Source of the DNA: Salinicoccus halitifaciens
Lineage (GTDB): Bacteria > Bacillota > Bacilli > Staphylococcales > Salinicoccaceae
Direction: 5' to 3'
Assembly (NCBI RefSeq): GCF_021026095.1
Contig: NZ_JAJNCU010000002.1
Location: forward strand, 310,001 to 374,000
DNA length: 64,000 bases
The position numbers were made by a program, and so were the translations under genes. How positions within the stretch are numbered: position 1 is the first letter of the stretch; each line of letters begins with the position of its first letter. The notes under the pieces are model-generated. The model searched no databases and was not told the DNA's origin. It worked only from the letters and a program-made list of their open reading frames with translations. Of the stretch, positions 1 through 64,000 are shown in pieces.

Positions 1-305
1 GGATGTTCGGTTTTCTGATAAACTTCCTTTTAACGCCTTTAGCAGGATGGACAGCATTCACAGCCCCTTTGGTTGAACTTGCTAGGGATCTTAACATTAA
101 TCCTTTGCCGGTACTATATTCGTATATTCAAGGATTGGAGCAGGTCCTGTTTCCATATGAATATGCAACTTTATTGATAATATTTGGCTTTGGTATGATG
201 AGCATGGGTCAATTTATAAAATATAATCTTGTCCGGGCAGTGATCAGTGGTGTTGCGATTGCTGTTCTATTTATACCTTACTGGTATTTGATCGGTCTCC
301 TGTAA
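1..305 (+). CDS. C-terminal end of an SLC13/DASS-type anion permease (partial)
   Basis: Only the last 100 or so residues lie in the window; the gene begins upstream. The fragment is very hydrophobic, with about three membrane spans and a conserved-looking stretch LPVLYSYIQGLEQVLFPYEY that resembles the last part of divalent anion:sodium symporters (SLC13/CitT class), where a re-entrant loop and final helices follow. It ends with a helix and a short tail directly before a bidirectional hairpin terminator shared with the convergent ArsA-like gene. The substrate cannot be read from this fragment. Base composition looks more A+T-rich than the genes that follow. Family assignment is moderate; another permease superfamily is possible. 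Confidence 0.6.
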   Translation, partial: MFGFLINFLLTPLAGWTAFTAPLVELARDLNINPLPVLYSYIQGLEQVLFPYEYATLLIIFGFGMMSMGQFIKYNLVRAVISGVAIAVLFIPYWYLIGLL

Positions 306-309
306 ATTG

Positions 310-361
310 AAAAAACTCTGTGCTGATATTGGGGCGTTCCGATTTCAGCACAGAGTTTTTT
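310..361. terminator. Bidirectional hairpin terminator
   Basis: A 17-bp stem (AAAAAACTCTGTGCTGA with its complement) closes an 18-nt loop and has A and T runs at both ends. It serves the permease from the left and the convergent ArsA-like gene, whose TAA stop overlaps the right arm. Confidence 0.85.
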
Positions 362-1304
362 ATCGTCGATTATTATCCAGTATATAGTTTTCACTGAACG
401 CATCCAGCTCATCGAGCGTCGTGATGTCATGTGGGAGCAGGGGCACATGGATTTTCCTCTGAGCCTTAAAAGTCTCCTCTATCTCCTCGAGGTACCGCTT
501 CTCATGCGTCCGCCTCTGTTCAAGGAAAGTCCCATCCGCTTCATCCGGGAGGACTTTATTGACGATTATAGTTTTTACATGGAGGTGGTACTGATCGAGC
601 AGATCGATCGCCTTCCGTGTCTCAAGTATCGGCAGCCTTTCAGGATTCAGTACGAATATGAAGCCCGTCTTATTCGATTCAAGCATAATCTCGCGTGCCT
701 TTGAAAAGCGGTTCTGCCGCTCAAGCAGCACTTCGTAGATCGGATCTTCGATCGGCTCGCCGTCATTCAAGAGCTGGGTGTAGTTCTCGTTCGTCTTCCT
801 GCGCTTTTTCAAGAGGCCTTCAATCCAGACGCCCATCAGTTCGGGCAGTGTCAACAGCCGGATCGTATGCCCGGTCGGCGCAGTGTCGAAGACGAGGTGG
901 TCATATTCCTTCTCCTCTTCAAGGATGATGGAAATGAGCTTATCAAAGAGTGCCGACTCATCCGCCCCGGGTGAGGCTTTGGCGGTGTCGAGCTGCCGGT
1001 TGACCTCCTCGATCATGCTGGAGTGGACGGTTCCCTTGATGTTCTCCTTCACCTGATTGATGTACTTTGTCGTTTCACGCTCCGGATCGATCTCGAGGGC
1101 GTGCAGGTTTTCCGTGATCTTCTGAGTTTCCCCGCCGATCTTCATCGAAAATATGTCGCCGAGGTTGTGCGCCGGATCGGTCGAGATCAGTAGCGTCTTC
1201 TTATTTTCTTTTGCGAGTTTCCACGCGATGGCCGCGGCGGACGTGGATTTACCCACGCCACCTTTGCCGCCGACGAATATTATTTTATGATGCAGTGCGT
1301 CCAT
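360..1304 (-). CDS. ArsA/Get3-like P-loop ATPase without cysteines
   Basis: A 314-residue single-domain ATPase of the ArsA/Get3 (SIMIBI) class. It has the deviant Walker A GGKGGVGKST near residue 11, the switch motif STDPAHN and the A-loop-like DTAPTGHT. The start is MDALHHK, preceded by a close GAAGGAGG ribosome site; a longer frame would run into the upstream gene. No cysteine is present anywhere, so the cysteine ligands that bind arsenite in true ArsA pumps are absent, and no arsB or arsR lies nearby. It is the third gene of an operon with cstA and a small Cys-Cys protein (22-nt gap). Known relatives move tail-anchored proteins or metalloids; a role in handling or inserting its operon partners is my inference. 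Fold assignment is secure, function is not. Confidence 0.85.
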   Translation of the reverse strand: MDALHHKIIFVGGKGGVGKSTSAAAIAWKLAKENKKTLLISTDPAHNLGDIFSMKIGGETQKITENLHALEIDPERETTKYINQVKENIKGTVHSSMIEEVNRQLDTAKASPGADESALFDKLISIILEEEKEYDHLVFDTAPTGHTIRLLTLPELMGVWIEGLLKKRRKTNENYTQLLNDGEPIEDPIYEVLLERQNRFSKAREIMLESNKTGFIFVLNPERLPILETRKAIDLLDQYHLHVKTIIVNKVLPDEADGTFLEQRRTHEKRYLEEIEETFKAQRKIHVPLLPHDITTLDELDAFSENYILDNNRR

Positions 1305-1326
1305 ACGGCATCCTCCTTCAATTTGA

Positions 1327-1584
1327 TCAACAGCAACGGATGCCCGTGAGTGGTGATTTGTCCATGCCCATCCTGAGGTGCCAGTCATGGAAATCCTCGA
1401 TGATGTGCGGATAGAGCTCGAGTGTGTAATAGTAGACCGGATTCGGTATGCCGATCATTTCGGAGTAGAGTAGGAGCAGGAACATATCATCCTGATCCCT
1501 GAGCTCCCGCGCCACTTCCGTCCTGTGCGGCATCTCCAGCACTTCCTCATAATATTTGATGAGTTTTTTCACTTTATCGAGCAT
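1327..1584 (-). CDS. Small protein ending in Cys-Cys (cory-CC-star-like)
   Basis: An 85-residue soluble protein, mostly helical, with a central YYYTLELYPHIIEDFHDWHL segment and the C-terminus GIRCC, the two cysteines being the last residues. From memory this fits the small family named cory-CC-star for its C-terminal CC followed by stop; I could not confirm this by search. The preferred start is the ATG at 1584, correctly spaced after GAAGGTGAT; GTG at 1593 and ATG at 1590 are inside or too close to that site. It sits 23 nt after cstA and 22 nt before the ArsA-like gene. CstA transporters usually travel with a small YbdD/YjiX partner, so this protein may play that part here (inference). Confidence 0.7.
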   Translation of the reverse strand: MLDKVKKLIKYYEEVLEMPHRTEVARELRDQDDMFLLLLYSEMIGIPNPVYYYTLELYPHIIEDFHDWHLRMGMDKSPLTGIRCC

Positions 1585-1607
1585 AATCATCACCTTCCTT
1601 CAAAGCT

Positions 1608-3347
1608 TTAATCCTTGTACTTCTCCAATTCGTGATCGAACTTGCCGCTCAGTGCCTGGATGGCCGTGACGATGATCCAGATCGCGAATACGAAAATGAT
1701 GGCACCGAGCACAAAGAGCAGCATGTTCGAGCTGTCACCGTACCATGCCCATTCGAAGAACACCTGCACGAACATCGCATACAACGTCATGAACAGCAGG
1801 AAGATCATCGGAATCAGGGTGACCAGGTAATTCACACCTTTACGTTTCAGCCACACCGTGATCAGCAGTAAACTGATGCCCGCAAGGAGCTGGTTCGATG
1901 TACCGAACAGCGGCCAGATCAGATATCCGCCGGAACCGAATCCGCTCGGTCCTTCAGGTATGAGGACGAGTGCGGCGGTGGATAGTACCGCGACGGATGT
2001 CGCAACGTGTTTTTTAGTCAGTGCCGGCACCTTATACTCGGAGCCGATTTCCGCGATGATGTAGCGCATCAGGCGGACGGCGGTGTCGAGTGTGGTTGCG
2101 GCGAAGCTCACGACGATGATGGAGACGATCGTCGTCGCCACATGTGCCGGGATGCCGAGGCCGCCTGCAAGGATCGCTGCACCTTCGACGAAGTTGCCGA
2201 GCCCTCCGGCGTTCGCCGCTTCAAAGCTTGAGTAGACGGCTGAAAAGTCTGCCGTACTGCTGAACAGCGTTACGACCGCAATGATTGAAATGAGTGCAAG
2301 AACACCTTCACCGACGGCACCGAAGTAGCCGACGAAGCGTGCATCCGTCTCAAGGTTCAGCTGTTTGGATGACGTACCGGACGACACCAGACCGTGGAAG
2401 CCGGAAATGGCGCCGCACGCGACAGTGATGAACAGCAGCGGCAGCCATGATGTTTCGGCATCCGCGTTCGTCGCCGGCGCATTGATGGTCGGGTTCGTGA
2501 ACAGGAGACCTGCATACAGTATGATCAATCCGACCGACAGCTGATGGGAGTTAATGAAGTCCCTCGGCTGAAGCAGTTTCCATACCGGAAGCGTCGAAGC
2601 GATGTAGACATAGATGAGCAGGATGCCGATCCAGATCATGAAGGCCGTGGAGACCGACCCGAGTCCGAACAGCCCTGCGCCTTCTTCACCGCCCATATAT
2701 GAAACAAGGTCGATCTGCAGCCATGAAACCTCTGCAGTCAAGATTGCGGTTCCGTACATCACCGCAAGGGCGATCAGGGAGGGAATGAGCATTTTGACGT
2801 TGCGCTTATATGCCGCATATCCGATCCAGATCGCCAGCGGTATCTGGATGAAGACCGGCAGGACGCTCGCAGGGTATGTAATGAAGAGGTTTGCGATCAC
2901 CCATGCAAATACGGCGTTGATCATCAATACAAGCGTCAGGATGATGAACAGGAATAAAATCTTCCCGCGTCTGCCGATGAACTTCTCGGCGATCGTCCCG
3001 ATGGACTGGCCTTTATTCCGCACGGACAGTGCAAGCGTACCGAAGTCGTGCACACCCGCGGCAAAAACGGTGCCCAGGATGACCCAGAGGAATGCAGGCA
3101 GCCATCCCCAGTAGACGGCGATCGCAGGACCGAGTATCGGTGCAGCCCCCGCAACGGAAGTGAAGTGGTGGCCCCACAGGACGAATTTGTTCGTCGGGAC
3201 GAAGTCCACACCGTCCTTGTACTTATGCGCCGGGGTGATGAAATCCGGATCCAGCCTGAAGATCCTTTCTGCGATGTACTTCGAGTAATAGCGGTAACCG
3301 AGTGCGAATACCGCAAGGCCGATGACGGCCACTAATATAGCATTCAA
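1608..3347 (-). CDS. cstA: CstA-family peptide/pyruvate transporter
   Basis: A 579-residue carbon-starvation protein A with many membrane spans and the family's N-terminal signature region (PTNKFVLWGHHFTSVAGAAP near residues 52-71). Family members import peptides or pyruvate in E. coli and Corynebacterium; the substrate here is not determined. Length matches the shorter Gram-positive form. Initiation is at TTG: AAGGGGGAG lies 5 nt upstream and no in-frame ATG fits. First gene of a tight operon with the Cys-Cys protein and the ArsA-like ATPase. A 16-bp palindrome about 50 bp upstream may be its operator. Confidence 0.92.
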   Translation of the reverse strand: MNAILVAVIGLAVFALGYRYYSKYIAERIFRLDPDFITPAHKYKDGVDFVPTNKFVLWGHHFTSVAGAAPILGPAIAVYWGWLPAFLWVILGTVFAAGVHDFGTLALSVRNKGQSIGTIAEKFIGRRGKILFLFIILTLVLMINAVFAWVIANLFITYPASVLPVFIQIPLAIWIGYAAYKRNVKMLIPSLIALAVMYGTAILTAEVSWLQIDLVSYMGGEEGAGLFGLGSVSTAFMIWIGILLIYVYIASTLPVWKLLQPRDFINSHQLSVGLIILYAGLLFTNPTINAPATNADAETSWLPLLFITVACGAISGFHGLVSSGTSSKQLNLETDARFVGYFGAVGEGVLALISIIAVVTLFSSTADFSAVYSSFEAANAGGLGNFVEGAAILAGGLGIPAHVATTIVSIIVVSFAATTLDTAVRLMRYIIAEIGSEYKVPALTKKHVATSVAVLSTAALVLIPEGPSGFGSGGYLIWPLFGTSNQLLAGISLLLITVWLKRKGVNYLVTLIPMIFLLFMTLYAMFVQVFFEWAWYGDSSNMLLFVLGAIIFVFAIWIIVTAIQALSGKFDHELEKYKD

Positions 3348-3399
3348 TATGACTCCCCCTTATATTTGATATAAGAGTAAGCATATCGAATATTCTAAT

Positions 3400-3415
3400 A
3401 ATTGTAAATACAATT
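3400..3415. promoter_or_regulatory. Candidate operator upstream of cstA
   Basis: A perfect palindrome AATTGTA-AA-TACAATT lies about 50 bp upstream of the TTG start of cstA in an A+T-rich stretch. On the minus strand it overlaps a TTGTAT that could serve as a -35 element. The regulator is unknown. Confidence 0.4.
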
Positions 3416-3524
3416 TTGAACGATTCTAATCTATGAATTCTGAGGTTGAGAAGATTTCCAAATGGAATCCTTTATATTGATCATATGAAATTATACGATG
3501 GATCATCCGGAATTTTATTAGAAG

Positions 3525-3562
3525 AAAGAGGGTTCATCATGCGCCCATGATGAACCCTCTTT
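3525..3562 (-). terminator. Hairpin terminator downstream of the cupin gene and its repeats
   Basis: A perfect 17-bp stem (AAAGAGGGTTCATCATG) with a 4-nt loop. On the minus strand it follows the cupin gene and the 41-bp repeat pair, so those repeats should be in the 3' untranslated RNA. The region 3348-3681 has no gene: promoter/operator of cstA, this hairpin, then the repeats. Confidence 0.8.
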
Positions 3563-3581
3563 TTCAGCTGTACATATTTAA

Positions 3582-3663
3582 TTCCCTGCAGGTATTCGCT
3601 GGTGTCACGAGTACCTGTTAGACTTCCTGCAGGTATTCGTGAGTAATACGAGTGCCTGCTGGA
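3582..3663. repeat. Array A: two 41-bp units with an interrupted palindrome
   Basis: Two tandem 41-bp copies. Each holds GCAGGTATTCG, a 9-nt loop, then CGAGTACCTG or CGAGTGCCTG, giving a 10-9-10 dyad with one mismatch. The array lies between the cupin stop codon and its terminator. Confidence 0.75.
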
Positions 3664-3681
3664 GGTTATAAAACAGCTGCA

Positions 3682-4191
3682 TCAATCATTCCAGTAGTTG
3701 AAGAGCGGGCCGTCCTCGCCGAAGACGGGGTCCGCTTCAGGCATCGGGACTTTTTTGATGTTATCTAGCACTTCGGGGCGTTCATCCGACTCCCCGTAGT
3801 TCACATCGAATTCCACACCGCCGGGGTAGGCGCCGTAGTTCTGGTAGTCGTCGCTCGATTCGATCATCTTATGGCCGTAGCCCGCCGGCAGTATGATGAC
3901 GTCGCCTGCGCTGACGTCCACTTTTTCCCCAAGCTCGCCGCCGAGCTGGAGTGTTGCGGTGCCGGCATCCACGACGAGCACTTCGTGTGTATTGCTGTGG
4001 TAGTGGTGGAACGGGTGGACGGATCCGAGCCATTCGCCGGACCAGCCGTTTTCATGTAAAATCTTCACGGCATCATCCCTGGAATCGAGCGCCTCCCTAT
4101 AAATCAGGAGCGGCAGCTTCCAGTGGTTCGGTATCCTGCCGTCATCCTCGACTTCAATCTGTATGATTTCCATTTCCTTTGCTTCCTTCAT
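3682..4191 (-). CDS. YjlB-like cupin protein
   Basis: A 169-residue single-domain cupin. Cupin motif 1 is visible as HPFHHYHSNTHEVLVV (metal-binding histidines and glutamate) and motif 2 as AGDVIILPAGYGHKM. This matches the YjlB family of small, uncharacterised metal-binding beta-barrel proteins. Several ATG codons compete: 4191 is best spaced (9 nt) from AAAGG, 4200 is too close, and 4173 is possible. It is a single gene, followed by a 41-bp repeat pair and a strong hairpin. Its substrate or role is unknown. Confidence 0.8.
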   Translation of the reverse strand: MKEAKEMEIIQIEVEDDGRIPNHWKLPLLIYREALDSRDDAVKILHENGWSGEWLGSVHPFHHYHSNTHEVLVVDAGTATLQLGGELGEKVDVSAGDVIILPAGYGHKMIESSDDYQNYGAYPGGVEFDVNYGESDERPEVLDNIKKVPMPEADPVFGEDGPLFNYWND

Positions 4192-4330
4192 GATCATCAT
4201 CCTTTGTATAGATTACTTATCATTAACCTGTTTGAAGGGCTTTTAATCATCCACCATGGCAGGCCGGACGGGGGAGTGATATACTTTCATGTATTCTGCA
4301 AATAAAATGATCATTCAAGAGGATGGTTCC

Positions 4331-5542
4331 ATGACTGTACATATCAACAAAGGAAATGAAAATAAATACTGGATCGTCATCCTGCTCGGTGCACTCACGG
4401 CGATCGGTCCGATTTCGATGGACATGTATCTGCCGGCGCTGCCAATCGTCGCAGAAGATTTGGAGACGAGCGCCTCCCTCGTACAGCTGAGCCTGACGAC
4501 TTGCCTGATCGGCCTGGCTTTGGGCCAGTTGATGTTCGGACCGCTCAGCGACATCAAGGGCCGCAAAAGGCCGCTTGTAATCAGTCTTCTGATCTACGCT
4601 GCCGCATCGGCCGCGCTCGCTTTCACGATAAGCATCGGGCTCTTCATCGCGCTCCGTTTCATCCAGGGGTTCACGGGGGCGGCCGGCATCGTCATCGCAC
4701 GCGCCGCGGCACGGGACATCTACTCGGGTAAAAATCTGACGAAGGCATTCGCACTCCTCGCGCTCGTCAGCGGGGCGGCGCCGATACTCGCACCGATTTC
4801 AGGCGGGTTCGTATTGAACTTCGGTTCATGGCCGATCGTCTTCCTCATCATCGCAGGGATCGGTGTGCTGCTTATATTATCGGTCTTGTTTTTCTTCAAT
4901 GAGACGCACCCGGTGGAGGAAAGATCGGAAGGGACGATTTTTGCGGTCGTGAAGACTTTTGGAGACTTATTGAAGGATAAAGTGTTCCTCGGCATCTCGT
5001 TCACACAGAGCCTCATCATGTCGGCGATGTTTGCATATATCGCAGGTTCACCGTTCGTCCTTCAGAATATTTACGATGTCTCGCCGCAGCAGTTTTCACT
5101 TATATTCGCACTGAACGGCCTCGGGATCATCATCGCGGCCCAGGTGTCCGGGAGGATTGCAGGAAAAGTGGAGGAGACGAAAATCATGGGTTCCGGGGTT
5201 TTATTGTCACTCGCCGGCAGCATACTGCTTGCGATCGTCGTCGCGCTCGGACTGCCGCTCATCTTCATCGTCACCGCGCTCTTCATGGTGGTCTCGAGTG
5301 TCGGGTTCGTCTCTCCGACGGCATTTTCGCTCGGTTTGAAGAACCAGAAGAAGTCCGTCGGCAGTGCGTCGGCATTTCTCGGACTGCTGCCATTCATCGG
5401 CGGGGCTGTCGCATCCCCGCTTGTCGGACTTGCGGGTGACGAAGCTGCATGGCCGCTCGCAGTAGTCATTGCCGTCTGCAGCATCTCCGCACTTGTCATA
5501 TTCATGGTGCTCGTCCGCGGGAAGGCCGTGCAGGAGGCATAA
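4331..5542 (+). CDS. Bcr/CflA-family multidrug efflux MFS transporter
   Basis: A 403-residue, 12-helix major facilitator protein. Helix 1 carries PISMDMYLPALP, diagnostic of the Bcr/CflA drug:proton antiporters, and loop 2-3 carries GPLSDIKGRKRPL (motif A). Such proteins export bicyclomycin, chloramphenicol, sulfonamides or small peptides; the substrate here is unknown. The chosen start at 4331 has AGAGG 9-10 nt upstream; an earlier in-frame ATG at 4289 lies directly after a TATACT that looks like a -10 element. Single gene ended by a hairpin. Confidence 0.88.
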   Translation: MTVHINKGNENKYWIVILLGALTAIGPISMDMYLPALPIVAEDLETSASLVQLSLTTCLIGLALGQLMFGPLSDIKGRKRPLVISLLIYAAASAALAFTISIGLFIALRFIQGFTGAAGIVIARAAARDIYSGKNLTKAFALLALVSGAAPILAPISGGFVLNFGSWPIVFLIIAGIGVLLILSVLFFFNETHPVEERSEGTIFAVVKTFGDLLKDKVFLGISFTQSLIMSAMFAYIAGSPFVLQNIYDVSPQQFSLIFALNGLGIIIAAQVSGRIAGKVEETKIMGSGVLLSLAGSILLAIVVALGLPLIFIVTALFMVVSSVGFVSPTAFSLGLKNQKKSVGSASAFLGLLPFIGGAVASPLVGLAGDEAAWPLAVVIAVCSISALVIFMVLVRGKAVQEA

Positions 5543-5545
5543 TTC

Positions 5546-5589
5546 AAAGAACACTGAAGCCATCACGGGTTTCGGTGTTCTTTATTTTT
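5546..5589 (+). terminator. Hairpin terminator of the MFS gene
   Basis: AAAGAACACTGAA pairs with TTCGGTGTTCTTT (one G-T pair), followed by a T-rich run. Confidence 0.7.
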
Positions 5590-5641
5590 CAGGCATAAAA
5601 ATTGAAGGGGAATTCCTTTCCTGTTATTATAATTACTATTG

Positions 5642-5658
5642 TGGATAAGTGTTATCCA
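5642..5658. promoter_or_regulatory. Operator-like palindrome at the Rrf2 gene promoter
   Basis: TGGATAA-GTG-TTATCCA, a perfect 7-3-7 inverted repeat, begins 9 bp after a TATAAT at 5628-5633, so it covers the expected transcription start. It is the natural candidate for autoregulation by the Rrf2 protein encoded just downstream. Confidence 0.6.
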
Positions 5659-5692
5659 GATTATAAAAACTTTGAGGAATGCGGTGAGTGTC

Positions 5693-6175
5693 ATGCAGAT
5701 GAAGACGGGTGTCGAACAGTCGGTATACGCGGTGCTCCTGCTCAATATGCTGCCGGAGCGTGCAGTGCTCGACAGCGAGGTCATCAGTGAACAGCTCGGC
5801 GCCTCGCCAACATATATGCAGAAACTGCTCAGGAAACTGGTCAGCGCGGATATCATAAAATCCGTCACCGGGGTGAAGGGCGGCTTCAAGCTCAATAAAG
5901 ACCCGGAGGACATCAGGGTCTACGATATATATGTCGCGGTCGAAGGACAGCAGTCGCTCTACAGTTCAAGCGGCATATTGGACGGGATGCTTGAACTTGA
6001 GAAGACGGAGAGATGCTGCATCCTCGGTGAGTTGATGGAGGAAGCGGAAGCATCATGGAAAAGTGTGCTTAAGAGAGAAACCATCGCCTCACTCACCGAG
6101 GAGATCCAGTCGGAGCGCTTTGCCGGCAATACGGCGGAGCTGCAGAGCTGGATCAATGAGAAGATGGTTGTTTAA
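5693..6175 (+). CDS. Rrf2-family transcriptional regulator
   Basis: A 160-residue regulator with an N-terminal winged helix (MQMKTGVEQSVYAVLLL, then ASPTYMQKLLRKLVSADII as the recognition part and VKGGFKL as the wing). Only an adjacent Cys-Cys pair (ERCCILG) is seen in the region where Fe-S types such as IscR keep three spaced cysteines, so an iron-sulfur cluster is unlikely; thiol sensing is possible. Start at 5693 or 5699. A palindrome sits on its promoter. The next gene, a luciferase-like oxidoreductase, follows after 23 nt and is a likely target, as in electrophile-responsive YwnA/HypR-type systems. Confidence 0.88.
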   Translation: MQMKTGVEQSVYAVLLLNMLPERAVLDSEVISEQLGASPTYMQKLLRKLVSADIIKSVTGVKGGFKLNKDPEDIRVYDIYVAVEGQQSLYSSSGILDGMLELEKTERCCILGELMEEAEASWKSVLKRETIASLTEEIQSERFAGNTAELQSWINEKMVV

Positions 6176-6198
6176 TTCAAATGAAATCAGGTGGAAAT

Positions 6199-7173
6199 AT
6201 GACGCGGTTTGAGAACCATAAAGGATTCAAAAGGACTTTCAAGGAAAATAAAATGACGCTCGGCCTGATGTTCCCGCTGGAATCCTATACGGGGAGTTTC
6301 CCGGAGATGGATCCGGCAGAACAGATGCGGCTTGCCAAGATGGTGGAGGATTATGGTTTCGCATCACTGTTTGTCCGGGATGCACCGCTCTATGACCCGG
6401 ACTTCGGGGATGTCGGCGGGCTGTACGACCCGTGGATGTTCTTAAGCTATGTCGCCGCGCACACGAAGGACATTGCGCTCGGCACGGGCAGCATTGTGAC
6501 GACGCTTAGAAATCCACTGCATACGGCAAAGTCCGCAGCGACATTGGAAAAATTGTCGGACGGACGGCTTTTATTCGGTGCAGCAAGCGGTGACCGGCCA
6601 ATCGAGTTCCCGGCCTTCAAGGTCGATGCTGAAGATAAGGGTGAGCTGTTCCGGGAATCCATCGAAGTGATGCGGCAGCTGTGGCGTGAGGCGTTCCCGG
6701 AGATACAGACGGAACGCGTGAACCTCACGAAAGGTGATGTCGTCCCGAAACCGGAAATGGCCGATATCCCAGTCTTCGGCACGGGATACAGCGGACAGAC
6801 GCTGGAGTGGCTTGCCGCAAACACTGACGGATGGCTGTTCTACCCGCAGGATCTCGTCGGCCAGAAGAAACTCATCAACCAGTGGCGGGCGGCGGCGGGA
6901 AGCTTCAAACCGTTTGCGATGCCGCTTGCCCTCGATTTGTCCGAGCGGCCGGGGGAGACGGCAAAACCGCTCCCGGTCGGCTTCCGCGCGGGACGCCATT
7001 TCCTGATCGATTATCTGAACGCGTATCAGGATGCGGGCGTGAACCACGTGATGATTGCGCTGAAGCAGAACAGCCGTCCGGCTGAAGAAGTCATCCAGGA
7101 ACTCGGGGAGTACGTCGTGCCTAAATTCCCGGCACACATTGAACCGAAATACAGCTTTTTAAATTTTAAATGA
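6199..7173 (+). CDS. Luciferase-like (LLM) flavin-dependent oxidoreductase
   Basis: A 324-residue TIM-barrel monooxygenase-type protein. The N-terminal GLMFPLESYTGSFP and the central LGTGSIVTTLRNPLHTAKS match the luciferase-type oxidoreductase subfamily represented by Bacillus BA3436 (TIGR03571, from memory). These enzymes use reduced flavin; the substrate is not known. Start at ATG 6199, 5 nt after AGGTGG; the ATG at 6181 lacks a site. It lies in a probable operon with the Rrf2 gene before it and DUF896 after it (14-nt gap). Confidence 0.88.
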   Translation: MTRFENHKGFKRTFKENKMTLGLMFPLESYTGSFPEMDPAEQMRLAKMVEDYGFASLFVRDAPLYDPDFGDVGGLYDPWMFLSYVAAHTKDIALGTGSIVTTLRNPLHTAKSAATLEKLSDGRLLFGAASGDRPIEFPAFKVDAEDKGELFRESIEVMRQLWREAFPEIQTERVNLTKGDVVPKPEMADIPVFGTGYSGQTLEWLAANTDGWLFYPQDLVGQKKLINQWRAAAGSFKPFAMPLALDLSERPGETAKPLPVGFRAGRHFLIDYLNAYQDAGVNHVMIALKQNSRPAEEVIQELGEYVVPKFPAHIEPKYSFLNFK

Positions 7174-7187
7174 AATGAGGAAATAAA

Positions 7188-7412
7188 ATGATTCAAGGAT
7201 TGGACAGGATCAATGAACTTGCAAGGATACAGAAGACGGTAGGATTGACCGAGGAACAGAAAGAAGAGCAGAGGGTGCTCAGGGAAGATTACCTGAAGCA
7301 GATCAGGGGCCAGGTGCTGGATTCCTTCTCCGGCCTCACCGTCATCGACCCGCTCGGCAATGACGTCACCCCTGAAAAGCTGAAAAGGGAACAGGAACAG
7401 GGTAATATATAA
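7188..7412 (+). CDS. DUF896 family protein (YnzC-like)
   Basis: A 74-residue charged helical protein with the family pattern INELARIQKTVGLTEEQKEE and REDYLKQIRG, near-identical in layout to B. subtilis YnzC, a two-helix protein of unknown function. Ribosome site GAGGAAATAAA before ATG. Last gene of the unit, ended by a strong convergent terminator. Confidence 0.92.
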   Translation: MIQGLDRINELARIQKTVGLTEEQKEEQRVLREDYLKQIRGQVLDSFSGLTVIDPLGNDVTPEKLKREQEQGNI

Positions 7413-7418
7413 AAGATG

Positions 7419-7456
7419 AAACCGCCCGGAACAAATTTTTGTTCCGGGCGGTTTTT
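7419..7456. terminator. Bidirectional hairpin terminator
   Basis: A long G+C stem (AAACCGCCCGGAAC and complement) with A and T runs, between convergent DUF896 and antiporter genes. Confidence 0.85.
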
Positions 7457-7466
7457 GATTTGGTGT

Positions 7467-9254
7467 TTATTTTATATACTGCCTTGCACCTTTCAGAACA
7501 CCGAGCACGCTGCCATTGGAGTTTTTCACTTTGGATGTCAGTGATTTGAAGGTGACGTGCTTTTCCTTACTGATGTGGTACAGGATGACGTCGTCATCAT
7601 CCAGGTTTTTGCGTTCCGAGGCCGGGATTTCCGTGATGTCGTTGTCCTGGATATACCGGTTCAGCACACGGTAGGTCAGATCCTCATCACAGAGTATATG
7701 GTTGCGTTCCCAGTCCTCGATCGTTGTATTCGGTACGTCTTTCGGCGGTGCGATGACGTTCACGTTCTTCACCCCGAACTCTTCGCTCAGCACATTGAAG
7801 GCGAGGTTGTTGAAAGTGAACGAACGTGTGAGAAGGAGGCACTGGTCGAAGCGGGTCATGTCTTGGAACATGCGCTCGGATTCTGCGAGCAGGCTGCCGG
7901 AGATCTTCTCTATGCCGTATTCTTCAATATTGTACTTTCTGCTTGCCAGCACGTCGGAGATCGCGACGGGTATGTTATGCTCCTTCAGCTTCAGGGCGAG
8001 CTTGATCGAAAGCAGATGCTCGCCGAGAAGTATTACGCCCGGCGGCTTCCGGCTGGAAAGGTCGAGTGCCTTGCTCAGCGGCTTGAAGCTGAAGCCGTAC
8101 ACGACGACCGTGATGAACACGAGGGCGAAGGTGACCGGCACGATCATTTCCGCCATTTCGACGTTCATTTCAGTGAACAGCCCGCCGAAGAATCCCGCGA
8201 CGGTCAGTGCGACGATGCCGCGTGGTGCGACGGCACCGACGAACAGCCGCTCCTGGATCGTGAGCTCCGTATTGACCGTCGACAGTAACACGGAAGCAGG
8301 GCGGACGATGAGTATCATGACCAGGCAGAACAGCAGCACTTCCCACGCGATGACGATTTGGAGCATATCCATCGTGAGGGATGAGGTGATCAGAATAAAC
8401 ACCGTCGATACGCTGATAAGTGACAGATCGTCGATGAAATGATCCGATTCCTTGAAGATCAGGTGCTGGTTTTTGAGCTGTGCCATGACGAAGCCGAAAA
8501 TCGTGATGGCGAGTAATCCCGATTCATGAAGGATCGCGTCACTGATGCTGAATATCAGGATGATGAAAACGAACTGCATTGACGTCATCAAGTTCTGCGG
8601 CAATATGTCATTAATGAGCAGCGCCCTGAACAGCATGGCGCCGCCGTACCCGAGTGCGGCCGCGGCGGAGAAGCCGATGACATAATCCATCACGAGCCCC
8701 ATCTGGAAGCCGTCCGCCGCAAACTGGAAGATGTAGAATGCGAGCAGGGCGAGCATCGGACCGACAGGGTCGAGGATGATGCTTTCCCATCTGAGTATCG
8801 AATCGACCGACCGCTTCACCTTCGCTTGCTTTAAGAGGGGCTGTATCACCGTCGGGCCGGTGACGATGAAAAGCCCGGCCAGGACGAGTGAGATGGAGAG
8901 CGGAAAACCGATGATGTAGTACATGGCGAGCGTGCCGAGCGCCCAGCCGATCAGTGCATTCAATGTGAGGATGCGCCGCATTGCGATTGAAATGCCCTTC
9001 AGTTCACGGGCATTCAGGTTGCTGCTGCCTTCGAACAGGATGATCGCGACCGCGAGCGAAATCACGGTGCCGAACAATTCACTGCCGAGCAGTTCTTCAG
9101 GGTTGGTCCAGCCGAACACCGGCCCGATCAACAGGCCGACGATAGACATGATGACGATCGCCGGGAACTTCAAAAGTCTCGCCGCCCACTGGCTGAGTAT
9201 GCCGAGGCTGATGAAGATCGCGACGATCAGGAGAGTCGGCATGGTGAAATCCAT
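7467..9254 (-). CDS. NhaP-type cation:proton antiporter with a C-terminal nucleotide-binding-like domain
   Basis: A 595-residue protein: about 12 membrane spans (residues 5-390) of the CPA1 Na+(K+)/H+ exchanger family, with GPTVIQPLL and ESIILDPVGPMLALL around the ion-binding aspartate, then a soluble region (about 400-595) starting PPGVILLGEHLLSIKLALKL that resembles a TrkA-N/RCK Rossmann domain. The role would be Na+ or K+ export for pH and salt balance at the cell membrane. ATG 9254 is chosen because GAGGTG lies 6 nt upstream; the apparent earlier GTG is part of that site. Confidence 0.88.
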   Translation of the reverse strand: MDFTMPTLLIVAIFISLGILSQWAARLLKFPAIVIMSIVGLLIGPVFGWTNPEELLGSELFGTVISLAVAIILFEGSSNLNARELKGISIAMRRILTLNALIGWALGTLAMYYIIGFPLSISLVLAGLFIVTGPTVIQPLLKQAKVKRSVDSILRWESIILDPVGPMLALLAFYIFQFAADGFQMGLVMDYVIGFSAAAALGYGGAMLFRALLINDILPQNLMTSMQFVFIILIFSISDAILHESGLLAITIFGFVMAQLKNQHLIFKESDHFIDDLSLISVSTVFILITSSLTMDMLQIVIAWEVLLFCLVMILIVRPASVLLSTVNTELTIQERLFVGAVAPRGIVALTVAGFFGGLFTEMNVEMAEMIVPVTFALVFITVVVYGFSFKPLSKALDLSSRKPPGVILLGEHLLSIKLALKLKEHNIPVAISDVLASRKYNIEEYGIEKISGSLLAESERMFQDMTRFDQCLLLTRSFTFNNLAFNVLSEEFGVKNVNVIAPPKDVPNTTIEDWERNHILCDEDLTYRVLNRYIQDNDITEIPASERKNLDDDDVILYHISKEKHVTFKSLTSKVKNSNGSVLGVLKGARQYIK

Positions 9255-9321
9255 AGCGCGCACCTCACTTCCATAAAGTCATTTATATAGAATCAAATTC
9301 GTATACTAAAGTCTTATCACG

Positions 9322-9364
9322 AAAAAAGCAAGGGGTGATTTACTCATCCCTTGCTTTGTTTTTT
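9322..9364. terminator. Hairpin terminator
   Basis: AAAGCAAGGGGTGA pairs across a short loop with TCATCCCTTGCTTT; A and T runs flank both sides. It ends the minus-strand fusion gene, whose stop codon overlaps the right edge. Confidence 0.8.
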
Positions 9365-11924
9365 ACTTCATATGATTTTCATGGAGCCACGCTACGGCTT
9401 CATCCCTGGTGTTGATTTCGCCGTTCAACACCGCGACTTCGAGCTCCAGGAGTATGCCCCTGAAGTGGGGACCGGGTTTCATGCCTTCCTGGATCAGATC
9501 CTCCCCGGTCAGAAAGACGGGCATATCGATGCGTCTCTTCAAATAAGATGTGATGATATCTTCATTTTCCATGTTTTCCTTCGCAATCATGAAAATGATC
9601 GCCTCGTCCTCATAGTGTTTCAGGAAGCGGTGGAACTCGCCGGGTTCCCTGATCTGTTCGACACCTTCCATATCGGAGAGGTTCCGGATGTCCTGGAGGA
9701 ATTTATTGTTCCGTTTGGTCAGTGAGAATTGGCTCATCAGATACATCTTTTTGCTTGTGAAGAAGGGGATCGCGAAATAATTGAACCACCGCGGCTTAGT
9801 CCCGGCGGGCGGCTTATGGATCTCATAGAACATCTTGAGCTGGCCGGCGTGTATATAGCTCTGTTCGGCACTCCCGTCATCCACGCCGAACTGCTGCCAG
9901 AATGTAAGCTTGAAGAGCCTTTTGATCGTCCCGGGCGGATCTTCATCCTTGAACAGCCGCTTCATCTCCTCGACGATCCGGTGGGCGGATAAATCCCGCA
10001 TCCTCGCCATCGAATTCAGTGCGAGGCTTTCGGTCTGCTTATCCATCAGGAAGTCGAAGCGGGTCTCGAATCGCACAGCCCTCAAAATCCGGGTCGGGTC
10101 GTCGATGAAACTCAGGTTATGCAGCACTTTGATCGTCTTGCTCCTGAGGTCGGCCTGGCCGTTGAACGGGTCGACGAGGTCGCCGAACACTTCCGGGTTC
10201 AAACACAGCGCCATCGAATTGATCGTGAAGTCCCTGCGGTACAGGTCTTCACTCAGCGTGGACAGTTCGACATCCGGGAGTGACGCCGGGCGCTCGTAAT
10301 ATTCGAGGCGCGCGGACGTCACATCGATGTAGAGCCCCGACGGGTGGATCCATGAGGCGGTGCCGAACGTTTCATGCATTTTGACGCTGCCGCCGTAATC
10401 GGTGCGGAGATGCTCGGCAAAGTCGATGCCGTTCCCTTCGACGACGATGTCGATATCATCATTAGGACGTTCGAGGAAGAGGTCGCGCACGATGCCGCCG
10501 ATGAGGTATACCCGCATACCAGTGCGCTCCGCCGTCCTGCTGATGTCGGTGAGGAGGGAGTTCGTGCTTTCCGGCAGCTGCTTCTCCATCTCCTCTTTCA
10601 AGTTTTTAATGTCGGGCCGCCGGAGGTCCTCGCTCAGCTCCTGGTTATGCATCACTTCGATGATGTCGGTCCTTGTGACGATGCCGATCGGCTGACCGTC
10701 CTCCATGACGGGGAGGCGCCCGATGTTGTTGTCGATGATGAGCCGCTGCATCTCTTCAATCGTCGTCTCAGGTTTGATCGTCCTCGGGTTGCGGCTCATA
10801 TACGCCTTGATCGGCGCATGGCCGAGGCCGTGGTGATTGGCCTTGTCGAGGTCGCGGCGGGTGATGATGCCGATCAGCCGGTCATCCTCGACGACGGGGT
10901 AGCCGGAATGCCCGTAACGGTACATGAGGTGGCCCGCTTCCCTGATCTTCGTATCCGGCGGCAGCATCTTCACGGGACTCGCCATGATGTCTTCGGCGGT
11001 GATGGCGGGTTTTAAAATCAGGTCGAGATGGCTGTTGACCTGCCCGAGCACTTCATCAAGCCCGCTTCTTTTGACCGTGGCAGATCCCGCCTGCGGATGC
11101 CCGCCGCCGTCGAATTTTTCAAGGAGCGGCAGCAGGTTCACACGGTTCGAATTGCACCGGCCGACGATGTGCACATGCTTCTCCATCTTGACGACCGTGA
11201 GCACCATGTCGGCCCCGCTGATGTCGAGAAGTTTATCCGCAATGGTCGCAAGCTCCCGCAGATAGACATCGATCTGATAGGCGCACACGAGAAATTTCAG
11301 CCCGTCCCTGTAATATGTCTTTGCATTGCGGAACAGCTGGTTCAGAAGGTCCTGCTGATCCGGTGTGAGCTTGTAGTCTGCAAAGCGCTGGATGATCTCG
11401 AGATTCATTTCATTCTTCATCAGGAAGCTTGCCGCCTGGAAATCCCTGTCCGTCGTATTCGGGAATGTGAAGGAGCCGGTGTCGGTGTAGATTCCGAGCC
11501 CGAACAGCGTCGCTTCGAATGACGAGATGGGGATTTTGCGCCGGATGATCTCTTCTATCAATAAAGTGACCGTCGCCCCGACCGGTTCAATCACCCTGCG
11601 GGCCGCCTTGACATCCTTCGAGCCCGGCGGGTGGTGATCGTACACCGTGATATCCAATTTTTCTGCATCGAGTTTCTTTGTATAATTGCCGAGCCTTGAG
11701 AGTGAGGCGGTATCCACAAGAATCAGGCTGGTCACTTCCTCCCATTTGACCAGGTGATCGTCGGTCATGTCGAAAGTGTCCCTGTAGATCGTCAGAAACT
11801 GCCTGACGGGCGCCGTCTGTTCATTCGGGATGACGACTTTCGCCTCGGGATGGAGCTTCTTCGCTGCGATCAGTGAAGCCAGGGCATCGAAATCGGTATT
11901 CACGTGGGACATGATTATTTGCAC
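9363..11924 (-). CDS. DHH-DHHA1-CBS-CBS-tRNA nucleotidyltransferase (CCA/poly(A) polymerase family) fusion
   Basis: An 853-residue four-part protein. Residues 1-150 form a DHH phosphodiesterase (NTDFDA, LVDTAS, YDHHPPG, YTDTGSF). About 215-300 is DHHA1 with FDGGGHPQAGSA. About 305-435 holds two CBS repeats (IMASPVKM..., YMSRNPRTI...). From about 460 comes the class II nucleotidyltransferase head (LIGGIVRDLF, DDIDIVV, RRDFTINSMAL) and RNA-binding region (DDPTRILRAVRFE). This architecture is known in A-adding or CCA enzymes of Deinococcus, Thermus relatives and some Bacillota. GTG 11924 is the likely start (AAGG 9 nt upstream), giving the usual MQIIMSH N-terminus. Ordinary Staphylococcaceae CCA enzymes have about 400 residues and no DHH part. 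Confidence 0.92.
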   Translation of the reverse strand: MQIIMSHVNTDFDALASLIAAKKLHPEAKVVIPNEQTAPVRQFLTIYRDTFDMTDDHLVKWEEVTSLILVDTASLSRLGNYTKKLDAEKLDITVYDHHPPGSKDVKAARRVIEPVGATVTLLIEEIIRRKIPISSFEATLFGLGIYTDTGSFTFPNTTDRDFQAASFLMKNEMNLEIIQRFADYKLTPDQQDLLNQLFRNAKTYYRDGLKFLVCAYQIDVYLRELATIADKLLDISGADMVLTVVKMEKHVHIVGRCNSNRVNLLPLLEKFDGGGHPQAGSATVKRSGLDEVLGQVNSHLDLILKPAITAEDIMASPVKMLPPDTKIREAGHLMYRYGHSGYPVVEDDRLIGIITRRDLDKANHHGLGHAPIKAYMSRNPRTIKPETTIEEMQRLIIDNNIGRLPVMEDGQPIGIVTRTDIIEVMHNQELSEDLRRPDIKNLKEEMEKQLPESTNSLLTDISRTAERTGMRVYLIGGIVRDLFLERPNDDIDIVVEGNGIDFAEHLRTDYGGSVKMHETFGTASWIHPSGLYIDVTSARLEYYERPASLPDVELSTLSEDLYRRDFTINSMALCLNPEVFGDLVDPFNGQADLRSKTIKVLHNLSFIDDPTRILRAVRFETRFDFLMDKQTESLALNSMARMRDLSAHRIVEEMKRLFKDEDPPGTIKRLFKLTFWQQFGVDDGSAEQSYIHAGQLKMFYEIHKPPAGTKPRWFNYFAIPFFTSKKMYLMSQFSLTKRNNKFLQDIRNLSDMEGVEQIREPGEFHRFLKHYEDEAIIFMIAKENMENEDIITSYLKRRIDMPVFLTGEDLIQEGMKPGPHFRGILLELEVAVLNGEINTRDEAVAWLHENHMK

Positions 11925-12039
11925 AATGATCATCCTTGCTTAAATTATTCCAGTGTGGTGTATCCATTCATATCTTATGATACTACAGACAGCGGGGGAG
12001 TCACCACATCCATTTCATTCTGAAAATTTAAAAATTTCA

Positions 12040-12068
12040 TTGAAGTGCGTTTTCATTATGTCTACAAT
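12040..12068 (+). promoter_or_regulatory. Sigma-A promoter of the peptide-binding lipoprotein gene
   Basis: TTGAAG, 17 bp, TACAAT, ending 24 bp before the start codon. An A+T-rich near-palindrome around 12017-12039 contains CTGAAAATT, a half match to a CodY box; CodY control is plausible for a peptide importer but only weakly supported. Confidence 0.6.
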
Positions 12069-12092
12069 GAAATTAAAAGGGGGAAATTTCAT

Positions 12093-13760
12093 ATGAAGAA
12101 ATTGTTGTATCTGCCGTTCATTTTGGCAGTGGTCTTTATTCTGCAGGCGTGCACCGATGACGGCGGGGTGGAGGAAAGTGCGGAAGACTCCGGCGGGGAA
12201 GCGACCGGTGACATCGTCATCGGCAGTGCGGATGACGTCGTCACGCTGGATCCGCACGGTTCGAATGACTCCGCTTCATCACAAGTCCGGCGGAATATAT
12301 ACGAACCGTTGATTTTCCAGACGGTCGATATGGAACTGGAGCCGGGGCTTGCGGATGAGTGGGAAGCTGCGGAAGATGATGTATGGAATCTGACATTAAG
12401 GGAAGGGACGACTTTTCATAACGGTTCCGATTTCACGGCGGAAGATGTGAAGGCGACGCTCGACAGGGTCAGGGACCCTGCGGTCGGTTCGGCGGTGACG
12501 TTTTTATTTGAAATGATCGAAGAGGTGGAAGTCGTGGGGGACTATGAAGTGAACCTGCACACCGAGTATCCTTTTGCGCCGCTGCCGAGCCACCTTGCGC
12601 ACAGTACGGCCGGCATCATTTCAAAGGAACTCATCGATGAGGACTATCAGGCCGCGCTCGATGAAGCGGGTGTGGATATGACGCCTGATGAATATTATGA
12701 ACTGCGTGAGGCCGGGGGAGATGAATTCGAGGAAGTCATGGATCAGATCACCGAACATATCGGCCAGGTGCTGAGTACAGAAACAGACGGCACGAACCAT
12801 CTCATGCTTGAATCAAGATCTGCAGGCGAGGAAGTGGTCACAACCAAATTTGAAGATTTCCAGCGCGGGGAGAGAAATTTTGAAACGGTGACATTCCGCG
12901 TGCTGCCGGAATCAGGTGCGAGGATGGCCGAGCTTGAAACGGGCGGCATCGATATTGCGACCGACGTCGATTCATCCAATGCGTCCCGGATTTCCGAAGG
13001 GCAGGATACTGAACTCGTCGAGAGGGAATCGGTGAGGCTGAATTATCTCGGCATGAATGTTGAAAAGGAACCTTTCGATGATGTGAGGGTCCGTCAGGCG
13101 ATCGCCCATGCGATTGATAAAGAAGAGATTATATCCGGTGTCTATGACGATATGGGTGTGCCGGCAGAAGGGCCGCTCGCACCTGATGTATGGGGCTACA
13201 ACGAAGATCTCGAGGGGCGGACATTCGACCTGGAGCAGGCGCGTGAACTGCTTGCTGAGACGGATGTCGCGGACGGCTTCAGCACAAAGATCTGGATCAG
13301 TGAAGACCAGGAGATCAGGGACACGGCACTGTTTATCCAGGAGAGGCTCGGCGAGCTGAATATCGATGTGGAAATCGAGCAGTTCGAGTGGGGCGCATAC
13401 CTTGATATACTCGCAACAGGCGACCAGGACATGTTCATCCACGGCTGGACGACTGTGACCGGTGATGCGGACTATGGATTATATGCATTGTTCCATACCG
13501 ACAGCATCGATGCATCAGGCAACAGGACATGGTACTCCAACCCAGAACTTGACGATCTGCTGGATCAGGGACGCACCGAACCTGATGAAGACGTGAGATA
13601 TGATGCGTACACAGAAGCCCAGGAGATACTGGTGGAGGAAGTGCCGATGAGCTACATCTTCCATAACAACTTCATGATCGGTGTGAACAACAGCGCCGTC
13701 AACGGCGTGGAAGTCGACCCTTCCGGCGCAGTCAGGCTGGAAGACGTCACTTTTGAATAA
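12093..13760 (+). CDS. Family 5 (peptide/nickel) ABC substrate-binding lipoprotein
   Basis: A 555-residue exported lipoprotein: MKKLLYLP signal, lipobox LQAC (Cys about residue 16), acidic linker, then an SBP_bac_5 fold with the family signatures DVVTLDPHGSNDSAS near the start and RQAIAHAIDKEEII in the middle. It captures oligopeptides or related solutes outside the membrane for an ABC importer, but no permease or ATPase gene is nearby, so it must work with one encoded elsewhere. AAGGGGG ribosome site. The surface is strongly acidic, typical of salt-tolerant hosts. Confidence 0.9.
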   Translation: MKKLLYLPFILAVVFILQACTDDGGVEESAEDSGGEATGDIVIGSADDVVTLDPHGSNDSASSQVRRNIYEPLIFQTVDMELEPGLADEWEAAEDDVWNLTLREGTTFHNGSDFTAEDVKATLDRVRDPAVGSAVTFLFEMIEEVEVVGDYEVNLHTEYPFAPLPSHLAHSTAGIISKELIDEDYQAALDEAGVDMTPDEYYELREAGGDEFEEVMDQITEHIGQVLSTETDGTNHLMLESRSAGEEVVTTKFEDFQRGERNFETVTFRVLPESGARMAELETGGIDIATDVDSSNASRISEGQDTELVERESVRLNYLGMNVEKEPFDDVRVRQAIAHAIDKEEIISGVYDDMGVPAEGPLAPDVWGYNEDLEGRTFDLEQARELLAETDVADGFSTKIWISEDQEIRDTALFIQERLGELNIDVEIEQFEWGAYLDILATGDQDMFIHGWTTVTGDADYGLYALFHTDSIDASGNRTWYSNPELDDLLDQGRTEPDEDVRYDAYTEAQEILVEEVPMSYIFHNNFMIGVNNSAVNGVEVDPSGAVRLEDVTFE

Positions 13761-13779
13761 AAATCCTGAATCAAATTTA

Positions 13780-13828
13780 ATATCCCGGATGGATACTCTT
13801 GTAACGAGTAATCCATCCGGGATTTTTA
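13780..13828 (+). terminator. Hairpin terminator of the lipoprotein gene
   Basis: ATCCCGGATGGAT pairs with ATCCATCCGGGAT, then TTTTT. The arm word CCATCCGG recurs in the repeat array that starts about 30 bp later. Confidence 0.85.
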
Positions 13829-13859
13829 GTTGGAATGGGACAGCTTGAATAAAGAGCGG

Positions 13860-13999
13860 CGCTCCATCCGGATTCTTGAAGGCTATCCAGACGGAGCTTC
13901 TAGGGGGCGGGCCTCCATCCGGTTTCTTGAGGGATATCCGGACAGGGCTTGCAGGACGAGGCACTCCATCCGGATTCCAAGAGGATATCCGGACAGAAA
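13860..13999. repeat. Array B: three 51-bp units with an interrupted palindrome
   Basis: CTCCATCC starts at 13862, 13913 and 13964, exactly 51 bp apart. Each unit has TCCGGAT (or variant), a 9-nt loop, then ATATCCGGA. It lies between the terminator of the upstream gene and the convergent M23 gene and shares its arm words with array C. Confidence 0.8.
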
Positions 14000-14051
14000 C
14001 CGGCTGGACAGCAGCTGAAATCGCATCAAACCGGGGGAAGCGGGGCTTTAT

Positions 14052-15035
14052 TCACCGCCTGAACCACCTGGCGACGGAATCGGAGACGGCTTCCATGATC
14101 GAGCGGTTGTCCGTTGACGCCGCCGGCTTAAGATGGTCGGGGGTGAACTTCTTTCTGCTAGGATCGGGCGTCGGCTTCGCAATATCCCCCTGCATGGGTG
14201 TGCTGCCGTCGGAAAATCTGATGCGGAATGACTTGGCTCGGACGGCCCTGGCTTTATCCATCACCTGGAAATGGAGGTGGGGTTCTGATGAGTTGCCGGA
14301 ATTGCCGCATCTGCCTAAGGTGTCGCCCTGCTGGACGATGTCGCCTTCTTCGACGGTGATCGACTCTTTTTTGAGATGGGCGATCATGCTGTATTCCTTA
14401 TGTGCATGCTGGATGATGACATGGTTGCCGCTGGGTCTTTTTTCATTCATTTCGCCGGGCACATTATCACGTATATGGTTCACCACTTTGACGACCTTCC
14501 CGCCGGCGGGTGCGGTGATTTCCTTGTCGAAGGCATGGTAATTCTCATTCTGCAGGGGGTCGCCCTTATGCGTCTTCCCGTCTTTCATCTGGAGGAGGTC
14601 ATAGGCATACCTCTGTGATCCGTACACATAGTGATAGTTGATGAATTCATTGTCGCCGCCCCAGAAGACAAGCCATTCCTCTTTTACAGGCATCGTGTAC
14701 GAAACTTCGGAAACACTTTTCCCGTAGTCCTTGAAGACGGTGAATGGTTTCATGGTGAGCATATGTATCATCTCATCCTCTCCGAAGTACACGCTGAGCG
14801 CCTTTTTCCTTTTGTCGTCGACCCACAAGTAATGCGTATGCATACCGAGATGGGCCACATGCTTCAAATAAAACTGTCCGATATCCTGATTGAAGGTGAC
14901 GACCATCTTCTCGAACTGATCGAGTGTGATGACACCTTTTAAGTCATCGATGAACTGGCTGTAGATGACTTTGGGGCGTTTATTCAAAAAAGCGGCCGCA
15001 AAATCGTCGGGTTTGATCTTTTTCCTGCCTTTCAT
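14052..15035 (-). CDS. M23-family (LytM-like) peptidase homologue without signal peptide
   Basis: A 327-residue protein. Residues 1-110 form a separate N-terminal domain of unknown type. The M23 core spans about 150-290: SQRYAYDLL, APAGGKVV, SMIAHLKK and PHLHFQV. The HLH pair and the catalytic-type AHL histidine are present, but where peptidoglycan hydrolases have N-H-x3-D this protein has Q-R-x3-D, so one zinc ligand is replaced. There is no signal peptide or membrane span, which is unusual for a wall hydrolase. Ribosome site AAGGGGAA. Possibly a non-hydrolytic or intracellular member; function open. Confidence 0.8.
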   Translation of the reverse strand: MKGRKKIKPDDFAAAFLNKRPKVIYSQFIDDLKGVITLDQFEKMVVTFNQDIGQFYLKHVAHLGMHTHYLWVDDKRKKALSVYFGEDEMIHMLTMKPFTVFKDYGKSVSEVSYTMPVKEEWLVFWGGDNEFINYHYVYGSQRYAYDLLQMKDGKTHKGDPLQNENYHAFDKEITAPAGGKVVKVVNHIRDNVPGEMNEKRPSGNHVIIQHAHKEYSMIAHLKKESITVEEGDIVQQGDTLGRCGNSGNSSEPHLHFQVMDKARAVRAKSFRIRFSDGSTPMQGDIAKPTPDPSRKKFTPDHLKPAASTDNRSIMEAVSDSVARWFRR

Positions 15036-15121
15036 AATCCAATTTCCCCTTAACTTGTTTTACATACCATTATACTGATGTGTGCGGATTATTAAAATAT
15101 TTCATCATTTCATTTATATAT

Positions 15122-15146
15122 GTTTTCTACATACATTTCCGGGTAA
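15122..15146 (+). promoter_or_regulatory. Candidate sigma-B promoter of the DUF2512 gene
   Basis: GTTTTC, 13 bp, GGGTAA, close to the general-stress consensus GTTTAA-N12-15-GGGTAT, 46 bp upstream of the start codon. Confidence 0.5.
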
Positions 15147-15191
15147 AGTCCTACAGAACATAATTCTTGATTATGAAGTGGAGGGAATTTC

Positions 15192-15578
15192 GTGGAACAC
15201 GTCAAAGCACTCGGCATCAAAGGAATCATGACGCTTATCGTTTTATGGATTGTTCTCGGTGTCGGATATGATATGTCATTCTGGCCGATGATCCTGGTGA
15301 CGACGATTGTACTCGGTGCAATTTCCTACCTTGCAGGTGATCTGGGCATCCTGCCTGCTGCAGGCAACATGGTGGCGACCATTTCCGACCTGGTCGTGAC
15401 ATTCCTGGTTGTATGGCTGCTCGGTCTTGCATTGACTGATATGAGCGGTGGTACAGTTGCGGTTGCTGCAATCATTTCTGCAGTCATCATTGCGGTGGGT
15501 GAATATCTTTTCCATATTTATCTGCTTAAGAACGGGCCTTTCCCGGCAAATGCGAAAGAGAGAAGGAATCCTTCTTAA
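15192..15578 (+). CDS. DUF2512 (YndM-like) membrane protein
   Basis: A 128-residue protein with four membrane helices (about residues 8-25, 31-50, 58-80, 90-112) and an unknown role. Layout and sequence (GYDMSFWPMILVTTIVLGAI, then YLAGDLGILPAAGN) match the YndM family. GTG start with GGAGGG 7-8 nt upstream. A sigma-B-like promoter suggests general-stress expression. Single gene closed by a strong hairpin. Confidence 0.85.
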   Translation: MEHVKALGIKGIMTLIVLWIVLGVGYDMSFWPMILVTTIVLGAISYLAGDLGILPAAGNMVATISDLVVTFLVVWLLGLALTDMSGGTVAVAAIISAVIIAVGEYLFHIYLLKNGPFPANAKERRNPS

Positions 15579-15589
15579 TTTGAATATAA

Positions 15590-15636
15590 TGAAGCCCCCG
15601 AAACCGTCATATGGACGGTCCGGGGGCTTTATTTCA
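15590..15636. terminator. Bidirectional hairpin terminator
   Basis: AAGCCCCCGaaACCGTC pairs with GACGGTcCGGGGGCTT, followed by TTATTT; lies between convergent genes. Confidence 0.85.
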
Positions 15637-15648
15637 TTACATATGGAT

Positions 15649-16551
15649 TCAAGCCTTGTTTCCGGCGAGCAGATGGAGCAGGTCTTTTCCAATGGATGCA
15701 GCGGCGACGGCGGTCATCTCCCCGGAATCATAGCTTGGCGTCACCTCGACCAGGTCGGCGGCGACGATGTTCAATCCGGCGAGGTGTTCCAGGAACAGGC
15801 GCATTTCCCTCGTGGAAGGGCCGCCGGGCACCGGCGTCGCGGTCCCGGGGGCAAAAGCGGGGTCGAGTGCATCGATGTCGAAGGTGAGGTATACGGGATT
15901 GTCCCCGATGACCGACTTCACTTTTTCGGCAAGTGCTTCCGGACCTTGTGTCATCGCCTCCTTCGCATAAATGATATTGTACTCGAAATCTTTCGGCATA
16001 CTCGTCCTTACATATGCCTGCACAGATGTCCCGGGATCTATTGCACCTTCTTCAGCGAGGTCATGGGCGAATGAATTCCGTGAAATCTTATTACTGCTGC
16101 CCGGGAGCGATTCCTGGTGGCTGTCGATATGGAGGAGGGATAATTTCCCATGCTTCTCTTTTGCCGCCCGGATCGTGCTGTATGCCACCGTATGGTCGCC
16201 CCCGATGGTCAACAGCTTCGAACCGCCGGCCAGAATCTTGCTTGCGTGCTTATAACTTTCTTCAAGCATGTAGTTGAGCCGTGTCTCGCCAAGATCGTAG
16301 CCCACGTCCCCGTAATCGATCAAGTCATTTTCCTCTTTTATGTCATAAGGCCATGGATAATGCATACTCATATCATGCACTGATGCTTCCCGGATCGAGC
16401 GCGGTCCGAACCGTGCCCCGGGCCGCCTTGTCAGACCCAGTTCGAATGGCACACCCATCACTGTGATGTCCCTGCCTTCAACCTCCCTTGAAGGGGGCAG
16501 GCCCCAGAAAGTCGCATGACCGGCATAAGCCAACATATTAATGCTGTTCAC
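15649..16551 (-). CDS. Ureohydrolase (agmatinase/guanidine-type) paralog 1 with a changed metal ligand
   Basis: A 300-residue arginase-fold enzyme that would hydrolyse a guanidino compound to urea plus an amine. Metal motifs: GGDHT (near 113), then HIDSHQES where the family has D-x-H-x-D, so the third ligand Asp is Glu; the later FDIDALDPAFAPGT is intact. GTG start at 16551 after AAGGAGTGAT; the leader is near-identical to that of the adjacent paralog. The pair look like a tandem duplication. The substrate is unknown: agmatine, arginine, guanidinopropionate or -butyrate are possible. The Glu variant may have altered metal use. Confidence 0.85.
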   Translation of the reverse strand: MNSINMLAYAGHATFWGLPPSREVEGRDITVMGVPFELGLTRRPGARFGPRSIREASVHDMSMHYPWPYDIKEENDLIDYGDVGYDLGETRLNYMLEESYKHASKILAGGSKLLTIGGDHTVAYSTIRAAKEKHGKLSLLHIDSHQESLPGSSNKISRNSFAHDLAEEGAIDPGTSVQAYVRTSMPKDFEYNIIYAKEAMTQGPEALAEKVKSVIGDNPVYLTFDIDALDPAFAPGTATPVPGGPSTREMRLFLEHLAGLNIVAADLVEVTPSYDSGEMTAVAAASIGKDLLHLLAGNKA

Positions 16552-16599
16552 GTGATCACTCCTTAAATATACTCTTATCTTTTCCTTACCCATGTTCCC

Positions 16600-16640
16600 G
16601 CTAAAAAAACTAAAGGCCGGCAGATGCCATCCGCCGGCCG
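16600..16640 (-). terminator. Hairpin terminator between the two ureohydrolase genes
   Basis: GGCCGGCGGATG pairs with CATCTGCCGGCC on the minus strand, then TTTAGTTTTTTTAG. It suggests that the downstream paralog has its own promoter or depends on read-through. Confidence 0.75.
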
Positions 16641-16645
16641 TATCA

Positions 16646-17551
16646 TCAATCATCGATCTTTTCCGCCATGAGGTATATCAGGTCTTTGGCAACCGAGGCC
16701 CCTGCAAGGGCAGTCACCTGGGCGGTGTCGTAGCTTGGTGAAACTTCCACGAGATCGGCGGCCACCACGTTGAGTCCTTTAAGGTTGCTCAAGAACAGGC
16801 GCATCTCCTGGGTGGAAGGGCCGCCCGGCACCGGCGTGCCCGTGCCCGGTGCGAATGCCGGATCCAGCGAGTCGACGTCAAAAGAGAGGTAGACGGGGTT
16901 GTCCCCGATGATCGACTTCACTTTCTCGGCGAGTGCCTTTGGACCTTCGGACATCGCTTCATTTGCATAGATGATGTTGTAATTAAATTCGTTCGGCATC
17001 TCCGTACGAATATAAGCCTGTACCGACTTTTCGGCATCGATCGCACCTTCTTCAGCGAGGTCATGGGCGAAGGAGGCATGCGAAATTTTGACGCCTTCAC
17101 TTGCGATTGAATCCTGGTGGCTGTCGATATGGAGGAGGGACAACTTTCCATACTTTTCTTTTGCCGCACGCACCATGCCGTAGGGGATCGTATGATCGCC
17201 GCCGATGGTCAAAAGTTTTGATCCTGATCCGAAAATCTTCCCGGCATGCCGGTATGTCTCCTCGATCATCTGACTGGTCTGCTCAATGCCGATGTCGTAA
17301 CCGACATCGCCGTAATCCGCCATATCCAGTTTTTCTTTCACGTCATAACGCCAAGGATAGTGGGTCTTCATATCGTGGATGGATATTTCACGCACCGACC
17401 TCGGTCCGAAGCGTGCCCCGGGCCTGTTCGTCACACCCACATCGAAGGGCACCCCCATGATGGTGATATCCTTGCCTTCAACATCCCTCGTTTCCGGAAG
17501 CCCCCAGAACGTCGGGTTGCCTGCGTAAACCAGCATGTCCTTGCTGCTCAC
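16646..17551 (-). CDS. Ureohydrolase (agmatinase/guanidine-type) paralog 2
   Basis: A 301-residue ureohydrolase with all expected Mn ligands: GGDHT, HIDSHQDS (D-x-H-x-D) and FDVDSLDPAFAPGTGTPVPGG. It is very similar to the next gene, including MLVYAGNPTFWGLPETRDVE at the N-terminus and the leader AAGGAGTGATTGA before a GTG start. The fold resembles agmatinase and guanidinobutyrase families; no transporter or decarboxylase adjoins it to fix the substrate. This is presumably the catalytically standard copy of the tandem pair. Confidence 0.88.
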   Translation of the reverse strand: MSSKDMLVYAGNPTFWGLPETRDVEGKDITIMGVPFDVGVTNRPGARFGPRSVREISIHDMKTHYPWRYDVKEKLDMADYGDVGYDIGIEQTSQMIEETYRHAGKIFGSGSKLLTIGGDHTIPYGMVRAAKEKYGKLSLLHIDSHQDSIASEGVKISHASFAHDLAEEGAIDAEKSVQAYIRTEMPNEFNYNIIYANEAMSEGPKALAEKVKSIIGDNPVYLSFDVDSLDPAFAPGTGTPVPGGPSTQEMRLFLSNLKGLNVVAADLVEVSPSYDTAQVTALAGASVAKDLIYLMAEKIDD

Positions 17552-17644
17552 TCAATCACTCCTTATACATGTTTTCGCCATTCGTCTACCCGCGTCCCGG
17601 AAAAATAAAACTGCATGATGTCCTTGAAGCGGGCAGGGGATTTC

Positions 17645-17692
17645 AATAAAAATCCGCACGATACCTTCAACCTGGAAGATGCCGTGCGGACA
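17645..17692 (-). terminator. Hairpin terminator of the SDR gene
   Basis: TCCGCACGGCATCTTC pairs with GAAGGTATCGTGCGGA on the minus strand, followed by TTTTTATTG. Confidence 0.8.
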
Positions 17693-17706
17693 TGAATTTC
17701 ATTATT

Positions 17707-18333
17707 TTATTTGAACAGATCTTCGACCGGCGTGTCACCTTCGAGCAGGGTGTACACTTTATTCTCGGCCTTATCGGCATCGACCGCCTGCACGATGACA
17801 GAGGCGACATCTTCACGCTGGACATTGCCAAATTCCTGATTCTCTTCGGACAGGCTCACTTTACCCGTGCCAGCCCCGTTTTCAAGCATGCCCGGACGGA
17901 TGATCGTATAATCGAGCCCGGAAGCTTTCAGGTGCTCATCGGCGCGGTGCTTCGCATATAAATAATGCTTGATATCGTCGTATTCCTTAGGCGCCTCAGC
18001 CCCCATGGAGCTGACGATGATGAAGTGCTTGACTCCGGCATCCTTGGCATTCTCCATGCTTTCGATGGCGCCTTCCTGGTCGATGATGATTGTCATATCG
18101 GCACCGGTGTCACCCCCGGAACCTGCTGCGAACACGACCGTATCCACACCTTCAAATGCATGTGAAAAGTCTTCCTGGAGATCACCGAGCACCGTCTCGA
18201 TGCCCTTTTCCTTGAATTTTTCCGCCTGTTCTTCCTTGCGCACCATGGCGACCGGGTCATGGCCCTTGTCCTTCAGCTTTTCAACGACCTGATGGCCGAT
18301 CTGTCCATTTGCGCCTACTACAAGTACTTTCAT
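17707..18333 (-). CDS. Atypical SDR (NAD(P)-binding, NmrA/YwnB-like) protein
   Basis: A 208-residue Rossmann-fold protein. The N-terminal MKVLVVGANGQIGHQVVEKL holds the GxxGxxG dinucleotide motif; VVFAAGSGGDTGAD, HFIIVSSMGA and DYTIIRPGMLENGAGTGKV follow the usual order of SDR_a5-type oxidoreductases or NADPH sensors. Substrate unknown. AAGGAGGG ribosome site. A GTTTAA ... GGGTAT pair upstream resembles a sigma-B promoter with a slightly long spacer, which would fit a stress protein. Confidence 0.88.
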   Translation of the reverse strand: MKVLVVGANGQIGHQVVEKLKDKGHDPVAMVRKEEQAEKFKEKGIETVLGDLQEDFSHAFEGVDTVVFAAGSGGDTGADMTIIIDQEGAIESMENAKDAGVKHFIIVSSMGAEAPKEYDDIKHYLYAKHRADEHLKASGLDYTIIRPGMLENGAGTGKVSLSEENQEFGNVQREDVASVIVQAVDADKAENKVYTLLEGDTPVEDLFK

Positions 18334-18367
18334 AAATAAAATACCCTCCTTGATTGATCAATGGTCT

Positions 18368-18395
18368 ATACCCTGAAGGGGTGGGGGTGTTAAAC
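18368..18395 (-). promoter_or_regulatory. Candidate sigma-B promoter of the SDR gene
   Basis: On the minus strand GTTTAA (18395-18390) and GGGTAT (18373-18368) are exact consensus hexamers, but the spacer is 16 bp, one more than usual. Confidence 0.45.
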
Positions 18396-18443
18396 ATCGG
18401 ATATTTCAATGCACCGTTCCGGAAGCCATCACGACATTGCCGA

Positions 18444-18472
18444 TTGATATTTTTCCTGGAATGTATTATATT
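18444..18472 (+). promoter_or_regulatory. Sigma-A promoter of the GAF membrane protein gene
   Basis: TTGATA, 17 bp, TATATT. The expected transcription start falls at the LexA box that follows directly. Confidence 0.55.
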
Positions 18473-18477
18473 TAATA

Positions 18478-18491
18478 CGAACATATGTTCT
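18478..18491. promoter_or_regulatory. LexA (SOS) box
   Basis: CGAACATATGTTCT matches the Gram-positive LexA consensus CGAACRNRYGTTYC at all but the last base and is a perfect 12-bp palindrome in its core. It lies just after the -10 element and 25 bp before the start codon, where bound LexA would block transcription. Confidence 0.75.
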
Positions 18492-18516
18492 TTTTTGGAT
18501 GGGCGGGGGGTTTATC

Positions 18517-19464
18517 ATGTCGGCAAAACATTTTTTCAGTTATGTGATCAGTCTTATTTTCGTTGTGACAGCCTTGATCCTCTTCAGCGCGGGCACCGCG
18601 AGGCTGCTGGAGCAGACAGGCATCGGGATCAGCTACATCACCATCATCACCGCCGTCTGCGCCGCCACCGGGTTTTACACGCTGATTGTGGAATCGGCCC
18701 GGGGTTTCAGGTCTTCGGCGGAGAAGATATCGCTCTTCGGGCTCAGGTTCAACAACCCGGTGTATGATCCCGTGTTCGAAGATGTGCCGCAGGAGGAAAT
18801 CAAAAACATCAGGTCGGACAATAAAGAGCTCCAAAACGAGCTTGCACAACTCAAGGCCTTCACAGAGACGCTGCTGCATGAACTGGAGATGAAGGATGCA
18901 GAGCTTGAGGACATACAGTATGTCAGTGAAACATATATCAGACACCATAATAACAGCAGCCGGCTCATCCGCACCCTGATGGGGCTGATGGCGGATGGGA
19001 GGCCGGGCTGGGTCAGGGAGTTTTATGACAATGTACTGGATGAGTCGATCACCGTCCTGCACAAGGATCGTGCCGATAAATCCTCGACATTGTTCATGGC
19101 GGATGACGGCAAACTGAAGATGGCCGCATACCACAGGGTGAACCTGATTTCGGTGGATACAAGGGAATTCAGTCCGGGTGAAGGGTTCGCCGGGAGGATA
19201 TGGGAGACCGGCGAGGTGGAGCTGGTCAACAACATCAATGAAAGCGGCTATTTTGAAGGGGATTTTTCACCGATCCACAATTACGGCTCGGTGATCGGTC
19301 TGCCGGTCAAGATCAACCAAGCGACCGTCGGAGTGTTATGCATCCAAAGTGAGGGCATCGACGGCTTTATCGAGGAGGATGTCGATACGTTGAAATTTTA
19401 CGCTGACATTTGTGGCCTCGCATATTATTATGATAATATGAATGTAAAGATCGATGCGGGGTGA
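18517..19464 (+). CDS. Membrane-anchored GAF-domain protein, probably SOS-controlled
   Basis: A 315-residue protein: two membrane helices (about residues 6-28 and 38-58), a charged coiled coil (about 95-145, NKELQNELAQLKAFTETLLH), then a GAF domain (about 160-305) with FAGRIWETGEVELVNNI and GSVIGLPVKI. It has no kinase, cyclase or output domain, so it looks like a sensor or scaffold. Start ATG 18517 after GGGGGG; 18499 is possible. The promoter carries a LexA box. The next gene, a small basic protein, follows after 4 nt. I recognise no characterised homologue. Confidence 0.85.
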   Translation: MSAKHFFSYVISLIFVVTALILFSAGTARLLEQTGIGISYITIITAVCAATGFYTLIVESARGFRSSAEKISLFGLRFNNPVYDPVFEDVPQEEIKNIRSDNKELQNELAQLKAFTETLLHELEMKDAELEDIQYVSETYIRHHNNSSRLIRTLMGLMADGRPGWVREFYDNVLDESITVLHKDRADKSSTLFMADDGKLKMAAYHRVNLISVDTREFSPGEGFAGRIWETGEVELVNNINESGYFEGDFSPIHNYGSVIGLPVKINQATVGVLCIQSEGIDGFIEEDVDTLKFYADICGLAYYYDNMNVKIDAG

Positions 19465-19468
19465 CTGT

Positions 19469-19636
19469 ATGGTGAGTGCTTCATTCAAGAAATCCAGTAG
19501 TGATATCGGCAAGCGTCAGCGCGAGATGCTGAAGGCTTCCAAGGCACGTTCAAAAGCACTGTACAAAAAGGCGGAGGCACTCGGTTTCAAACGCAGGAAA
19601 GACTCCGATGACCGCAGCAGGAAAAAAGACACGTGA
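19469..19636 (+). CDS. Small very basic protein of unknown function
   Basis: A 55-residue hydrophilic protein, rich in Lys, Arg and Ser (KKSSSDIGKRQREMLKASKA, ending RSRKKDT), with no membrane span. GGGGTGA precedes ATG 19469 and overlaps the stop of the GAF gene, so translation is probably coupled. The charge suggests nucleic-acid or ribosome binding, but nothing identifies it. It shares the LexA-box promoter of the GAF gene. Confidence 0.65.
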   Translation: MVSASFKKSSSDIGKRQREMLKASKARSKALYKKAEALGFKRRKDSDDRSRKKDT

Positions 19637-19642
19637 ATACAT

Positions 19643-19676
19643 CAATCCCCATGCAGTGCGCTGCATGGGGATTTCT
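19643..19676. terminator. Hairpin terminator
   Basis: AATCCCCATGCAG pairs with CTGCATGGGGATT over a 3-nt loop; convergent genes on both sides. Confidence 0.8.
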
Positions 19677-19683
19677 TCATTCA

Positions 19684-20079
19684 TCACTGTGTTTCGAGAT
19701 TCCTTTTCGTATAAATCACTGCGGATATGAAGGCGGCGGAGATGAGTACGGTGATGAAGATCAGGATGAGATGGAATAAACTGATCCCCAGGAAATCAAG
19801 CGCCATAAGCAGCAGTCCCACCGCCATCGCTATGAACAGGGCGATAAAGCCGGTGATGACGCTCCGCCTTACGATTCTGTACTTATCCGTCTCATCATTT
19901 TTCCCGAAATTCGGGGCAAGGTAGGAAAAGCAGAAACTCATCACAGCGACGATGAGCAGACTGTAGAAAGTCATGAGCGGCAGGGGCACACCGTTGATGA
20001 GCAGGTTCCCAAGGTGGATGACGGGCAGTATCAGGAAAAATGCACCGTAGACGAGGAATGAAATTTTATTATCATTCAT
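19684..20079 (-). CDS. Four-helix membrane protein of unknown function
   Basis: A 131-residue protein with four membrane segments (about residues 7-25, 35-55, 71-92, 98-122) and a short charged loop FGKNDETDKYRIVRRS between helices 2 and 3. GAGGTGATCAA ribosome site. I do not recognise the family. It stands alone, convergent with the GAF/basic protein pair. Confidence 0.7.
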   Translation of the reverse strand: MNDNKISFLVYGAFFLILPVIHLGNLLINGVPLPLMTFYSLLIVAVMSFCFSYLAPNFGKNDETDKYRIVRRSVITGFIALFIAMAVGLLLMALDFLGISLFHLILIFITVLISAAFISAVIYTKRNLETQ

Positions 20080-20204
20080 TTGATCACCTCATTAATTAAT
20101 CACTGGTCACTTTAATGATATCATGCAAAATGCATATGATAAAAGGATGTGCACCCGGATTTCATGAGCGCTGCACGGGGTATACTTCAATTGAGGTGAT
20201 TTCA

Positions 20205-21056
20205 ATGAAGGAATATGAATCGGTATATATGGACGCAGGCGGTGTGAAGCTCCATATGAAAGTTGCAGGAGAGGCGGGGGAGCCGGTCATCCTGCTGCAC
20301 GGCTTCCCGGAATTCTGGTACGGCTGGCGGCATCAGATCGATGCGCTGGCGGACGCGGGTTTCAGGGTCATCATCCCCGACCAGCGCGGCTACAACAAAA
20401 GCGGCAAACCTGAAGGGGTGGAAAATTATCATATCGACAAGCTCCGTGACGACGTCATCGCCATCATGGACCATTTCGGTTTAGAGAAAGCGAACATCGC
20501 GGGCCATGACTGGGGCGGGGCGGTCGGCTGGCATCTTGCATCGACCCGGCCTGAGAGAGTGAAGAAGTTCATTGCCGTGAACATCCCGCATCCGGCGGTC
20601 ATGCCGGAGGCGATGAGGAAATACCCCAAACAGCTCTTCAAAAGCAGTTATATCGGCTTCTTCCAGCTGCCGAACCTGCCAGAAAAACTCCTCACCATGA
20701 ATGACCATCAGATGATGGTGCGGGCCCTGACCACCACCAGCAATAAAAACACGTTCAGCGAAGAAGAGCTGGAACAATACAGAAGTGCCTGGTCCGAGAA
20801 AGGCACGGTGACTGCGATGCTGAACTGGTACCGTGCCGCGCCGAAAAGCTTCCCGGACCTCAGTAAGGATGTGGAGGTGCCCGTGCAGATCATCTGGGGG
20901 ACGGGGGACCAGTTTTTATCAAAGGAACTGGCCGAAGAAAGTTTCAGGCTGCTCAAGGCAGGCGATATCCACTGGGTGGAGGATGTCACACACTGGGTGA
21001 TGCACGAACGGCCTGAAATCGTCAATAAACTCATGCTCAGATTTTTGAAAGCATAA
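20205..21056 (+). CDS. Alpha/beta hydrolase, epoxide-hydrolase type
   Basis: A 283-residue alpha/beta hydrolase. The oxyanion-hole motif is HGFPEFWYGWRHQ, typical of epoxide hydrolases and haloalkane dehalogenases; the nucleophile elbow is GHDWGG (Asp nucleophile) and the base is the His of DVTHWVMHERP. Asp in place of Ser argues against an esterase. It would open epoxides or remove halide from small organic molecules in the cytoplasm. ATG 20205 follows GAGGTGATTTCA. Single gene. Confidence 0.87.
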   Translation: MKEYESVYMDAGGVKLHMKVAGEAGEPVILLHGFPEFWYGWRHQIDALADAGFRVIIPDQRGYNKSGKPEGVENYHIDKLRDDVIAIMDHFGLEKANIAGHDWGGAVGWHLASTRPERVKKFIAVNIPHPAVMPEAMRKYPKQLFKSSYIGFFQLPNLPEKLLTMNDHQMMVRALTTTSNKNTFSEEELEQYRSAWSEKGTVTAMLNWYRAAPKSFPDLSKDVEVPVQIIWGTGDQFLSKELAEESFRLLKAGDIHWVEDVTHWVMHERPEIVNKLMLRFLKA

Positions 21057-21057
21057 A

Positions 21058-21113
21058 AAGATGCCACCGTGCAGATTGAGGTGCGGCCTCAAAATGTTGC
21101 GGTGGCATTTTTC
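21058..21113. terminator. Hairpin terminator
   Basis: ATGCCACCG pairs with CGGTGGCAT around an internal small stem (TTGAGGTGCGGCCTCAA), then TTTTT; convergent genes. Confidence 0.75.
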
Positions 21114-21114
21114 A

Positions 21115-21441
21115 TCAGAGTATTTTGTGGAACTTGAATTTGAACCCCATGAATACGAAGGAATACGGGTCGGGCGAGGCATTGACCTCTTCGGTTACAT
21201 CATAACTGGCATAATACAGGCTGTCGTCCACGGAATATAGAGTCGCTTTTTCATCGTTCCTGATGAGGAAGTATGAATTTTTCCTGACTCTCGCAGCCAG
21301 GGCCGATTTTGAAGTGAAAGGCATGTTCTCGAAGCTTTTGATCGAGAGCTTGGCAAAAGACGGGTCTTTCCTCGGTGCCAAAACGATCACTTCATCCTTT
21401 TCCCCGGCAAGCGCATAAATCTTCTTTTCCTGAGCGTTCAT
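21115..21441 (-). CDS. Conserved-looking small protein of unknown function
   Basis: A 108-residue soluble protein with mixed alpha/beta character and no signal or membrane span (NAQEKKIYALAGEKDEVIVL at the N-terminus, FMGFKFKFHKIL at the C-terminus). Clear ribosome site GGAGGT 5 nt before ATG. I do not recognise it. It is convergent with the epoxide hydrolase and lies downstream of the YfcC/M20 operon on the same strand but 80 bp away. Confidence 0.65.
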   Translation of the reverse strand: MNAQEKKIYALAGEKDEVIVLAPRKDPSFAKLSIKSFENMPFTSKSALAARVRKNSYFLIRNDEKATLYSVDDSLYYASYDVTEEVNASPDPYSFVFMGFKFKFHKIL

Positions 21442-21521
21442 GGCAGACCTCCACTCTTTGGCGTTCTTCTTCCAATATATACCCTTTATATGATTTTTAA
21501 ATACACGTTACACACAATCAT

Positions 21522-22928
21522 TTACAGGGGTCCGAGGTTGATGTACACGGCCACCGTCAAAAGTATGATTGATGCAAGCGACAGCAGCAGGAACAGCGGC
21601 AGGAACCACCTCGCCCATTTCAGCCACGGCACCGCAGCAACCGCAAGGCTTGCCATGAGCGGTCCGGATGTCGGGTAGATCGAATTCGACAGCCCGTCCC
21701 CGAACTGGAAGGCGAGCACGGTCACCTGCCTCGTGATGCCGATCATATCCGCAAGAGGGACCTGTATCGGCATCATGATCGCTGCCTGGCCGCTGCCTGA
21801 AGGTATGAAGAAGTTGAAGATCGAGTTGATGACGAACATCCCGATCGCAGTCAGCACCGGCGACAGTGCTTCCAGGGGTGTCGCAAGCGAGTTTACGAGC
21901 GTATCGAGTATGTTCGCATTCTCCATGATCACGAGCACTGCACGGGCGAGCCCGATGATCAGTGCACCATATACGAGCTTCTTACATCCTTCCAAAAAGG
22001 TGAGTGTCAGCGTGTTGTAGTTCATTCCGGCGATCACACCGGCCACAAGGCCGATGATGATGAAGAATGCCGCCATATGGTCGGTCGTCCACTGGAACTG
22101 GACCACCGCAAACACGAAGAATGCGAGCGCGGCGGCCGTCCAGCCGAGCACGAGCTTATGTCTTACGGTGAATGTATCATCGAGCTCAGGATCATCCGCT
22201 TCCGGTTCAAGGACGCCCATCAGGCTCCTTTCCGAGTCATCCATGATCTTTTTGCAGTAGCGCCATGTATACCATATCGATATGCTGACGAACAGGACGA
22301 ATGCGATGACCCTGAAAAGCATGCCCGAGAATAAAGGCACGTCGGCGATGTTATGGGCGATACCGACGGTGTAGGGGTTCAGGAACCCGGCGGTGAAGCC
22401 GATGAATGCCGCGTTGAACGTGATGGCGACCGCGACGATCGCATCGAGTCTCAATGCACGGGCAAGCATGACGCCGATTGCGACAAACGGTATGACGGAG
22501 TTGGCAAGCGCACCGACGGCACCGCCGAGTGCGAACAGGATGGTGATGACTGCGATCAGCAGGAACTCTTTGCCTCTCATGGTGGAAATCGTCGACAGCA
22601 TGCCGGCCCTGATGGCACCCGAGCGTTCAATGACTTCAAACATGCCGCCTGCAAACAGCACGAGGAAGATCAGGCCTGCGGAATCGACCATCCCTGCCTG
22701 TATCGCCAGGAACACATCCATGAATCCTGCAGGGTTCTGTGCGGCTTCGCTGAAGGATCCCGAAATGACGCGCTCCACACCGTCGACCTCTTCACGGTCG
22801 AACATGCCGGCGGGTACAAAATATGTTGCGGCAGTGACGAAGAGCAGGACGAGGAATACGATGACGTACGTATCCGGCATCTCCCATTTTTTCTTCGGCA
22901 TATGGTTTTTATTGGATGAATCAGTCAT
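21522..22928 (-). CDS. YfcC-family amino-acid/dicarboxylate-type transporter
   Basis: A 468-residue polytopic protein of the YfcC/DcuC class (about 12 helices; ALGGAVGALANSVIPFVAIG and FNFFIPSGSGQAAIMMPIQV are the two re-entrant-loop regions). Its first codons overlap the stop of the upstream M20 gene in ATGACTGA, so translation is coupled. The pairing with an amidohydrolase suggests uptake or release of an N-acylated amino acid or peptide-like substrate, or export of its product; this is inference. Confidence 0.87.
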   Translation of the reverse strand: MTDSSNKNHMPKKKWEMPDTYVIVFLVLLFVTAATYFVPAGMFDREEVDGVERVISGSFSEAAQNPAGFMDVFLAIQAGMVDSAGLIFLVLFAGGMFEVIERSGAIRAGMLSTISTMRGKEFLLIAVITILFALGGAVGALANSVIPFVAIGVMLARALRLDAIVAVAITFNAAFIGFTAGFLNPYTVGIAHNIADVPLFSGMLFRVIAFVLFVSISIWYTWRYCKKIMDDSERSLMGVLEPEADDPELDDTFTVRHKLVLGWTAAALAFFVFAVVQFQWTTDHMAAFFIIIGLVAGVIAGMNYNTLTLTFLEGCKKLVYGALIIGLARAVLVIMENANILDTLVNSLATPLEALSPVLTAIGMFVINSIFNFFIPSGSGQAAIMMPIQVPLADMIGITRQVTVLAFQFGDGLSNSIYPTSGPLMASLAVAAVPWLKWARWFLPLFLLLSLASIILLTVAVYINLGPL

Positions 22929-24138
22929 TGGCGACCTCCAGTCCGAGCAGGTGGTGGGACACTGCAGTCAAAAACACTTTTCCGATGTCGGCCATCGAAC
23001 GCTCGTCCGGATTGAATTTCGGGTGGTGCAGCGTATAGTTGGCCTCTGCATCAGACTTCTGTGCACCGACGAAAAAGAAGGTGCCGGGGAATTCCTTCAA
23101 ATAATCCGCAAAATCTTCAGCCGTGAGTGCCGGTGCCTTTTCACGCGTTGTCAGTTCAGGCACATGGGTATCCACGAGTGATTTCAAATTGCGGGTCTCG
23201 GGGATATGGTTGTAGACGGCATCATAGCCTTCCGCGAAGACGACTTCAGCGGTGACGCCGAACTGGTCTGCGGTCGTTTTTGAAATATGCTCAAGCGACT
23301 TTCGCATGATGCTTTTCGTCTCATCGTCGTAACATCTGGAAGTGCCTGCGATGTATGCCTTTGACGGGATGACGTTATGCGAATCACCGGATCTGATCGT
23401 ACCGACGGTGACGACGCCCGATTTCTGGGGATCGAGGTGCCTGCTCACGATATTCTGCAGGTTGCCGACGAGCTGGCAGGCGGCCACCAGCGTATCGTTC
23501 GAAGTGTGCGGCATGGCACCGTGGCCGCCGTCGCCGTGGAGGGTGATTTCAAAGTTGTCACCCGCACCCATGGCATAGCCTTCGGTGAATCCGATCTCGC
23601 CGGTCACGCCTTCGTCCCAGACATGCGCGCCGTATACGAAATCTACGTCCTTCAATAGGCCCGATGCGATGATTTCGGATGCACCGCCCGGCGGCTGCTC
23701 CTCTGCATGCTGATGTATAAAGATGACATTCCCCCTCAGCTGGTCCCTATACTGTACGAGCACGCGCTCGACCATCATCAGGGCGGTTGTATGTATATCG
23801 TGGCCGCATGCATGTGCGACGCCTTCGACCGTCGATTTATAAGGGACGTCCTTCTCATCATTCATCGGCAGCGCATCAAAGTCCGCACGCAGTGCCACGG
23901 TCGGCCCCGGGTGCGCACCCCTCAATATGCCGACGACACCGCTTGTGCCGACGTTTTCATGTGTTTCTATTTCAAGGGATCTCAAATGTTCAGCAATGAT
24001 GCGCGGTGTGCGCACTTCTTTGAAAGAGAGCTCCGGATGCATATGAAAATCCCTTCTGATTTCTATCATTTCAGGGTATATGGATTCGAGGCTGCCGAAC
24101 ATCTGACCCAGCACTTCTTTGGAAGCAGTTATTTCCAT
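22921..24138 (-). CDS. M20-family metallopeptidase / N-acyl amino acid amidohydrolase
   Basis: A 405-residue M20D-type hydrolase similar to hippurate and N-acetyl-amino-acid hydrolases. Metal and catalytic motifs: HMHPELSFKE, ACGHDIHT, HQHAEEQPPGGA, and a late LHHPKF; a dimerisation domain sits around 185-300 (DGGHGAMPHTSNDTL). It cleaves an amide bond to free an amino acid in the cytoplasm. Ribosome site GAAGGAGA. It is first in a two-gene operon with the YfcC transporter. Confidence 0.9.
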   Translation of the reverse strand: MEITASKEVLGQMFGSLESIYPEMIEIRRDFHMHPELSFKEVRTPRIIAEHLRSLEIETHENVGTSGVVGILRGAHPGPTVALRADFDALPMNDEKDVPYKSTVEGVAHACGHDIHTTALMMVERVLVQYRDQLRGNVIFIHQHAEEQPPGGASEIIASGLLKDVDFVYGAHVWDEGVTGEIGFTEGYAMGAGDNFEITLHGDGGHGAMPHTSNDTLVAACQLVGNLQNIVSRHLDPQKSGVVTVGTIRSGDSHNVIPSKAYIAGTSRCYDDETKSIMRKSLEHISKTTADQFGVTAEVVFAEGYDAVYNHIPETRNLKSLVDTHVPELTTREKAPALTAEDFADYLKEFPGTFFFVGAQKSDAEANYTLHHPKFNPDERSMADIGKVFLTAVSHHLLGLEVAND

Positions 24139-24303
24139 TATAAAATCTCCTTCAAAAATAAGATGATATTCATAATAATACAGTAAAATGCAAAAGTAAA
24201 CACAATTTCCGGTGCTGCGGAAATTTATTCATTTAGTAAAAACGGTTTCACGGATATTGGGTATAATGGTAGTATGAAAGTAACCTGTAAAAAGGCAGTG
24301 GAT

Positions 24304-24834
24304 ATGATGGACAAAAAGATGAGCATACGGGTTGTGAGGAAAACCGGCGTTTTCGGATTTTGGAAATCCGTGCATTTCAAGCTGGATGACAAGCGGTTCG
24401 CAGAAATCAGGAATGAAGAAGAGCTGACCATCGACCTGCATCGGGAAGGGGCGCTCTTCAGCATCAATTATAATGAAGTGTTCGATTTGAGCAATAAAGT
24501 CACCGTAAAGAACGGTGACGTCGTCCTGATCCGGCATACGTGGGTGAACTATATACTCTACGGCCTGCTGGTGTCGATACTGCTGCTGCCGGTCGTGTTC
24601 CCGATATATGACTATTTCGGCCTGTGGGCTTTATTCCCGATCGTCTTATCGGTCATCCTCACGGCCAAGTACTCGAACACCTTCAAAGTCGAAGTGCTCG
24701 AAAACATATTCGCGGCTGAAAGAAGCAGGCGGGCAATTGCACGTGAGCGTGAAGAAGCGGAAGAGGAGTACGGCGGCGTCATCAACTATGAAAGCGCGGG
24801 GCCGAAGCCGCCGCATGAGAGCGGAAAGACGTGA
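24304..24834 (+). CDS. Small two-helix membrane protein, paralog 1 of a local family
   Basis: A 176-residue protein: an N-terminal beta-rich domain (IRVVRKTGVFGFWKS, a negative EELTID turn, NKVTVKNGDVVLIRH), two membrane helices (about 85-105 and 108-125), and a charged tail. The pattern short sugar-like beta domain, GDVV motif, then two helices is shared with 25133-25549, 25546-25950 and 33019-33411. A TATAAT at 24262-24267 implies that transcription starts near 24274, so I choose ATG 24304 rather than 24274. Function unknown. Confidence 0.7.
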   Translation: MMDKKMSIRVVRKTGVFGFWKSVHFKLDDKRFAEIRNEEELTIDLHREGALFSINYNEVFDLSNKVTVKNGDVVLIRHTWVNYILYGLLVSILLLPVVFPIYDYFGLWALFPIVLSVILTAKYSNTFKVEVLENIFAAERSRRAIAREREEAEEEYGGVINYESAGPKPPHESGKT

Positions 24835-24840
24835 GTACAG

Positions 24841-25090
24841 CGTGTTTCCGGACAGGAGGGCGCGTGTGCGTGGATCCAGCCGGATTCTGGATGAAGTTCC
24901 GGACAGGGCGACCCGAGAGTCGTACGCCATCCGGGATTTGGGTGAGATTCCGGACGGAGTGACCTGCACGTCGTGCTCCGTCTGGAATCAGATTGGATAT
25001 CCTGACGGAGGAACAAGGGCGTGTGTTTCCATCCGGATTTTGAGTGAGAAACCAGACAGAACGACTTGCACGCCGAACTGCATCCGGTTG
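24841..25090. repeat. Array C: five 51-bp steps with an interrupted palindrome
   Basis: TTCCGGAC or a variant starts at 24846, 24897, 24948, 24999 and 25050, exactly 51 bp apart; CATCCGG-type left arms precede each. The copies are more diverged than in other arrays but share arm words with array B. No terminator precedes it, so it is probably transcribed between two paralogous genes. This fills the 298-bp gap. Confidence 0.72.
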
Positions 25091-25132
25091 AGGACACTAA
25101 AGCCGGTTACATAGGAAAGGGGTGAGTCAGCA

Positions 25133-25549
25133 ATGGATATCAAAGTGAAGCGGGAATACAACAAGATCGATTCAGTCACGCCGCTCATCATTACGATCAA
25201 TGGTGAGGAGGTGGATAAGATAAAAAAAGGAGAGGAAACGACGGTCGCTCTGCCGGCTGAAACGGCGGAAGTCAGCCTCGATCCCATATTCGAAAGGGTG
25301 AAGCCGGTCCCGGTGAGGGATGGGGACATCGTCCTGCTCAGCCGCAGGAAGCTCCATTATATCCTGCAGTTCATCGCGCTGTTTTTTGCGCTCGCCCCGG
25401 GCCTGTTGATGATCATCAACATCGAATACTGGCCGTCACTCATCTTCTTCCTTCCCCTGGTCGGCATCACGTTCCTTATCGATTTCTTCATGAAGACCTA
25501 CCAGATTGAGGTCGTGGGGAACAGTAAGAAAAAGGGGTATGATTCATGA
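25133..25549 (+). CDS. Small two-helix membrane protein, paralog 2
   Basis: A 138-residue protein with the same plan as its neighbours: MDIKVKREYNKIDSVTPLII, a VDKIKKGEETTVALP turn, PVPVRDGDIVLL, then two membrane helices (about 80-100 and 103-120). Ribosome site AAGGGGTGA. Overlaps the next gene by four bases (ATGA). The N-terminal domain looks like a small beta-sandwich facing the cytoplasm; role unknown. Confidence 0.75.
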   Translation: MDIKVKREYNKIDSVTPLIITINGEEVDKIKKGEETTVALPAETAEVSLDPIFERVKPVPVRDGDIVLLSRRKLHYILQFIALFFALAPGLLMIINIEYWPSLIFFLPLVGITFLIDFFMKTYQIEVVGNSKKKGYDS

Positions 25550-25950
25550 CGGTGAAAGTGATCAGGAAAAAGGAAAGGATGACTGCTGATTGGACGGAAC
25601 TTGAAGTCTATCTTGATGAGGCGAAAGTTACCAGTATATATGGAAGTGATACTGCTGAGGTCGAACTTGAAGGAGAGACCGGTGAACTGAAAGTCAAACA
25701 AATTATGAACAAAGTTGTTACAAAGCATGTAAAACAAGGCGACACAGTAGAAGTTTCCAATTCACGGACGATGATTTGGGTGGGCTACCTCCTGCCGGTT
25801 CTGCTGCTTATTATGTTCACTTCTTCGATTTTCGATCTTTTGAACTTTTGGATTCTCAGCGTTCTGGTCGTGGGTTACATCATCTTTATCTCGGGCATCA
25901 AGCCGCTTCAGATTAAAGTCATCAGCAGCAGCCGTGAATCCGGAAATTGA
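25546..25950 (+). CDS. Small two-helix membrane protein, paralog 3
   Basis: A 134-residue member of the same family: TVKVIRKKERMTADWTELEV, ARG-free VTSIYGSDTAEVELEGETG turn, VTKHVKQGDTVEVSN and two helices (about 78-96, 100-118). Start overlaps the preceding stop in ATGA, so the two are translationally coupled. Base composition is more A+T-rich than the neighbours. Function unknown; tandem paralogs may form a hetero-oligomer (inference). Confidence 0.75.
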   Translation: MTVKVIRKKERMTADWTELEVYLDEAKVTSIYGSDTAEVELEGETGELKVKQIMNKVVTKHVKQGDTVEVSNSRTMIWVGYLLPVLLLIMFTSSIFDLLNFWILSVLVVGYIIFISGIKPLQIKVISSSRESGN

Positions 25951-26029
25951 TAAGCAGCCTGGGATGTTTCATCTTTTCCGTAAAAAGGTACATCAATAAA
26001 AAAAGACTCACGAAAGGGAGTGCTGGGAT

Positions 26030-26122
26030 ATGAATGCACTATTAATATTCGGTCTCGCCACGGTGATCATCGCCATCATCATCGGCATGGTCTTCAAAGG
26101 CATCGGCAAAGCGAAAAAATAA
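26030..26122 (+). CDS. Thirty-residue single-helix membrane peptide
   Basis: ATG 26030 follows AAAGGGAG at good distance. The peptide starts MNALLIFGLATVIIAIIIG, one membrane helix, and ends in a basic tail KGIGKAKK. A terminator follows at once. A convergent 23-residue peptide gene ends at the other side of that hairpin. Size and layout resemble small membrane peptides, including type I toxins, but there is no proof of toxicity. Confidence 0.6.
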   Translation: MNALLIFGLATVIIAIIIGMVFKGIGKAKK

Positions 26123-26143
26123 AAGTCCATATAAATGACAATT

Positions 26144-26175
26144 GGCAGCCGGGGAACCCCGACTGCCGTTTTTTT
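26144..26175. terminator. Bidirectional hairpin terminator between two tiny genes
   Basis: GGCAGCCGGGG pairs with CCCCGACTGCC over a 2-nt loop (one mismatch/G-T), then TTTTTTT. The TAA of the minus-strand peptide gene overlaps its T run. Confidence 0.8.
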
Positions 26176-26245
26176 AATTATTCATCAAAATGATAAGTAC
26201 AAAGACGATGACAATGATTAAAGTGATTGAAATACCATATTTCAT
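26174..26245 (-). CDS. Twenty-three-residue single-helix membrane peptide
   Basis: On the minus strand, CAGGAGG then 8 nt then ATG opens a frame of 23 codons, MKYGISITLIIVIVFV and a short tail ending MNN. It is one hydrophobic helix. The ribosome site is optimal, which argues that it is translated. It faces the 30-residue peptide gene across a shared terminator. Confidence 0.55.
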   Translation of the reverse strand: MKYGISITLIIVIVFVLIILMNN

Positions 26246-26326
26246 AATGAATACCTCCTGCTTGGGTTATCTTTCCATACCCGGATTTACACCTTTAATA
26301 ACCATTTCCACAAACTTTGGCGGCGG

Positions 26327-26344
26327 ATATGACAAATGTCATAT
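26327..26344. promoter_or_regulatory. Probable DesR operator upstream of the desaturase gene
   Basis: ATATGACA-AA-TGTCATAT, a perfect 18-bp palindrome centred about 65 bp before the expected transcription start. Position and shape fit the activator site of a NarL/DesR-type regulator. Confidence 0.6.
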
Positions 26345-26388
26345 TTTATTGCTGACAAAATCCTCTATCCGGTCTCCCTCCGGCATTC

Positions 26389-26394
26389 TATAAT
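26389..26394 (+). promoter_or_regulatory. -10 element of the desaturase promoter
   Basis: TATAAT with no recognisable -35 hexamer 16-18 bp upstream, as expected for an activator-dependent promoter. The start codon is 34 bp downstream. Confidence 0.55.
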
Positions 26395-26427
26395 TATAGA
26401 TGACTAGAAGACAGGGAGATGGAACTT

Positions 26428-27459
26428 ATGACCAAACAAAAACAGGCGCAGCTGAAAAAGGCTGTTATGCCCTATGCTAAGTCCCAGACAAAAACAAGCA
26501 TTATACAATTACTCAATACGATCGTGCCATTCTTTTTATTATGGTTCCTGGCATACCAGGCACTCAGTGTTTCGTTCTGGCTGAGCCTGCCATTCAGCAT
26601 TCTTGCTGCAGGTTTCATGATACGTTCATTCATAATTTTCCATGACTGTGCGCACGGCTCATTTTTCAAAAATAAAAAGCTCAACAACTTTTTCGGTACA
26701 TTCACCGGCGTCATCACGCATTTCGCATATGATAGATGGAAGACCGAACATGCGATGCACCATGCAACGAGCGGCAACCTCGACAAACGGGGCATCGGCG
26801 ACATCTGGGTCATGACGGTGAAGGAATACGAAGAAGCAAGCAAGTGGAAGAAACTGCAGTACAGACTGTACCGTAACCCGATCGTGATGTTCGGCCTCGG
26901 ACCGCTGCATCTGTTCCTGAGTGCGAACCGCTTCAACCGCAAGGCGGCGAAACGGAAAGAGCGTTTGAACACGCACCTCATCACCTTGATACTGATTGCG
27001 ATTTACCTCACCATCGGTTTCACATTGGGATGGCATGTCCTCCTCATGGTCCAGCTGCCGATCATCTACATCGCCGGAATGGCGGGCATCTGGCTGTTCT
27101 ATGTACAGCACCAGTTCGAAGATTCCTATTTTGAAAATGAATCAGAGTGGGATTTCGTCAAGGCGGCAGTCGACGGCAGTTCATATTATAAACTGCCCAA
27201 GTGGCTCGAATGGATGACGGGCAGCATCGGATACCATCACGTCCACCATCTGGCACCTAGGGTCCCGAATTATCACCTTGAAGAGGCGCACGCTAATACA
27301 CCGCCGCTGCATCAGGCGACGACAATCACACTGAAGACGAGCCTCGAATCGATCAAGTTCAGATTGTTCGATGAAGACCACAAGAAGTTCATCACATTCA
27401 AAGACTTGAAGCAGCGTGTTGCCCAAGGTAATATGAAGCACAGTGCGAGCACTCGCTGA
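26428..27459 (+). CDS. des: Membrane fatty acid desaturase (Des-type)
   Basis: A 343-residue acyl-lipid desaturase with the three histidine boxes: HDCAHGSF (near residue 73), HAMHH (near 108) and HHVHH (near 270), and four main membrane helices. It introduces double bonds into phospholipid acyl chains to restore membrane fluidity in the cold. Start ATG 26428 has GGGAG 9 nt upstream. The two-component pair DesK/DesR follows, as in B. subtilis, and a palindromic operator precedes it. Confidence 0.93.
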   Translation: MTKQKQAQLKKAVMPYAKSQTKTSIIQLLNTIVPFFLLWFLAYQALSVSFWLSLPFSILAAGFMIRSFIIFHDCAHGSFFKNKKLNNFFGTFTGVITHFAYDRWKTEHAMHHATSGNLDKRGIGDIWVMTVKEYEEASKWKKLQYRLYRNPIVMFGLGPLHLFLSANRFNRKAAKRKERLNTHLITLILIAIYLTIGFTLGWHVLLMVQLPIIYIAGMAGIWLFYVQHQFEDSYFENESEWDFVKAAVDGSSYYKLPKWLEWMTGSIGYHHVHHLAPRVPNYHLEEAHANTPPLHQATTITLKTSLESIKFRLFDEDHKKFITFKDLKQRVAQGNMKHSASTR

Positions 27460-27466
27460 AGTTGAA

Positions 27467-27505
27467 TAAAGACCCGTCCATATACGGTATGGACGGGTCT
27501 TTTAT
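27467..27505 (+). terminator. Hairpin terminator of the desaturase gene
   Basis: AAAGACCCGTCCAT pairs with ATGGACGGGTCTTT, then T-rich; separates des from desKR. Confidence 0.85.
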
Positions 27506-27564
27506 AATGTTTAAAGCGCTTTAAACTGGTATAATTAGGCGAATCTTATGAAGGGGGCGGCACA

Positions 27565-28686
27565 ATGAGAGAGTGGTATCATCTGTTTGCCAAGAACACC
27601 GGACTCAGTCTGTATATATGGATCATCTTCTGCATACTGCCGTTCTACTTCATATTCCGTTCGACGTCAACTCCCGAGATCATCTTCGGAATCTCGGTGA
27701 CCCTGTTGTTCTTTGCGGTGTTCTGGCTGACGTATAACGTGAAGGGACCGAAAATATATATCGGCCTCAGCATTGAATTCGCCATCAATATCATCATGAC
27801 TTATTTGTTCGGATATGTGTACTTTGCACTGTTCATTGCATTTTATGTGGGCATCATACGTAACAGGGCGGGGTTCATATCCATGTATGTGATCCACCTT
27901 GTGACGACGATCGCCGCGATGGTGGTCGGTTTCATCGGCGACTATTCTTTATTCATCAGCCATCTGCCATTTTTGATCATGACGGTGCTCGGCGTCATTT
28001 TGATTCCGATCGGCAAACGGAGCCGCATCCAGACTGAAGAGCTGGAAGACCAGCTTGCGGATGCAAATCAGAAGATCGCAGAGCTTGCGATTGCTGATGA
28101 ACGCAACCGGATCGCCCGTGACCTTCATGATACACTGGGTCAGAAACTGTCGATGATCGGCTTGAAAAGTGAACTGTCATCGAAACTGATTGATATAGAT
28201 ACTGTAAAAGCGAAAAATGAGCTGGAAGATATCCACCATACTTCAAGGCAGGCACTGAAAGAAGTCAGGGAATTGATCGGCAATATGAGGCATAATGGGC
28301 TTGCTGAAGAGCTGAAAAGGGTGGGGGACATTCTCGATACGGCAGGCATAGACCATGAAATAACGGTGGATGCAGAAATCGGCAAGATTCCCGAGCTGAG
28401 TGAAAACATACTGAGCATGTGCTTAAAAGAAGCGGTCAACAATGTTATAAGACATGCGGGGGCAGACTACAGCTTCATAGAATTGTCCGAATCGAAAAGT
28501 GATCTTCTGCTGAAAGTATCCGATAACGGCACCCGTAACAAGCAATTTCTCAACGGTAACGGCCTGGACGGTATGAGGGAGAGGCTGTCATTTGTGAGCG
28601 GCGAGCTGCATATCACCCAGACGCCTGAAGGGTTCGAAATCAATGTCTCAGTGCCGAAAGTGCTGAAGGAAAGGGAGGAAGGATAA
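27565..28686 (+). CDS. desK: DesK-like thermosensor histidine kinase
   Basis: A 373-residue sensor kinase of the HPK7 group. Five to six membrane helices fill residues 15-150 and there is no large extracellular domain, as in B. subtilis DesK, which senses bilayer thickness. The phospho-acceptor is in ERNRIARDLHDTLGQKLSMI; the ATPase part has EAVNNVIRHAGA and NGLDGMRERL. Followed with no gap by desR. It would phosphorylate DesR when the membrane becomes rigid and so switch on the upstream desaturase. Confidence 0.92.
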   Translation: MREWYHLFAKNTGLSLYIWIIFCILPFYFIFRSTSTPEIIFGISVTLLFFAVFWLTYNVKGPKIYIGLSIEFAINIIMTYLFGYVYFALFIAFYVGIIRNRAGFISMYVIHLVTTIAAMVVGFIGDYSLFISHLPFLIMTVLGVILIPIGKRSRIQTEELEDQLADANQKIAELAIADERNRIARDLHDTLGQKLSMIGLKSELSSKLIDIDTVKAKNELEDIHHTSRQALKEVRELIGNMRHNGLAEELKRVGDILDTAGIDHEITVDAEIGKIPELSENILSMCLKEAVNNVIRHAGADYSFIELSESKSDLLLKVSDNGTRNKQFLNGNGLDGMRERLSFVSGELHITQTPEGFEINVSVPKVLKEREEG

Positions 28687-29286
28687 ATGATACGTATAGT
28701 GCTTGCGGAAGATCAAAACCTGCTGCTCGGTGCGCTGGGTTCACTGCTGGATCTGGAAGATGATCTGGAAGTCGTCGGCAAAGCAGTGAATGGTGAAGAG
28801 GCGTTGAAACTGGTCGAAGAACTGAAACCGGATGTCTGCCTCATGGATATAGAAATGCCGGTGATGACCGGTCTTGAAGCGGCCGAGAAGTTGAAGGACA
28901 CCGACTGTAAAGTGATGATACTCACGACGTTTTTACGGCCCGGGTATTTCGAACGGGCGAAAAAAGCCAATGTGCGCGGGTATTTATTGAAAGACAGCCC
29001 GAGTGAGACACTTGCCGATGCGATCCGGCAGATTACGGACGGCAAAAGGGTGTACTCCCCGGAACTGATCGATGTGGCATTTGAATTGGATAACCCGCTG
29101 ACGAAGCGGGAGCAGGAGATCGTCCAGCATCTGGCTGAAGGTGAGCCAACGAAGACCATCGCCAAAAATTTGAGCCTGTCAAACGGGACCGTGAGGAATT
29201 ACATCTCGATTGTACTGGATAAACTTGGGGCAAAGAACAGGATTGAAGCCATCTCAAAGGCGAAGGATAAAGGCTGGCTGAAATAG
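28687..29286 (+). CDS. desR: DesR-like NarL/FixJ response regulator
   Basis: A 199-residue regulator: receiver domain (1-120) with the phospho-acceptor in CLMDIEMPVMTG and the conserved Lys in GYLLKDSPSE; LuxR-type HTH (about 135-195) with LTKREQEIVQHLAEGEPTK and GTVRNYISIVLDKLGA. Starts one base after the kinase stop, downstream of GGAGGAAGG. Its likely target is the palindrome before des. Confidence 0.93.
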   Translation: MIRIVLAEDQNLLLGALGSLLDLEDDLEVVGKAVNGEEALKLVEELKPDVCLMDIEMPVMTGLEAAEKLKDTDCKVMILTTFLRPGYFERAKKANVRGYLLKDSPSETLADAIRQITDGKRVYSPELIDVAFELDNPLTKREQEIVQHLAEGEPTKTIAKNLSLSNGTVRNYISIVLDKLGAKNRIEAISKAKDKGWLK

Positions 29287-29327
29287 GGTAGAGATAACTG
29301 CGTGATAAGCTGAATAGGAGGGATTGC

Positions 29328-29798
29328 ATGTCAAAGAGAATTGATAAGGCAAGTGTCCTGATCGGTGCGCCGCAGGAGAGCATATACCAGTCGTTTGTAA
29401 AAGAGGAAGCGTTCAAGAGATGGATGGCCCCGCACGATATGACGATGGAAATTGAATCCTTCGATGCGGTTGAAGGCGGAACTTTCCGCGTCAACCTGAT
29501 ATACGATGACAAAGAGACGGCGGGGAAGACGGCAGACAATGTCGACAGCTACACGGGTGTCTTTAAAACATTGGAGCCGTACAACCGCGTCATCTTCACC
29601 GTGGAATTCGATACCGATGACGAAAAGTATGAAGGCATCATGGAACAGGAATGGACGATGATCGGGCAGGGGAATGAAACGGAAGTCTTCGTGACATGCC
29701 GTAATGTGCCGGAAGGCGTCGACCAGGAAGTTCATGAAAGGGCGCTGATTGTTGCCCTGTACCGCCTGGCCGACCATCTCGGCGCAGAGATCAGATGA
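29328..29798 (+). CDS. SRPBCC (AHSA1-like) domain protein
   Basis: A 156-residue START/Bet v1-fold protein of the activator-of-Hsp90-homologue group: SVLIGAPQESIYQSFVKEEA at the start, FKRWMAPHDMTME, GGTFRVNLIYDD, and YNRVIFTVEF. Such proteins bind small hydrophobic ligands; no specific function can be given. AGGAGGG ribosome site. Single gene 41 bp after desR; partial cotranscription with desKR is possible. Confidence 0.85.
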   Translation: MSKRIDKASVLIGAPQESIYQSFVKEEAFKRWMAPHDMTMEIESFDAVEGGTFRVNLIYDDKETAGKTADNVDSYTGVFKTLEPYNRVIFTVEFDTDDEKYEGIMEQEWTMIGQGNETEVFVTCRNVPEGVDQEVHERALIVALYRLADHLGAEIR

Positions 29799-29803
29799 TC
29801 TAT

Positions 29804-29835
29804 TACCGGACACCATGAGGTGCCCGGTTTTTTAT
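29804..29835 (+). terminator. Hairpin terminator
   Basis: ACCGGACACC pairs with GGTGCCCGGT (one mismatch), then TTTTTTA. The 52-bp repeats follow. Confidence 0.7.
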
Positions 29836-29849
29836 TGTGTTTTAAAATG

Positions 29850-30210
29850 CGGCGTAAGGTTGGTGCTGAACTCGTGTGAAGGTTGCGAAAAGTGGTGCCG
29901 TATCCGCAAGGTTGACTCTGAAACCGGGTGAAGGCTGCGAAAAACAGTGCTGGATTCGCAAGGTTGACTCTGAAATCAAGCGAAGGTTGCGAAAAGTGGT
30001 GCCGTATTCGCAAGGTTGACTCTGAAATCAAGCGAAGGTTGCGAAAAGTGGTGCCGTATTCGCAAGGTTGACTCTGAAACCGGGTGAGGGTTGCGAAAAA
30101 CAGTGTCGGATTCGCAAGGTTGGTGCTGAACCCGAATGAAGGTTGCGAAAAGTGGTGCCGTATCCGCAAGGTTGACTCTGAAATCAAGCGAAGGTTGCGA
30201 AAAAATATGG
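29850..30210. repeat. Array D: seven 52-bp units, arms AAGGTTGCGA and TCGCAAGG
   Basis: AAGGTTGCG (or one-base variants) starts at 29879, 29931, 29983, 30035, 30087, 30139 and 30191, exactly 52 bp apart. Each full unit reads AAGGTTGCGA, 15 nt, TCGCAAGG, 19 nt. Units at 29983 and 30035 are identical; others differ in loop and filler. A degenerate partial unit precedes the first. This accounts for most of the 495-bp gap. Confidence 0.88.
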
Positions 30211-30246
30211 ATTCAAATAAAAACTCCCACCCTGTCGAATAGGGGG

Positions 30247-30271
30247 TATAATGTAAATGAGTATATTTACA
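30247..30271. promoter_or_regulatory. -10 element and operator-like palindrome of the acidic lipoprotein gene
   Basis: TATAAT at 30247-30252 runs straight into TGTAAAT-GAGTAT-ATTTACA, a perfect 7-6-7 inverted repeat over the expected start of transcription. No good -35 is seen. The regulator is unknown. Confidence 0.45.
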
Positions 30272-30293
30272 ATATGAGGGGTGGAGATCGTCA

Positions 30294-31211
30294 ATGCTGA
30301 GAAAATTTCTATTGCTTACGGGTATCGCACTGCTTGTTGCCTGCAGCGCAAATGAGACGGAAGAAGCGGTGGATGTTGAAGGGGAGCTTGTTGTGGAGGA
30401 AGCAGAGAGTACGGAGGTGGATGAGGCTTCAGAGTCTGCGGATAACGATGAATCAGAAGAGGCGGAATCTGCCGAAGCGGATGATGAAGCAGAAGCGGAT
30501 TTGGCGGAAGTCGAGGTTGAAACCGTCGACGAGGAGATCGACATCACTGCTGCGAGTGAGGATAAGGCGGCTTTCGATCTGGTGAAGGATGATACGTTCA
30601 CGAATGAGACCGGGCAGGCGGTCTGGGAAAAGTATCAGGACATGACTGAAGAATACACGCTTAAGGACGTGTTCGATCCGGAAGGCAGTGGTTCTTCAAG
30701 CGCCGAGGTTGAGGAACTGATGTCTGATATGGAAATTGAACCGGACTCGATGGATCTCGGCAACGGGCATACTTTGATGATCTATCATTTCCCGGACGAT
30801 GAGCTGGCCCACGAAAACGGGGAGCCGTTCATCATGGCGGACATGACTTTCATTTTCGATGAAGATGATCACCTCATCCATTCTTCGATTGCCCCGGGGT
30901 TTTACGAGCTGGACCTCTCCGGTACGCCGAATGCCGAGGATCTTGGGGATGTGATATCGATGGACGACCTCGCAGACGACCATGATCCGCAGGTGTTCGC
31001 GGTCGGTGAGATGCTGATCAATGAAGCAACGATTACGCAGGCTTTGATCCCCGTGGATGCGGATGACAATACGCTCGGGCTTTATGTCTACGCGCTCGGC
31101 GATACCATCGTCTACAGCAACGGTGACCTGTTCTTCACCATCAGCGCGGATTTCCCGACGTATTCCTATCTTTATTTCCAGGACCTGGTCCAGGCCTATA
31201 CAACCATGTAA
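30294..31211 (+). CDS. Acidic secreted lipoprotein of unknown function
   Basis: A 305-residue lipoprotein: signal MLRKFLLLTGIALLVACS with the lipobox Cys at about residue 17, an extremely acidic low-complexity linker (about residues 20-85, mostly Glu, Asp, Ala, Ser), then a folded domain (about 90-305) with KAAFDLVKDDTF and a C-terminal YSYLYFQDLVQAYTTM. The domain recalls DUF4767-like or other small secreted sensor domains, but I cannot name it. The acidic linker suits a high-salt exterior. GGGGTGGAG ribosome site. Confidence 0.75.
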   Translation: MLRKFLLLTGIALLVACSANETEEAVDVEGELVVEEAESTEVDEASESADNDESEEAESAEADDEAEADLAEVEVETVDEEIDITAASEDKAAFDLVKDDTFTNETGQAVWEKYQDMTEEYTLKDVFDPEGSGSSSAEVEELMSDMEIEPDSMDLGNGHTLMIYHFPDDELAHENGEPFIMADMTFIFDEDDHLIHSSIAPGFYELDLSGTPNAEDLGDVISMDDLADDHDPQVFAVGEMLINEATITQALIPVDADDNTLGLYVYALGDTIVYSNGDLFFTISADFPTYSYLYFQDLVQAYTTM

Positions 31212-31244
31212 AATAAAAACCTTCCTTCACGGAGGGTTTTATTT
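31212..31244 (+). terminator. Hairpin terminator
   Basis: AAAACCTTCCT and its near complement GGAGGGTTTT, followed by ATTTG. Confidence 0.65.
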
Positions 31245-31355
31245 GTGGAATCGGCTTTAATTTAATGATGGATCGCATGGTTTCCTATATAATGTGATGA
31301 AGAGATGTGCCTCACTGATGATCACCGGAAGAACAGGGAATAAGAGGTGTCTGAT

Positions 31356-32477
31356 TTGAATTTTTTAACGCGCCGTCTGAATATGATGCTGTCGGTTCTG
31401 ATCATCGGATTCCTGCCGCATCAGGAAATGACGGATTACATACCGCTGGAATCGCTTGAAAAAGATGAACAGATCGAAAATCTGATTTTTGAACGGATCG
31501 ATCACGAGACGCTGCATGGTGCCGTGTTCATGATTGAAAATGACGGTGAAGTGACGGAAGCTGCTTCCGGCAATCTGGATCTTGACACACCTATCAGCAT
31601 CGCAAGCGTCACCAAGATGTTTACAGCGAGCGTCATCTTCCAGATGGTCGAGGCGGATATGCTCAGCCTGGATGATACGATCGACATGTATCTCACACCT
31701 GAGGAATATTCGGGCCTTCATGTATATGAAGGGGCAGAGTACAGCGGGAGCATCACGATCAGCCAGCTGCTCAGCCATACGACGGGCCTCCCGGCCTATG
31801 CGGAGAGCGAAGCGGAAGGGCTGACCCTGGTCGAGGATTCGATCGATAACGGGGAAACGTTCACCTTCGAATCCAAATTGGACGACGCCAAAGGCAAGGG
31901 TGCCAGGTTCATCAACGGCACAGCTGCCTATTATGCAGACATCAATTATGATATATTGGGTGAGATCATCGAACGGGCCTCCGGCGGGACACTGGAATCC
32001 CAATATGAAAGCTATATATTCGAACCTCTCGGATTGTCAGATACGGAATTTGCGGATGACGCGGATACAGTGCCGCCCGTCACGGTCGGCGGGGAACCTA
32101 GGGACATTACGCCGATCCTTGCCAATATGCGGGCAAGCGGGGGCATCGTGAGCACCGCATCCGACCTCCTCACATTCACGAAAGCATTTTTCGAAGGGGA
32201 GATGTTCGACACCGCGTTCATCGAAACGGAGATGCAGGACATCCAGTTCCTGTTTCACCAGTACGGCAGCGGCGTGATGAAGTTTGATGTGACGGAGGAG
32301 ATACCGATGCTCAGGCTGTACCCGCTGACCGGCCATGCCGGGATCACCGGGAGCTTCGCCTTTTACAACGAATCACTCGATGCATACATCATCGGGACGA
32401 CGAACCAGGCGGATGACCCGATGCTCACATATGAACTCATCCAGCAGTTTTTGGAAGTGACGGAAACAGAAGAATGA
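31356..32477 (+). CDS. Serine hydrolase, beta-lactamase/PBP4* family (S12-like)
   Basis: A 373-residue penicillin-binding-protein-like hydrolase. The nucleophile motif is ASVTK (SxxK, near residue 86 of the frame), the second motif reads YAD where YxN is usual, and the third is GHAG in place of KTG, as in many class C-like esterases. A hydrophobic N-terminus (MMLSVLIIGFLPH) suggests export or anchoring. TTG 31356 is the likely start, 6 nt after GAGGTG. It heads an operon with two small membrane proteins. Substrate unknown. Confidence 0.82.
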   Translation: MNFLTRRLNMMLSVLIIGFLPHQEMTDYIPLESLEKDEQIENLIFERIDHETLHGAVFMIENDGEVTEAASGNLDLDTPISIASVTKMFTASVIFQMVEADMLSLDDTIDMYLTPEEYSGLHVYEGAEYSGSITISQLLSHTTGLPAYAESEAEGLTLVEDSIDNGETFTFESKLDDAKGKGARFINGTAAYYADINYDILGEIIERASGGTLESQYESYIFEPLGLSDTEFADDADTVPPVTVGGEPRDITPILANMRASGGIVSTASDLLTFTKAFFEGEMFDTAFIETEMQDIQFLFHQYGSGVMKFDVTEEIPMLRLYPLTGHAGITGSFAFYNESLDAYIIGTTNQADDPMLTYELIQQFLEVTETEE

Positions 32478-32490
32478 AAGGAATTGACAG

Positions 32491-32715
32491 ATGGACAGGA
32501 TTAATAAAACATCGCTCATACTCGGAGTGGTATGGGTGGTCGTATCATATCTGATGGTGACCCAGCTTTTATCGGAATGGTTCTACGCCCGTCCGGTATG
32601 GCTGATTCCGCTCACCATCATCGGCGGGGTCATCGTGATCAGGATATTATTCGATTACATACTCAAATACGATTTTTTCAATAAAAATTATAAGAAACGG
32701 GAGAGAGGGAAATGA
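32491..32715 (+). CDS. Two-helix membrane protein of unknown function
   Basis: A 74-residue protein with two membrane helices (about 8-26 and 37-56) and a basic C-terminal tail. It starts 13 nt after the serine hydrolase and its stop overlaps the next start (ATGA), so the three genes are coupled. I do not recognise the family. Confidence 0.72.
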   Translation: MDRINKTSLILGVVWVVVSYLMVTQLLSEWFYARPVWLIPLTIIGGVIVIRILFDYILKYDFFNKNYKKRERGK

Positions 32716-32987
32716 GGAACGAGAACACGATGAAATATGTGATATCGGCATTGCTCGGAGTGGGTTTATTCGGCTTCCTCTACATCATCATGGAAGTCAT
32801 CACCTTCTACAGCTTCCCGAGGATGCTCGGCTCAATTGCGGTGGCACTGATCGGCGGCGGTGCGATCGGCACGATACTGCAGCGGCTGCCGGACAAAGAT
32901 GAAAAGAATACATGGAAATACTATGCTGTATGCTTCACGGTGATGGCCGTGATTGCATTTATATATGTCACGTTGGTCGACTACTGA
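32712..32987 (+). CDS. Three-helix membrane protein of unknown function
   Basis: A 91-residue protein with three membrane segments (about 10-28, 36-53, 68-88) and a short cytoplasmic LQRLPDKDEKNTWK loop. GGGAGAGGGAA ribosome site; overlaps the previous gene by four bases. Last gene of the serine hydrolase operon; its terminator is shared with the convergent gene. Confidence 0.72.
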   Translation: MRNENTMKYVISALLGVGLFGFLYIIMEVITFYSFPRMLGSIAVALIGGGAIGTILQRLPDKDEKNTWKYYAVCFTVMAVIAFIYVTLVDY

Positions 32988-33019
32988 AAAACGTCCGGGG
33001 ATGCCCCCGGACGTTTTTT
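32987..33019. terminator. Bidirectional hairpin terminator
   Basis: AAAACGTCCGGGG pairs with CCCCCGGACGTTTT, with A and T runs at both ends; convergent genes. Confidence 0.85.
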
Positions 33020-33411
33020 CATTCCTCATTCACTTTTTCAAGTATGAATCCGTCGATCTTGGACAGGTAATAAAAGACCGCCATGGCGAGGAAGACGATG
33101 AATGCGGTGGAGGTGAGGAAGTCATCGATGAAGAATATGACCGCCATCAGCGCAACGAAGAAGGCGGTGAAGATCCGGCTGTACTTCTTATTCGTTTTGA
33201 TCACGACATCATCGCCTTGTTCGACTTCCAGTGCATTGCTTTTCATGCCCTGCTGGCTGACCGTCAAAACCGCACGCCTGCGCTTCTTCGGCAGCTCGTA
33301 ATGTCTTTCCTCAAGACGGTGGATCTTTTCAGCCTCCGCCCCGTCGATATATACATCCATGCCGGTGGCACTGCCGAACCAGCTTGTTTTCCTTGTCAAT
33401 TTGAAAGACAT
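33019..33411 (-). CDS. Small two-helix membrane protein, paralog 4 of the 24-26 kb family
   Basis: A 130-residue protein: SFKLTRKTSWFGSATGMDVY, IDGAEAEKIHRLEERHYELP, ALEVEQGDDVVIK, then two membrane helices (about 82-98, 101-118). The order of motifs (short charged strand, Y-hDG or similar, turn, GD-VV) matches the three paralogs at 24.3-25.9 kb, with clear sequence divergence. ATG 33411 has GAGGAG 6 nt upstream; a longer frame to 33471 has no site. Function unknown. Confidence 0.72.
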   Translation of the reverse strand: MSFKLTRKTSWFGSATGMDVYIDGAEAEKIHRLEERHYELPKKRRRAVLTVSQQGMKSNALEVEQGDDVVIKTNKKYSRIFTAFFVALMAVIFFIDDFLTSTAFIVFLAMAVFYYLSKIDGFILEKVNEE

Positions 33412-33493
33412 AATAAACTCCTCAATCATATTTTCTGCATCAATATCTTTGATTATAACATGAAAAATCAAACGGCACAGTGAAGGTCAAAAT

Positions 33494-33520
33494 GTTTTAA
33501 AAACATCCCTTTTCGGGTAC
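33494..33520 (+). promoter_or_regulatory. Candidate sigma-B promoter upstream of clpE
   Basis: GTTTTA, 15 bp, GGGTAC: five of six bases match in each hexamer of the sigma-B consensus. It lies about 170 bp before clpE. A perfect ATGTTTT-A-AAAACAT palindrome (33492-33506) overlaps it. Confidence 0.4.
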
Positions 33521-33586
33521 ATAATAATGATACAAAGTGAGCAGCACCAAGGGTTTGAAGGTGTTTAAAAAGTATGAGCATCCGGG

Positions 33587-33614
33587 TTGATTTTCTCCTG
33601 AAACGGTGTATAAT
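33587..33614 (+). promoter_or_regulatory. Sigma-A promoter of clpE
   Basis: TTGATT, 16 bp, TATAAT. The CtsR operator lies directly after the -10 element. Confidence 0.7.
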
Positions 33615-33622
33615 ATAGTTAT

Positions 33623-33639
33623 AGTCAAAGATAGTCAAA
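33623..33639 (+). promoter_or_regulatory. CtsR operator of clpE
   Basis: AGTCAAA-GAT-AGTCAAA is an exact match to the CtsR tandem heptad (RGTCAAA-NAN-RGTCAAA), with a third partial GTCAAA after it. It covers the start of transcription, so CtsR would block clpE until heat or disulfide stress. Confidence 0.85.
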
Positions 33640-33686
33640 GTCAAAAACTTGACTGTCAATGAATCCAAAAAAGGAGGCGTTTAACC

Positions 33687-35822
33687 ATGAAATGTCAAAA
33701 TTGTGGTATCAATGATGCGAATGTCAACTTGGCGATGAATATAAACAATCAAAAAATGCAAGTACATCTCTGTAATGCATGCTTCCAGGAAATGAAATCA
33801 AAAACGATGAACCCGAACAGTTTCTTCAGCGGAAACGGCTTCGGCGGACAGGAATTCAACAACTTCAACCAGTCAAACGGTGGATATAAAGCAGGTGCGC
33901 AGACACAGACGCAGGCGCCGCAGAAAGATGGTCTTCTGGACCAGCTCGGTACAAACCTCACCGACAAGGCGCGTCAAAATGGAATCGACCCGGTCATCGG
34001 CCGTGATCATGAAGTGAAGCGCGTCATCGAAACATTGAACAGACGCAATAAGAACAACCCGGTCCTCATCGGGGAGCCAGGTGTCGGTAAGACGGCGATC
34101 GCAGAAGGTCTCGCAGTCAAGATCGTCGAAGGCAATGTGCCGACAAAACTGATGAATAAAGAACTTTATATCCTCGATGTCGCTTCCCTTGTTGCGAACA
34201 CGGGTATCCGCGGTCAGTTCGAAGAGCGGATGAAGCAGCTGATTGAAGAACTGAAACAACGCGACGACGTGATTTTATTCATCGATGAAATCCACTTGAT
34301 CGTCGGTGCGGGCACTGCCGAAAGTTCACAGATGGACGCGGGCAACATCTTGAAACCTGCGCTTGCACGCGGTGAGATGCAGCTGATCGGTGCGACGACA
34401 TTGAAAGAGTACCGTCAAATCGAAAAAGATGCTGCACTTGAAAGACGTCTGCAGCCGATCACGGTGAAGGAGCCGACGCTTGATGAAGCGGTTCAGATCC
34501 TGAACGGCATCAAAGACAGATATGAAAGATTCCATGAAGTGAAATACTCAGATGATGTCGTGCAGGCATTCGTCAACCTGTCACACCGCTATATCCAGGA
34601 CAGGTTCCTGCCGGATAAAGCGATCGACCTGATGGACGAAGTCGGCTCCAGGCTGAACCTCGCAAATGCGGAGAAAGATTCCGACTCCATCGAAGTGCAG
34701 CTTGAAAAAGTGCGGGCCGATAAAAAAGCGGCCGCGGAAGCAGAAGATTATGAAAGGGCGGCAAACCTGCGCTATCAGGAAATGCAGCTCGAAAAACAGC
34801 TTGAGAAATCACAGTCTGCAGACACTGAAAAAGTCATCGATGTGGATGTCACGGACGTCCAGCTGATCGTCGAAGAAAAGACAGGTATCCCTGTAACGAA
34901 GATGCAGTCCGACGAACAGTCCAAGATGCGTGAACTCCAGAACAACCTTGCGGCAAAAGTCATCGGGCAGGATGAAGCCGTCGGTAAAGTCGCGAAAGCG
35001 GTGCGCCGTTCAAGAGCTGGCCTGAAGTCCAAATACCGTCCGATCGGTTCCTTCCTGTTCGTCGGTCCGACCGGTGTCGGTAAGACTGAACTCACGAAGG
35101 CACTGGCTGAAGAGTTGTTCGGTACACGCGATTCCCTGATTCGTCTCGATATGAGTGAGTACATGGAAAAACACAGCGTGTCCAAGATCATCGGTTCACC
35201 GCCGGGATATGTCGGCCACGAAGAAGCGGGGCAGCTGACTGAAAAAGTGAGGCACAACCCGTACAATATCATCCTGCTGGATGAGATCGAAAAAGCACAT
35301 CCAGATGTGCAGAACATGTTCCTGCAGATCATGGAAGACGGCCATCTGACAGACTCCCACGGCAGAATGGTGAGCTTCAAAGAGACCGTCATCATCATGA
35401 CAAGCAACGCAGGCACCGGTACCAACACAAACAGTGTCGGATTCGGCAAAAACGAAAGTGACGCCGTTTCAATCCTGGAAAACTTGAGTGACTTCTTCAA
35501 ACCTGAATTCCTGAACAGATTCGATGCCATCATCAACTTTAATGAACTGACTGAAGACAACCTGCTTGTCATCGTCGACTTGATGCTTGATGAGCTGAAT
35601 GAAATGCTGAAGGAAAATGAAATAGAAATGACAGTGACTGACGAAGCGAAGGAAAAACTGGTCAAGATGGGGTATGACAAACGATTCGGCGCAAGACCGC
35701 TGAGACGTGTCATCCAGGATAAAATCGAAGACCAGCTGACAGACCTCATCCTGGAAGAGGACAATGTCGGCAAAGTCATCGCCAATGTCGTAGACGACGC
35801 AATCGTAGTCCAAAAAGCTTAA
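33687..35822 (+). CDS. clpE: ClpE, Hsp100 ATPase of the Clp protease
   Basis: A 711-residue two-ring AAA+ unfoldase. The N-terminus has a zinc finger [12 protein letters not shown] ... HLCNACFQ, the mark of ClpE rather than ClpC or ClpL. AAA1 has GEPGVGKT and LFIDEIH (residues about 125-200); a UVR segment [18 protein letters not shown] lies near 350; AAA2 has GPTGVGKT and LLDEIEKAH (about 455-540). It unfolds stress-damaged proteins for ClpP. A CtsR box overlaps its promoter. Length fits B. subtilis ClpE (about 699). Confidence 0.94.
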
Positions 35823-35828
35823 TGAATG

Positions 35829-35869
35829 GAAAAGGCTCTGTAACATTCGATGTTACAGAGCCTTTTTTG
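35829..35869 (+). terminator. Hairpin terminator of clpE
   Basis: AAAGGCTCTGTAACAT pairs with ATGTTACAGAGCCTTT over a 3-nt loop, then TTTT. Confidence 0.88.
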
Positions 35870-35884
35870 TGTTTTATATGATGA

Positions 35885-36145
35885 TCTGGCAGGCTGAAAA
35901 CGAGCAAGTCGACAGAAAGTCAGAAGATACTCGAATTTTTTGTCTCCAGAACGAGCGACTCGACTGAAAATCACGATATACTCGAATTTTGTATTCCAGA
36001 AACGAGCAAGTCGGCGGATAAACGGCATACGCTCGAATTCAAGTGATTTAAAACGAGCAAGTCAGCAGAAAATCGCCCCATGCTCGGATTCACGCAGTCC
36101 AAAACGATCAAGTCAGTAAGAAAGCGTCATATGCTCGTTTTTATC
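35885..36145. repeat. Array E: five 51-bp units, arms CGAGCA and TGCTCG
   Basis: ACGAGC (last copy ACGATC) starts at 35900, 35951, 36002, 36053 and 36104, exactly 51 bp apart. Each unit has CGAGCA, a 21-nt loop, then TACTCG or TGCTCG. It fills most of the 380-bp gap between clpE and the convergent DUF1648 gene. Confidence 0.82.
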
Positions 36146-36202
36146 TTTCCGAAGCAGGTATCCCTGCTGAATAAACTGGGGAAATCGCTGTATCGGCAGG
36201 AA

Positions 36203-36700
36203 TCACTTTATTTTCCGCCGCTGCCACAGCCCCCAAAAGACGGGGCCGAGGGCGAGGATCAGAATCAACGGAAGCAACAGGGAGCCGAAGAGGAAAGTGC
36301 CGGTGAGGGCATAATTCGTGATTTCAATGAAAACAATCGCAAAAATGATGAGGCAGGCGTTTTTGGCAAAGTTCGCGATTTTTCTGCTGTTCAAATAAAA
36401 GGCTTCTGCATTTGATTCATCCATCCTCCGGGGATAATTATGCACCTGCGGAAACCTCTCCAGCGCTTCAAGCCCGAGTATGAGTATGAACGGGAGGACG
36501 AGCAGGATGATCATTTCATACGGCGAGCCGTACCGGTTCACTTCGCCGTCCGCACCGAAATGCATAGGCACTTCTTCCGGGAGTGAAGGGAAGTTGATGA
36601 TGGCATAGATCAAACCTCCGATGAAGATGCTGTAGCCGATGATGTTCGCGAATTTTTCCTCAGCCGTTTTAGGAATATCGAGTCTGGGTCTGTTTTTCAT
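36203..36700 (-). CDS. DUF1648 membrane protein
   Basis: A 165-residue protein with four membrane helices. Residues 20-60 carry the DUF1648 signature INFPSLPEEVPMHFGADGEV and NRYGSP, in which short extracellular loops follow helix 1. Related SdpI-type proteins act in immunity to toxic peptides, but a short DUF1648-only member has no assigned role. Ribosome site AAGGGGGT. Downstream of the GntR/ABC operon on the same strand, after a weak hairpin. Confidence 0.83.
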   Translation of the reverse strand: MKNRPRLDIPKTAEEKFANIIGYSIFIGGLIYAIINFPSLPEEVPMHFGADGEVNRYGSPYEMIILLVLPFILILGLEALERFPQVHNYPRRMDESNAEAFYLNSRKIANFAKNACLIIFAIVFIEITNYALTGTFLFGSLLLPLILILALGPVFWGLWQRRKIK

Positions 36701-36759
36701 TTTTCATACCCCCTTATAAGTAATTTCATTATTACACAGGGAACCCTGGATTCACATAC

Positions 36760-36790
36760 AAAATGCGCACAGATTTTCTATGCGCATTGG
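36760..36790 (-). terminator. Hairpin terminator of the ABC operon
   Basis: On the minus strand AATGCGCA and TGCGCATT enclose an 11-nt loop and are followed by TTGT. Moderate strength. Confidence 0.5.
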
Positions 36791-36792
36791 AT

Positions 36793-37449
36793 TTAAATGA
36801 CGTCGCTCCTCGCTGCCTGCCTCTGGGCGGTGAAGTAGGTGACGGCGAAGGTGAGGATTCCTGCCGCGAGCACGAAATAGGGGAGTGTGTACAGGATGAA
36901 TTCCCACTGCGGTATCATCGACAGGTCGGCGCCGAGCAGGTTCAGCATCGGCATGTAATAGAACATGAATGTGAATCCCATCGGAACAAGGTAGAGTGCA
37001 ACCATGATATTCACATTTTTGAACCATTCCGCCGCAAAAAATGTGTAGTACAGGCTCGCTATGAGCAGGTTGACGCCCGTAATCATGATCATTCCGAACA
37101 GGTGATGAAAACCGTCATGGACGAGGCTGAAAGTAAAGATGACCAAAATCGACAGCAGCGTCATGAATATATGGAAGATGTAATCCGTCCGGATGAACTC
37201 CTTTTTATTCACCGGGAGCGCCATGAAGAATTCGTGGCTCTTATTATAAGTCATGAGCACGTGCACGTTCATATAATTTGCGGTCAGATAAAGCACGATG
37301 AACACATTCGCAAGGTTCAGCACCGGCATCAGCCCGGCAGTCCCGGGGTCCAGGAGCAGGGCGGAGGCAAGGTTCAACACAATGACGATCGCTGTGAAAA
37401 TCAGCGTCCATTTGGAGTAGACCAGTTTCAAATAAAAGTGCTTGTCCAT
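36793..37449 (-). CDS. ABC-2 type permease subunit
   Basis: A 218-residue protein with six membrane helices and the usual half-transporter layout; a short cytoplasmic loop SHEFFMALPVNKKEFIRTDY lies between helices 2 and 3, as in bacitracin- and PSM-type exporters. Starts 2 nt after the ATPase stop. It is third in a GntR-ATPase-permease operon, so it probably exports a peptide, lipid or antibiotic in response to the GntR regulator. Substrate not known. Confidence 0.82.
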   Translation of the reverse strand: MDKHFYLKLVYSKWTLIFTAIVIVLNLASALLLDPGTAGLMPVLNLANVFIVLYLTANYMNVHVLMTYNKSHEFFMALPVNKKEFIRTDYIFHIFMTLLSILVIFTFSLVHDGFHHLFGMIMITGVNLLIASLYYTFFAAEWFKNVNIMVALYLVPMGFTFMFYYMPMLNLLGADLSMIPQWEFILYTLPYFVLAAGILTFAVTYFTAQRQAARSDVI

Positions 37450-37451
37450 AC

Positions 37452-38315
37452 TCAGACACCCTTTCCTTTTTTCAGATGGTGCATCAGTTCATCTATACGC
37501 AGCTGCTCCGTCAGGATTTTGGAGCCGTACAATTCTTCGAGCGCCCGGTGTTCATCAGATATCGCTTCGAATCCGACGGTGGTTTTCTTTATTCCGGTCA
37601 GCAGGTCTTCCGTCTGCGCATCCAGTATTTCGACGGGCCCTTTTATTTTTCTATACTTTTCCAATAGAAGATCTTTCTCTTCATGGAAGACGAGCTCCCC
37701 TTCGTCGATCATGATGATGTAGTCGGCGATGGAATCGAGGTCGGATGTGATATGCGTGCTGAACAGGATGGTCATGTTCTCATCTTCCATAAGTTCCTGC
37801 AGTATTTCCAAAAGATCGATGCGGAAGTTCGGGTCAAGATTTGATGTCGGCTCATCGAGCACAAGCAGTTCGGCATTATGGCTGAGTGCAATCGCAAGTG
37901 AGAGTTTCATCCGCTCACCGGTGGAGTAGTCTTTGAACTTTTGCTTCTCCCTGATTTTGAATTTCCTGATGTAATGGTCGAACTGCGGCGCATTGAAATC
38001 TTCATAGAAGCGTTTCAATATCTTTTTCAGCTGAGGCACGGTCATTTTCTCAGGGAACCTGTCCTCTGCAAAGACGAAGCCGATCCGGTTCAAAAGTGCT
38101 TCCCTGTGGGCTTCCACGGCGTGGTCGCCGAAGAGGGATATGTCCCCGGCATCCGGTTTTTTAAGCCCGAGGATGAGATGGATCAATGAAGTTTTCCCGG
38201 CCCCGTTTTCGCCGATCAGCCCGGTGATGAAGCCTCTTTCGATGCTGAGGTCGATATTCTTCAGTTTGAAGGTGCCCTGGGTTTTACTGACGTTTTTCAG
38301 TTGGATGGCTGTCAT
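37452..38315 (-). CDS. ABC transporter ATPase (YtrB/PmtA-like)
   Basis: A 287-residue ATP-binding subunit: Walker A GENGAGKTS (near residue 36), a non-standard signature YSTGERMKLS in place of LSGGQ, Walker B LLVLDEPTSNLD, switch His STHITSD. Residues 220-287 form a C-terminal extension. The signature variant is common in the YtrB/PmtA group linked to GntR regulators. Start overlaps the gntR stop in ATGA. It drives the permease encoded next. Confidence 0.9.
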   Translation of the reverse strand: MTAIQLKNVSKTQGTFKLKNIDLSIERGFITGLIGENGAGKTSLIHLILGLKKPDAGDISLFGDHAVEAHREALLNRIGFVFAEDRFPEKMTVPQLKKILKRFYEDFNAPQFDHYIRKFKIREKQKFKDYSTGERMKLSLAIALSHNAELLVLDEPTSNLDPNFRIDLLEILQELMEDENMTILFSTHITSDLDSIADYIIMIDEGELVFHEEKDLLLEKYRKIKGPVEILDAQTEDLLTGIKKTTVGFEAISDEHRALEELYGSKILTEQLRIDELMHHLKKGKGV

Positions 38316-38704
38316 TTCATATCCTCCTCGATTATCGAAATCATCTCGTCCAATTCCTCCCTGGAGAGGTTGATCTGTCGTGATGCCAGGAGCATCGCTT
38401 CAATATGGCCTTCGATTTCATTTAAAATGCGTTCCTTCTGCAGCTCGGTATTCTGTTCACTGACGTAAGTCCCTTTGCCGACGACGGAATGGACATAACC
38501 GGCACCTTCCAAATCCTGATAGGCCCGCTTTGTGGTGATGATGCTGATGCCGAGGTCTTTGGCGAGCCGCCGCATGGAAGGCAGTGCATCCCCGGGACCC
38601 AGTTCACCGCTCATGATCAGCCGGATGATTTCATCCTTCACCTGCTCATAAATGGGGACATCCAGAGTATTCGATATTTTAATGTTCAGTTTGAACACCT
38701 CCAT
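38312..38704 (-). CDS. GntR-family (YtrA-type) repressor
   Basis: A short GntR regulator: winged helix at the N-terminus (LDVPIYEQVKDEIIRLIMSG, PSMRRLAKDLGISIITTKRA, VVGKGTYVSE) and a brief helical C-terminus, without a large effector domain, as in YtrA types. ATG 38704 gives 130 residues but has no ribosome site and lies within 15 nt of the predicted transcript start. GGAGGTG is instead 6 nt before a CTG at 38689, which would give the usual N-terminus MNIKISNT. A palindrome covers its promoter. Confidence 0.85.
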   Translation of the reverse strand: MEVFKLNIKISNTLDVPIYEQVKDEIIRLIMSGELGPGDALPSMRRLAKDLGISIITTKRAYQDLEGAGYVHSVVGKGTYVSEQNTELQKERILNEIEGHIEAMLLASRQINLSREELDEMISIIEEDMK

Positions 38705-38709
38705 CTTAT

Positions 38710-38738
38710 ATAGTGTATATACTTAATATATACACTAT
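38710..38738. promoter_or_regulatory. GntR/YtrA-type operator
   Basis: ATAGTGTATATA-CTTAA-TATATACACTAT, a perfect 12-5-12 palindrome with GTGTA and TACAC half-sites typical of YtrA-family operators. It overlaps the -10 element and start of transcription, as expected for autorepression. Confidence 0.75.
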
Positions 38739-38753
38739 GTACATAAAAGTCAA
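38725..38753 (-). promoter_or_regulatory. Sigma-A promoter of the GntR-ABC operon
   Basis: On the minus strand TTGACT (38753-38748), 17 bp, TATATT (38730-38725). Confidence 0.7.
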
Positions 38754-38810
38754 ACATTTTTCGATGCAGGCTATGGAGGCGCTGGAAAATTTTTCAGAAG
38801 AGGGAGGTTG

Positions 38811-38912
38811 TATATGACGTTTCGTATAAGTCGGAGGGAAGTGGGAAGTTATGCGAATTTAAGAGGTGAAATCGTATAAGTCACGGGAAGCCCGGCATTT
38901 ATACGACTTCAA
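38811..38912. repeat. Array H: two 50-bp units, arms TCGTATAA and TTATACGA
   Basis: TCGTATAA occurs at 38822 and 38872. Each is followed by a 19-nt loop and TTATGCGA or TTATACGA. A lone right-arm-like word precedes the first unit. It lies after the terminator of the dehydratase gene (minus strand). Confidence 0.68.
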
Positions 38913-38913
38913 A

Positions 38914-38945
38914 TAAAAAGCCGGCCAACTTTATGTTGGCCGGTA
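38914..38945 (-). terminator. Hairpin terminator of the dehydratase gene
   Basis: On the minus strand CCGGCCAAC pairs with GTTGGCCGG over a short loop, then CTTTTTATTTG. Confidence 0.82.
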
Positions 38946-38952
38946 CATGACT

Positions 38953-39909
38953 TCAATATTCAATTCCCTCAAGCAGTTCGAGCTGCTCGAATCCAAGATT
39001 GCCGCCTGAGACGACAAGGCAGACTTCATCTTCTTTACTGACATCAAGTTTGCCGTCGATGAGCGCACCGAGTCCGATGCAGGATGAGACTTCTGCCAGG
39101 ATCTTGCCTTCCATCAGCATGATCTTCTGCGCCTTCAGCATCGTTTCATCGGAGACGGTCAAGAATCCGTCGACGTGTTTTTGCACGACTTCGAAGTTCA
39201 AGTCACCCGGTCGGTTGACGACCAGTGCATCGGCAATCGTCTTCTTCGATTCAAGCTGTACGGGTTCTCCTGCTTCAAGGCTTTTCGTATACCTCGGCAG
39301 TTTATCCGGTTCAACGCCATGTACTTTCCCTTTGAATCCGGATTCCTTCAAGGCGGTGGACACACCGCCGATCAGTCCGCCGCCGCTTGCCGGCACCAGC
39401 ACATGATCGAATGAAGTCCCTTCTTCCATGATCTCAAGCCCGACCGTACCCTGGCCTGCCATGACGAGCTCATCCTCGAACGGCGGGACGATTGTGTAGC
39501 CGTGCTTCTCAGCCAGCCGCTCCGTGATGATGAAGCGGTCATCGACCGTGCAGAATTCGGTGGCGGCCCCATGCTGTCTGATCGCTTCCACCTTGAACTT
39601 GGGTGCGGTCTCCGGGATCACGATGGTCGCCTTTATCCCGAGGAGCTTCGCCGCATAGCTCACGGCCTGGCCGTGGTTGCCGGAGGAGGAGCAGATGATG
39701 CCTGCTTCCTTTTCCGTCTCGTCGAGGGACAGGATTTTATTCATCGCGCCCCGAAGCTTGAATGCCTTCGTATTCTGCATGTTTTCAAGCTTCGCATACA
39801 CCTTGCATCCTGTAAATTCATCCAGGTTCTGCAGCCGGATCAAAGGCGTCTTCACGATATAAGGTTTAACCCGGTCCCGGGCTTGGTATATAGTATTAAG
39901 GGTAATCAT
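38953..39909 (-). CDS. Threonine/serine dehydratase (PLP fold II)
   Basis: A 318-residue PLP enzyme. The Schiff-base lysine lies in NTKAFKLRGAMN, the phosphate-contact loop in SSSGNHGQAVSY, and the glycine loop in PASGGGLIGG. It has no C-terminal ACT domain, so it is the short catabolic type (threonine ammonia-lyase or serine/threonine racemase-like) rather than IlvA. It would convert threonine to 2-oxobutyrate and ammonia. ATG 39909 follows GAGGT; an in-frame TTG precedes it. It is divergent from mhqR. Confidence 0.88.
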   Translation of the reverse strand: MITLNTIYQARDRVKPYIVKTPLIRLQNLDEFTGCKVYAKLENMQNTKAFKLRGAMNKILSLDETEKEAGIICSSSGNHGQAVSYAAKLLGIKATIVIPETAPKFKVEAIRQHGAATEFCTVDDRFIITERLAEKHGYTIVPPFEDELVMAGQGTVGLEIMEEGTSFDHVLVPASGGGLIGGVSTALKESGFKGKVHGVEPDKLPRYTKSLEAGEPVQLESKKTIADALVVNRPGDLNFEVVQKHVDGFLTVSDETMLKAQKIMLMEGKILAEVSSCIGLGALIDGKLDVSKEDEVCLVVSGGNLGFEQLELLEGIEY

Positions 39910-39947
39910 CAAAAGACCTCATTTCTTTAAAGTGATGTACTAATTGA

Positions 39948-39976
39948 TTGACTTGATCAAATAAAAGGGATAAAAT
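39948..39976 (+). promoter_or_regulatory. Sigma-A promoter of mhqR
   Basis: TTGACT, 17 bp, TAAAAT; the operator begins inside the -10 element. Confidence 0.7.
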
Positions 39977-39998
39977 TATCTCGAAATCGAAATAATTT
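39973..39998. promoter_or_regulatory. MhqR operator 1
   Basis: AAATTATCTCGA-AA-TCGAAATAATTT, a 12-2-12 palindrome with one mismatch. TATCTCGA half-sites are those reported for MhqR in Staphylococcus and Bacillus (from memory). Confidence 0.75.
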
Positions 39999-40023
39999 CA
40001 GTTCGTGAATAGAAGGTGAGACA

Positions 40024-40461
40024 ATGGATCGGACGAAGGAGTCTTTGAAAGCATTCATCGGCATCAAGCGTACCAATGAATATCTTGAACGTCATGTGAA
40101 GCGGGATGCTTTGCGGCACGGCCTCAACATTACGGAATTTGCCGTCATGGAACTATTATACAACAAAGGGGACCAGCCGATACAGCATATCCGCAACAGA
40201 ATTTTGATCGCCAGCAGCAGCACGACCTATGTGGTCGATAAGCTCGTCGAGAAAGGTTTTGTTGAAAGGCGTCCGGATACGAAAGACAGGCGGATCAGCT
40301 TCGCCACATTGACAGATGAGGGCAGGGCGCTGATGGAGAAAATCTTCCCGCCGCATGCGGAGCTGATCACTGAGTTGTTCAGTGATCTGACCGATGGGGA
40401 GCTGTCGGTCTTAAGGGAGACGCTTAAGAAAATTACCATGGAGACGGCTCAGACTAAATAA
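40024..40461 (+). CDS. mhqR: MhqR-like MarR repressor
   Basis: A 145-residue MarR-type regulator: N-terminal dimer helix, winged helix with QPIQHIRNRILIASSSTTYV (recognition helix region) and VERRPDTKDRRISFATLTDE (wing). It probably represses itself and the following dioxygenase/hydrolase genes and releases DNA when quinones or electrophiles are present. Palindromes of the same type precede both mhqR and mhqO. Ribosome site AAGGTGAG before ATG. Confidence 0.88.
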   Translation: MDRTKESLKAFIGIKRTNEYLERHVKRDALRHGLNITEFAVMELLYNKGDQPIQHIRNRILIASSSTTYVVDKLVEKGFVERRPDTKDRRISFATLTDEGRALMEKIFPPHAELITELFSDLTDGELSVLRETLKKITMETAQTK

Positions 40462-40480
40462 GTCTGAGCATTGTCCTTGA

Positions 40481-40506
40481 ATTGTATCTCGATTTCGAGA
40501 TACAAT
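40481..40506. promoter_or_regulatory. MhqR operator 2
   Basis: ATTGTATCTCGA-TT-TCGAGATACAAT, a perfect 12-2-12 palindrome. It covers the spacer and -10 of TTGAAT-18-TACAAT, the promoter of mhqO. Confidence 0.82.
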
Positions 40507-40535
40507 GACTTTATTGATGGAAGGAGTGGTTACCA

Positions 40536-41495
40536 ATGTCTGACAGTGTATTGCTGGGCATTCATCATGTGACGGCGATGACGGATGACGCCAAAAGGAA
40601 TTATCATTTCATTACAGAGATACTTGGGATGCGTCTTATAAAAAAGACGGTCAACCAGGATGATATCCACACTTACCATACATTCTTTGCTGATGACGTG
40701 GGGAATCCGGGCACCGATCTCACATTCTTTGATTTTCCAGATAAAAAGAAAGGCGAGCGGGGCTCGAATGCCATCACGCGCATCGGCCTCAGGGTGCCGG
40801 ATGATGCAGCGCTTGAATATTATAAGGCGCGCTTCGATGAATTCGATGTGAAACATGAAGGCATCAGGGATTTATTCGGCAGGAAGGTGCTCGCTTTCGA
40901 AGAGCCGGACGGACAGAGGTACCGGTTGTTTTCCGATGAAGAGGATGAGGGCATACCGGGCGGGATACCGTGGAAGGGCGGCCCTGTTCCGGAGGATAAG
41001 GCGATTTACGGGCTCGGCCCGATTGAAATATCGATTTCCTACCAGGATAAATTCGTCGGCAGCCTGAAGGAAATCTATGGTATGAAAGTTGTTGCCGAAG
41101 AGGGCGATGCCGTCCTGCTGGAAGTCGGGGCAGGCGGCAACGGCGGCCGGGTCATTGTACGTAAGGATCCCGGGCAGTCTGCAAAGCAGGGTTACGGAGA
41201 AGTGCACCATGTATCTTTCAGGGTGAAGGATCATGATGCACTTGCCGGATGGAAAGAGAGATATGACGACCTCGGCCTGAAGCATACGGGCATAGTGGAC
41301 CGGTTTTATTTTGAAGCAATGTATACGCGGGTCGGTCATATATTGATCGAACTGTCGACGGACGGACCGGGCTTCATGGGAGATGAACCTTACGAGACGC
41401 TGGGCGAGTCCCTGGCACTGCCGCCGTTTCTGGAGCCGAAAAGGGAAGAGATAGAGGCACAGATCAAACCATTTGATACGACACGCAGGAAATAA
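40536..41495 (+). CDS. mhqO: Ring-cleaving dioxygenase, VOC superfamily (MhqO/MhqE-like)
   Basis: A 319-residue protein of two tandem glyoxalase/VOC modules. Metal ligands are likely in GIHHVTAMT (N-terminal), EVHHVSFRV (second module) and the late HILIELSTDGPGF. It matches the MhqO/MhqE type, thought to degrade hydroquinones and catechols. Ribosome site GGAAGGAGTGG. It is 74 bp after mhqR behind its own operator and is followed by mhqD after 24 nt. The same family occurs again at 44484-45425. Confidence 0.9.
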   Translation: MSDSVLLGIHHVTAMTDDAKRNYHFITEILGMRLIKKTVNQDDIHTYHTFFADDVGNPGTDLTFFDFPDKKKGERGSNAITRIGLRVPDDAALEYYKARFDEFDVKHEGIRDLFGRKVLAFEEPDGQRYRLFSDEEDEGIPGGIPWKGGPVPEDKAIYGLGPIEISISYQDKFVGSLKEIYGMKVVAEEGDAVLLEVGAGGNGGRVIVRKDPGQSAKQGYGEVHHVSFRVKDHDALAGWKERYDDLGLKHTGIVDRFYFEAMYTRVGHILIELSTDGPGFMGDEPYETLGESLALPPFLEPKREEIEAQIKPFDTTRRK

Positions 41496-41519
41496 TAGAA
41501 ATTCAGGAGGAAATATTTT

Positions 41520-42116
41520 ATGTTGCACATTTTTAAAGAAGGTAAAAAAGGCGCACCGGTGTTTGTCACACTTCACGGCACCGGAGGCACCGAGCACGAT
41601 CTGATTCCGCTCGCAGAGATGCTGAATGATGAATACAGCATCCTGTCCATCCGCGGCAATGTACGTGAAGGCGGGATGAACCGCTACTTCAAGCGCCACG
41701 GTGAAGGGCAGTACGACCTTGAAGACCTCGAATTCAGGGGGCAGGAACTGCTTGACTTCATTAAGGATTCCGCAGAGAAATACGGCTTTAAAACGGAAGA
41801 TGTGATACCAATCGGATTCTCCAACGGTTCGAACATCGCGATCAACATGATGCTGAGGGAAGAATCGGACTTCAAAAAAGCGCTGTTATTCGCACCGATG
41901 TACCCGGTGGATATTTCAGGCAACAATAAAGACCTGAGCGGCGCGGAAGTGTTCCTCTCCCTCGGCAAAGGCGACCCGATGGTGTCTGAAGACCAGAGTG
42001 AGAGAGTGGTCGAAATCTTCAAGGAACGCGGCGCGGATGTTCACCACACCTGGGTCAACGGCCACAGCCTGCCGCAGGAAGCCGCTGATGAAGCGAAGCA
42101 ATGGCTCAACCGATGA
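41520..42116 (+). CDS. mhqD: MhqD-like phospholipase/carboxylesterase
   Basis: A 198-residue alpha/beta hydrolase of the small carboxylesterase/phospholipase group: oxyanion region LHGTGGTEHDL, nucleophile GFSNGSNIAI, catalytic His in VNGHSLPQE and Asp in GKGDPMVSED. In Staphylococcus the mhqRED operon detoxifies quinones. GGAGGAAATATTTT before ATG. Ended by a strong terminator, then repeat array F. Confidence 0.9.
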   Translation: MLHIFKEGKKGAPVFVTLHGTGGTEHDLIPLAEMLNDEYSILSIRGNVREGGMNRYFKRHGEGQYDLEDLEFRGQELLDFIKDSAEKYGFKTEDVIPIGFSNGSNIAINMMLREESDFKKALLFAPMYPVDISGNNKDLSGAEVFLSLGKGDPMVSEDQSERVVEIFKERGADVHHTWVNGHSLPQEAADEAKQWLNR

Positions 42117-42126
42117 TATACCCAAT

Positions 42127-42166
42127 AATAAAGCCCACTTGTACTTTGATACAAGTGGGCTTTATG
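42127..42166 (+). terminator. Hairpin terminator of mhqD
   Basis: TAAAGCCCACTTGTA pairs with TACAAGTGGGCTTTA. Confidence 0.88.
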
Positions 42167-42174
42167 CTGTCTGC

Positions 42175-42785
42175 AGAGGCGGTGGAATCGCAACCTTTGT
42201 CCGGCATCGGGGTCGACCTTGCGAAAAGCGACCCCGGAATCGCAACCTTTGTCTGGAATCGGGGTCGACCTTGCGAAAAACGACTCCTAAATCGCAACCT
42301 TTGCCGGGAATCCAGGCCGACCTTGCGAAAAGACACCTCGGAATCGCAACCTTTGCCGTGAATCCAGGCCGGCCTTGCGGAAAGCGACCCCGGAATCGCA
42401 ACCTTTGCCGGGAATCTAGGCCGGCCTTGCGAAAAGACACCTCGGAATCGCAACCTTTGCCGGGAACCTGGGCCGGCCTTGCGGAAAGCGACCTCGGAAT
42501 CGCAACCTTTGCCGTGAATCCAGGCCGGCCTTGCGGAAAGCGACCCCGGAATCGCAACCTTTGCCGTGAATCCAGGCCGGCCTTGCGAAAAGACACCTCG
42601 GAATCGCAACCTTTGCCGGGAACCCGGGTCGGCCTTGCGGAAAGCGACCCCGGAATCGCAACATTTGCCGGGAACCCGGGCCGGCCTTGCGAAAAGCGAC
42701 CCCGGAATCGTAACCTTTGCCGGGAATCCAGGCCGGCCTTGCGAAAAGCGACCCCGGAATCGCAACTTTCATCCGGAATCAGGCC
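42175..42785. repeat. Array F: twelve 52-bp units, arms CCTTGCGA and TCGCAACCTT
   Basis: AATCGCAACC or a variant starts at 42186, 42238, 42290, 42342, 42394, 42446, 42498, 42550, 42602, 42654, 42706 and 42758, exactly 52 bp apart. Each unit reads CCTTGCGA (or CCTTGCGG), 15 nt, TCGCAACCTT, 19 nt. Two loop types alternate irregularly: one with GACCCCGG, the other with GACACCTCGG. The copies are very uniform, with no indel. This is all that the 693-bp gap holds besides the terminator. Open frames crossing it are by-products of the period. Confidence 0.92.
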
Positions 42786-42809
42786 CTGTGTTCTTTATTC
42801 CGAGGTATA

Positions 42810-43694
42810 TCAGGCATTCACGGGCGCTTCCCGCCTGTTCCGCCTCGACTGCAGCACGAGGATCACGATGCCCGCGAGCAGCATGAGCAGGCCGACCCAT
42901 GACAGGGCATCCAGGCTCTCGCCGACCAAAAACACGCCGAGGAGTGAGGCGGTCAAAGGTTCGGCAAGTGACAATGTCACCGCCGTCGAAGATTTCACGA
43001 ACTTGAGCCCGTTCGAGAATAAAAAGTACGCGAGCGCGGTCGCAAGCACTCCGATATGCAGGGCGACGAGCAGGCCGTTCGTCTCGCCAAGCCAGCTCAT
43101 ATCATTGATGAAGAAGAATGGCGATAAAATCACCGCACTCAGACAGAAAATCATTGCCACCGACGCAATCGGGTCGTGCGTGCGGACGAGCCTCGAGTTC
43201 GACATCGTGAAGCTCGCAAAAGAAATGCCGGCACCGAGTCCTGCGAGTATGCCGAGCGGGTTGACCGTCACATCATTCGTGTTGAACATCAGGATGATGC
43301 ATCCGGTGATCGCGAGTATCGTGGAGAGCCACCATACCCTGGCGGGCCGGATCTTGAAGATGAGCCATTCGATCAGACCGGAAAACACCGGTGCGCTGCC
43401 GATCGAGACGACCGTGCCGACGGCGATTCCCGTCAGTTCCACTGCGCTGAAGAAGAAGGGCTGGAAGAGCGCCATGGCCAGTCCACCGATGAGAAGCGGC
43501 TTGACCGGCCAGCCTCTGAAAGTGATCCGCCGCGTCAGTACGGCGATGAGCATGAGGAGCAGGCCGCCGACCGCAAGCCTCACCGCGCCCATCGAAATGC
43601 TGTCGACGTCACTTGCGAAGGCTTTGGCGGTGCCCGCCGTCCCCCAAAGCATTGCTGCAAATAAAATCATGTAAGGTGCCAGACTCTGTCTCAT
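42810..43694 (-). CDS. EamA-family (DMT) exporter
   Basis: A 294-residue, ten-helix drug/metabolite transporter made of two EamA halves; LFAAMLWGTAGTAKAFASDV starts the first and LGAGISFASFTMSNSRL the second, with SLAEPLTASLLGVFLVGE near the end of the second. These export amino acids, nucleobases or other metabolites; substrate unknown. AGGAGAGATC before ATG. Divergent from cutC; convergent with mhqD across repeat array F. Confidence 0.88.
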   Translation of the reverse strand: MRQSLAPYMILFAAMLWGTAGTAKAFASDVDSISMGAVRLAVGGLLLMLIAVLTRRITFRGWPVKPLLIGGLAMALFQPFFFSAVELTGIAVGTVVSIGSAPVFSGLIEWLIFKIRPARVWWLSTILAITGCIILMFNTNDVTVNPLGILAGLGAGISFASFTMSNSRLVRTHDPIASVAMIFCLSAVILSPFFFINDMSWLGETNGLLVALHIGVLATALAYFLFSNGLKFVKSSTAVTLSLAEPLTASLLGVFLVGESLDALSWVGLLMLLAGIVILVLQSRRNRREAPVNA

Positions 43695-43713
43695 ATGATC
43701 TCTCCTAAATTAA

Positions 43714-43742
43714 TTTCATACAAACCCTTTATAAGCTATAAT
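43714..43742 (+). promoter_or_regulatory. Probable promoter of the cutC operon
   Basis: TTTCAT, 17 bp, TATAAT, about 55 bp before cutC. Confidence 0.4.
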
Positions 43743-43795
43743 ATATGTAAATCTGAAGAGATGGATAATAAAATGACTTGGGCGGAGTGAGGATT

Positions 43796-44458
43796 ATGCT
43801 GGAAGTGATCGCAACAAATTTACAGGATGTCATCGACGCGAACCAATATGGTGCAGACAGGATAGAACTGTGTGTCAATATGCACGAAGGCGGCCTGACG
43901 CCGAGCATCGGTCTGGTGGAAGAGGCGGCGAAGCTCTCAAAGATCCCTGTCCATGTCATGGTGAGGAGCCATGATCACGGATTCGTATATAATGCACTCG
44001 ATCAGCAGGTGATGCTGAGCGATATCAAACATATCAAAGAGACGAATGCAGCAGGCATCGTCATCGGCGCCCTTACATATGAAGGGGTGGTGGATGAGTA
44101 CTTCCTGAAAAAAGCCATCCAGCGTGCAGAAGGGCTCGACATCACGTTCCACCGGGCGTTCGACTCGGCAAGGATCCAGTTTGAAGCGCTGCAGACGCTG
44201 ATGAAGTACGATGCGGTGAAGACGATCCTCTCCTCCGGCGGTGAAGGGGAGGCGGCGGATAACCTCCCGCTGCTCATCGAGCTGAATAAAGTCGCACGTG
44301 AACACGGCAAAGTTATCATGCCGGGCGGTGGAATCAATATCAATAATGTCAGAAAAATCAAAGATGAGTTTGATTATATACATGTTGGAAGTGGTGTCCG
44401 TCTGGACGGCACATTCCGGACTGGTCTGTCACAAAGATTAGTCCATTCATTTTTATAA
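43796..44458 (+). CDS. cutC: CutC family protein
   Basis: A 220-residue TIM barrel of the CutC family, historically tied to copper homeostasis, though its enzymatic role is unsettled. Motifs: MLEVIATNLQDVIDANQYGA, DRIELCVNMHEGGLTPS, VMVRSHDHGFVY, FHRAFDSARIQFEAL, TILSSGGEGEA, MPGGGININN. ATG 43796 follows GGAGTGAGG; an upstream TTG is less likely. A second ring-cleaving dioxygenase follows after 25 nt, so the two are probably cotranscribed. Confidence 0.9.
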   Translation: MLEVIATNLQDVIDANQYGADRIELCVNMHEGGLTPSIGLVEEAAKLSKIPVHVMVRSHDHGFVYNALDQQVMLSDIKHIKETNAAGIVIGALTYEGVVDEYFLKKAIQRAEGLDITFHRAFDSARIQFEALQTLMKYDAVKTILSSGGEGEAADNLPLLIELNKVAREHGKVIMPGGGININNVRKIKDEFDYIHVGSGVRLDGTFRTGLSQRLVHSFL

Positions 44459-44483
44459 ATTGATTTTCAAAGGAGGAAGCCCG

Positions 44484-45425
44484 ATGATAAAAGGTCACCA
44501 CCATATTTCAATCTACACAAAAAACCTGAAAGAGAATAATCATTTTTATACAAAAGTTCTTGGTTTAAGAGGCGTCAAAGTAACAGTCAATCAAAACGAC
44601 GTTTCGATGTACCATATTTTTTACGGAGATCGGCTCGGCACCTCCGGTAACAGTATCACCTACTTTGATATGCCTTATGTGGCGGACAGAAGAGAAGGCA
44701 CAAATGCACATCATGCTCTCGGCCTTCTGGTCAAAAACTCAGAAAGCTTCGCCTACTGGCAGAGACGTCTTGAGCATTTCGGTCACAGCAGTGAGAAAGA
44801 GGAATATTTTGGCCGTAATGTGCTGGAATTTCAGGATCCCGATTCATTAAAGCTTGTGCTCTTCAGTGCAGAAGGTCAGGTGTTGCCCGAAGAATGGGAG
44901 CCGTGGACAAATAATGATGTTAATAATGATCATTTAATATTGGGCATGGGGCCCGTGCAGGTCAATGTCCGGGATAAGGATAAACTGGTTCGTATGCTGA
45001 CGGAAGTTTTCAAGTATGATGTGATTGAAGATGAAAGTGACTATGCAATTCTTCATGCAAATAAAGGCGAGATGACCGGTGAGATCATTATCTCTGAAAA
45101 AGAGGGCAATATAGAAGCTCAAGGCCGTGGTACAATTCATCATCTGGCCATCCAGACTGAAGGTGCCAATCTTCAGGCAGTGGATGAGATATTAAAAGAG
45201 AGCGGCTACCGGACCACTGGTGTCATTGATCGCTACTATTTTAAGAGTCTGTATTTCCGTGAAGATAATGGTGTCATGTTTGAAATTGTAGGCCCCGCTG
45301 CCAGAGGATTCACCGCAGATGTGGATGAAACTGAACTCGGCATGCAGCTCGACCTGCCACCGAATCTTGAGGAAAAGCGGACAGAAATTGAAAGTGATCT
45401 TATGCCGCTGAGCGAATGGACTTGA
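44484..45425 (+). CDS. Second ring-cleaving dioxygenase, VOC superfamily
   Basis: A 313-residue two-module VOC protein, clearly related to mhqO (IKGHHHISIYTKNLKENNHF; TIHHLAIQTEG; the late VMFEIVGPAARGF). ATG 44484 follows AAAGGAGGAAG. It lies between cutC and the FecE-like ATPase gene. By eye it is more A+T-rich and uses more AAA, AAT and TTT codons than its neighbours, so it may be a more recent arrival. I see no MhqR-type palindrome near it. Substrate unknown. Confidence 0.88.
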   Translation: MIKGHHHISIYTKNLKENNHFYTKVLGLRGVKVTVNQNDVSMYHIFYGDRLGTSGNSITYFDMPYVADRREGTNAHHALGLLVKNSESFAYWQRRLEHFGHSSEKEEYFGRNVLEFQDPDSLKLVLFSAEGQVLPEEWEPWTNNDVNNDHLILGMGPVQVNVRDKDKLVRMLTEVFKYDVIEDESDYAILHANKGEMTGEIIISEKEGNIEAQGRGTIHHLAIQTEGANLQAVDEILKESGYRTTGVIDRYYFKSLYFREDNGVMFEIVGPAARGFTADVDETELGMQLDLPPNLEEKRTEIESDLMPLSEWT

Positions 45426-45441
45426 AACGGATGAGGATAAT

Positions 45442-46230
45442 TTGAATAGTATATTTGAAGTCGAAGATGTGACGGTCGGCTACGGCAAAAAAATGATCCT
45501 TGAAGACTTTAATATGACCATCCCTGAAGGCACCATCACATCGATTGTCGGACCGAACGGCTGCGGCAAGACGACACTGCTGCATACGCTCGCCCGGGTG
45601 CTCAGGCCGAAATACGGCGCGGTGTTCATCGACGGCCGGGATATCCTCTCACTGGACACGAAGGATGTGGCGAAGAGGCTGAGCCTGCTGCCGCAGTCAC
45701 CTTCCGCCCCCGCCGGCCTCAATGTGCACAGTCTCGTCAGTTACGGCAGGCATCCGCACAAGTCGGCGTTCGAAGGGCTGGACCAGCAAGATGCCGAAAA
45801 CATCGACTGGGCAATGGAAGTGACCGGCATCAGGGACCTTGCGGATAGGACGCTCGACGAACTGTCCGGCGGGCAGGCGCAGCGCGTGTGGCTCGCCATG
45901 GCGCTCGCTCAGGACACCGGCATCATACTGCTTGATGAGCCGACGACCTACCTGGACATGAAGTTCCAGATGGAGATCCTGAATCTCCTGAAGGACTTGA
46001 ATGCATCGGCGGAAAAAACCATCCTCATGGTCCTGCATGATGTCAACCATGCATCGCGCTTCTCGGACGGCATCATAGCGGTGAAGGCGGGAGAAATCAT
46101 CAGCACAGGCAGACCAGAAGAGGTCATGAGCGGAAGCATTTTAAGCGAGGTCTTCGATATCACACCGGTGATGGGCCGGTGTCCGTTCACGGATCGGCCC
46201 ATCATCACATCCTACCGGCTGAGGGGGTGA
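45442..46230 (+). CDS. Iron-siderophore/heme-type ABC transporter ATPase (FecE-like)
   Basis: A 262-residue ATPase: Walker A GPNGCGKTT, Q-loop LLPQSPSAP, signature LSGGQAQRVWLAMALAQDTG, Walker B IILLDEPTTYLD. The pattern LLDEPTTYLDMKFQ is typical of FecE/FhuC/BtuD-type importers of siderophores, heme or cobalamin. Initiation is at TTG, 5 nt after GAGG. It starts an ATPase-permease-permease set lacking a binding protein. Confidence 0.9.
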   Translation: MNSIFEVEDVTVGYGKKMILEDFNMTIPEGTITSIVGPNGCGKTTLLHTLARVLRPKYGAVFIDGRDILSLDTKDVAKRLSLLPQSPSAPAGLNVHSLVSYGRHPHKSAFEGLDQQDAENIDWAMEVTGIRDLADRTLDELSGGQAQRVWLAMALAQDTGIILLDEPTTYLDMKFQMEILNLLKDLNASAEKTILMVLHDVNHASRFSDGIIAVKAGEIISTGRPEEVMSGSILSEVFDITPVMGRCPFTDRPIITSYRLRG

Positions 46231-46235
46231 TCGGT

Positions 46236-47225
46236 ATGGCCTATCTCATGACGATCATCATCTCCTTCATCCTGCTGGCTTCGGCATTCATTTTAAGCCT
46301 TGTGACAGGTTCAGTGGAGCTATCCCTGCGCGATGCAGTGAACGCATTCATTGCTTTTGATCCTTCCGACAACGGGCACATCATCATACGTGAAGTCCGG
46401 GCGCCGAGGGCTGCTGCGGCCGCAATCGCCGGTGCGGCATTTGCCGTGGCCGGTGCGGTCATGCAGGCCGTAACCAGGAATCCGCTCGCCGAGCCAGGCA
46501 TCATCGGGCTGAATGCCGGTGCACTTTTTTTCCTGACGATCGCCTTCATCTTCATGCCGGGCCTGCCGTTTACATATTTGATCATCATTTCATTTGCCGG
46601 TGCACTTTTCAGTGCGCTGATCGTCCTCACGGTCTCATTCTTCGGCAGGGCGGGGATGTCACCTTTGAAGCTGATCCTTGCCGGCGTGGCGGTGACTTTA
46701 TTCTTCGCAGCGCTCAGCACGGCGTTCCAGCTCTATTTCAATATCGGTCAGGATATCGCTTTCTGGTTTGCCGGTGCGATACAGACCATCGGCTGGGGGC
46801 ACCTCTCTGTCATCATCCCGTGGTTCCTGTTCGGCATTGCGCTGTCACTGGTGCTCTCACCTGTGCTCACTGCAATCAGCTTTGATGAAGAGACGGCTGT
46901 AAGCCTCGGTGTTCCCGTCAATAAAACCCGTCTGTCGGCTCTAATCGCCGTGGTGATGCTTGCCGGGCTCGGTGTGTCCATCATCGGGGCCGCTGCCTTC
47001 ATCGGCCTGATCGTCCCGCATATGGCGCGCTTCCTTTCAGGCGGGGATTACAGGTGGATACTGCCGCTTTCAGGAGTGCTCGGGGCGGTGCTCACCGTGT
47101 GCAGCGACCTTGCTGCAAGGACGCTGGCCGCTCCGGTGGAACTGCCTGCCGGTGCGCTGATCGCGCTGATCGGCGTGCCGTTTTTCCTCTATCTTGCACG
47201 CAGGGTGGTGCATTATGAAGTATAA
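46236..47225 (+). CDS. FecCD-family permease 1
   Basis: A 329-residue permease with nine or ten helices and the FecCD/BtuC signatures EVRAPRAAAAAIAGAAFAVA, NPLAEPGIIGLNAGALF and GAAAFIGLIVPHMAR. ATG 46236 has GGGGGTGATC upstream, 5 nt after the ATPase stop. It forms the channel together with the next gene product. Confidence 0.92.
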   Translation: MAYLMTIIISFILLASAFILSLVTGSVELSLRDAVNAFIAFDPSDNGHIIIREVRAPRAAAAAIAGAAFAVAGAVMQAVTRNPLAEPGIIGLNAGALFFLTIAFIFMPGLPFTYLIIISFAGALFSALIVLTVSFFGRAGMSPLKLILAGVAVTLFFAALSTAFQLYFNIGQDIAFWFAGAIQTIGWGHLSVIIPWFLFGIALSLVLSPVLTAISFDEETAVSLGVPVNKTRLSALIAVVMLAGLGVSIIGAAAFIGLIVPHMARFLSGGDYRWILPLSGVLGAVLTVCSDLAARTLAAPVELPAGALIALIGVPFFLYLARRVVHYEV

Positions 47226-48207
47226 TCGGCAGGGAATCGTTTTGACGGCTTCAGTTGTTTTGCTTCTGGCAGCCGTGCTCGTCAGTTTGAAGACGGGTTA
47301 CACATATATCGGCTGGGGGGAGATGTTTAAGATTCTGGCCGGTCAGGGCGGCAGTGATGCGCATATACTGACCGGGATCCGGCTGCCGCGGGTGATTGCA
47401 GCAGTCCTTTCAGGTGCGGCGCTGGCGTTATCAGGAGCAATACTGCAGAGCATCATGCAGAACCCTTTGGCGGATTCCGGCATCATCGGCATCAATTCAG
47501 GGGCGGGGCTTGCCGTGCTGCTGATCATCATCTGGGGCGGTGCCGCAAATATATTCTTAATACCCGCAGCAGCTTTCCTCGGCGGGCTCATCACCGTCCT
47601 CATCGTGATTGCACTCTCCTACAGCAGAAGATACGGTGTGACGCCGATGCGGCTCGTCCTGAACGGGGTGGCTGTGGGGGCGGGGCTCAGCGCACTGATG
47701 ATCGTGCTTTCACTCATCATTTCAAGCGAGAGCTATCAGTTTGCTGCAAATTTCCTTGCCGGCACCGTCTGGGGCAGCACTTGGCAGCATGTCCTGATTT
47801 CTGCAGCCGGGCTCGCCGTCATCCTTCCCTTCGTGATTTCACGGATGCGGGTGCTTGATATTTTGAGCCTCGGCACATTGAATATCATCAGCCTCGGCGT
47901 TAATATAAAAAAGGAACGGTTACTGCTCCTCTTCTGTGCGGCAGGTTTCTCTGCAGTGAGTGTCTCGGTCAGCGGGGGCATCGCGTTTGCCGGGCTGATC
48001 GCACCGCACCTCGCGAGGAAACTCGTCGGGAATCCTCACGGCTTCGTGCTGCCGCTCAGTGCGGTTTTGGGCGGACTGCTTGTCCTCGCGGCGGATACGG
48101 CGGGGCGGACTTTATTTTTCCCGTCGGCACTTCCGGCAGGCGTCATGGTTGCCATCATCGGGGCACCTTATTTCATATACATACTGATGAAATCGGAAAA
48201 CAGGTAA
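47215..48207 (+). CDS. FecCD-family permease 2
   Basis: A 330-residue partner permease: IRLPRVIAAVLSGAALALSG, NPLADSGIIGINSGAGLAVL, GGIAFAGLIAPHLARKLVG. It overlaps permease 1 by 11 bases, so translation is coupled. Two different permeases and one ATPase are the usual heterodimeric importer; the binding lipoprotein must be encoded elsewhere. No Fur box was recognised. Confidence 0.92.
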   Translation: MKYNRQGIVLTASVVLLLAAVLVSLKTGYTYIGWGEMFKILAGQGGSDAHILTGIRLPRVIAAVLSGAALALSGAILQSIMQNPLADSGIIGINSGAGLAVLLIIIWGGAANIFLIPAAAFLGGLITVLIVIALSYSRRYGVTPMRLVLNGVAVGAGLSALMIVLSLIISSESYQFAANFLAGTVWGSTWQHVLISAAGLAVILPFVISRMRVLDILSLGTLNIISLGVNIKKERLLLLFCAAGFSAVSVSVSGGIAFAGLIAPHLARKLVGNPHGFVLPLSAVLGGLLVLAADTAGRTLFFPSALPAGVMVAIIGAPYFIYILMKSENR

Positions 48208-48222
48208 TTTGGAGGTTATCAT

Positions 48223-49623
48223 TTGAAAGAACAAAAAAGTGTCACATTGACCACGAAAATACACAGCCTGGACAAAAAAGGGTCGGGCATGGGGCTTGCA
48301 TACAGGGACACCGGCGGCAACCTCCCGCGGAAGCTCAAATTGAACATACCGCAGACGCTGATCGGGGAGGAAGTGGAAGTCACCGTGCCGAATGCGGACG
48401 GCAGGAAGCGTGCGACGGTCATGCCGGATAAAATACTCACGCCCCATCCGGAGAGGACGGCACCGCCATGCCCGCACTTCGAGCTGTGCGGCGGATGCGT
48501 CTGGCAGCATTGGGAATATGCCGGCCAGCTCACCTACAAGACGGATTTTGTGAAGTCGCACCTGAAGCGCCATGGTTTCGATACATCGGTCGTCAAGGAC
48601 ACGATCGGCATGGACCATCCTTTCGAATTCAGGAACAAGATGGAGTTCACATTTTCAAAAGACGGCAGGCTCGGACTGCACGAACTTGGGAATTTCAGGA
48701 ACATCATCGACCTCGACACATGCCTCATTTCAAGTGAGGACATGGTGACGGTCATGCGGATCGTCTCGGACTGGGCAGCTGAATACAACCTGCCGGGCTA
48801 TGATAAAGATGCGAACTCCGGGCTCCTCCGTCATCTCAGGCTCCGCCAGTCACAGGTCACCGGGGAATTGATGGCTGCCCTGTTCGCAACCGAGAGCCCT
48901 GATGGTGAGCTCTCAGAGGCCGTCAATGCATTGGTGATGCGTTTGACTTCCGAAGTCGAGTCAATCGAGAGCCTGATGTGGATGGAGAACCGGGACATTG
49001 CGGACGTTGCGCAGGCGGATGATGAGGATATCCATCTTCTGCACGGCAGGACTTACATCCATGAAGAGATGAGCGGCTACACTTACCGTGTATGGTACGA
49101 TACATTTTTCCAGACGAATCCGACCCAGGCTGAAAAGCTTGTCGACCTCGCGATTGAAATGGCCGGTGTGAAAGAGCATGAGTCGATGATCGACCTGTTC
49201 TGCGGTGTCGGCACGTTTTCACTGCCTTTCGCAAGCAGGGTCAAATCGCTTGCAGGGGTGGAGATCGTTGAATCCTCAATCGAATCGGCCAAACGGAATG
49301 CCCTCGATAATGATATTCAGAACACTTACTTCCTGGCAAAAGATGCCCGCCGCGGCATGGACGAAGTGCTTGAGACATGGGGCACGCCGGATCTCCTGCT
49401 GCTCGACCCGCCGCGCTCCGGCGCCGGCGGCAAGGTCATGCGCCGAATCGGACGCCTCGGGACGGACAGGGTCGTCTATGTATCGTGCAATCCGGAAACT
49501 TTTGCAGAAGACATCACATGGCTGCGCGAATTCGGCTACACGCTGAAAAACGTCCAGCCGGTGGATTTATTCCCCCACAGTGCACATGTCGAGATTGTAT
49601 CCATCCTGGAGCTTGAAGATTGA
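48223..49623 (+). CDS. rlmD: 23S rRNA (uracil-C5)-methyltransferase, RlmD/RlmCD type
   Basis: A 466-residue enzyme. An N-terminal TRAM domain (1-60) is followed by a [4Fe-4S] cysteine set (CPHFELCGGC and LDTCLIS), then an SAM-dependent domain with FFQTNPTQAE, DLFCGVGTFSLPFA, LLDPPRSGAGG and the catalytic Cys in VYVSCNPETFAED. It methylates uracil in 23S rRNA (U1939 and/or U747 in Bacillus). TTG start at 48223 with GGAGG 7 nt upstream. 15 nt after the permease gene, so possibly in the same transcript. Confidence 0.92.
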   Translation: MKEQKSVTLTTKIHSLDKKGSGMGLAYRDTGGNLPRKLKLNIPQTLIGEEVEVTVPNADGRKRATVMPDKILTPHPERTAPPCPHFELCGGCVWQHWEYAGQLTYKTDFVKSHLKRHGFDTSVVKDTIGMDHPFEFRNKMEFTFSKDGRLGLHELGNFRNIIDLDTCLISSEDMVTVMRIVSDWAAEYNLPGYDKDANSGLLRHLRLRQSQVTGELMAALFATESPDGELSEAVNALVMRLTSEVESIESLMWMENRDIADVAQADDEDIHLLHGRTYIHEEMSGYTYRVWYDTFFQTNPTQAEKLVDLAIEMAGVKEHESMIDLFCGVGTFSLPFASRVKSLAGVEIVESSIESAKRNALDNDIQNTYFLAKDARRGMDEVLETWGTPDLLLLDPPRSGAGGKVMRRIGRLGTDRVVYVSCNPETFAEDITWLREFGYTLKNVQPVDLFPHSAHVEIVSILELED

Positions 49624-49635
49624 TATTGTACGTGT

Positions 49636-49678
49636 TGAAGCGTCCTGTGCTGATTTTCGGTGCAGGGCGCTTTTTATG
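49636..49678 (+). terminator. Hairpin terminator of rlmD
   Basis: AAGCGTCCTGTGC pairs (with G-T pairs) with GTGCAGGGCGCTT, then TTTTAT. Confidence 0.7.
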
Positions 49679-49746
49679 GGAAGGCATTTTATCTTTATGC
49701 GCTTCCGGGTAATGTATATAATAGGAGTATGAAAAGAGGGTGTGTA

Positions 49747-50271
49747 ATGCAGCAGTTCAAATATAAAATTTCAATCGTCGATAAAAAACAGAATGTTGTG
49801 ATTGCGGATGATGACGGAGGGGAATATGGAACTATAACGAGATCCGTGCTCAGGAACTGTGACAGGCGCAATACCTATCAGTATATGGGCACGGACGGCA
49901 GCACCGTGGTCATAGGAATGAAGAAAAGGCGTTTCCGGGATTTGAATGTGGCGAGTTACATCGTCCAGTCGGACAACTATGAATTCAAACTGAAGGAACG
50001 TCCCGGCACCAACCTGCTGTACTTCAAAGTCGAAGGGAAATTCGATAACAAGCGCATTAGCCTGGACGAGGACTGGAACGGCAACCTGGAAGTCTACTTC
50101 CACGGCAGCCATGTGATGACGGTGATCGAGGACCCGGTCACCGGTGAGACACAGATCAATTCAGGTGAAAAATTCAATGAAAGATCCTTCCCCTTCATCA
50201 TCGGTGTACTGATGTTCTTCATGTTCAAGGCGTATAAGAGGGAGAGCTGGCATATTGAACGGGCATTGTGA
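49747..50271 (+). CDS. Tubby-C/LURP-one-like domain protein
   Basis: A 174-residue beta-rich protein (MQQFKYKISIVDKKQNVVIA, DDDGGEYGTITRSVL, NYEFKLKERPGTNLLYFKVE), consistent with the tubby C-terminal-like/LURP-one fold found in small Bacillota proteins. A C-terminal hydrophobic helix (about 147-163) may anchor it. ATG 49747 follows GAGGGTG; an ATG at 49729 sits too close to AGGAG. TATAAT at 49717-49722 is a possible -10. Role unknown. Confidence 0.72.
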   Translation: MQQFKYKISIVDKKQNVVIADDDGGEYGTITRSVLRNCDRRNTYQYMGTDGSTVVIGMKKRRFRDLNVASYIVQSDNYEFKLKERPGTNLLYFKVEGKFDNKRISLDEDWNGNLEVYFHGSHVMTVIEDPVTGETQINSGEKFNERSFPFIIGVLMFFMFKAYKRESWHIERAL

Positions 50272-50280
50272 CTAAATCCC

Positions 50281-50297
50281 AATATGACAGTCATATT
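50281..50297. promoter_or_regulatory. Palindrome resembling the DesR-type site
   Basis: AATATGAC-A-GTCATATT, a perfect 8-1-8 palindrome, 52 bp before the -10 of the next gene. Its arms ATATGAC/GTCATAT are the same as those before des, but the centre is 3 bp shorter. Confidence 0.4.
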
Positions 50298-50325
50298 ACA
50301 AAGTTGTTTCATTTATAGAAATGTT

Positions 50326-50354
50326 TTGAAAATTTACGTCAATAAGTGTAGAAT
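50326..50354 (+). promoter_or_regulatory. Sigma-A promoter of the 75-residue membrane protein gene
   Basis: TTGAAA, 17 bp, TAGAAT, 31 bp before the start codon. Confidence 0.65.
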
Positions 50355-50385
50355 CTAATTACTCATACGAATAGGGGGGAGTCGC

Positions 50386-50613
50386 ATGCTCAGAGTGTTA
50401 TGTGCACTTATTCCGGCGGCGATCATATTGCTGCACCTGGTCTTCGAAGACAACCTGCTTTGGCTGATATCATTATTATTCGGACTGTTGGGCTTCATCT
50501 TCAGTTTCACCAATTTGAAATTCAGGGCGAATGCACTCGCATGGGGCTTACTGGTTTTGAATACGGGAGTGCTGATCTTCTCGATCGTCTACACGATCCA
50601 AAACTTCAGCTGA
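50386..50613 (+). CDS. Two- or three-helix membrane protein of unknown function
   Basis: A 75-residue, almost wholly hydrophobic protein (MLRVLCALIPAAIILLHLVF; LLWLISLLFGLLGFIFSF; a third helix near the end). GGGGGGAG ribosome site. It stands alone behind a good promoter and a palindrome. I do not recognise the family. Confidence 0.72.
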   Translation: MLRVLCALIPAAIILLHLVFEDNLLWLISLLFGLLGFIFSFTNLKFRANALAWGLLVLNTGVLIFSIVYTIQNFS

Positions 50614-50634
50614 GTACAGTAAAACAAAGGGACA

Positions 50635-50656
50635 GGGCTGAAGACAGCCCCTTTTT
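50635..50656. terminator. Short hairpin terminator
   Basis: GGGCTG-AAGA-CAGCCC followed by CTTTTTG, between convergent genes. Confidence 0.65.
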
Positions 50657-50661
50657 GTATT

Positions 50662-51711
50662 TTAATTTTCCGGCTCCATGTAACTGTAGTCATCCAGATC
50701 GAGGCTGGTGGGAAGGCCGCTCAGTAGGCGTGCAGCTTCACGGCCGATGTAGGGTGCGGCGGTGAGTCCCGTGGCGCCGAGCCCGTTGATGACGAATGTC
50801 CTGTCATCATGGTATCCGATGAACGGCAGGTGATCCCTTGCATAAGGTTTGAAGCCGGTCATCATCTTGATGTCCGTGATGGCATGGTCCGGGAAATACC
50901 GTTCGGCGAGCCCCCTCAAATAACGGTGGTTTTCCTCAGAAGGTGAATCATCAAAAGATTCAGTGTCGATATGCGTGGTGCCGATCGCAAACTCATTGGC
51001 ACCCATCTCCACGATATAAATGGGCCCGAGTGCCATGACGACCGGTGTATGGACGACCTCGGGCGCTTCGACTTTAAAATGCAGCACCTCGGAGCGCTGA
51101 TGGCGGACAGCCGGTCCGAAGTCCTGCTCGACGCCCCATGCACCGGTTGCGTAGATGGTGACATGGTCATCACCCGGCGCCGGTGCCTCGCCTTCAATCC
51201 ATTCGCCCCCGTTGGAGACGAAGGCATTTTTCAATGCGTCCCTGAGCAGCGCCCCTTTGACCTGCGCACCGCCTTCGACATAGACCCCGGGGTAGCTGTC
51301 GTTCAAATAAGGATGGCGCTGTTTGACTTCCTCCCTTGAAAGCTTCAGGACTTCACCCATTTCAGGCGCATCCGCCTTTTTTTTGCTGATGCGATTGAAG
51401 CCGAGTTCGAGGACTTCATCATCTTTGAATAAAGAGATCGCACCCCGCTGTGTATACCCCGTCTCAAGTTCTGTCTCCCGTTCAAGCCGGCTGATGAAGG
51501 ACGGATAATATTCCGCCGCTTTCGTCACCAGGCGGTACCATTTCTTATTCCTCCGCTGGGAGACCCATGGATTGATGATGCCCGCCGACGCCTCCGTCGC
51601 ATTCCCGGCATCATTGCGGTCATACAGGGTGACCGAGTGACCGTGCTGCTTCAAATGATAGCCGAGGGAAGCACCTGCAATGCCGCCCCCGATGATTGTG
51701 AATTTTTCCAT
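50662..51711 (-). CDS. FAD-dependent amino-acid oxidase/dehydrogenase (DadA/ThiO type)
   Basis: A 349-residue DAO-superfamily flavoprotein. The N-terminus EKFTIIGGGIAGASLGYHL holds the FAD-binding GxGxxG, followed by YDRNDAGNATEASAGIINPW, and the late region has MTGFKPYARDHLPFIGYHDD and NGLGATGLTAAPYIGREAA, which cradle FAD. It would oxidise a D-amino acid, glycine or sarcosine-like amine. No thi genes lie nearby, so ThiO is unlikely. Divergent from the DUF3267 gene. Confidence 0.87.
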   Translation of the reverse strand: MEKFTIIGGGIAGASLGYHLKQHGHSVTLYDRNDAGNATEASAGIINPWVSQRRNKKWYRLVTKAAEYYPSFISRLERETELETGYTQRGAISLFKDDEVLELGFNRISKKKADAPEMGEVLKLSREEVKQRHPYLNDSYPGVYVEGGAQVKGALLRDALKNAFVSNGGEWIEGEAPAPGDDHVTIYATGAWGVEQDFGPAVRHQRSEVLHFKVEAPEVVHTPVVMALGPIYIVEMGANEFAIGTTHIDTESFDDSPSEENHRYLRGLAERYFPDHAITDIKMMTGFKPYARDHLPFIGYHDDRTFVINGLGATGLTAAPYIGREAARLLSGLPTSLDLDDYSYMEPEN

Positions 51712-51791
51712 TTTATACTATCCCTCCGTGCATGATTCATTGAAATTATATGATAGACTGTGTACTGATGTCATTTTGAGGAGCCTGACCC

Positions 51792-52355
51792 ATGAACAAG
51801 TACGTACTGGACATATTCAAAGATCAGGACGCTCTGAAAACTTTGAACAAATGGTCCATCCTGATCACACTCGGCGCCTTCATATTATTCTACTTATTCG
51901 AGGTGCTTTTCACAAATACGACGGGCTCAGCCGTCATCGGCTGGTCGCCGCTTGAACTTCTGTTGTCGGTGATACTGATCTTTTTGATCATCTTCGCGGT
52001 CATCACTGTACATGAAGCCATCCACGGCCTGTTCTTCAAGCTGTTCAGGCCCCGGGGCAACGTGAAGTTCGGATACTCCAAGGGGATGTTCTACGCGACT
52101 TCCCCCGGCGAAGTGTTCAGAAGGCACGAATTCAAAATCATCATCATCATGCCTTTCATCATTATAACAGCGTTGATGATGATGATATGGTTCATCGTGC
52201 CACACGCATCGATCAAGTATTTCCTCGCACTGCATACCGGCGCCTGTGCCGGAGATTTTTATTACCTTCACCTGCTGAATAAACACCCTGAGATGCAGTA
52301 TGTCGAGGACACCGATGTCGGCATGACGATGTACGAAAGCCATCCGGATGGATAG
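51792..52355 (+). CDS. DUF3267 membrane metalloprotease-like protein
   Basis: A 187-residue protein with about four membrane helices. [15 protein letters not shown] carries HExxH inside a helix and a later [12 protein letters not shown] gives a possible third ligand, the DUF3267 pattern of site-2-protease-like small proteins. No substrate is known. GAGGAG ribosome site about 8 nt before ATG. Its stop codon overlaps the LexA box of dinB. Confidence 0.85.
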
Positions 52356-52366
52356 AACGCCTGTTC
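52355..52366. promoter_or_regulatory. LexA (SOS) box of dinB
   Basis: GAACGCCTGTTC fits the GAAC-N4-GTTC core of the Gram-positive LexA box. It overlaps the -35 region of a promoter whose TATAAT is at 52376-52381, 31 bp before the dinB start. Confidence 0.65.
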
Positions 52367-52411
52367 GTATCATGTTATAATGAAGGCAACGATAAGTGTT
52401 GGGTGATGATT

Positions 52412-53479
52412 ATGGAAAAAAGGATCATTCATATAGATATGGACGCTTTCTATGCACAGATAGAGCAGCGGGATCATCCTGAGTACCGGGGGAAGCCGGT
52501 CATCGTCGGCGGCAGGTCGCAGAGCCGCGGCGTGGTTGCGACTGCGAGTTATGAAGCCCGGAAGTTCGGCGTGCATTCGGCGATGCCGACACGGACGGCC
52601 TATAAGCTCTGCCCGGACGGCATTTATGTGCGTCCCCGTTTCGATGTCTACAAAGCGGTCTCAAAGGAAATCATGGATGTCTTCCTTTCCTACTCGGAAC
52701 TGGTTGAACCGCTGAGCCTGGATGAGGCCTACCTCGACATCACGCACCTCGTGTCCCGGGAGCGCACCGCGAAGTCGGTCGCACTGAATATCCAGCGGGA
52801 TATATTTGAGAAGACGCGCCTCACTTCTTCAAGCGGCATTTCCTACAATAAATATCTCGCGAAGATCGCATCCGGGATGAACAAGCCGAAAGGGACGACC
52901 GTCATCCATCATGGCAATGTGATGGAAATACTGAAGGAGATGCCGATCGGGAAGTTCCCCGGCGTCGGCAGGGTCACCGAGGAAAAGATGAAATCGCTGA
53001 AGATCTTCAACGGGGAAGATCTCCATGGCTGGGCGGAAGCCGACCTCGTGCGCGAGTTCGGGAAGCGGGGGAGCTCATTGTACCGTAAGGCACGCGGCAT
53101 CGGCACGAGTGAACTCAATGTCGACCGGGTGAGGAAGTCTGTCGGCAAGGAGACGACTTTCGACCATGATGTGAACGATGATGAATACATTCTGAAAGTG
53201 CTTGAAGAACTGAGCCATAAAGTCAGCGGCAATCTCGACAGGCGGCAGTTTGCCGGCAGGGTCGTGACGGTCAAGCTGAAGACCCATGATTATAAGACGC
53301 ACACCAAGCAGATGATGACCACCAACCCGATCTTCAAAGGTGACGAGATCTTTCATTATGCTTATAATTTATATCATGAAGTGAAGGAACCTGAAGAGCC
53401 GATCCGCCTGATCGGTGTGACCGTCTCGCATCTCGAGGAAAGAAGTTACCGTAATTTGACGATATATGATTTTTTATAA
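52412..53479 (+). CDS. dinB: DNA polymerase IV (Y family)
   Basis: A 355-residue translesion polymerase. Catalytic carboxylates: [13 protein letters not shown] near the start and [12 protein letters not shown] near residue 105; a steric-gate region DAFYA; helix-hairpin-helix [18 protein letters not shown]; little-finger domain 230-340. There is no obvious C-terminal clamp-binding QxxLF beyond [13 protein letters not shown] 52412 follows GGGTGAT; two earlier starts lie inside that site. A LexA box suggests induction by DNA damage. Confidence 0.93.
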
Positions 53480-53518
53480 TAATATAGGCTTAATTAAATT
53501 TTAAAGGAAGACAAGTGA

Positions 53519-54277
<759 letters not shown>

Positions 54278-54288
54278 TCTGCCTGGAG

Positions 54289-54330
54289 ATCCGGCAGTGG
54301 GGGCCTTGCTCATCCGCTGCCGGATTTTTG
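54289..54330 (+). terminator. Hairpin terminator of map
   Basis: ATCCGGCAG pairs with CTGCCGGAT, followed by TTTTG. Its loop contains TTGCTCATCC, similar to the words of the following array. Confidence 0.7.
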
Positions 54331-54334
54331 TTTG

Positions 54335-54500
54335 AATGAGCAGTATTGGCCTCTCCCTGCTCACTCAGTTGTGATTTTAGGTGCGAGTGAGCAGAATCTG
54401 TGTCTCCCTGCTCATTCAAGTATAACTTTGGCTGTGAATAAGCAGAATCTGCCTCTCCCTGCTCATCCACGTCCAATTTCCTGCATGAGTGAGCAGATAC
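54335..54500. repeat. Array G: three and a half 51-bp units, arms TGAGCAG and CTGCTCA
   Basis: TGAGCAG (or TAAGCAG) starts at 54337, 54388, 54439 and 54490, exactly 51 bp apart. Each full unit has a 13-nt loop and then CTGCTCA. The last copy is cut after the left arm. It lies between the terminators of map and the convergent YdjM-like gene. Confidence 0.83.
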
Positions 54501-54507
54501 ATAAAAA

Positions 54508-54560
54508 GCCCGGACACGGCAGGGGGACGCGGCCTCCTTTTCGTATCCGGGTTTTATTTA
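54508..54560 (-). terminator. Hairpin terminator of the YdjM-like gene
   Basis: On the minus strand AAACCCGGATACG pairs with CGTGTCCGGGCTTT around a long loop, then TTTTATG. Confidence 0.65.
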
Positions 54561-54563
54561 GTC

Positions 54564-55043
54564 TTAAATATAAAAATAAATGGCCTGGTATCCGTAATAG
54601 AAAGAGGCGAGGGCCAAGAGGCTGAATATGACTTCTTCCACGATGCTTCCGGTTTTTGTGGTGAGCGGGAATCTGACTCTGTAGTCGAGAGGGAAGAACA
54701 GCTGGATGCCGCGCTTCGTTCCCATATCCAATATGTAATGGCTCGCCATGCCGACGACGATGCCGGCGGTGACCTCATCGAAAGGCTGGAATGCTTTCAG
54801 CAGGAATGCCATGATGACTAAAAATAACAGGCTGTGTGTGAATGAGCGGTGGCCGAATATCAAATTCACAATCTTGGAAGTGACGGGCAGTTTTCTGCCG
54901 ATCATACTCCCGCCGTGACAGATATCGGGGAGCAGGGCGCCGATGATGCCTGCACCGGTCAGGATGATCGGGTCCATGCCTGAAAAATAGGAATAGGCGA
55001 GGCCCGCAGCGATTCCGCCGGTGATATGTGTTTTTCCCGTCAT
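54564..55043 (-). CDS. YdjM-like membrane-bound metal-dependent hydrolase
   Basis: A 159-residue protein with four helices. Conserved metal-binding residues are in GKTHITGGIAAG, LLPDICHGGS, GHRSFTHSLLF and SHYILDMGTKRGIQLFFP, as in the LexA-regulated/membrane-bound YdjM family (DUF457). Its biochemical reaction is not known. GGAGGGAAAATT before ATG. The family was first noticed as SOS-regulated in E. coli; I see no LexA box here. Confidence 0.87.
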   Translation of the reverse strand: MTGKTHITGGIAAGLAYSYFSGMDPIILTGAGIIGALLPDICHGGSMIGRKLPVTSKIVNLIFGHRSFTHSLLFLVIMAFLLKAFQPFDEVTAGIVVGMASHYILDMGTKRGIQLFFPLDYRVRFPLTTKTGSIVEEVIFSLLALASFYYGYQAIYFYI

Positions 55044-55176
55044 AATTTTCCCTCCTTAGATTATTTATGATACCATTAAATGCATAATAATTTCATTTTA
55101 TATGTGAAATGATTTCATTTTTTATGAAATATTCAAAGCAGTAAATTTTAAAATAAAAATATTGAGGAGAATGAAA

Positions 55177-55371
55177 ATGCCGGGAACAAGAAGAGATAAT
55201 ATCGCTCCGGGAAAGAGAGTCAACGTCGTACAGAAACAGGATCAGAGGACGGGGAGGCTGACCGAAGGGGTGGTCGCAAGGATCCTCACGAATTCACCGA
55301 CACATCCCCACGGCATCAAAGTGAAACTAGAAGACGGGACCGTCGGCAGGGTGAAGGAGATACTGGACTGA
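55177..55371 (+). CDS. ywbE: YwbE family protein
   Basis: A 64-residue basic protein (PGTRRDNIAPGKRVNVVQKQ; GVVARILTNSPTHPHGIKVK; LEDGTVGRVKEIL) that matches the conserved YwbE family of unknown function, probably a small beta-barrel. ATG 55177 is 7 nt after GAGGAG; the ATG at 55171 is too close. Its stop lies 2 nt from the end of the convergent HAD gene, with no terminator between. Confidence 0.9.
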   Translation: MPGTRRDNIAPGKRVNVVQKQDQRTGRLTEGVVARILTNSPTHPHGIKVKLEDGTVGRVKEILD

Positions 55372-55373
55372 CT

Positions 55374-55895
55374 TCATCCTGTGAGCCAGCCGGCGAATGA
55401 CAGCAAATCCGGGAACTGATGGTCAGCGCCCGCCTTCTTTTTATCTTTTCCGATGAAAATGGTGCGGGTGCCGGCGTTTTTGCCCGCCTGTATATCCACT
55501 TCACGGTCGCCGGCCATGAAACTCCGGGACAGATCGATGTCATGTTTTTCAGCCAGATCCAAAATCATGCCCGGTGCGGGTTTCCTGCACCGGCTTTTTG
55601 CCTGCGGCATATCGGGGCAGTAGGCGATATCATCCAGGAAAGCCCCGTGCTTTTCCAGCTCCTCTTCCATCTTCCCGTGCACCTCATGCAGTTCCTCCTC
55701 CGTCATGAAACCAAGTCCGACGCCGCCCTGATTGGTCACCACGAACACTTTATAGCCGGCTTCATTCAATTTCCTGACACCTTCGCCCACATCATCCAGC
55801 AAATAAAAATCTTCCGGTGCGTTCACGAATCTTACACGTTCACTCATCACTTCATTGATGACGCCGTCACGATCAAGAAATACAGCCTTATGCAT
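55374..55895 (-). CDS. HAD-IIIA phosphatase (GmhB-like)
   Basis: A 173-residue HAD phosphatase. Motif I FLDRDGVINE (two catalytic Asp), motif II FVVTNQGGVGLGF, a Cys/His zinc-loop region AYCPDMPQAKSRCRKPAP and motif IV MAGDREVDIQAG match D,D-heptose 1,7-bisphosphate phosphatase. Gram-positive relatives may act on other sugar or histidinol phosphates. ATG 55895 follows GAGGAGTGG; the ATG at 55913 has no site. It sits behind the gamma-glutamyltransferase gene with a terminator between. Confidence 0.87.
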   Translation of the reverse strand: MHKAVFLDRDGVINEVMSERVRFVNAPEDFYLLDDVGEGVRKLNEAGYKVFVVTNQGGVGLGFMTEEELHEVHGKMEEELEKHGAFLDDIAYCPDMPQAKSRCRKPAPGMILDLAEKHDIDLSRSFMAGDREVDIQAGKNAGTRTIFIGKDKKKAGADHQFPDLLSFAGWLTG

Positions 55896-55913
55896 CGAAA
55901 ATCCACTCCTCAT

Positions 55914-55950
55914 TAAAAAATCTCCGCCCTCTGGTCAGAGGGCGGAGTCC
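55914..55950 (-). terminator. Hairpin terminator of ggt
   Basis: CTCCGCCCTCTG pairs with CAGAGGGCGGAG over a 2-nt loop; on the minus strand ATTTTTTAA follows. Confidence 0.85.
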
Positions 55951-55955
55951 GTCCA

Positions 55956-57671
55956 TCAATCTTCCACAGCCTTGGCATCGCCCGGTCTCGGGAAATCGGC
56001 CCCGCCGTAAAGGCGGTGGTCGTTGTTCTGATCGATCATGATCGCCTGCACGTCGCCGATCCTTGTATCGGCGCCTTCTTCCCTGAATGACTGGTCGAAT
56101 TCATAGCCGAGGTCTGCAAGTTTTTCAAGTACGGCATCTTCCACACCATCCTCCCACTGATCGTCAAGGTCGGGTGTGACATAGACGCGGGGATCTTTGA
56201 TGGCTTCGTCGATCGGCATCTTATAGTCGATGACATTGACGATGGTCTGCACGACGGAAGCGATGATTGTTGCAGCCCCCGGTGAACCGAGCGTAAAGAA
56301 CGGTTTACCGTCATGGAAAAGGATCGCCGGTGACTTTGAACTTTTCGGATATTTATTGCCGTTCGGTTCATTCACGCTGCCGGGTTCCACCGAAAAATCG
56401 GTCAGATGGTTGTTCAGTATGAAACCGTAACCCGGCACCATGATGCCGGAACCGTAGATGCGTTCAATCGAGGTCGTGCACGCAGCAACGTTCCCCCACT
56501 GGTCGACGGCGGTGTAATGGGTGGTCTCCATTCCTTCCCTGCCTGACGGTTCACCCTGTTCGCGGGGGCTGTGCCCGTCTTTTTGATACTTCCATGGATC
56601 GCCTGCCTCTTTTTTCTCTGCCTTCCTTTCGATGGAAAGCTCTTCCAGACGTTCCTTGATGTAATCTTCGTGGAGTACGCCGTCGAGCGGGGCAGGGGTG
56701 AAGTTGGTGTCTTCGATATGGGCATTTTTATCCGCCAGGGCGAGCTGCAGCGTCTGCGCCATCAGGTGGTATTTTTCCACGGAATGCGGATTATACTGCG
56801 AAATGTCCACCTGCTCCAGGATCTTCAGCTGCATGGCCACACCGATGCCGCCGGCACTCGGGGGCACAGGCAGGGCGATGTCAAATCCCCTGTAATTCGT
56901 CCACAGCGGTTCATCGACGATGACTTCATAATTGAGCAGGTCCTGATGAGTCATGATGCCGCCGTGGTCTTTGACCGCCTTGATGATCGCATCTGCAATC
57001 TCACCTTCGTAGACATCATCGAATCCTTTGTCCCTGATTGTTCTGAGTGTATGTGCAAGCTCCGGCTGCCTGAGGGTGTCTCCTTCTTTAAGGTGTGTGC
57101 CGCCGGGCATGAACTTCTTCCGGGCCTCTTCATGGAGCCGGTGATCGAACAGCTCAAGCGTACGCTCCATCAGCCCGTGGACTCTGTAGTCCGATTCTGC
57201 AAGACGTATTGCAGGGTCTATCAACGTCTCCAGCGGGAGCGTCGCATAATTTTCGTGGAGGTGTTTCAGGCCTTTCATGATGCTCGGTATACCGACCGCC
57301 GTCCCGTGCGTGGAACGTTCATCGAAAGGGATCTCCTCGCCGTTTTCATCCACGAAGGTTTCCGGCGTCATGGCGGCGGGTGCCTTCGGGTGGGCATTGA
57401 TCATTTTGGTTTCATCTTTTTCAGCGTCATAGCACATCAGGAAGCCGCCTGAACCGATGCCTGTGTTCATGCCTTCAACGACCGAAAGTGCAAGCTGCAC
57501 CGCGATGACCGCATCGAATGCATTGCCGCCTTTCTTAAGCATCTCATTGCCGGCATCGGTCGCTTCCTTGACCGCACTTGAGACCATGCCGTAACGGCCC
57601 GTATCACCTTTCATGTCCTGATCGGGCTCTATATATTTTTGTACCGCAAAAATTTCTTCTATATTTGCCAT
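55956..57671 (-). CDS. ggt: Gamma-glutamyltransferase
   Basis: A 571-residue Ntn hydrolase. The catalytic Thr begins the small subunit in METTHYTAVDQWGNVAACTTS, with downstream substrate-binding NNHLTDFS and KSSKSPAILFHDGKPFFTLG and GSPGAATIIASV. It would hydrolyse or transfer gamma-glutamyl groups from glutathione-like thiols or poly-gamma-glutamate. Unlike B. subtilis Ggt it has no signal peptide, so it appears cytoplasmic. The start codon is an ATG in ATATGAATGG with GGAGTG upstream. Confidence 0.92.
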   Translation of the reverse strand: MANIEEIFAVQKYIEPDQDMKGDTGRYGMVSSAVKEATDAGNEMLKKGGNAFDAVIAVQLALSVVEGMNTGIGSGGFLMCYDAEKDETKMINAHPKAPAAMTPETFVDENGEEIPFDERSTHGTAVGIPSIMKGLKHLHENYATLPLETLIDPAIRLAESDYRVHGLMERTLELFDHRLHEEARKKFMPGGTHLKEGDTLRQPELAHTLRTIRDKGFDDVYEGEIADAIIKAVKDHGGIMTHQDLLNYEVIVDEPLWTNYRGFDIALPVPPSAGGIGVAMQLKILEQVDISQYNPHSVEKYHLMAQTLQLALADKNAHIEDTNFTPAPLDGVLHEDYIKERLEELSIERKAEKKEAGDPWKYQKDGHSPREQGEPSGREGMETTHYTAVDQWGNVAACTTSIERIYGSGIMVPGYGFILNNHLTDFSVEPGSVNEPNGNKYPKSSKSPAILFHDGKPFFTLGSPGAATIIASVVQTIVNVIDYKMPIDEAIKDPRVYVTPDLDDQWEDGVEDAVLEKLADLGYEFDQSFREEGADTRIGDVQAIMIDQNNDHRLYGGADFPRPGDAKAVED

Positions 57672-57782
57672 TCATATGTCACTCCTAAGTCTATGTTTTC
57701 TTGAGATACATATTTATAACCTTTATCGGCGGGTTTAAAACGCGGGGGAGGGAACGCAGTAAATTTATGACCTCCCTTCAAT

Positions 57783-57815
57783 AAAAACGGCACCTTGCGG
57801 AAGGCGCCGTTTTTC
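57783..57815 (-). terminator. Hairpin terminator of the carbonic anhydrase operon
   Basis: AAAAACGGC-(A)-CCTT pairs with AAGG-(C)-GCCGTTTTT; A and T runs on both sides. Confidence 0.8.
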
Positions 57816-57822
57816 ATTCAAT

Positions 57823-58386
57823 CTAATTCTTATAACCGTCGACGACAAGGTCGACTTTGCCGTTCTCGGGATCGATCACAAGCCCGTGAACCGGGACACT
57901 GTTGTCGAACAATGGATGTTCATGCACTTTACGCACGCTTTCCCTGACGCTGTCCTCGACGGATTCAAAGCCTTTCAGCCATGATTCGATATCGATCCTC
58001 GAATGCTTGAGCACTTCGAATGTGTTATCCGAAATGCCGCGGTCTTTCATCTCCTGAATCATCGGCTCTGGTTTAAGGGCACCGAAGCCGCAGTCGTGGT
58101 GGCCCATGATGACGACTTCCTCGACGCCGAGCATGTACACCGCAACAAGTATGCTGCGCACCGTGCTGCCGTAAGGGTGGGAAATGACCCCGCCGGCATT
58201 TTGTATATGCTTGATGTCACCGTTCTTCAGACCGAGTGATTTGAAGGACATTTCCGTGAGCCTCGTATCCATGCAGGACACGAGGACCATTTTTTTCTGT
58301 GGCGATTTTGTTGCGACATAATTTTTATACTCTTCGTTTTCAACGAAGCTCTTATTGAATTCAAGCAAATCATATAGTAATGGCAT
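57823..58386 (-). CDS. Beta-class carbonic anhydrase
   Basis: A 187-residue zinc enzyme that interconverts CO2 and bicarbonate. Zinc and catalytic residues: VSCMDTRL (C-x-D-x-R) and MGHHDCGFGA (H-x-x-C), with NAGG near residue 70. ATG 58386 begins one base after the stop of the YihY gene, with GGGAGGA about 10 nt upstream. A longer frame into the YihY gene is not supported. Cotranscribed with YihY. Confidence 0.91.
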   Translation of the reverse strand: MPLLYDLLEFNKSFVENEEYKNYVATKSPQKKMVLVSCMDTRLTEMSFKSLGLKNGDIKHIQNAGGVISHPYGSTVRSILVAVYMLGVEEVVIMGHHDCGFGALKPEPMIQEMKDRGISDNTFEVLKHSRIDIESWLKGFESVEDSVRESVRKVHEHPLFDNSVPVHGLVIDPENGKVDLVVDGYKN

Positions 58387-58387
58387 C

Positions 58388-59446
58388 TTAGCTGGTTCCT
58401 CCCGCTTCTGCTGTATTGGTATCGTTTTGTTTCGCAATGTCGTTCTTGTGGATGATGGCATTGATCTGTGCACCTGTGATGATTATGATTCCGGTGATGA
58501 ACAACCATAAGAGCAGGATGATCACACCGGCGATGCTGCCGTATGTCGCCGAGTAGTTCCCGAAGTTTGACACATAGAATCCGAAGCCCCATGAGGCGAC
58601 AAGGAACGCAATCGTTGTGAATATCGTGCCGGGGATCACGGATTTCCAGTCGATTTTAATATTCGGGGCGACTGAGTACATGATCAGGAACACGACGAAT
58701 ACAAGCAGCAGCGGCAGAATGCTTCTGACGAGGTTCCATACTGTCGAGAACTGCTGATCGAGTCCAATCACACCAAACATCAGGTTGCCGATCTGGCCGC
58801 CGAATACGATGAGTACGAATGTAAGTAAGACTGATAATGTCAGGACGATTGTGAAAATGATCGAAAGTCCTTTCGCAACGACGAAGTTGCGGTTGTCCTC
58901 CACATCGTAGGCGACATTGAATGCATTCATCAGGGCGGTCATGCCGTTGGATGCAGCCCACAGCGTTGCAATCAGACCGAATGATAAGAGTCCGCCGGTC
59001 GATTCTGACATCACATCATCGATGACACCCGACAGCATCCCTGAAATCTCCGCCGGAGCGTAATCCTCGATGAAGCCGGTGATTGTGGCCTGGTCGATGT
59101 TGAATAAAGGCACCAGTGTCAGAAGGAAGATCAGCAGCGGGAATATCGCAAGCATGAAATAATATGCCAGCTGTGCGGCCATCCCCGTCGTGTTGTCCTT
59201 TGAGAACTGGAACATCAGCTTCTGGAAGAAATTTGCATCTTTCTTCGCCTTGGCCGGTTTGTTTATCTGGGAGACATACAGCTGTTCATCGTCCTTTTTC
59301 GGTTCCTTCGACTTGAAGACGGTGTTTTCAACGTATGTCTCATCACCCTTTTTCTTGTTACCCTTTCCCTTATTGTCTTTTTTGCCTTCAGACTCTTCCT
59401 TTATCTGTGACAAATACTTTGAATTCTTGTTCTCATCTTTAGACAT
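58388..59446 (-). CDS. YihY/BrkB-family membrane protein
   Basis: A 352-residue protein with six membrane helices (about 95-330) of the YihY/virulence factor BrkB family, with TGMAAQLAYYFMLAIFPLLI at helix 1 and ATYGSIAGVIILLLWLFITG near the end. The first 85 residues form a long, highly charged Lys/Glu/Asp tail (EESEGKKDNKGKGNKKKGDE), longer than in most members. Despite old names it is not a ribonuclease. ATG 59446 follows GAGAGGTG. Confidence 0.9.
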   Translation of the reverse strand: MSKDENKNSKYLSQIKEESEGKKDNKGKGNKKKGDETYVENTVFKSKEPKKDDEQLYVSQINKPAKAKKDANFFQKLMFQFSKDNTTGMAAQLAYYFMLAIFPLLIFLLTLVPLFNIDQATITGFIEDYAPAEISGMLSGVIDDVMSESTGGLLSFGLIATLWAASNGMTALMNAFNVAYDVEDNRNFVVAKGLSIIFTIVLTLSVLLTFVLIVFGGQIGNLMFGVIGLDQQFSTVWNLVRSILPLLLVFVVFLIMYSVAPNIKIDWKSVIPGTIFTTIAFLVASWGFGFYVSNFGNYSATYGSIAGVIILLLWLFITGIIIITGAQINAIIHKNDIAKQNDTNTAEAGGTS

Positions 59447-59505
59447 GAGCACACCTCTCTAGTAAGAAAAGGACCAACATCCGTCAGTCCCTTCAAGTAT
59501 TTATG

Positions 59506-59826
59506 TTACTGTGATTTTTTCTCCTCACGTTTCTGCATGAGTGTATCCTTGGCATCCATAATCTGTTTCTCGAGCTCAGGATTCTCTTCCCTGATCTGCT
59601 GGACGGTGTCTTTCCAGAACATGACTTCGTCCTTCAGCTGTTCGAATTTGGAAGAGCCGCCGGAACTGCTCTGTAATTTATCTTTGGCAGCCTCTGGATG
59701 CTTCGCATAGTAGCCGAGCTCCTTGCCGCTGCTCATCACCGTCTGGCGCGTATTTTTGTCAATCAGACTTACCAATGCGCCAATGCCGGCACCGATCAGA
59801 ATTGCAGGAATCAATTTGTTTTTCAT
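59506..59826 (-). CDS. YtxH-domain-like stress protein
   Basis: A 106-residue protein with an N-terminal membrane helix (NKLIPAILIGAGIGALVSLI) and a long charged helix (about 60-106), the usual YtxH/YhaH form. A similar protein is general-stress induced in Bacillus; I find no clear sigma-B promoter here. AAAGGAG before ATG. It precedes the YihY gene by 59 bp on the same strand and may be cotranscribed. Confidence 0.82.
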   Translation of the reverse strand: MKNKLIPAILIGAGIGALVSLIDKNTRQTVMSSGKELGYYAKHPEAAKDKLQSSSGGSSKFEQLKDEVMFWKDTVQQIREENPELEKQIMDAKDTLMQKREEKKSQ

Positions 59827-59988
59827 AATGACATTTCTCCTTTAGGCTATTTATAGTTGATATATCCATTTTGAATGGAATATAAACTTATATACAAAAT
59901 ATAATAATCTTTTTATTTATAATACTCAACCTGGGCATTCTTTGTTACTATATATTCATGCATAAATTGACAAGGAGGCGGAGGAGCC

Positions 59989-60186
59989 GTGGATAAGGAA
60001 ACAATGCTGAAAGAAATAGAATCAAGATTGAAGGTCGTCAATAAAGGGATGCTGAACCCGGATGATTTCAGTGACGCCCATCAGGAGGAAATCGCTGAAT
60101 ACCACAAGATGGTGACATCGAGGAATGAAATCAGCCCGATGGAGCAGACGGCGATACTCGAAGAACTGTCCAAGCTCAGAAAATAA
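59989..60186 (+). CDS. DUF1128/UPF0435 protein (YfkK-like)
   Basis: A 65-residue helical protein with the family layout: IESRLKVVNKGMLNPDDFSD then YHKMVTSRNEISPMEQTAIL and a final ELSKLRK. No function is known. GTG start with AAGGAGGCGGAGGAG upstream. 21 nt before the aminopeptidase gene, so cotranscribed; the same pairing is common in Bacillota. Confidence 0.9.
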   Translation: MDKETMLKEIESRLKVVNKGMLNPDDFSDAHQEEIAEYHKMVTSRNEISPMEQTAILEELSKLRK

Positions 60187-60207
60187 TTTCATAAAGGGGT
60201 TTTTTGA

Positions 60208-61428
60208 ATGTCGAAATTGGAAAGATATGCTTCACTGCTGGCCGAAGTCGGCCTGAATGTCCAGGAAGGCCAGAGGGTCTATATCAGCGCGTCCGTGGAT
60301 GCACTGCCGCTCGTCCGTCTGGTGACTGAAAAGTCTTATCAGAAAGGTGCAAAAGACGTCAAAGTCAATTTGAAGGATGACGTGCTCACGCAGCTCCATG
60401 CACACCACAAAAGCACGGAGGAGTATGCGAAGGTGCCGCAGTGGGCGATCGATGAACGCATGTTTTACTCGGATGAGAAGGCGGCCTTCCTCGCCATCAC
60501 TTCATCTTCACCTGAACTGTTGAAAGGTGTGGATCCCGACAAGCTTAAAAGCATGCAGATCGCATACGGCAATGCTTTCAAGGAATATTCCAACCGCATC
60601 CAGTCCGACCACCACAGCTGGTGCGTCGCAGGATACCCTTCAGCCGGATGGGCGAAGCTTGTATTCCCCGATAAGACGGAGGATGAAGCTGTGGACGCAC
60701 TGCTCGACCTCATCTTCTATACGATGCGGGTCGACCGGGAAGACCCGGTGGAGGCCTGGCAGGAGCTTGATGCCACGCTCCATGAGAAGGTGGACATCCT
60801 GAATGAAAACCATTTCCATGCCCTGAGGTACTCAGGACCGGGTACGGACTTTACAATGGAGCTGCCGGAGAAGCACCTGTGGGCGGGCGCCTCAAGTGAA
60901 AATTCGGACGGTGTGCGCTTCATGGCTAACATGCCGACGGAAGAAGTCTTCACGGCTCCGAAGAAGACCGGGGTCAACGGCTATGTTTCGAACACGAAGC
61001 CACTGAGCTACGGCGGCAACATCATCGACGGCTTCAAATTGACCTTCAAGGACGGCAAGGTCGTCGAATATGAAGCGGAACAGGGCGAAGATGTGCTCAA
61101 AAACCTGCTTGAGACCGATGAGGGGGCGAAGTATCTGGGCGAGGTCGCGCTTGTACCGGACGATTCCCCGATCTCGAACACCGATACATTGTTCTTCAAT
61201 ACGCTGTTCGATGAGAACGCCTCCTGCCATATCGCGCTCGGCAGTGCATACGGCTTCAGCATCGACGGCGGCAAGGACATGTCGCGTGAGGAACTCGCCG
61301 AAGAAGGCCTCAATGATTCGATCACCCATGTCGATTTCATGATCGGGAGTGCAGAACTCGACATATACGGCATCGACCCGGAAGGCAATGAAACGCCGAT
61401 ATTCAAACAGGGCAACTGGGCAATATAA
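60208..61428 (+). CDS. M29-family (thermophilic) aminopeptidase
   Basis: A 406-residue dimeric zinc/cobalt aminopeptidase of the AmpS/PepS family. Metal ligands are expected in MPTEEVFTAPKK (Glu), YLGEVALVPD (Glu), ASCHIALGSAYG (His) and THVDFMIGS (His, Asp), all present. It releases N-terminal residues from peptides in the cytoplasm. AAAGGGG before ATG. Confidence 0.93.
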   Translation: MSKLERYASLLAEVGLNVQEGQRVYISASVDALPLVRLVTEKSYQKGAKDVKVNLKDDVLTQLHAHHKSTEEYAKVPQWAIDERMFYSDEKAAFLAITSSSPELLKGVDPDKLKSMQIAYGNAFKEYSNRIQSDHHSWCVAGYPSAGWAKLVFPDKTEDEAVDALLDLIFYTMRVDREDPVEAWQELDATLHEKVDILNENHFHALRYSGPGTDFTMELPEKHLWAGASSENSDGVRFMANMPTEEVFTAPKKTGVNGYVSNTKPLSYGGNIIDGFKLTFKDGKVVEYEAEQGEDVLKNLLETDEGAKYLGEVALVPDDSPISNTDTLFFNTLFDENASCHIALGSAYGFSIDGGKDMSREELAEEGLNDSITHVDFMIGSAELDIYGIDPEGNETPIFKQGNWAI

Positions 61429-61508
61429 AATATAGTTCACTAAAACCTGCATTTTATGATAAAATATAAGTAACGAGAATTACTGATAACTTTGTTAGGA
61501 GGGCTTTC

Positions 61509-61664
61509 ATGAGCTATGCAATGATGTTACTCGTAGTGATAGCGTTCGTTTTCGCTATTCTTGGGTTTGCGGCAGTGCTGGGTTATTTCCTGCAGCAGGC
61601 ATTCCCGGGCAGATCAGCAATTGAAGTGGATTCACCCGAGGAAGCTTTGAACAGAAAAATATAA
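61509..61664 (+). CDS. Small single-helix membrane protein
   Basis: A 51-residue protein: one long membrane helix (MMLLVVIAFVFAILGFAAVL) and an acidic tail ending EEALNRKI. TTAGGAGGG lies at optimal distance before ATG. A terminator follows. I do not recognise it; small proteins of this kind occur upstream of recX in related cocci but I cannot confirm this. Confidence 0.68.
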   Translation: MSYAMMLLVVIAFVFAILGFAAVLGYFLQQAFPGRSAIEVDSPEEALNRKI

Positions 61665-61683
61665 TATATACAAATCAAGAGTG

Positions 61684-61714
61684 GAGAGGAGGATTCAGGT
61701 TCTCCTCTCTTTTT
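61684..61714 (+). terminator. Hairpin terminator
   Basis: GAGAGGAGGA pairs with TTCTCCTCTC, then TTTTT. Confidence 0.82.
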
Positions 61715-61744
61715 GGATTGTTTGATTTAAAAGAGGCGGTAGCG

Positions 61745-62527
61745 ATGATCAAAATCGATAAAGTTTCATTGAAGAAGAATGGTTTATATGAGGTTCATCT
61801 CTCCAATGGTGATAAGATGACGGTACACGAGGAATCACTCGTCAGGCACCGTCTGCTCAGCGGGAGGGAACTTACCGGGGAAGAACTGGAAGCAGTCACC
61901 GAAAGCATTCAGTATGACCAGGCCTATGTGGACGCATTGAAATACATCAGCTACAAACTGCGGTCACATCATGAAATCAGGGAATATCTCGGTGAGGAAT
62001 ATGCGCCGTACATCGTCGATGACGTGGTGGGGCGCCTTATGGATGAAAACTACATCAATGATGAAATGTATGCCGAAGCGCTTAAGAACACGATGCTCAA
62101 CACTTCCGACAAAGGGCCGGGGATGCTTGAGAGGGAACTGAAGAAACACCGCATCGATGAGGAGATCATATTCCAAAAGACCGGTGCCTTCAGTGATGCG
62201 GTCGACAGTGAACGCATGAACAAACTGAAAGCCAAAGAGCTGAAAAGATATAAAGGTTCGCAGCGTCATTTTTCGATGAAGCTTCAGGAGAAACTGATGA
62301 CCAAAGGCTACTATAAGGAACATATCGATCTGATCACCTTCGGCGCTGAGTTCGATGAGACCCCTTATTTTGAACGCGATTTTGAAAAGATATACAAAAG
62401 ATACCGGAACAGGCATGAAGGCTACGTGCTGAAGCAGAAGCTGACAGAGGCACTGCTCAGAAAAGGCTATGAGTATGATCTGATCCAGGAGAAATTAGGT
62501 GAGATGACAGATGAAACCATTGGGTAA
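61745..62527 (+). CDS. recX: RecX, modulator of RecA
   Basis: A 260-residue all-helical protein of three-helix RecX repeats (ALKYISYKLRSHHEIREYLG; VVGRLMDENYINDEMYAEAL; LQEKLMTKGYYKEHIDLI; LTEALLRKGYEYDLIQEKLG). It binds RecA filaments and limits or tunes recombination and SOS. ATG 61745 follows GAGGCGG; the longer frame lacks a site. Overlaps yfhH by 17 bases, the B. subtilis recX-yfhH order. Confidence 0.92.
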   Translation: MIKIDKVSLKKNGLYEVHLSNGDKMTVHEESLVRHRLLSGRELTGEELEAVTESIQYDQAYVDALKYISYKLRSHHEIREYLGEEYAPYIVDDVVGRLMDENYINDEMYAEALKNTMLNTSDKGPGMLERELKKHRIDEEIIFQKTGAFSDAVDSERMNKLKAKELKRYKGSQRHFSMKLQEKLMTKGYYKEHIDLITFGAEFDETPYFERDFEKIYKRYRNRHEGYVLKQKLTEALLRKGYEYDLIQEKLGEMTDETIG

Positions 62528-62831
62528 GATGACCAGGCGCGAAATAGAAGCATATATCGCCGAAAAACGTGAAGCGATGAGGAAAGCTGAAATGCTCGGC
62601 GTGGAAAATGAATACAGGGTGAACGAACGGCAGGTGCTGATTGCGGAAAGCTATATGATAGATCTGAGCCAGATAGAAAAAGGGAAGATCTACAAACTCG
62701 TCAGCAATGAAGACCATTATTTCAAAGTGGAATACTTGAAAGGTGTTTTTGCATGGGGCTTTTTCATCGGCGGCACCGAGAAAGAGACGGGTATTCCTGT
62801 AAGCATGCTCCAGCTGAAGCGGAAGGGATAG
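62511..62831 (+). CDS. yfhH: YfhH (DUF1811) family protein
   Basis: A 106-residue protein: a basic helical first half (MTRREIEAYIAEKREAMRKA) and an SH3-like second half (IYKLVSNEDHYFKVEYLKGV). Function unknown; nearly always next to recX in Bacillales. It overlaps recX and is followed after 3 nt by the pseudo-ABC gene, so the three form one transcription unit. Confidence 0.9.
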   Translation: MKPLGKMTRREIEAYIAEKREAMRKAEMLGVENEYRVNERQVLIAESYMIDLSQIEKGKIYKLVSNEDHYFKVEYLKGVFAWGFFIGGTEKETGIPVSMLQLKRKG

Positions 62832-62834
62832 ACT

Positions 62835-64000
62835 ATGCAGGACATAATTCTGCTGAGGGGGCAGAACCTCTCATATGCCAAAGAATCGGGGCACCTCAGG
62901 AAACGGATCCTTTCAAAGGACGAGACCCTCGTGATAAAAGATGTCTCATTCACTTTATACCGCGGAGAAGTCCTTGGGGTGCTCGGTGAATATGAGACAC
63001 TTTATTATTTGAAGGATATGATCACCGGGACGATCAACCCGAAGACGGGGAAGGCGAAGTCGGAAGCGGCCATTGCGGCATTCGACGTGATGGATCACGT
63101 ACATAACCGTCACGCCTCGGTCCGTTTTCTGACCGAGCTGTTCAATGAATATATGAAGCCGGATGAAGTGGCGGCGGCAATGGAAGCTCTGGAGAAGAAA
63201 GTCTTCATGAAGCGCGTATGGAACAGGCGCCTGAATACTTTGACGCGTGCTGAAATCGGTGCACTGCTGGTCGAGGCCGCATGTCATATCGATGCGGATG
63301 TATTCATCTTCTGCAATATGAGCAGCCATTTGAACGAGGCCACCAAAACCCGCTTCAAAGAAGCCGTCTCAAATTTTGAAAAGCAGGATAAAGGCGTCAT
63401 GCTCCTTGAAACGGACATCGGCCTCATCCAGGAATCATCCAACTATTTCATATGGCTGAGCTACGGGCAGAAGCGGTATGAAGGCGGCGTGCAAAAAGGC
63501 GTGAACCGTTACAATGAATATCTTAAAGAGAAGAGCCGGGTCAAAAACACCGATGAAGAGAAAGCGTTCGACCTGGAATGGAAAAGGAATATATCCGAAT
63601 ACGCTCACTATGAACATAACATGCAGCGGCTCAGCAAAAAGCAGACTTCCCTGATCGACAGGCTCAGCATCAGGAGGCTCATCGTCTCCTTCGTCCTCCT
63701 CTTCATCATCATGGCCGCCTCCACGGTGATTTTCATGGACATCAATTTCACTGGAGCGGACCAGACTGCCGAACAGCAGGCGGTGCCTGCACTGGAGGAG
63801 GATGCTGAAAGTTTCGCCTATGGTTTCGTCTCGGCGGAAGCACTGGAACTCGGCGGAGAGGCGGTGCCGTACATGACGATGGTGGATGTCGTAAGGACCG
63901 GGGAAGGAAGTTATACGGTGCTCTTCAATGATGCAGAGCATGAAGTGCCGGAAGATGACATCATTTATTTCAATCCGGCGAGCCTTTACACCGAAACGAC
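62835..64000 (+). CDS. TagH-like ABC protein with degenerate ATPase motifs (partial, runs off the window)
   Basis: At least 388 residues, continuing beyond the window. Residues 1-230 align in outline with an ABC ATPase of the TagH/teichoic-acid type (TLVIKDVSFTLYRGEVLGVL at strands 2-3), but Walker A reads GVLGEYETLYY (from residue 48) without GKS/T, the signature helix reads TLTRAEIGALLVEA without SGG, and Walker B reads ADVFIFCNMSS without the Asp-Glu pair. A membrane helix at about 283-303 (LIVSFVLLFIIMAASTVIFM) leads to an acidic outer domain (KINFTGADQ region onward). TagH also has a helix and an outer domain. The frame is clean, so this is not an obvious pseudogene. It follows yfhH by 3 nt. 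Confidence 0.75.
   Translation, partial: MQDIILLRGQNLSYAKESGHLRKRILSKDETLVIKDVSFTLYRGEVLGVLGEYETLYYLKDMITGTINPKTGKAKSEAAIAAFDVMDHVHNRHASVRFLTELFNEYMKPDEVAAAMEALEKKVFMKRVWNRRLNTLTRAEIGALLVEAACHIDADVFIFCNMSSHLNEATKTRFKEAVSNFEKQDKGVMLLETDIGLIQESSNYFIWLSYGQKRYEGGVQKGVNRYNEYLKEKSRVKNTDEEKAFDLEWKRNISEYAHYEHNMQRLSKKQTSLIDRLSIRRLIVSFVLLFIIMAASTVIFMDINFTGADQTAEQQAVPALEEDAESFAYGFVSAEALELGGEAVPYMTMVDVVRTGEGSYTVLFNDAEHEVPEDDIIYFNPASLYTET

Follow-up and report, generated by a model that had tools for sequence, protein, structure and literature searches.

The window, by which we mean the whole 64,000-nucleotide stretch of Salinicoccus halitifaciens DNA analysed here, ends in a gene for a TagH-like protein (pseudo-TagH below) in which the ATPase motifs appear to be replaced. 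Is this a transporter subunit on its way to loss, or one retained for a role that needs no ATP hydrolysis, and if so, what might that role be?

Gene neighbourhood and distribution

The pseudo-TagH frame is open up to the window edge, with 388 codons inside the window, and on the contig it reaches a stop at 64322, giving a gene of 495 codons (L002:2836-4323). The frame, described as intact in the first-pass annotation, is unbroken across the window's family, none of the 33 genomes having a stop codon in it, and the protein is 92% identical to its S. kekensis orthologue (taxon names other than Salinicoccus are those that we infer). The coupling to recX and yfhH that had also been described agrees with the coordinates (Table 1), the yfhH stop lying 4 nt from the pseudo-TagH start. 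The end of pseudo-TagH shares 14 nt with the next gene (L002:4310-5107), which encodes a membrane protein of 265 residues, the permease considered below, and a second terminator-like hairpin lies directly past that gene (L002:5114-5140). Because terminator-like hairpins (both of them consensus matches only) stand before recX and just after the permease gene, the arrangement suggests that recX, yfhH, pseudo-TagH and the permease gene are a single transcription unit.

Table 1. Features of the recX-yfhH-pseudo-TagH region in window coordinates (aa, position in the pseudo-TagH protein).
Feature	Position	Strand	Evidence and remarks
Terminator-like hairpin, upstream of recX	61683..61710	+	L002:1684-1711; 12-bp stem and T tail; consensus match only; probable upstream border of the transcription unit
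recX	61718..62527	+	RecX_HTH1/2/3 Pfam matches; listed start TTG; in-frame ATG also at 61745
yfhH-like gene (DUF1811)	62511..62831	+	PF08838, E=1e-31; 17-nt overlap with recX
TagH-like pseudo-NBD, TM segment and outer domain	62835..64000, on contig to 64322 (495 aa)	+	ORF, Pfam, motif alignment, HHalign
Former Walker A, GVLGEYETLYY, aa 48-58	62976..63008	+	no GxxxxGK[ST]; 1 residue shorter than canonical
Q-loop-equivalent segment, aa 80-90	63072..63104	+	invariant D84, D87, H88
Former ABC signature, aa 136-140, LTRAE (canonical YSSGM)	63240..63254	+	R138 invariant in family
Former Walker B, aa 156-161, VFIFCN	63300..63317	+	C and N in place of the catalytic D and E
Former H-switch, aa 190-194, LLETD (canonical FVSH[SN])	63402..63416	+	E192 invariant in family
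Membrane helix, aa ~282-303	63678..63743	+	hydropathy peak 2.8 over 19 residues at aa 282
Outer domain, aa 307-495, TagH_SH3-like then TagH_C	63753..64000, past window end	+	Pfam, profile, Foldseek

Each of the 33 genomes from the window's family has one copy of the pair of pseudo-TagH and permease. Across Staphylococcales, 139 of 152 good genomes likewise have one, and one family (15 genomes) is without it. In the other two families, the order recX-yfhH-[pair]-yfhP-mutY-DUF402 held at all 20 loci fetched, recX being syntenic in 20/20 of these order genomes. At the inspected loci of the window's family the permease gene adjoins that of the pseudo-NBD, as it does, by BLAST, at 19 of the 20 loci from the other two families; the twentieth has a 278-aa membrane ORF at the same position. 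Of 146 genera sampled (399 Bacilli genomes), 6 had the TagH_C domain, and all six belong to Staphylococcales.

An orthologue of Sav1866-type multidrug ABC exporters with intact motifs lies a few genes downstream of the pair (L002:7875-9611). Upstream of recX, a Staphylococcus genome has a monofunctional transglycosylase gene (sgtB-like, L079:2888-3697), the place of which is taken in the Salinicoccus window by an aminopeptidase-like gene (60208-61428).

The TagH-like domain and its former ATP site

TagH/TarH is the best profile homologue of the nucleotide-binding domain (NBD). In HHalign, an order-wide alignment of pseudo-TagH matched 19 TarH-type proteins over aa 1-246 with 99.7% probability (E=1e-25), the PDB matches of the family profile included TarH 6jbh (6jbh_A, E=6e-13) and TagH 7dd0 and 9cfl, and TagH was the best NCBIfam match of the Staphylococcaceae orthologues. 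The pseudo-TagH protein itself falls below the curated cut-off of the TagH equivalog NF010066 (26.9 bits, cut-off 320) and below the gathering threshold of ABC_tran PF00005 (13.6 bits, threshold 25), the latter as expected because the NBD is a motif-less relic; the Staphylococcaceae orthologues score above the PF00005 threshold (43-48 bits). Together with a TagH_C match in the outer domain (PF22096, E=6e-29), the TarH alignment upholds the TagH-like identity first proposed for this protein. Matches of the NBD to RLI/ABCE1 (NCBIfam E=4e-11; PDB 3ozx) were set aside: the RLI match covers only ~130 residues, the Staphylococcaceae orthologues match TagH best, and the alignment of the wider family profile with TarH runs from end to end. 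An AlphaFold2 model of the full protein, built as the S. kekensis orthologue with a 6-sequence alignment, had a mean pLDDT of 46 and an unusable NBD, which is poorly modelled because the alignment holds only six close sequences. An ABC fold is thus predicted for aa 1-246 by profile evidence only.

We located the motif positions by aligning the protein to 12 canonical TarH sequences from Staphylococcales. All four motifs are canonical in 12/12 of these (GxNGSGKS, YSSGM, hhhxDEA and FVSH) and all four are replaced in pseudo-TagH (G-EYETLY, LTRAE, VFIFCNM and LLET). The segments on which the first-pass annotation had based its claim of lost Walker A, signature and Walker B motifs are present as quoted (GVLGEYETLYY, aa 48-58; LNTLTRAEIGALLVEA, aa 133-148; ADVFIFCNMSS, aa 154-164), and they align to these very motifs of the canonical proteins; the switch histidine, which the annotation did not mention, is also gone. 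Pseudo-TagH differs from TagH/TarH (PDB 6jbh, 9cfl, 7dd0) in lacking Walker A and B, the signature and the switch histidine, and in its gene lying at recX-yfhH, apart from the locus for polymer export in the genome, whereas it resembles them in the profile of aa 1-246 and in having a TagG-type permease gene as partner.

Motif loss was graded across the order. Among 40 inspected orthologues from three families (out of 139), the signature and the switch histidine were absent from all 40, and the Walker B aspartate was kept in three, which belong to the Macrococcus-like clade. Walker A (GxxxxGK[ST]) was kept in five, all of them Macrococcus-like sequences from another, distant family, the placement of this clade in the tree not being firm (long branches); elsewhere staphylococcal sequences had GxxxxSK and two further ones GxxxxGKE, and Walker A was found in none of 22 members of the window's family. 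The replacements are conserved in relatives, and no close relative within the family had intact Walker motifs. Such a gradient (intact, partial, gone) within one order would provide a natural series from ATPase to pseudo-ATPase.

With neither the Walker motifs nor the signature in place, no composite ATP site could form in an NBD dimer or in a heterodimer with TarH. It follows from the sequence that pseudo-TagH would have no ATP power stroke, and we infer that it would not hydrolyse ATP in vitro. ATP might still be bound as a structural or regulatory ligand. The intact Walker A of the Macrococcus-like orthologues and the Walker lysine kept in 17 of the 18 orthologues outside the window's family are consistent with such binding, which we nevertheless consider unlikely, since the lysine position is Leu in 22/22 members of the window's family and the loop is shorter.

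The former ATP site is nonetheless constrained. NBD dN/dS was 0.05-0.17 (Nei-Gojobori; pairs not saturated at synonymous sites), and the ATP-site segments were above the NBD average in conservation (top-residue fraction 0.69-0.76 vs 0.63). R138, in the signature, and E192, beside the switch, are new invariants at former motif positions in the family. A pseudogene or a sequencing error is ruled out by the frame, which is intact in all relatives, and by the dN/dS values. By these measures pseudo-TagH is a pseudo-ATPase under selection and no decaying gene, in line with the earlier description of a TagH-type pseudo-ATPase with a clean frame.

The outer domain and the identity of the 5bnd protein

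A strong hydrophobic segment (aa 282-300) matches the membrane helix proposed earlier, and the region beyond it is recognizable as a known domain. TagH_C (PF22096) matches aa 390-493 with E=6e-29 (101 bits, gathering cut-off 27), preceded by a weak match to TagH_SH3-like (PF22269, aa 325-381). The outer domain was the sole well-modelled region of the AlphaFold2 prediction (pLDDT ~75-86 in its best parts); by Foldseek, the modelled domain matched PDB 5bnd with E=2e-12 (TM 0.79 to target), and the family profile matched 5bnd with E=6e-31.

The entry 5bnd bears the title 'C-terminal domain of TagH', is presumably from S. epidermidis, and is reportedly the subject of Ko et al. 2016 in Proteins. 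Its 179 residues are 100% identical to aa 328-506 of the pseudo-TagH orthologue in a Staphylococcus genome (G098). The true TarH of the same genome, of 264 aa, has its match in chain 9cfl_B of the S. aureus TarGH cryo-EM structure and stops behind the NBD, without an outer domain. Because the 5bnd sequence is identical to the orthologue and absent from the true TarH, the domain comes from the recX-yfhH locus protein and not from the flippase ATPase; on this sequence match, 'TagH' is a misnomer for the 5bnd protein. Pseudo-TagH thus has the same outer domain (PF22269, PF22096) as 5bnd, which was deposited as part of TagH. The statement that no protein of this type had been described was accordingly too strong, as the outer domain of an orthologue has been solved and Pfam holds both TagH_SH3-like and TagH_C.

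The outer domain had been called acidic, and its net charge is indeed -35 (aa 307-495). Across the window's family the charge ranges from -15 to -41, and in Staphylococcaceae it is mostly near zero. This acidity may reflect salt adaptation. Given that the charge varies strongly between lineages, it is doubtful that the domain binds one polymer by a fixed electrostatic mode.

A degenerate permease partner and possible roles

The picture of a lone pseudo-ATPase acting as a regulator held for the pseudo-ATPase and failed for the lone, since the protein is co-encoded with a degenerate TagG-like permease. The permease matches TarG in HHalign (94.9%), and TarG 6jbh_C was the only PDB match of its family profile (E=3e-6); its score against ABC2_membrane PF01061 is just below the gathering threshold (22.1 bits, threshold 26.9), and its structural model was unusable (pLDDT 43). 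By alignment, it has lost the YLGxxW motif of TarG as well as R175, D176 and R186, three residues shared by all 23 canonical TarG-type permeases compared from the same order. In the structure of TarGH from A. herbarius, R175 and R186 form part of a positively charged line around the turn of the substrate tunnel (PMC7078476). Permease and NBD have each lost conserved residues, so that each half of the complex is missing canonical features. The permease has an invariant LNPFYY motif in its family, and its dN/dS against S. kekensis is 0.07.

We propose, with a probability of about 0.55, that pseudo-TagH is an ATP-independent envelope sensor or scaffold derived from TagGH and paired with the downstream permease. 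A regulator or scaffold role, as first suggested, is a reasonable inference. Pseudo-TagH would be the NBD-derived subunit of a TagGH-descended ABC-2-type complex no longer driven by ATP hydrolysis, probably assembled with the permease as in TarGH (2:2). The pseudo-NBD would lie beneath the permease, with one helix bringing the SH3-like/TagH_C domain to the outer membrane face, where it may bind a cell-wall polymer or a partner. The permease would then serve as membrane anchor and relay and the pseudo-NBD as cytoplasmic docking surface, the two relaying a state to, or anchoring, a cytoplasmic partner via the re-conserved former ATP site. In evolutionary terms, we put at even odds that an entire ABC-2 transporter, permease as well as ATPase, became an ATP-independent polymer-sensing or scaffolding complex early in the evolution of Staphylococcales, one kept across the order except in one family, and annotated and partly crystallised as 'TagH'. 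If so, staphylococci have an envelope complex that is conserved and has gone unstudied, resembles the teichoic-acid exporter and is unable to pump with ATP, and it would be a clear bacterial example of a complete pseudo-transporter maintained by selection. The naming error would also be mended, and the role in teichoic-acid export proposed for the 5bnd domain would have to be re-read.

Alternatively, the permease could be a passive conduit that moves lipid or polymer down a gradient without ATP, with the pseudo-NBD as a structural plug or gate. The strong constraint on a complete multi-helix permease and its invariant LNPFYY would suit such a function, but the loss of YLGxxW and of the invariant R/D/R residues of TarG makes it improbable, and we know of no precedent for an ABC-2 permease working without ATP.

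Another possibility is that pseudo-TagH is a degenerate subunit that pairs with an active NBD, from TarH or another protein, and tunes wall-polymer export. Pairs of this kind are familiar among ABC transporters: in heterodimeric exporters such as TAP, CFTR and LmrCD, one ATP site is degenerate, and a composite site combines the Walker motifs of one NBD with the signature of the other. Partners are also at hand, real TarGH being present in other genomes of the family and order and TarH-type ATPases in most genomes of the order. Pseudo-TagH shares with those exporters degenerate ATPase motifs conserved by selection; theirs keep one consensus site, whereas pseudo-TagH, without its Walker and signature sets, would leave both sites dead and could form no composite site. 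It also has its own dedicated permease. Moreover, the pair is kept in genomes of its own genus without a TarH above the family cut-off, where the only protein matching TarH is a tandem-NBD one of Wzt type; this speaks against a strict need for TarH as partner. Pairing with an active NBD is thus quite unlikely.

A normal tagGH pair was looked for elsewhere in the window's genome, where no protein reached the TagH cut-off and a Wzm/tandem-Wzt system was all that came up. Its 562-residue protein, in which two NBDs with intact Walker sites stand in tandem, is the best TagH match and is encoded next to a Wzm-type permease. This exporter (G000:C4:70775-73284) is of the same ABC-2 polysaccharide-export class as the pseudo-pair and differs from it in that both of its NBDs have Walker motifs and its permease has YLGxxW and R/D/R. 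The surrounding surface-polymer locus (G000:C4:64000-82000, L099) encodes two nucleotide-sugar dehydrogenase-like proteins, glycosyltransferases and ATP-grasp-like proteins in addition to the Wzm permease and the 562-aa tandem NBD.

That the pair is simply a decaying TagGH copy, as the graded loss from intact Walker A through GxxxxSK or GKE to none might suggest, is scarcely credible and refuted as far as sequence can do so, given the stop-free frames, the low NBD dN/dS, the order-wide synteny and the new invariant residues at former motif positions.

From our own reading of locus-tag order, SAOUHSC_02008 is very probably the S. aureus permease orthologue, and SAUSA300_1852 very probably that of pseudo-TagH; unlike our reading of the pair, these are annotated as an ordinary ABC transporter. 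SAOUHSC_02008 has been described as an uncharacterised, loosely TagG-related protein, and its S29G point mutation gave no growth, teichoic-acid or secretion phenotype (PMC11841065). SAUSA300_1852 is annotated as an ABC transporter ATP-binding protein, and a transposon mutant exists (PMC8826898), on account of which the complex seems expendable under laboratory conditions. Both mutants weigh against the sensor or scaffold proposal. No functional study of the locus came up when open papers were searched by locus tag.

The canonical TarH proteins of the window's family (L110-L117, 445-459 aa) have ~180 extra C-terminal residues, which in our own reading resemble GW/SH3-type repeats (no Pfam match) and, having no clear membrane helix, would be cytoplasmic. 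In one Staphylococcaceae genome (G111), a single TarH gene is flanked by two different TarG-type permease genes (L102:319-1119, 2339-3139).
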